Assembly (NCBI GenBank): GCA_002293585.1
Contig: DBDM01000144.1
Location: 1 to 13,944, forward strand
Length of the DNA stretch: 13,944 nucleotides
Source: Bacteroidales bacterium UBA932
GTDB taxonomy: Bacteria; Bacteroidota; Bacteroidia; Bacteroidales; UBA932
Direction of reading: 5' to 3'
Shown: in pieces, positions 1 to 13,944 of the stretch
Layout of the letters: the number at the start of each line of letters is the position of its first letter
Position numbering within the stretch: the stretch's first letter is position 1
Program-made: the position numbers and the translations under genes
Notes under the pieces: generated by a model
What the model saw: only the letters and a program-made list of their open reading frames with translations
Database searches by the model: none
What the model was told of the DNA's origin: nothing

Positions 1-1
1 A

Positions 2-112
2 ATCACCCGCAAAAATGAAGATCACGTACACTTCGACGGTGAATCGGCCATTATGGGACAATCCATTGAAGTGAATATTATTCCGTCGGCACTGCGGGTC
101 ATTGTGCCGTAA
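2..112 (+). CDS. C-terminal end of a probable diacylglycerol/lipid kinase (partial)
   Basis: Only the last 36 codons are present; the frame is open from the left edge and stops with TAA. The visible peptide contains HVHFDGES, then GQSIEVNIIPSALRVIVP at the end. A DGE turn followed by short beta strands ending in a valine/proline tail is how the C-terminal beta domain of the DagK/YegS lipid kinase family usually finishes (family knowledge). Members phosphorylate diacylglycerol or related lipids at the inner membrane, using ATP. The nucleotide-binding N-terminal half is outside the window, so the substrate cannot be judged. The stop is followed by 70 bases holding the promoter of the next gene, so it probably ends its own transcript. 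Confidence 0.6.
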   Translation: MTRKNEDHVHFDGESAIMGQSIEVNIIPSALRVIVP

Positions 113-135
113 TAGTATGCGGATTGCAATAATAA

Positions 136-167
136 TTTGGTTTTTATAGACCTATTTTGTATTTTTG
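136..167 (+). promoter_or_regulatory. Bacteroidota-type promoter of the mntA-hepT pair
   Basis: TTTG at 136-139, a 20-base spacer, and TATTTTTG at 160-167 match the Bacteroidota consensus TTTG-N19-21-TAnnTTTG at every defined position. Transcription would begin near 173, leaving a leader of only about 10 bases before the ATG at 183. There is no Shine-Dalgarno site. Confidence 0.6.
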
Positions 168-182
168 TAAAAAAATTGCCGG

Positions 183-476
183 ATGAATACATCCTCTTCT
201 GAAATATTAAGTAAAATATCCCGGGTTAAACCCGTATTGCAGAAAAATTATCACTTGTCTTCAATTGGTGTATTTGGCTCTATTTCGGACGATTCGTTTA
301 ATGACGATAGCGATGTGGATATTTTAGTAGAATTTTCCGAACCAATAGGCTGGAAAGTATTTTCTATGGAATTATTTTTAGAACAATTGCTCCATCGCAA
401 AATAGATTTAGTAACTAAAGAGGCGTTGAAACCGCAGCTAAAAGCCCAAATTCTTAATTCTGTAGTATACTTGTGA
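183..476 (+). CDS. mntA: MntA-type minimal nucleotidyltransferase antitoxin
   Basis: This 97-residue protein is a minimal nucleotidyltransferase of the DNA polymerase beta superfamily. Residues G32 and S33 followed by ten residues and D44-V-D46 give the GSX10DXD active-site signature exactly; the third acidic residue is probably D75 in KIDLV. In characterised HepT/MntA pairs such as that of Shewanella oneidensis, MntA transfers AMP units from ATP to a tyrosine of HepT and neutralises it (family knowledge). The partner starts one base after this stop, so the two are surely co-transcribed, and the antitoxin comes first. Length is normal for the family. G+C over 181-840 is about 34% by hand count, clearly lower than the roughly 50% in sampled neighbouring genes, which suggests horizontal acquisition. 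All catalytic residues are present, so it looks active. Confidence 0.88.
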   Translation: MNTSSSEILSKISRVKPVLQKNYHLSSIGVFGSISDDSFNDDSDVDILVEFSEPIGWKVFSMELFLEQLLHRKIDLVTKEALKPQLKAQILNSVVYL

Positions 477-477
477 T

Positions 478-861
478 ATGGATAAGTCTCAACGCAATTA
501 TCTTATGTATCTTGAGGATATTCTCTTAGCGATGACCCACATTGCTGAATATATTGAAGGGTATGATTTTATGCGCTTCAAAAGAGATTACAAAACAGTG
601 GATGCAGTAATACGAAATTTTGAAATTATTGGTGAAGCCTCTAAAAATCTTCCGGAAAAAATAAAATCAAAATACCGTGAAATACCCTGGAAAGAGATGT
701 ATTACCTAAGGAATAAAATATCTCACGAATACCACGGCATAGATTATTCCATTATTTGGGATATTGCTACAAATTATTTACCTGAAAACAAGAAGCAAAT
801 AGAAAAACTGTTTGAGGCTGAAAATACAAACCATTGCGACGTACGCAAACCTACTAATTAA
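478..861 (+). CDS. hepT: HepT-type toxin (HEPN RNase, DUF86)
   Basis: This 127-residue, mostly alpha-helical protein carries RNKISHEY at residues 78-85, the RX4HXY motif of HepT toxins: R78 and H83 are the expected HEPN ribonuclease residues and Y85 is the tyrosine that MntA adenylylates in studied systems. HepT proteins cut RNA (tRNA in some cases) and arrest growth when not neutralised. The region VDAVIRNFEIIGEASKNLP is also typical of the DUF86 family. It starts one base after mntA. The last dozen residues (after LFEAEN) look unconserved. The gene is AT-rich like mntA. It ends 37 bases before the convergent tnaA stop, with no visible hairpin between. Identification is strong from motif and pairing; the RNA target is unknown. 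Confidence 0.9.
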   Translation: MDKSQRNYLMYLEDILLAMTHIAEYIEGYDFMRFKRDYKTVDAVIRNFEIIGEASKNLPEKIKSKYREIPWKEMYYLRNKISHEYHGIDYSIIWDIATNYLPENKKQIEKLFEAENTNHCDVRKPTN

Positions 862-898
862 ACAGCACTCTTCGACCTACCCTAATATCTTCATCTCG

Positions 899-2275
899 CT
901 ATTTACACGGCTCCAGGCCTACGGTGAAATGCCGCATGATGGGCGCTTCCTTCACAATTTTATAGCCACGGGTAATGGTGTCGCGACGGTCATATACATT
1001 CTTCAGAGCAGCGGCGATCACGTCCATGTGGTTGTTGGTATAGGCGCGGCGCGGAATAGCGAGGCGCAACAGTTCTAATTCGGGATAACGGTTTTCACGG
1101 GTCTGCGGGTCACGGTCGGCCAAAATGGCGCCAATCTCCACGCCGCGGATACCGGCTTCGAGGTACAACTCAACACCCAACGTCTGCGCCTGAAATTCTT
1201 CGCGTGGCACCTTGTGCAATATTTTTTTCGCATCTACGAAAATGGCATGTCCGCCGGCAGGGCGCTGGTAAGGAATGCCGTATTTATCCAGCTGTTCGCC
1301 GAGGTAAGCCACCTGTTTGATACGCGTTTCGAGGTAATCAAATTCCGTTCCTTCGTCCAGCCCAACGGCAAGGGCGTTCATGTCGCGGCCACTCATACCG
1401 CCGTAGGTAACAAATCCTTCGAACATGATGTTATATACCGAAGCCTGTTCAAACCACTCCTTACGGCGCGTGGCAATGAACCCGCCGATGTTCACAATGG
1501 CGTCTTTCTTGCTGCTCATGGTCATGGCATCGGCATAAGTATACATTTCTTTCACAATTTCCTTAATGGTCTTTTGCGCATGGCCTTTCTCACGGGTTTT
1601 GATGAAGTAGGCATTTTCGGCAAAGCGCGCCGAGTCAATCAGCACCGGCTTTTTATATTTGTCGGCCACCTGTCTCACCCCTTTGATGCACTCCATGGAA
1701 ACGGGTTGCCCACCGGCCGTATTGTTAGTTACGGTAATCAGAATGAATGGCACTTTTTCATGATGTTCCGCCATTACTTTTTCCAATTTTTCTATGCTCA
1801 TATTGCCTTTGAAAGGCAGTTCCTTCTGTGTATCGGCAGCTTCGTCAATAGTGCAATCGATAGCATGCGCCCTGCGGAATTCAATATGTCCTTTCGTAGT
1901 GTCGAAATGAGAATTGCCGGGAATAATATCGTCTTCTTTGATCAGCACCGAGAACAGCACGTTTTCGGCAGCGCGCCCCTGATGCGTGGGCAGAAAATAG
2001 TCGAAGCCGAGGATGTCTTTAATGGCATTTTTCATATTATAATAGGATGAGGCGCCGGCATAACTTTCATCGCCCGTCATCATGGCAGCCCACTGGCGGT
2101 CGCTCATGGCGCCGGTTCCCGAATCAGTCAACAAGTCAATGAATACCTGCTCGCTACGGAGGTTGAACAGGTTATATTGCGCTTCTTTGATCCATTTTTC
2201 ACGTTCGGGGCGTGTGCTGCGGCGGATAGATTCCACCATTTTAATGCGGTACGATTCGGCAAAAGGAAGTTCCAT
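899..2275 (-). CDS. tnaA: Tryptophanase (tryptophan indole-lyase)
   Basis: A cytoplasmic PLP enzyme that cleaves L-tryptophan to indole, pyruvate and ammonia. Numbering here counts from the TTG two codons upstream (2281); the preferred ATG at 2275 gives 458 residues beginning MELPFAES, as in Bacteroides enzymes. Signatures: LLTDSGTGAMS (51-60), THQGRAAEN (99-107, PLP phosphate region), D216 in IDSARFAEN (pyridine nitrogen), and MSSKKD with K259 as the likely Schiff-base lysine. The close relative tyrosine phenol-lyase is disfavoured: this protein has FDTTKGH with D127 where that enzyme has threonine, and VEIG (381-384) where it has an arginine-containing MERG. Length is normal and nothing is missing. 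No permease, regulator or TnaC-like leader peptide is visible next to it. It is divergent from the TonB receptor gene and convergent with hepT. Confidence 0.93.
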   Translation of the reverse strand: MELPFAESYRIKMVESIRRSTRPEREKWIKEAQYNLFNLRSEQVFIDLLTDSGTGAMSDRQWAAMMTGDESYAGASSYYNMKNAIKDILGFDYFLPTHQGRAAENVLFSVLIKEDDIIPGNSHFDTTKGHIEFRRAHAIDCTIDEAADTQKELPFKGNMSIEKLEKVMAEHHEKVPFILITVTNNTAGGQPVSMECIKGVRQVADKYKKPVLIDSARFAENAYFIKTREKGHAQKTIKEIVKEMYTYADAMTMSSKKDAIVNIGGFIATRRKEWFEQASVYNIMFEGFVTYGGMSGRDMNALAVGLDEGTEFDYLETRIKQVAYLGEQLDKYGIPYQRPAGGHAIFVDAKKILHKVPREEFQAQTLGVELYLEAGIRGVEIGAILADRDPQTRENRYPELELLRLAIPRRAYTNNHMDVIAAALKNVYDRRDTITRGYKIVKEAPIMRHFTVGLEPCK

Positions 2276-2349
2276 AATCAATTATGAATTTAAAATTACA
2301 AATCAAAAATTATTTAGGCAAAAAACTAACGAATTAGTATTTTGCGGAA

Positions 2350-2357
2350 CAAATATA
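2350..2357 (-). promoter_or_regulatory. Probable -7 element of the tnaA promoter
   Basis: Read on the minus strand this is TATATTTG, matching TAnnTTTG. The -33 part is weak: ATTG at 2378-2375 lies 17 bases upstream rather than 19-21. The transcript would start near 2343 and have a leader of about 68 bases before the ATG at 2275. The leader is AT-rich and shows no obvious structure. Confidence 0.4.
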
Positions 2358-2364
2358 CGACATT

Positions 2365-2396
2365 TTTTTATAACTCAATACTATATCCTATAAAAA
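2365..2396. repeat. Inverted repeat between tnaA and the TonB receptor gene
   Basis: TTTTTATA at 2365-2372 is repeated inverted as TATAAAAA at 2389-2396, with 16 bases between. It overlaps the upstream part of the tnaA promoter and lies before the receptor promoter. It could be an operator, but such AT-only arms arise easily by chance in AT-rich spacers. Confidence 0.25.
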
Positions 2397-2415
2397 TAAC
2401 ACCCCTTGAAATGAG

Positions 2416-2446
2416 ATTGTGTATTATAAAATAAGCATTACCTTTG
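2416..2446 (+). promoter_or_regulatory. Bacteroidota-type promoter of the receptor/lipoprotein operon
   Basis: ATTG at 2416-2419, a 19-base spacer and TACCTTTG at 2439-2446 fit TTTG-N19-21-TAnnTTTG with one mismatch in the -33 part. The start of transcription would be near 2453, 17 bases before the ATG at 2470. No Shine-Dalgarno site is present. I cannot recognise a Fur-like operator. Confidence 0.55.
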
Positions 2447-2469
2447 CAAATTAATTTTTCACTCTAAAA

Positions 2470-4401
2470 ATGTTCCAAAAGGCTATTTCAGGAATACTCT
2501 TATTGTTCACTATCACCTGTTTACAGGCTCAGGCGGATTACATTCCCGAAATCGCCGAGGCAGACACTGCTGTTAATTTCCTTGAGCAGGTAGTAGTTAC
2601 GGGTACGCGCACGCTGCATACGCTGAAAAATGTGCCGGTGCTCACTAAGGTGGTATCGAAAATTGAACTGAATGATATTGGAGCAGTTACAGCACTCGAC
2701 GCCTTGGAAAACCTGCTGCCGGGGCTGACTTTCAACCCCGACCCCAACCACGGCGATAATATTCAGTTACAAGGACTTGATAATAAATATATCCTTGTGC
2801 TGCTCAACGGTGAGCGGATGGTGAACGGACGGGCAGAGAATGTGAATTTTTCACGCATCAACGTAGCCGATATTCAACGGATAGAAATTATTGACGGCGC
2901 CGCTTCGGTGCTTTACGGTTCCAATGCGATCGGGGCGGTCATCAATATTATTACTAAAGAAGTGAATGAGCCGTTGGAAATATATGCCGGCGGCCGCTAC
3001 GGAAGCTACAACAGTTATGCAGGCGATGTGTCGGTGGGAGTTAAGGGGAACAAATGGTCGTCGAAAACTGTGCTGAACACTAAAGGCAGCGACGGTTACC
3101 GCGTGCAGCAAGGAATACGGGTAAGCCCTTGGGATGATTATTATATAGGGGAAACTTTCAAATTTAGTTTTAACGAAAAATTCAGCGCCGGTGTCTATGG
3201 ATCTGCCTACCTCAGCCAGTTGTGGCCCTATCAGGATATTATTCACCGGCGCGAAACGGATTACAACGCGGGCGCCTACGCCAATTGGCAAACATCAACG
3301 CATAATGTATTGAAATTTGCAGTAAATACCGATTGGTACAATGCTTACACGTTAGAAAACCATACAAATGATGAGTTGGCTTATAGTAATTATCATCTTC
3401 TTTCCGTGCATGTAACCGACACCTGGAATGCGCTGCAATGGCTGCAACTCACCGGCGGTTATGAATTCAACCGTGAGTATACCTACGCACCAGAACGCTT
3501 CGGCACAGGCAATGCTACGCATGATGTATATGAGAACAGTGTGTTTGCGCAGGGAGAGTTTAACTATTGGGATAACTTGTCTATTGTAGCCGGGGCGCGG
3601 CTGACGCAACATCCTTCGTTCGGCGTGCATTTTACGCCGAAGTTATCATTGATGTACAGGTTGGATAATTTCCGCTTCCGCGCAGGACTGAGCAACGGGT
3701 TTAAAGCACCCTCGCTGAAAGAAATGTATTATGATTTCGCCATGCCGGGCGGCTATTATATGCGGGGCAACCCTGATTTGAAGCCCGAAGCATCATGGTA
3801 TACTTCCGTTTCGGCAGAATATATTGCCGAGAAATTCAATGCTTCCGTTACGGCTTATAATAATGTCATTAATGACCGCATAGGTTACGTGGAATATAGC
3901 AGTCCGCAATATCCTTCCGGGATGTTGCAGTATGAAAATGTGGCCGAGGCTGTGATGCGCGGCATTGACCTGTCGGCGCAAGCGGAATTGGGCAGTTATT
4001 TCAACGTAACGGCCAATTACGCTTTTGCCGACACGGAGGACAAAAGTACGGGTAAACCGCTGAACGGCACCAGCAGGCACGCCTTTACCGGCGGCGTGGT
4101 GTTCCGTTATTCCGATATTAAAATAGGCCGGCAGGCATTGCCCCTGAGCTTGAATTTTTCGGGACGTATGTCCTCTCCCCGCCTCTACCGCAGCGTGAAC
4201 CAGCAGGGGATTGCCGAAGGCGCCGACACCAAAACCACGTCTATCTGGCGCGTGGTGTATACGCAAAATATATTGAACGTATGGAAATTTGCCGCTATTG
4301 AATTACAGGCCGGCATTGATAATTTATTCGACTGGACCGACCCTGTGATATCTATTAACCCAGGGCGCACGTGGTTTGTCGCATTGAAAGTAAGATTATA
4401 A
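2470..4401 (+). CDS. TonB-dependent outer-membrane receptor, HmuR-like (probable haem uptake)
   Basis: A 643-residue outer-membrane beta-barrel receptor that would import a ligand with TonB energy. Residues 1 to about 21 are a signal peptide (hydrophobic ILLLFTITCLQA). A TonB-box-like EQVVVTGTR follows at 39-47, then the plug (about 50-165, with LLNGERM and IEIIDGAASVLYGSNAIGAVINI), then the barrel ending in WFVALKVRL. There is no SusC-type carboxypeptidase-like N-terminal extension. FKAP (411-414) and NPDL (434-437) correspond to the FRAP/NPDL signatures of haem receptors such as Porphyromonas gingivalis HmuR, whose length is similar. The plug has a histidine at 94, near where HmuR uses His95, but no histidine lies between FKAP and NPDL; that segment holds M425 and M431 instead. 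The HmuY-like gene 22 bases downstream supports haem or a related ligand. The receptor class is certain; the ligand is inferred. Confidence 0.85.
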   Translation: MFQKAISGILLLFTITCLQAQADYIPEIAEADTAVNFLEQVVVTGTRTLHTLKNVPVLTKVVSKIELNDIGAVTALDALENLLPGLTFNPDPNHGDNIQLQGLDNKYILVLLNGERMVNGRAENVNFSRINVADIQRIEIIDGAASVLYGSNAIGAVINIITKEVNEPLEIYAGGRYGSYNSYAGDVSVGVKGNKWSSKTVLNTKGSDGYRVQQGIRVSPWDDYYIGETFKFSFNEKFSAGVYGSAYLSQLWPYQDIIHRRETDYNAGAYANWQTSTHNVLKFAVNTDWYNAYTLENHTNDELAYSNYHLLSVHVTDTWNALQWLQLTGGYEFNREYTYAPERFGTGNATHDVYENSVFAQGEFNYWDNLSIVAGARLTQHPSFGVHFTPKLSLMYRLDNFRFRAGLSNGFKAPSLKEMYYDFAMPGGYYMRGNPDLKPEASWYTSVSAEYIAEKFNASVTAYNNVINDRIGYVEYSSPQYPSGMLQYENVAEAVMRGIDLSAQAELGSYFNVTANYAFADTEDKSTGKPLNGTSRHAFTGGVVFRYSDIKIGRQALPLSLNFSGRMSSPRLYRSVNQQGIAEGADTKTTSIWRVVYTQNILNVWKFAAIELQAGIDNLFDWTDPVISINPGRTWFVALKVRL

Positions 4402-4423
4402 AAATAAACAAAAACAACATAGT

Positions 4424-5071
4424 ATGAATACAAAATTATATCTTTTCGCTATTGTAATATTGTTGGCATGTATCTCCTGTGATAAAAGTACAGATGACCT
4501 GCAACCCGGCACCGGCACTGAGGTTACTATTGCTACTGCTTACGGTAAATGGACTTACTTTTCTTTCGCCAAAGGCGACACTGTGGGGACCGGCGTTGCC
4601 AATGCCATTACAGATTCCGAGTGGAGCGAGCGCACCGACTGGGATTTGGCCTTTCTGATCAATAATGTGCGCACCAACAGCGGCACTTCCGGCATGGGAC
4701 AAGGCGGCGCGTATTACGCCGAAACTGCCGATTTTCAATCGGTGAATGGTGCTAAAATCAAAGGGTATACTGTGGACACCAATGTGGACAATATCATGTA
4801 CAACATGCCGCCCATACCCGGCGTAGGGATGGGCACGGTGTCCGTCAATGCGGAGCTGGCCACATGGACAACCCCGAATGAAGCCGACAAGACTTTTGAT
4901 GTTAACCCCCGAATTTTTGTGGTGAAGACAGCCGATGGCAAGTACGCGAAAATCTATCTAAAAAGTATAACCACAGACCCCCAAAATCCCCGCACGGGAA
5001 GATTGGTGACCATGGAGTATTTTTACCAACCCGACGGCAGCCGGTTTTTAGGAACGGTTATAGAGGAATAA
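4424..5071 (+). CDS. HmuY-like surface lipoprotein (haemophore family), histidine-free
   Basis: A 215-residue lipoprotein. The N-terminal hydrophobic stretch ends in LACISC, with C19 as the likely lipidated cysteine, followed by acidic residues (DKSTDD) as often seen on surface-exposed Bacteroidota lipoproteins. The mature part resembles the HmuY family: YGKWTYFSFAKG (40-51), WDLAF (73-77), RTNSGTSG (83-90). Size equals that of P. gingivalis HmuY, which strips haem from host proteins and hands it to HmuR (family knowledge). HmuY binds haem through two histidines, yet this protein contains no histidine anywhere. Methionines at 91, 125, 128, 136 and 197 could act instead, as reported for Tannerella and Prevotella homologues. 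Position 22 bases after the receptor gene indicates one operon. Haem binding is an inference; the family call is fairly firm. Confidence 0.8.
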   Translation: MNTKLYLFAIVILLACISCDKSTDDLQPGTGTEVTIATAYGKWTYFSFAKGDTVGTGVANAITDSEWSERTDWDLAFLINNVRTNSGTSGMGQGGAYYAETADFQSVNGAKIKGYTVDTNVDNIMYNMPPIPGVGMGTVSVNAELATWTTPNEADKTFDVNPRIFVVKTADGKYAKIYLKSITTDPQNPRTGRLVTMEYFYQPDGSRFLGTVIEE

Positions 5072-5134
5072 TTGTATGTTGTAAATTGTAATACTGTAAG
5101 CATGACCGGACGAGTAATCATCAATAAAAGAACA

Positions 5135-6292
5135 ATGGTGCGCCTGAGGCGCATCCGGCGGCGTTTTGCAAAGAGCGAACGCACCGCCGGCATATTGCTC
5201 ATTCTGGCCACGCTGGTTTCCCTCATTTTAGCCAACAGCCCTTTGGGCGAAGAGTACCTGTCTTTCTGGCATATCGACATCGGCAGTCACACGCTCGCCC
5301 ACTGGATCAACGACGGACTGATGGTGTTGTTCTTCTTTAAAATATGCCTCGAATTGAAGGAAGAAGTACGTGCAGGCGCCCTGTCGAACTTAAAGCAGGC
5401 CTTGCTGCCGGCCACTGCTGCGTTGGGCGGCATTATTGTGCCGGCCTGTATTTTTTTCGCCCTAAATGCAGGCTTGCCGACACAGTCGGGCACCGGCATT
5501 CCCATGGCCACCGACATTGCCTTTGCGCTGGGCATCCTGTCACTGCTGGGCACACGTGTGCCTTTCGCTTTACGTATTTTCCTCACCGCGCTGGCCGTTA
5601 TCGACGACTTGGGCGCTATCCTTGTTATTGCCCTGTTCTACCCCAGCGTGCATATTCCTTTCCATTGGCCTTACCTGCTCATCGCTCTTGGTATTTTTGC
5701 CGTGCTGTTCAGCCTCAACAAGGTATTTAAAATTAAAAGCATTATTCCTTACCTGTTGGGTGGCGTGGTGATGTGGTATTTCACCATGTATTCGGGCATT
5801 CACGCCACCATTGCCGGCGTGCTTACTGCTATCGCCTTACCCGACAAGGAGGAAAAATTCGGGTCGCCGCTCTACAAGCTACAGTATGGCTTGCACTATG
5901 CCGTGTCATTCCTTATACTTCCGCTGTTTGCGTTGGCCAACACCGCTATCCCGTTCCAGTCTCACCTCAGCGATATTATCCGTATGCCCTACGGCATGGG
6001 TATTTTTCTAGGACTGATTATAGGGAAGCCGCTTGGCATAAGCCTGTTTACCTGGCTGTCGATCAAATTTAAACTCTGCGTATTGCCTAATGAAACCAAT
6101 ATCATTCACGTTATCGGCATAGGCTTGCTGGGCGGTATAGGGTTCACCATGTCAATATTCATTTCCCTGCTGGCCTTCACCGATCCGTCAATTATCAACG
6201 GCACCAAGCTGATGATACTGTTAGCCTCTACCTTTTCAGGCGCCGCCGGTTTTATATGGCTTCACAACACGTTGGATAAAAAACCGAAGTAG
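5135..6292 (+). CDS. nhaA: Na+/H+ antiporter NhaA
   Basis: A 385-residue inner-membrane antiporter with about 12 membrane segments that expels sodium in exchange for protons, controlling cytoplasmic pH and salt. Motifs match E. coli NhaA: PMATDIAFALG with T126-D127 (the TM4 unwound helix), ALAVIDDLGAI with the ion-binding pair D157-D158 (E. coli D163/D164), GKPLGI with K298 (E. coli K300), and GIGFTMSIFISLLAF near 335-348. The start at 5135 gives a basic MVRLRRIRRRF N-terminus of usual family length and has AAAGAA just upstream. An ATG at 5102 would add 11 residues; the TTG at 5072 immediately after the previous stop is unlikely. It lies 63 bases after the HmuY-like gene with no promoter seen, so read-through from that operon is possible. 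It ends only 2 bases from the convergent transporter gene. Confidence 0.93.
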   Translation: MVRLRRIRRRFAKSERTAGILLILATLVSLILANSPLGEEYLSFWHIDIGSHTLAHWINDGLMVLFFFKICLELKEEVRAGALSNLKQALLPATAALGGIIVPACIFFALNAGLPTQSGTGIPMATDIAFALGILSLLGTRVPFALRIFLTALAVIDDLGAILVIALFYPSVHIPFHWPYLLIALGIFAVLFSLNKVFKIKSIIPYLLGGVVMWYFTMYSGIHATIAGVLTAIALPDKEEKFGSPLYKLQYGLHYAVSFLILPLFALANTAIPFQSHLSDIIRMPYGMGIFLGLIIGKPLGISLFTWLSIKFKLCVLPNETNIIHVIGIGLLGGIGFTMSIFISLLAFTDPSIINGTKLMILLASTFSGAAGFIWLHNTLDKKPK

Positions 6293-6294
6293 TA

Positions 6295-7209
6295 TTATTT
6301 ATACGGCTCCATGTGAATGGATACGTGCGTAGCCCTGCCGTACTTTTCCCTCAATTGTATTTCTATTTCCGTGACTACTCGGTGTGCCTCGTCGAGCGTG
6401 GTGCAGCCATTCATCCTGATGTGAAATTCTATAGCATAGTTATTGCCTATTTTGCGGGTGTGTAAATTATGTAAATCTCCTACTGCAGGGGAAGCATTGA
6501 TAATAGCAATGATTTCGGCCTCCACTTCATCGGACAGGGAGCGTTCCATCAGCTCGTCAATGCAGGGTTTCATCAGTTGGCACGACACCTTCACGATGAA
6601 AAAACTCACCAGCAAAGCTGCCAGCGGATCAAGGAATGTCCATTTTTCACCTAAGAGAATGGCGCCGCCAATACCGATAATGGTAGCCACAGATGAAAAT
6701 GCATCGCTACGGTGATGCCAGGCGTTAGCCATCACGGTGTCCGAGCGGAGTTTCTTTCCCCGCACCACGGTGTACCAATAAAGGGCTTCTTTAAAGACAA
6801 TGGACACAGCAGCGGCTATCAGTGCCAGCATGCCGGGTCGAGCCAGCGTTTCGCCATGCAGCACGCCCCAAATATTCTCCGCACTGCTCCACGCAATACC
6901 CACACCCACCAGCAAGAGCACAAAGCCAATCATGAGCGTAGCCATGGTTTCAAACTTGCCGTGCCCGTAATCATGTCCCTTATCTTTCGGTTTATTGGCA
7001 ATGTGCACAAACACCACTACAATCACATCGGTAAAAAAATCGGAGAGCGAATGCACAGCGTCGGCCACCATGGCAGCGCTGTGTCCAAGGATTCCGGCCA
7101 CAAATTTAAACGCCAGTAGCAGAGCGTTCACTACGCCCCCCACAATGGTTACCTTGAAAATAGCCCGTTCACGTTGTTTATCTGTCAGTATATCACTGTT
7201 CGTAGTCAT
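6295..7209 (-). CDS. Cation diffusion facilitator (CDF) metal exporter, probable Zn2+
   Basis: A 304-residue inner-membrane CDF transporter that would export divalent metal against protons. From the ATG at 7209: six membrane segments lie in about residues 18-215, with HSLSD (H53, D57) in TM2 and HHRSD (H165, D169) in TM5, forming the HxxxD/HxxxD tetrahedral site typical of zinc members; the E. coli FieF/YiiP protein has Asp at the first position. DYGHGKFE at 80-87 is the conserved cytoplasmic loop. The C-terminal domain (about 216-304) with histidines at 247, 250, 263, 276, 295 and 299 is the ZT_dimer regulatory domain. A TTG at 7263 would lengthen it by 18 residues, but the -7 promoter element at 7235-7228 lies inside that stretch, so 7209 is preferred. 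Zinc is the likely substrate, but Cd, Co, Fe or Mn cannot be excluded. Confidence 0.88.
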   Translation of the reverse strand: MTTNSDILTDKQRERAIFKVTIVGGVVNALLLAFKFVAGILGHSAAMVADAVHSLSDFFTDVIVVVFVHIANKPKDKGHDYGHGKFETMATLMIGFVLLLVGVGIAWSSAENIWGVLHGETLARPGMLALIAAAVSIVFKEALYWYTVVRGKKLRSDTVMANAWHHRSDAFSSVATIIGIGGAILLGEKWTFLDPLAALLVSFFIVKVSCQLMKPCIDELMERSLSDEVEAEIIAIINASPAVGDLHNLHTRKIGNNYAIEFHIRMNGCTTLDEAHRVVTEIEIQLREKYGRATHVSIHMEPYK

Positions 7210-7227
7210 ATCAAAGCATTTTATATA

Positions 7228-7235
7228 CAAAGATA
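7228..7235 (-). promoter_or_regulatory. Probable -7 element of the CDF transporter promoter
   Basis: Minus-strand TATCTTTG matches TAnnTTTG. Transcription would begin near 7222, giving a leader of about 13 bases before the ATG at 7209. No good TTTG lies 19-21 bases upstream; the palindrome at 7247-7256 reaches into that area, so the promoter may depend on a regulator. Confidence 0.4.
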
Positions 7236-7246
7236 GAAAAAAAACA

Positions 7247-7256
7247 GGACATGTCC
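7247..7256. promoter_or_regulatory. Perfect palindrome in the divergent CDF/DUF3667 promoter region
   Basis: GGACATGTCC is a perfect 10-base palindrome midway in the 97-base space between two divergent genes. It lies upstream of both -7 elements (7228-7235 on minus, 7278-7285 on plus), so a dimeric regulator bound here could act on both. No regulator gene is adjacent and the binding protein is unknown. Confidence 0.3.
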
Positions 7257-7277
7257 GGGACAAAACAAAAAATTACT

Positions 7278-7285
7278 TATATTTG
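7278..7285 (+). promoter_or_regulatory. Probable -7 element of the DUF3667 gene promoter
   Basis: TATATTTG matches TAnnTTTG; transcription would begin near 7291, 16 bases before the ATG at 7307. A matching -33 TTTG is lacking. Confidence 0.4.
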
Positions 7286-7306
7286 CAACGTTAAAATGTC
7301 GGTTAT

Positions 7307-8173
7307 ATGCTTAGAATGTGGACGAAAAGGCGGCGTACAATACCGGTAGATACTATCTGCCGCAATTGTGGCACACAAACTGTGGGTCGTTATTGCCATG
7401 TGTGCGGACAGGATATTTTCGCCGGACAGGGACAACCTGTGCTGAAATTTATCGGGCAACTGCTGACGAACGCTTTTGCACTCGACGGCAAAACGCCGGT
7501 CACGCTATGGTCACTGATTGCCCGGCCGGGCTTCCTGCCGGGCGAATACCGCATAGGGCGCATCAACCGCTATGTGCATCCGGTAAAGCTGTTCTGGATG
7601 GCTACGCTGATTTTCTTCGCCCTGCTGATTGGCCAGATTGATATTACAAACGATAGAAAAGCGGCTGCACAGCAGGACACCACTACCGAACTGCCAGTTG
7701 CTGCAAAAGACAGCGAAAATAATTCATCGCCGTCCTACTCCGACGACAAGTTTGACTTGGCTAAAAGCCGCGCATACATTGCCAAATACGGTCCCTTCGC
7801 CGTGTTCCTGATCATTCCTGTTTTTGCCCTGTTGCTGGCGCTATTTTTCTGGCGCAACAAATTCTACTACATGTACCACATGGTATTCGCCCTGCATTTC
7901 CACACCTTTCTGTGGATATATTTTAGCCTGCTGTATGTAGTTGACATTTTCACGCCCGATCTGCAATTTCCGGACTGGCTGTCGTGCCTGCTATTCTTCA
8001 TTCCGGGCGTTTACCTGAGTGTAGCGTTTCGCCGTTTCTACCATACCAAAACAAGGTGGAGCGCCGTATGGAAGGCCACTATCATTACCCTGCAGTATAT
8101 GCTCCTGAACCTTATATTCATCGTGGCCTTAACCTTTGCTATCCTGCTAATATTTTTTCCGGAGGAATTGTAG
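7307..8173 (+). CDS. DUF3667 zinc-ribbon membrane protein
   Basis: A 288-residue protein of unknown function. Residues 18-33 form a zinc ribbon (C18, C21, C30, C33 in CRNCGTQTVGRYCHVCG), followed by a conserved amphipathic stretch (WSLIARPGFLPGEY, then INRYVHPVKLFW at 86-97), which is the pattern of the DUF3667 family common in Bacteroidota. Membrane segments are visible at about 96-112, 162-181, 197-213, 226-241 and 258-284. A polar Ser/Asp-rich loop at about 115-155 separates the first two. The ATG at 7307 is used; an ATG three codons later is equally possible. It diverges from the CDF gene and converges on the PP2C gene with 39 bases between and no hairpin. The ribbon faces the cytoplasm if the first segment is at 96, but no partner or substrate can be named. 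Confidence 0.8.
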   Translation: MLRMWTKRRRTIPVDTICRNCGTQTVGRYCHVCGQDIFAGQGQPVLKFIGQLLTNAFALDGKTPVTLWSLIARPGFLPGEYRIGRINRYVHPVKLFWMATLIFFALLIGQIDITNDRKAAAQQDTTTELPVAAKDSENNSSPSYSDDKFDLAKSRAYIAKYGPFAVFLIIPVFALLLALFFWRNKFYYMYHMVFALHFHTFLWIYFSLLYVVDIFTPDLQFPDWLSCLLFFIPGVYLSVAFRRFYHTKTRWSAVWKATIITLQYMLLNLIFIVALTFAILLIFFPEEL

Positions 8174-8212
8174 CAGGCTGAAATATTGTTTTGATTGAAA
8201 ATTAGAAGTTCA

Positions 8213-8977
8213 TCAGTCATTATTTTCCGCTTCTTTGATGCGCAGTAAAATAACGCTGACATTGTCTTTGCCACCGGCCTGCTTGGCTGCTTCCACCAAT
8301 GCCGTGGCGGTGGGTGTTTCGCCCGACAGGATTTGCTCTATCGCTTCGTCGGCCACCATGTCGCAAAGACCATCGGAACAGATAAGGAAAAGGTCGTCGT
8401 CATAGAGTTGTCCTGTGAGGCCTTTGACTTCAACAAAGGCCGTTGCGCCGGCGCCGAGCGAATTGTATATCTGGTTGGCGGGCAAGGAATGATCGCCGGT
8501 GAGTTCGCGCATGGAATGGTCGGTGGACAGCTGGCGGAGAATGCCGTTACGGAAACGGTATAAGCGACTGTCGCCAATGTTGAGTGCAAAAATAAATTCA
8601 CCGTAAAACAACAGGCCGCAAAAGGTGGTGCCCATGCCATCATATTCGGGGGAACGGCGTCCCTGCTCCAAAATATGCCGGTGGGCGTTCTCTGTCCATT
8701 CCTTCACTTTGTCGGTGAGGTCGCCTGCCGATAAACCATCGGGAAGATCCAGCACAAAGGCTGCAAAAAACTGGGCAGCAAACTCGGAGGCAACTTCTCC
8801 CCCATTGTGCCCACCCATGCCGTCGGCCACTATAGCGGCGAAACGCGCATTATCCCCGATTTCCCAATCAGTCGTTTCCGCCTTATCGCGAAACAATTCG
8901 CCGCCCAACAAAATCATATCTTCATTGTTTTGCCTTACGCAGCCTCTGTCGCAGTGTATATCGGATTTTATTAACAT
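8213..8977 (-). CDS. PP2C-family Ser/Thr protein phosphatase
   Basis: A 254-residue cytoplasmic metal-dependent phosphatase that removes phosphate from Ser/Thr residues. The whole PP2C core is present: VRQNNED (14-20), VADGMGGHNGGEVAS (50-64, with D52), GMGTTF (114-119), NIGDSRLYRF (133-142), DHS (153-155), LICSDGL (199-204, with D202) and GGKDNVSVILL (235-245, with D238). All expected Mn/Mg ligands are there, so it should be active. There is no signal peptide, membrane segment or extra domain; length is typical of bacterial Stp/PrpC enzymes. It is the last gene of the operon and starts 3 bases after the stop of the FHA gene, so the two are almost certainly translated from one message. The context suggests that it reverses the phosphorylation read by the FHA domain. 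The matching kinase is not in the window. Confidence 0.93.
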   Translation of the reverse strand: MLIKSDIHCDRGCVRQNNEDMILLGGELFRDKAETTDWEIGDNARFAAIVADGMGGHNGGEVASEFAAQFFAAFVLDLPDGLSAGDLTDKVKEWTENAHRHILEQGRRSPEYDGMGTTFCGLLFYGEFIFALNIGDSRLYRFRNGILRQLSTDHSMRELTGDHSLPANQIYNSLGAGATAFVEVKGLTGQLYDDDLFLICSDGLCDMVADEAIEQILSGETPTATALVEAAKQAGGKDNVSVILLRIKEAENND

Positions 8978-8980
8978 AAG

Positions 8981-9667
8981 CTATTCGCTAACTACAAATT
9001 TCAAATCATAGAAGGCTATCGTATCGCCAAGCCTGAACACCGCAGGTTGGTGGGCAGCGAGCTTTTGTCCATTGAGGAAAGTACCGTTGGACGAATCCAA
9101 ATCGACAATTTCCCACGCTCCGACGGCATTGACCTGCACACGAGCGTGTGTGCCCGAAACATAGCCCTGGCTGCCGAACACATGCACGTAATCGCCCGTA
9201 CGCCTTCCGACAACAGCGCCGTTCTTCAGTTCCAGGCGGGCGTTGAGCGCCGCGCACACAAGGCACTTCGGCTCGGCGGGAGCAGCGGACGGACGGACGG
9301 TGTTCTCAGACGTAGCGGGCTGTGCAACCGATGGCGGCGGCTGGCCTACGGCAGTTGTTTGCAACGGTGTGACAACCGGCTGTGGCGGCGTCACTGTTGG
9401 CTGCGGCGGCGCTGATACCGGCGCGGTGGCCGTTCCCACTGCAGGGGCAGCGGAAGGCATAGGAGCAGATGATGGCGCAGGCGGCAACGGCTGGTTATTC
9501 GCTGCATCCTTTGCCAGTACAAGCGCTGCGCCACACTGTCCGCAGACTTTACTACCTTTCTTAAAACCGTGAACCGGGCAAAGTTTCAACTCTTCGCCAC
9601 ACTGGTCACAGTAAAAACTGTCGTTTTCTATTTCTTTGCCGCAAAACGGACATTTAACTAATTCCAT
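8981..9667 (-). CDS. Double zinc-ribbon protein with C-terminal FHA domain
   Basis: A 228-residue soluble adaptor-like protein. Residues 6-23 are a CX2C-X10-CX2C zinc ribbon (C6, C9, C20, C23). A second metal knuckle follows with C30, H33, C42 and C45 (CPVHG then CGQCG). Residues about 55-133 are a flexible Pro/Ala/Thr-rich linker with the near repeat PPQPTVTPPQPVVTP. Residues about 144-226 form an FHA domain that should bind phosphothreonine peptides: GRR at 154-156, VSGTH at 170-174, SSNGTFLNG at 192-200, and LGDTIAF near the end. The key Arg, Ser, His and Asn residues appear intact. A further CLVC (135-138) sits just before the FHA fold. It lies 2 bases after the AAA+ gene and 3 before the phosphatase gene, so it probably links phosphorylation state to the AAA+ machine. 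The partner protein is not known. Confidence 0.88.
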   Translation of the reverse strand: MELVKCPFCGKEIENDSFYCDQCGEELKLCPVHGFKKGSKVCGQCGAALVLAKDAANNQPLPPAPSSAPMPSAAPAVGTATAPVSAPPQPTVTPPQPVVTPLQTTAVGQPPPSVAQPATSENTVRPSAAPAEPKCLVCAALNARLELKNGAVVGRRTGDYVHVFGSQGYVSGTHARVQVNAVGAWEIVDLDSSNGTFLNGQKLAAHQPAVFRLGDTIAFYDLKFVVSE

Positions 9668-9669
9668 AA

Positions 9670-12600
9670 TTATTCAAAGTCTTCAACAATTAATTGTTTA
9701 AACGCATTTTTATCAAAATCCGGATTGTCCATAATCTTCACTAAGCGGGAAGATTGATTTTTCTTTACCCTGTCAAAATAATTATTCACTTCGCGGGCAT
9801 TGGCAAAGTTCTTGCCACGATGGCCGTACAGTTCATTGAAGTATTGCCGCATCATGGTTTCCGCCTCCGGCGTCAGTTCTAAATGATCCTTTGCCGCTTT
9901 CAGCAAAAAGATGTTCGCCATTTCCTCTCCGGTATAATCTTCAAAATGGATGGTCTTGGTGAACCGGCTTTCCAATCCGCTGTTAGTATCGATCCACTGC
10001 TGCATTTCCTTCGGATAACCGGCAGCAATAAACACCATCTTCCCTTTATAATCAAGCATCATCGGCAGCATCGTATCGGTAGCTTCCTGTCCGAAATCGT
10101 TACCTACGCCTTTGAGCGAATAGGCCTCGTCGATGAAGAACACGCCACCCACTGCTCCTTTTACCGCTTTTTCTGTCTGCGGAGCAGTCTGTCCGACAAA
10201 TTGGGCTACCAGATCCTTGCGCGTAACTTCCACCAGTTTATTGGTCGGCAGCACGCCCAGGGAATAAAAGATATCCGCCATGATACGTGCCACCGTAGTT
10301 TTCCCGGTGCCGGGATTACCCACAAACAAATAATGGTCGCTCACACCCTGGAACTTCTTACCCAGCGCTTCCGCCTTCTTGCGCTCCACTTCAATGTATG
10401 ATGCAATCTCGCGCACTTCACGCTTCACCGCTTCCAGCCCAATCAGGTTATCAAGTTCCTTCATACATTCGTTGATGTCTATAGCTTTCGGCGCATCGTA
10501 GGGAATATCATCGACCTCAAGGGTAGCATAGACTTCCCTGGTTATTTCCTCTCCTCTGTTCATCGCCCCTGCCAGTCGGTTCGACTTGCGAATCTTCGCT
10601 TTATCCAACAGTTTGGTCATCTCGCCTGCATTGCCGAAATTCGCCGCCTTGGCGTCTACCATCTGCGCCACTAACTTTTTCAGGCGCTCTTTCGCTTCAT
10701 CGGTAAGAGTCAATCCCTGCTTTTTAGCATTCAGCATAAATATGTCGACGAGCTGCGGCATAGTATAATCTTCGATATGCAGGAAGGTGGTAAAGCGGCG
10801 TTTGAAGCCGGGATTGGCATTGTCAATAAACTCTTCCATCTCCTTGCGGTAACCGGCGCACACCACCACAAATTTTCCGGCATCCTTCACCATGCGCGTC
10901 ATCAGTGCTTCCACCGCTTCCTGCCCCGACTTATCCTGATTACCGGCCTTATCCATGGCCGTCAGCGTATAGGCCTCGTCAATAAACAAGATACCACCCA
11001 TCGCCTCATCGCAAGCCTTATCCGTTACTTTGGCTGTTTCGTTCTGGAAAGAAGACAACAGGTTCTTGCGTTCTTTTTCCACTACTTTCGCGGTGGGTAA
11101 AAGGCCTACAGCTTTAAAGATTTCGCCTAACTTCAAGGCAATGGTCGTCTTTCCCGTTCCCGGATTTCCTGTGATCACAATATGGACATTGGTCAGTTCG
11201 GCATCTGCAAAACCACGTTCCATCATTTTCTTATCCATCATCAGTTTGTTGGCCAATGCGCGGATCTCCTTCTTCACACTGTCCATGCCGATAAATTCGT
11301 CCAGCTCAGCCAGTATGCCGTCCAGATCTTTTTCCTTCATGTTTTCTTCCCCTTCAATATCTACGCGCGCAAGAATACTGAGCATATCGGGGGTATAATC
11401 AGGCGTTCCTTTTAGCGCCTGCAAGCGCATACCCTGATTCTTCAAGGCCTTGTCAAAGGCGTTCCGCACTTCGCGGGCATTGCCGAATGACTTAGTGTTG
11501 CGGCCGATATACATCTTTTTGAAATAATTGCCAATATGTTTTTCCGCCTCTTCATCCAATACTAATTTCTCTTTCGTCACCATCCGGCGGAAAATCTCGG
11601 TCAGCTCCTCCGCTTTGTAGTCGCGGAAATTCACCGTTTCATTAAAGCGCGACGCCATACCGGAATTGGCCGTTAGAAAATCAGCCATTTCCTTGGAATA
11701 GCCGGCAGCAATGCAGACAAACTTTCCACGGTTGTCTTCCACCAGCTTCAACAAAGTGTCGATGGCCTCCTGCCCGAAATTATCGCTGTCGCTTTGCTTG
11801 AGTGCATAAGCTTCGTCCACAAAAAGAATACCACCCATAGCACGATCCACGGCATCCTGCACCGCCAGCGCTGTCTGCCCCACATAGCCGGCCACCAGCT
11901 GACTCCTGTCCACTTCCACCAACTGTCCGGTAGGCAATACATCCAGCGAGTTGAGAATGTCTGCAAAAACACGGGCAATGGTGGTTTTTCCCGTGCCGGG
12001 ATTGCCCAAAAAGAGAAAATGGTCTTTAACCTCCCGCTTGGCATTGCCACCTTTGCGCTCACGCTCAAGATCCATTTTATGAATCAGTTTCTGTATGGTT
12101 TCCTTAATGTCATCAATACCTACAAACTCATCGAGCTCGGCCATGATTTCATCATAGGTTTTCCGGCGGAACTCCATACCCTGAATATCATCAGGCAGCA
12201 CGGCCTTCGCCTTAGGGTCACGCTTGATGGTCGTGGCATAAATCTTCTCTGCTTTTTGAATGGCTAAGTGGGCATTACCGAAGTCCGACTTTTTGTTGCG
12301 TATTTCGTATTTGAATATCCGTTCGAGTTTTTCCCGTGCATCATCCGGCAAGTCCAGATCATCATCCTTCAATCGTCCGGCACAAATTTCCAGCAATTCT
12401 TCCGCCGAAAAATCCTTCAAATCGAAATGGTATTCAAAGCGGTTGGCCACGTCGGGATTGGTAATCATAAATGTTTTCAGTCCCGACAATCCCGACAGAA
12501 TCACAATAGGATCATTGTTCCACTCGTCGTTCATGCACTTGAATAATTTATCAAGCTTGTTGATGTCGTCGGAAGCCTTTTGCGGCAACAGCTTTTGCGC

Positions 12601-13023
12601 ATTTTCTATAACCAGCAGGCCACCCTTCGCTTTCTTGATATTCTCACTCCAGTTATCCACCTTGTCATCTTTCTTCGAAAAATCTTCGTAATCCACAGCG
12701 TCAACAATCACCGCCTTCGGATTTTTGACCACATCCGTAGAATAGAGCAGGTGCTGCAACACGTCTACCAGCTTAGTTTTTCCGGTACCCGTGTTCCCGG
12801 TAATGACCATATCCATGCCCAGGCGTTTTTTCACCCCTGTGGCTTTGGCCCTTTCCTGAATACTTTCGCAGGTTTTGACCAAATCCTGCAATTGGTTTTT
12901 CACCTGTTCCATCCCCACCAGTGCCTGCAAGGGGGCGTTGGATTTGGTAACCACATTGGCACCACACCATTTGCAGTAAACGGCTTTATCGCGATTCGGC
13001 TTATTGCATTTCGGACAATTCAT
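9670..13023 (-). CDS. Zinc ribbon protein with four tandem CbxX/CfqX-type AAA+ modules
   Basis: A 1117-residue soluble ATPase. Residues 3-20 form a CX2C-X10-CX2C zinc ribbon. Four AAA+ modules follow, each opened by a short LxxLVG/LDEFVG-type motif: module 1 about 32-270, module 2 297-535, module 3 573-815, module 4 856-1100. Walker A is GNTGTGKT (76-83) in module 1 and GNPGTGKT (340, 619, 902) in the others. Walker B is intact in modules 2-4 (D403-E404, D682-E683, D965-E966) but reads E140-N141 in module 1. Pore-loop-like GYVGQTA (379) and QFVGQTA (941) occur in modules 2 and 4, but SSFQNETA (657) in module 3. Arginine fingers are R195, R459, R743 and R1020. The sensor-2 Arg is present at 517 and 1077, but is His252 in module 1 and Gly800 in module 3. 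CbxX/CfqX relatives remodel proteins (CbbX on Rubisco, EccA in type VII secretion, SpoVK) and normally carry one such domain. The substrate here is unknown. Confidence 0.9.
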   Translation of the reverse strand: MNCPKCNKPNRDKAVYCKWCGANVVTKSNAPLQALVGMEQVKNQLQDLVKTCESIQERAKATGVKKRLGMDMVITGNTGTGKTKLVDVLQHLLYSTDVVKNPKAVIVDAVDYEDFSKKDDKVDNWSENIKKAKGGLLVIENAQKLLPQKASDDINKLDKLFKCMNDEWNNDPIVILSGLSGLKTFMITNPDVANRFEYHFDLKDFSAEELLEICAGRLKDDDLDLPDDAREKLERIFKYEIRNKKSDFGNAHLAIQKAEKIYATTIKRDPKAKAVLPDDIQGMEFRRKTYDEIMAELDEFVGIDDIKETIQKLIHKMDLERERKGGNAKREVKDHFLFLGNPGTGKTTIARVFADILNSLDVLPTGQLVEVDRSQLVAGYVGQTALAVQDAVDRAMGGILFVDEAYALKQSDSDNFGQEAIDTLLKLVEDNRGKFVCIAAGYSKEMADFLTANSGMASRFNETVNFRDYKAEELTEIFRRMVTKEKLVLDEEAEKHIGNYFKKMYIGRNTKSFGNAREVRNAFDKALKNQGMRLQALKGTPDYTPDMLSILARVDIEGEENMKEKDLDGILAELDEFIGMDSVKKEIRALANKLMMDKKMMERGFADAELTNVHIVITGNPGTGKTTIALKLGEIFKAVGLLPTAKVVEKERKNLLSSFQNETAKVTDKACDEAMGGILFIDEAYTLTAMDKAGNQDKSGQEAVEALMTRMVKDAGKFVVVCAGYRKEMEEFIDNANPGFKRRFTTFLHIEDYTMPQLVDIFMLNAKKQGLTLTDEAKERLKKLVAQMVDAKAANFGNAGEMTKLLDKAKIRKSNRLAGAMNRGEEITREVYATLEVDDIPYDAPKAIDINECMKELDNLIGLEAVKREVREIASYIEVERKKAEALGKKFQGVSDHYLFVGNPGTGKTTVARIMADIFYSLGVLPTNKLVEVTRKDLVAQFVGQTAPQTEKAVKGAVGGVFFIDEAYSLKGVGNDFGQEATDTMLPMMLDYKGKMVFIAAGYPKEMQQWIDTNSGLESRFTKTIHFEDYTGEEMANIFLLKAAKDHLELTPEAETMMRQYFNELYGHRGKNFANAREVNNYFDRVKKNQSSRLVKIMDNPDFDKNAFKQLIVEDFE

Positions 13024-13050
13024 TGGCTTTATTGTAATTTATTATGTACG

Positions 13051-13944
13051 TTATTTAATAATGATCTCTTCAAAAATGTAATTATTGGTTCCCTGCAAGG
13101 AGAAGCGGGTACCGCTTACGCCTTCAAAAACAAGATAAAAACCGGTAGTCACTTTCGTGAAATGCTCATCTTCGCCCTTGTCCACGGGCTTCCACGTTTG
13201 CGAAGCGTTGTCCAGATTAGTCAATACAATTTGGTTACGGTTGTTCCAAAATGCACCGTAATCGCCATCGCCGCCATTGCCTTGCGCTGCTCCCGTAAAG
13301 AACAGATAAAACTTGCCCCCTTCACTATTCGCCCTGTCGATGAACAGTTGTTTATTAGCACCATTTTGTTTGGCGCGGGGCCGCGGGTTAAAACTATAGG
13401 GCCACTGCGAAGCTTTTGCCGCCGCGACTTTTGTTTCTGTTGGTACTGGTATTGGTGCCGCTGCAGGTGCTTGCTTAGGCGTTTCCTGCACTGCCGCCGG
13501 CGCCTTTGTTCCGGCCGCTGCTTTTGTTGCAGGAGGTGTTTTTGCACCTGCCGAAGAAGCATTGGAAGCGGTTTCTCGGCTTGACGTTGCTGTTCCTTTG
13601 GAGAAATTGAAGTTCACCTGCTTTTTCGTCGTATAATTCTGATAAATCCCGGAGAACGTCGTGAAATCATCGTTGAACGTACCATTATATTCACCGTCTA
13701 AAACGCCATTATCGGGACGCGTATCGTCAAAATGGAAAGTCTTTTCCTCCATATCCACCGTGCCCTTCAGCGTTTCGGTTGTTTGGTTGGTATATCGTAC
13801 GCTGATGCGGGCATTCACTTCATGTGCAGCGGCATCAACTATGGTAAACGTAGCATTGCGGCCTTCAAAGGTGCCCTGCCATTCGCCTTTCAACGCCTGG
13901 GAAATTTCTGCATCAATCAGCCATCCTGCGCTTTGCGATGAAGC
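13051..13944 (-). CDS. Unrecognised protein with two beta-rich domains and an Ala/Pro linker (partial, 5' end outside)
   Basis: The frame stays open to the right edge, so the gene begins outside the window; the first in-frame start-like codon (TTG at 13893) lies inside a continuing sequence (ASSQSAGWLIDAEISQALKG) and is not a convincing start. Visible are 297 residues. The first 115 or so form a beta-rich domain opening with GEWQGTFEG, with evenly spaced strands and turns (LDGEYNGTFNDD, FSGIYQNY), reminiscent of small lipocalin/avidin-like barrels; this is only a resemblance. About 65 residues of Ala/Pro/Thr/Lys-rich linker follow. The last 115 form a second beta-rich, Gly/Asn/aromatic-rich domain (FYLFFTGAAQGNGGDGDYG, SLQGTNNYIFEEIIIK). 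No catalytic motif is recognised. Whether it has a signal peptide or an N-terminal enzyme domain cannot be seen. It precedes the AAA+ gene by 27 bases on the same strand. Confidence 0.75.
   Translation of the reverse strand, partial: ASSQSAGWLIDAEISQALKGEWQGTFEGRNATFTIVDAAAHEVNARISVRYTNQTTETLKGTVDMEEKTFHFDDTRPDNGVLDGEYNGTFNDDFTTFSGIYQNYTTKKQVNFNFSKGTATSSRETASNASSAGAKTPPATKAAAGTKAPAAVQETPKQAPAAAPIPVPTETKVAAAKASQWPYSFNPRPRAKQNGANKQLFIDRANSEGGKFYLFFTGAAQGNGGDGDYGAFWNNRNQIVLTNLDNASQTWKPVDKGEDEHFTKVTTGFYLVFEGVSGTRFSLQGTNNYIFEEIIIK

Follow-up and report, generated by a model that had tools for sequence, protein, structure and literature searches.

Gene content of the locus

The window analysed here, a stretch of 13,944 nucleotides from a Bacteroidales bacterium, ends in four open reading frames at 13051-13944, 9670-13023, 8981-9667 and 8213-8977, all on the minus strand (as is every feature described below) and separated by gaps of 27, 2 and 3 bases, in agreement with the four same-strand genes proposed by an earlier sequence-only reading of the same DNA. 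The frame at 8213..8977 encodes a PP2C Ser/Thr phosphatase of 254 aa (Pfam PF13672, 2.4e-15), the putative eraser of the set. Its neighbour at 8981..9667 encodes a 228-aa FHA protein, the putative reader, which is assembled from N-terminal zinc ribbons (9533..9652; CxxC pairs; PF12773, double zinc ribbon, 5.1e-7), a long linker and a C-terminal FHA domain (9011..9214; PF00498, 2.3e-12). For both genes the Pfam matches bear out what had been claimed. The frame at 9670..13023 encodes a 1117-aa CbxX/SpoVK-type AAA+ protein (AAA) with four tandem AAA modules behind an N-terminal zinc ribbon (12964..13017), an architecture that had likewise been recognized and that is upheld by matches to Pfam AAA and AAA_lid_6, four Walker A motifs (residues 76, 340, 619 and 902) and N-terminal CxxC pairs (residues 3/6 and 17/20). 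The ribbon, called from its cysteines without a Pfam match, is the marker that separates the operon AAA+ from other CbxX AAA+ proteins.

The remaining frame (13051..13944) had been taken for a separate gene encoding a two-domain beta protein, a candidate that we rejected as the frame reaches the edge of the window still open and runs on, across a 2-base run of N (C157:13945-13946), into a kinase ORF. It is the C-terminal end of a Ser/Thr kinase, KIN (C157:13051-16941; 1296 aa, with predicted membrane segments), and holds two beta domains positioned after the last hydrophobic segment. The first (13597..13887), with eight predicted strands, is small-barrel/calycin-like on weak fold matches only (best E 1.6e-3), and the second (13054..13347) is matched by database protein P0001. 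In the gap-free homologues from loci L034 and L035 the kinase, membrane segment and first beta domain form a single chain, and database protein P0004 carries the membrane segment and beta domain together. Extension of the contig to the right, which the earlier reading had called for in search of a Ser/Thr kinase, yielded KIN and, upstream of it, ZNR (C157:16981-17958), a multi-zinc-ribbon protein and fifth core gene. The complete unit comprises five genes in the order ZNR-KIN-AAA-FHA-PP2C.

Signatures of the kinase, reader, eraser and motor

Residue conservation was assessed in 30 of 44 operon loci, which we selected. The kinase positions K114, D207, K209, N212, DFG, P262 and E263 are present in 30/30 homologues and H205 in 29/30, and the KIN sequence carries the Lys, HxD, DFG and APE elements of an active Ser/Thr kinase. 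Equally constant are the catalytic-type aspartates of PP2C (D20, D52, D202 and D238 in 30/30) and FHA positions G154, R155, S171, H174 and N194 (30/30), which we take to be the phosphothreonine binding face. With the Gly-Arg, Ser, His and Asn residues of an FHA reader all in place, the protein is predicted to bind phosphothreonine.

Ahead of the kinase domain lies a tail that is predicted to be disordered; in the L034 kinase pLDDT stays below 50 over residues 1-97. Across the same 30 loci, from which tails and linkers were excised roughly by pattern match, the motif Tx[RK] occurs 90 times in the tails against 21.9 +/- 4.2 expected from 2000 shuffles, Tx[RK]P occurs 34 times against 1.5 +/- 1.2, and the third of the three patterns tried reaches 100 against 24.4; Tx[RK] is absent from 4/30 tails. 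It is at these threonine motifs that the FHA protein would probably dock. The excised tail of L143 overlaps the kinase domain and that of L155 begins upstream of the likely start.

The FHA linker of the window contains a motif, ENTVRP (9290..9307; T123), that resembles the kinase-tail repeats of the same genome. On visual inspection, L003, L034, L035, L048 and L052 each seemed to repeat the motif of the kinase tail in the linker of the FHA protein. As a rule, such tail-linker co-variation was not supported, being not significant in a test of 12 loci (permutation fraction 0.06) from which the Prevotella group, L036, L142 and any locus offering no usable T-centred window had been removed beforehand; among these 12, the match exceeded its own shuffles in L003 only. 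Kinase tails showed no co-variation with ZNR tails in 25 loci (permutation fraction 0.35).

The C-terminal ends that follow the hydrophobic segments vary among the kinases, with a beta domain in the KIN described here and MORN in L052. SH3 in L130 and TPR in L145 are placed at the C-terminal end. The ankyrin repeats of L144 (709-800) are not terminal. A search with the C-terminal KIN fragment of the window retrieved four relatives, the second beta domain is missing in the four other kinases of the alignment, and a fold comparison of the whole kinase gave a match confined to the kinase domain. Profile comparison of the KIN beta domain with the C-terminal domain of spirochaetal ZNR gave no support for a relationship (probability about 1%). 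Kinases also vary in how many hydrophobic segments they have, L036 and L037 having fewer, and thus the placement of the KIN C-terminus outside the cell is uncertain. The beta protein had been proposed as either substrate or sensor; because it is the C-terminal part of a kinase, the sensor role becomes likelier and the substrate role less so.

The AAA protein belongs by its AAA core and AAA_lid_6, both above curated cut-offs, to the CbxX/CfqX (SpoVK/CbbX/EccA) family, scoring 140.6 bits against a cut-off of 24.3 for PF17866 and 715.8 against 422.95 for TIGR02881 (summed over modules), with TIGR02880 and TIGR03922 also above cut-off and PDB matches to CbbX and EccA1. Modules 2-4 (9673..12144) retain Walker A, Walker B (DEAY) and an arginine-finger-like RF and present pore-loop-like segments (GYVGQT, SFQNET and QFVGQT). 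Module 1 (12154..12921) keeps Walker A, has a degenerate Walker B (IENAQ) and shows no pore-loop-like segment, features from which it is likely to be non-hydrolysing. Zinc-ribbon cysteines are found on three of the five proteins.

Distribution and inheritance of the five-gene unit

Carriers include many Prevotella, other Bacteroidota and some spirochaetes. Among 122 CbxX AAA+ loci listed, all 44 with the N-terminal zinc ribbon have partner genes nearby, and 42 have all four; the two incomplete loci, L037 and L047, are cut by contig ends. In contrast, none of the 78 loci without the ribbon carries any partner. Rare neighbouring of the gene families had been named as an outcome that would count against the proposed unit, and these counts point the other way; since the arrangement recurs in 44 loci, it is not due to chance. 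The order ZNR-KIN-AAA-FHA-PP2C is kept in 37/44 loci, with median intergenic gaps of -4 to 13 bp in this standard order, and AAA-FHA-PP2C in 43/44, the truncated L037 being the exception. L049 has one additional gene between FHA and PP2C. The locus set does not depend on a single query, since AAA found 16 loci and KIN found 28. This association table includes neither KIN hits below 100 bits nor L132 and L146-L154, which lack an AAA hit; the L132 contig stops after KIN. A scan of named genomes, whose 80 loci are a sample, returned the operon in 11 among the matches listed. In Spirochaetota the operon was not seen at 5/10 kinase hits (with the second place in G637 left out), and KIN and ZNR shift position relative to AAA-FHA-PP2C.

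The five genes are gained or lost as one block. Within the Prevotella-like genus of L051 the kinase was detected in 80 of 200 genomes sampled, the source genome among them, and the complete operon was present in all 20 Prevotella-group loci inspected, which were hand-picked from the 80 hits chiefly for frames without stops. Directly after PP2C lies metA in 27/27 Prevotella-group loci. For comparison we took the first 20 listed of the 120 kinase-less genomes, which gave 15 metA matches, that of G775 being left out. At 9 of the 14 metA loci the M13 and metA matches lie only 60-242 bp apart, and a search of all 14 for the five operon proteins found no match to any. Because the flanking genes abut in these 9/14 loci, the block comes and goes as a unit. 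For the block, distances follow those of MetA (Mantel r 0.54-0.70).

A candidate phosphorylation-switched AAA+ machine

The association in 44/44 loci supports the earlier proposal of a fixed functional unit; its companion proposal, that phosphorylation controls the motor, is one we still infer. The reading we favour, and to which we give about an even chance of being right, is a five-gene phospho-switch built from an envelope-sensing kinase, an FHA protein docked on its tail, an AAA+ motor recruited or switched by that docking and a PP2C reset. KIN would likely sense the cell envelope, perhaps through C-terminal domains lying outside, and may phosphorylate the repeated threonines of its own tail. 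Docking of the FHA protein on the phosphorylated tail would recruit the AAA+ motor to the inner membrane or switch it there, the motor may thread or remodel a client protein, and the phosphatase would reset the switch. Zinc ribbons could hold FHA, ZNR and AAA+ together. Clustering the neighbours of 16 loci found no recurrent client gene.

The motor may instead act on the signalling complex itself, pulling apart phospho-dependent kinase/FHA membrane clusters in a self-contained timer whose output interaction is unseen. No sixth core gene recurs in the 16 clustered loci or in the Prevotella-group comparison, and the motor could plausibly begin threading at the kinase tail, which is rich in repeats and predicted to be disordered, both consistent with such a timer, but a block carried by this many genomes of a genus should have an output, and we regard this alternative as rather unlikely. 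Somewhat less probable again is direct phosphorylation of the AAA+ protein, with FHA binding the motor and the tail serving as no dock: Tx[RK] is denser in AAA (1.00 per 100 aa) than in FHA (0.79), ZNR (0.41) or PP2C (0.41), yet the kinase tail, predicted to be disordered, is about four times denser (4.26).

An anti-phage or conflict system is improbable. Immunity-like families, as we take DUF1963-cluster and SUKH-like genes to be, do occur near some loci, the former adjoining L034, L036, L048 and L049 and the latter separating ZNR from KIN in L131 and, as a weak case, in L132, a DUF4062 gene is found in L048 with a counterpart in L049, and the distribution of the unit is patchy. Against this stand the constant chromosomal position of the block within the Prevotella group, the distances that track MetA, and PADLOC matches at the domain level only (AAA to IetA and others, the kinase to mad6 and PD-T4-6; FHA, PP2C and ZNR without match). 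The earlier reading had also conceded that a described secretion or defence locus just outside the window would undo its case; neither was seen among the neighbours scanned, which are unrelated or housekeeping genes, and the earlier reading had itself seen no structural secretion gene. Least probable is a relocated regulatory arm of the T6SS (PpkA-Fha-PppA) or a T7SS/EccA-like part. The kinase-FHA-PP2C triad is that of the T6SS and AAA is related to EccA1, with a score above the EccA model cut-off, but in 36 system-bearing draft genomes the sheath gene VipB was found in none (0/36) and TssC in five (5/36), on contigs other than that of the operon, and no ESX core genes were seen among the unrelated neighbours scanned; T6SS membership was rejected on the sheath evidence.

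The phospho-switch we favour does resemble the threonine phosphorylation pathway of the T6SS, in which Fha binds a phosphothreonine made by PpkA (PMC3953482); in both, a Ser/Thr kinase, an FHA reader and a PP2C eraser are tied to a machine. Here, however, T6SS sheath genes are absent or elsewhere, the motor is a several-module CbxX AAA+, the FHA protein bears zinc ribbons, the fifth gene encodes a multi-zinc-ribbon protein and the kinase has a Thr-repeat tail. Its AAA modules are of the same CbxX-CfqX family as CbbX, SpoVK and EccA, but three to five of them stand in tandem, the first degenerate, behind an N-terminal zinc ribbon, and genes for a kinase, an FHA protein and a phosphatase accompany the motor gene. 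In the GarA/OdhI switch the FHA protein is regulated by a Ser/Thr kinase and its FHA domain binds a phosphothreonine in the protein's own linker. ENTVRP is likewise a Thr motif outside the FHA domain, but this FHA protein has zinc ribbons and is encoded alongside an AAA+ motor in one operon, and no link to 2-oxoglutarate metabolism was seen. Actinobacterial GAP1-N2 GTPase systems have kinase-PP2C-vWA neighbours (PMC7159879), for which the excerpt of that paper names no CbxX AAA+ or FHA-zinc-ribbon protein, and conversely neither a vWA nor a GTPase gene turned up here. The literature searched (open papers, without preprints; several queries demanding all terms) returned no description of the five-gene unit.

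The prevailing view is that adaptors and degrons steer bacterial AAA+ unfoldases. Here a eukaryote-like writer/reader/eraser circuit and a single AAA+ motor move together as one block. A CbxX subfamily so far uncharacterised thereby gains a set of partners and a regulatory hypothesis open to testing, and with sharp block borders and an empty-site control in relatives a single deletion could probe function. More tentatively, the unit may represent an undescribed class of phosphorylation-gated AAA+ machines, in which one kinase-tail/FHA/PP2C core would serve differing motors, a several-module CbxX in Bacteroidota and Spirochaetota and a Clp-type in Firmicutes, and envelope signals would time a dedicated unfoldase. 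In the Firmicutes relatives, the kinase, FHA protein and PP2C are joined to a Clp-type AAA+ in 4/4 loci.

The five-gene operon and its occurrence across genomes

The contig around the window measures 28,284 bases, with the window stopping inside it, and its rightward extension, which the sequence-only reading had advised as a way to seek a Ser/Thr kinase, did uncover one. The frame earlier taken for a separate beta-protein gene does not stand alone but runs on past the window edge into a 1296-aa open reading frame (C157:13051-16941 in whole-contig coordinates, minus strand) encoding a threonine-repeat tail, a kinase domain (PF00069, 3.3e-23) and hydrophobic segments. A two-base run of N sits at the right edge of the window; the frame across it is supported because gap-free homologues at loci L034 (1135 aa) and L035 (1219 aa) carry the kinase, membrane part and first beta domain as one chain, and the database protein P0004 joins the membrane part to the beta domain. 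Next upstream of the kinase, on the same strand, lies the gene for ZNR (C157:16981-17958), whose 325-aa product bears double zinc ribbons, giving a 5' to 3' order of ZNR, kinase, CbxX-type AAA+ protein (AAA), zinc-ribbon FHA protein and PP2C phosphatase.

Among 59 related genomes (own included), searching with the AAA protein returned long relatives in a few: those at L034, L035 and L036 lie within full operons, the operon at L037 ends with its contig, and L038-L046 hold other CbxX proteins, for which partner genes were not found there. A scan of named genomes gave at least 80 loci, with the operon in 11 of the loci listed, from Bacteroidia/Bacteroidales and Prevotella/Prevotellaceae records and one Spirochaetia MAG. 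The kinase alignment, used as a second and separate query, gave matches in 4 out of 295 genomes from the order and in 5 out of 247 from the phylum (own included in each), in 80 out of 200 from the genus of L051 and in 10 out of 198 from the phylum to which L052 belongs (centre included in each). The set is present at five new loci from the order and phylum searches (at L132 as far as the contig end), complete at all 20 loci inspected of the 80 in the genus of L051, and present in 5 of the 10 L052-phylum matches; it was not seen in the other 5, two of which are on contigs shorter than 4.3 kb.

Pooling gave 122 loci with a CbxX AAA+ match, the named-genome part being among the matches listed. 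An N-terminal zinc ribbon marks the AAA protein in 44, which are not independent, 27 coming from the Prevotella group and L048/L049 and L052/L142 being close pairs. The predicted neighbouring of the families held at these loci, with partners in 44/44 and all four partners in 42 (L037 and L047 are ended by contig ends), whereas a partner gene was found in none of the 78 loci lacking the ribbon, among the matches listed.

The concern that the cluster might belong to an already described secretion or defence locus nearby found no support: scanning the neighbours turned up housekeeping or unrelated genes, PADLOC returned domain-level matches only for the operon proteins, the T6SS sheath gene VipB was detected in 0 of 36 carrier genomes, and TssC, present in 5 of the 36, is located elsewhere than the operon. 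A literature search found no published description of the five-gene system; the nearest passage, in an excerpt of PMC7159879, concerns actinobacterial kinase-PP2C-vWA neighbours of GTPase systems.

Presence and absence at the metA site

In the Prevotella group metA follows the phosphatase gene at 27/27 loci, and in 22 of them ZNR is preceded by a match to an M13 peptidase or ABC-F; these flanks were not seen in the other 5, where in some cases the contig ends. Among 20 genomes that gave no kinase match, metA was present in 14, and the empty site was compared at 14 metA loci from 13 kinase-less genomes. The M13-to-metA match distance is 60-242 bp in 9 of these loci, ABC-F is next to metA in 2 more, and 3 have other or unseen flanks; tblastn with the five operon proteins gave no match at any of the 14 (1e-15). 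Distances of the five proteins follow those of MetA (Mantel r 0.54-0.70, p 0.001, 26 loci). The metA-site pattern and these MetA-tracking distances together fit a block lost or gained as a single piece, with mostly vertical descent.

Several further genes accompany individual operons. A DUF1963 gene lies downstream at L034:14931-15575 (assigned by Pfam), L036:12949-13659, L048:19489-20118 and L049:15196-15818 (these three by BLAST cluster), and a SUKH-like gene separates ZNR and kinase at L131:5289-6083 and L132:4665-5198 (the latter below cut-off); all six loci are non-Prevotella. The close operons L048 and L049 have a 1020-aa DUF4062 protein after the phosphatase (L048:14595-17657, by Pfam; L049:10302-13364), and in L049 FHA and PP2C are separated by an acetyltransferase-like gene. 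Within the window, two adjacent small frames at 183-861 resemble, judged by eye, genes for an MNT nucleotidyltransferase and a HEPN partner, and 2470-5071 holds an HmuY protein (PF14064) after a frame that, again by eye, is TonB-receptor-like.

Conserved features of the operon proteins

In all 30 homologues checked, the kinase keeps K114, D207, K209, N212 and DFG, the phosphatase D20, D52, D202 and D238, and the FHA protein G154, R155, S171, H174 and N194, positions generally assigned to catalysis or, in FHA domains, to the binding face. The 30 kinase tails contain 90 Tx[RK] motifs against 21.9 +/- 4.2 in 2000 shuffles (maximum 41), with at least one in 26, and 34 Tx[RK]P against 1.5 +/- 1.2. 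The L034 kinase model has pLDDT below 50 for residues 1-97, after which come the kinase, a helical middle region, a number of long helices and, at the C-terminus, a domain of eight strands. The number of hydrophobic segments varies between kinases, as do the ends by lineage: SH3 in L130, MORN in L052, TPR in L145, beta domains in UBA932; the L144 kinase has ankyrin repeats at 709-800. Best fold matches of the beta domain are small barrels and lipocalins with E above 1e-3, so that a calycin-like fold is a lead only. At the spirochaetal locus L145, a second kinase of 558 aa matching the kinase profile follows ZNR (L145:13439-15115).

Among solved structures, CbbX and EccA1 are closest to the operon AAA proteins, in which three to five modules stand in tandem. 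Module 1 retains its Walker A motif and lacks the Walker B DE wherever the pattern located the segment (IENAQ in UBA932). Later modules have DEAY in nearly all cases and often an RF arginine-finger-like motif and an aromatic-x-G-x-T pore-loop-like segment, module 3 of UBA932 being atypical. Other CbxX genes occur nearby: a short fragment between AAA and FHA at L034:12627-13151 (174 aa, one internal stop in the search match) and, directly upstream of the operon in UBA932, the gene for a divergent protein of 602 aa that has a single CbxX module after a long N-terminal part (C157:18126-19934; L003:10127-11935, plus strand). Relatives of the latter occur at L038, L044 and L045, where the operon is absent from the stretches fetched.

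A possible phosphorylation circuit and its Firmicutes parallel

We infer that the five-gene system most likely works by phosphorylation and docking, together with ribbon contacts and remodelling. Predicted to be anchored in the inner membrane and carrying a variable end, the kinase would sense the envelope and phosphorylate its own tail, creating docking sites for the FHA protein; the zinc ribbons present in ZNR and in the FHA and AAA proteins would keep motor and adaptor together, and PP2C would reset the switch. The T6SS pathway, in which PpkA makes the phosphothreonine that Fha binds (excerpt of PMC3953482), offers the precedent. A test did not confirm that kinase-tail and FHA-linker motifs match lineage by lineage.

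A related arrangement occurs in the phylum to which the Lachnospiraceae record L107 belongs; there the kinase alignment matched 4 of 249 genomes. All four loci (L146-L149) encode a kinase, a cysteine-pair FHA protein, PP2C and a Clp-type AAA+ protein (AAA_2 plus ClpB_D2-small), with the FHA zinc ribbon over the Pfam cut-off only in L149 and the L146 kinase tail forming a string of DQQTRREN-like repeats. A CbxX motor was found at none of the four. Because the circuit is alike but the motor differs, these loci suggest that one kinase/FHA/PP2C circuit may have been wired to different AAA+ motors. L147 also carries a radical-SAM gene by Pfam, with look-alikes recognized by eye in L146 and L148.
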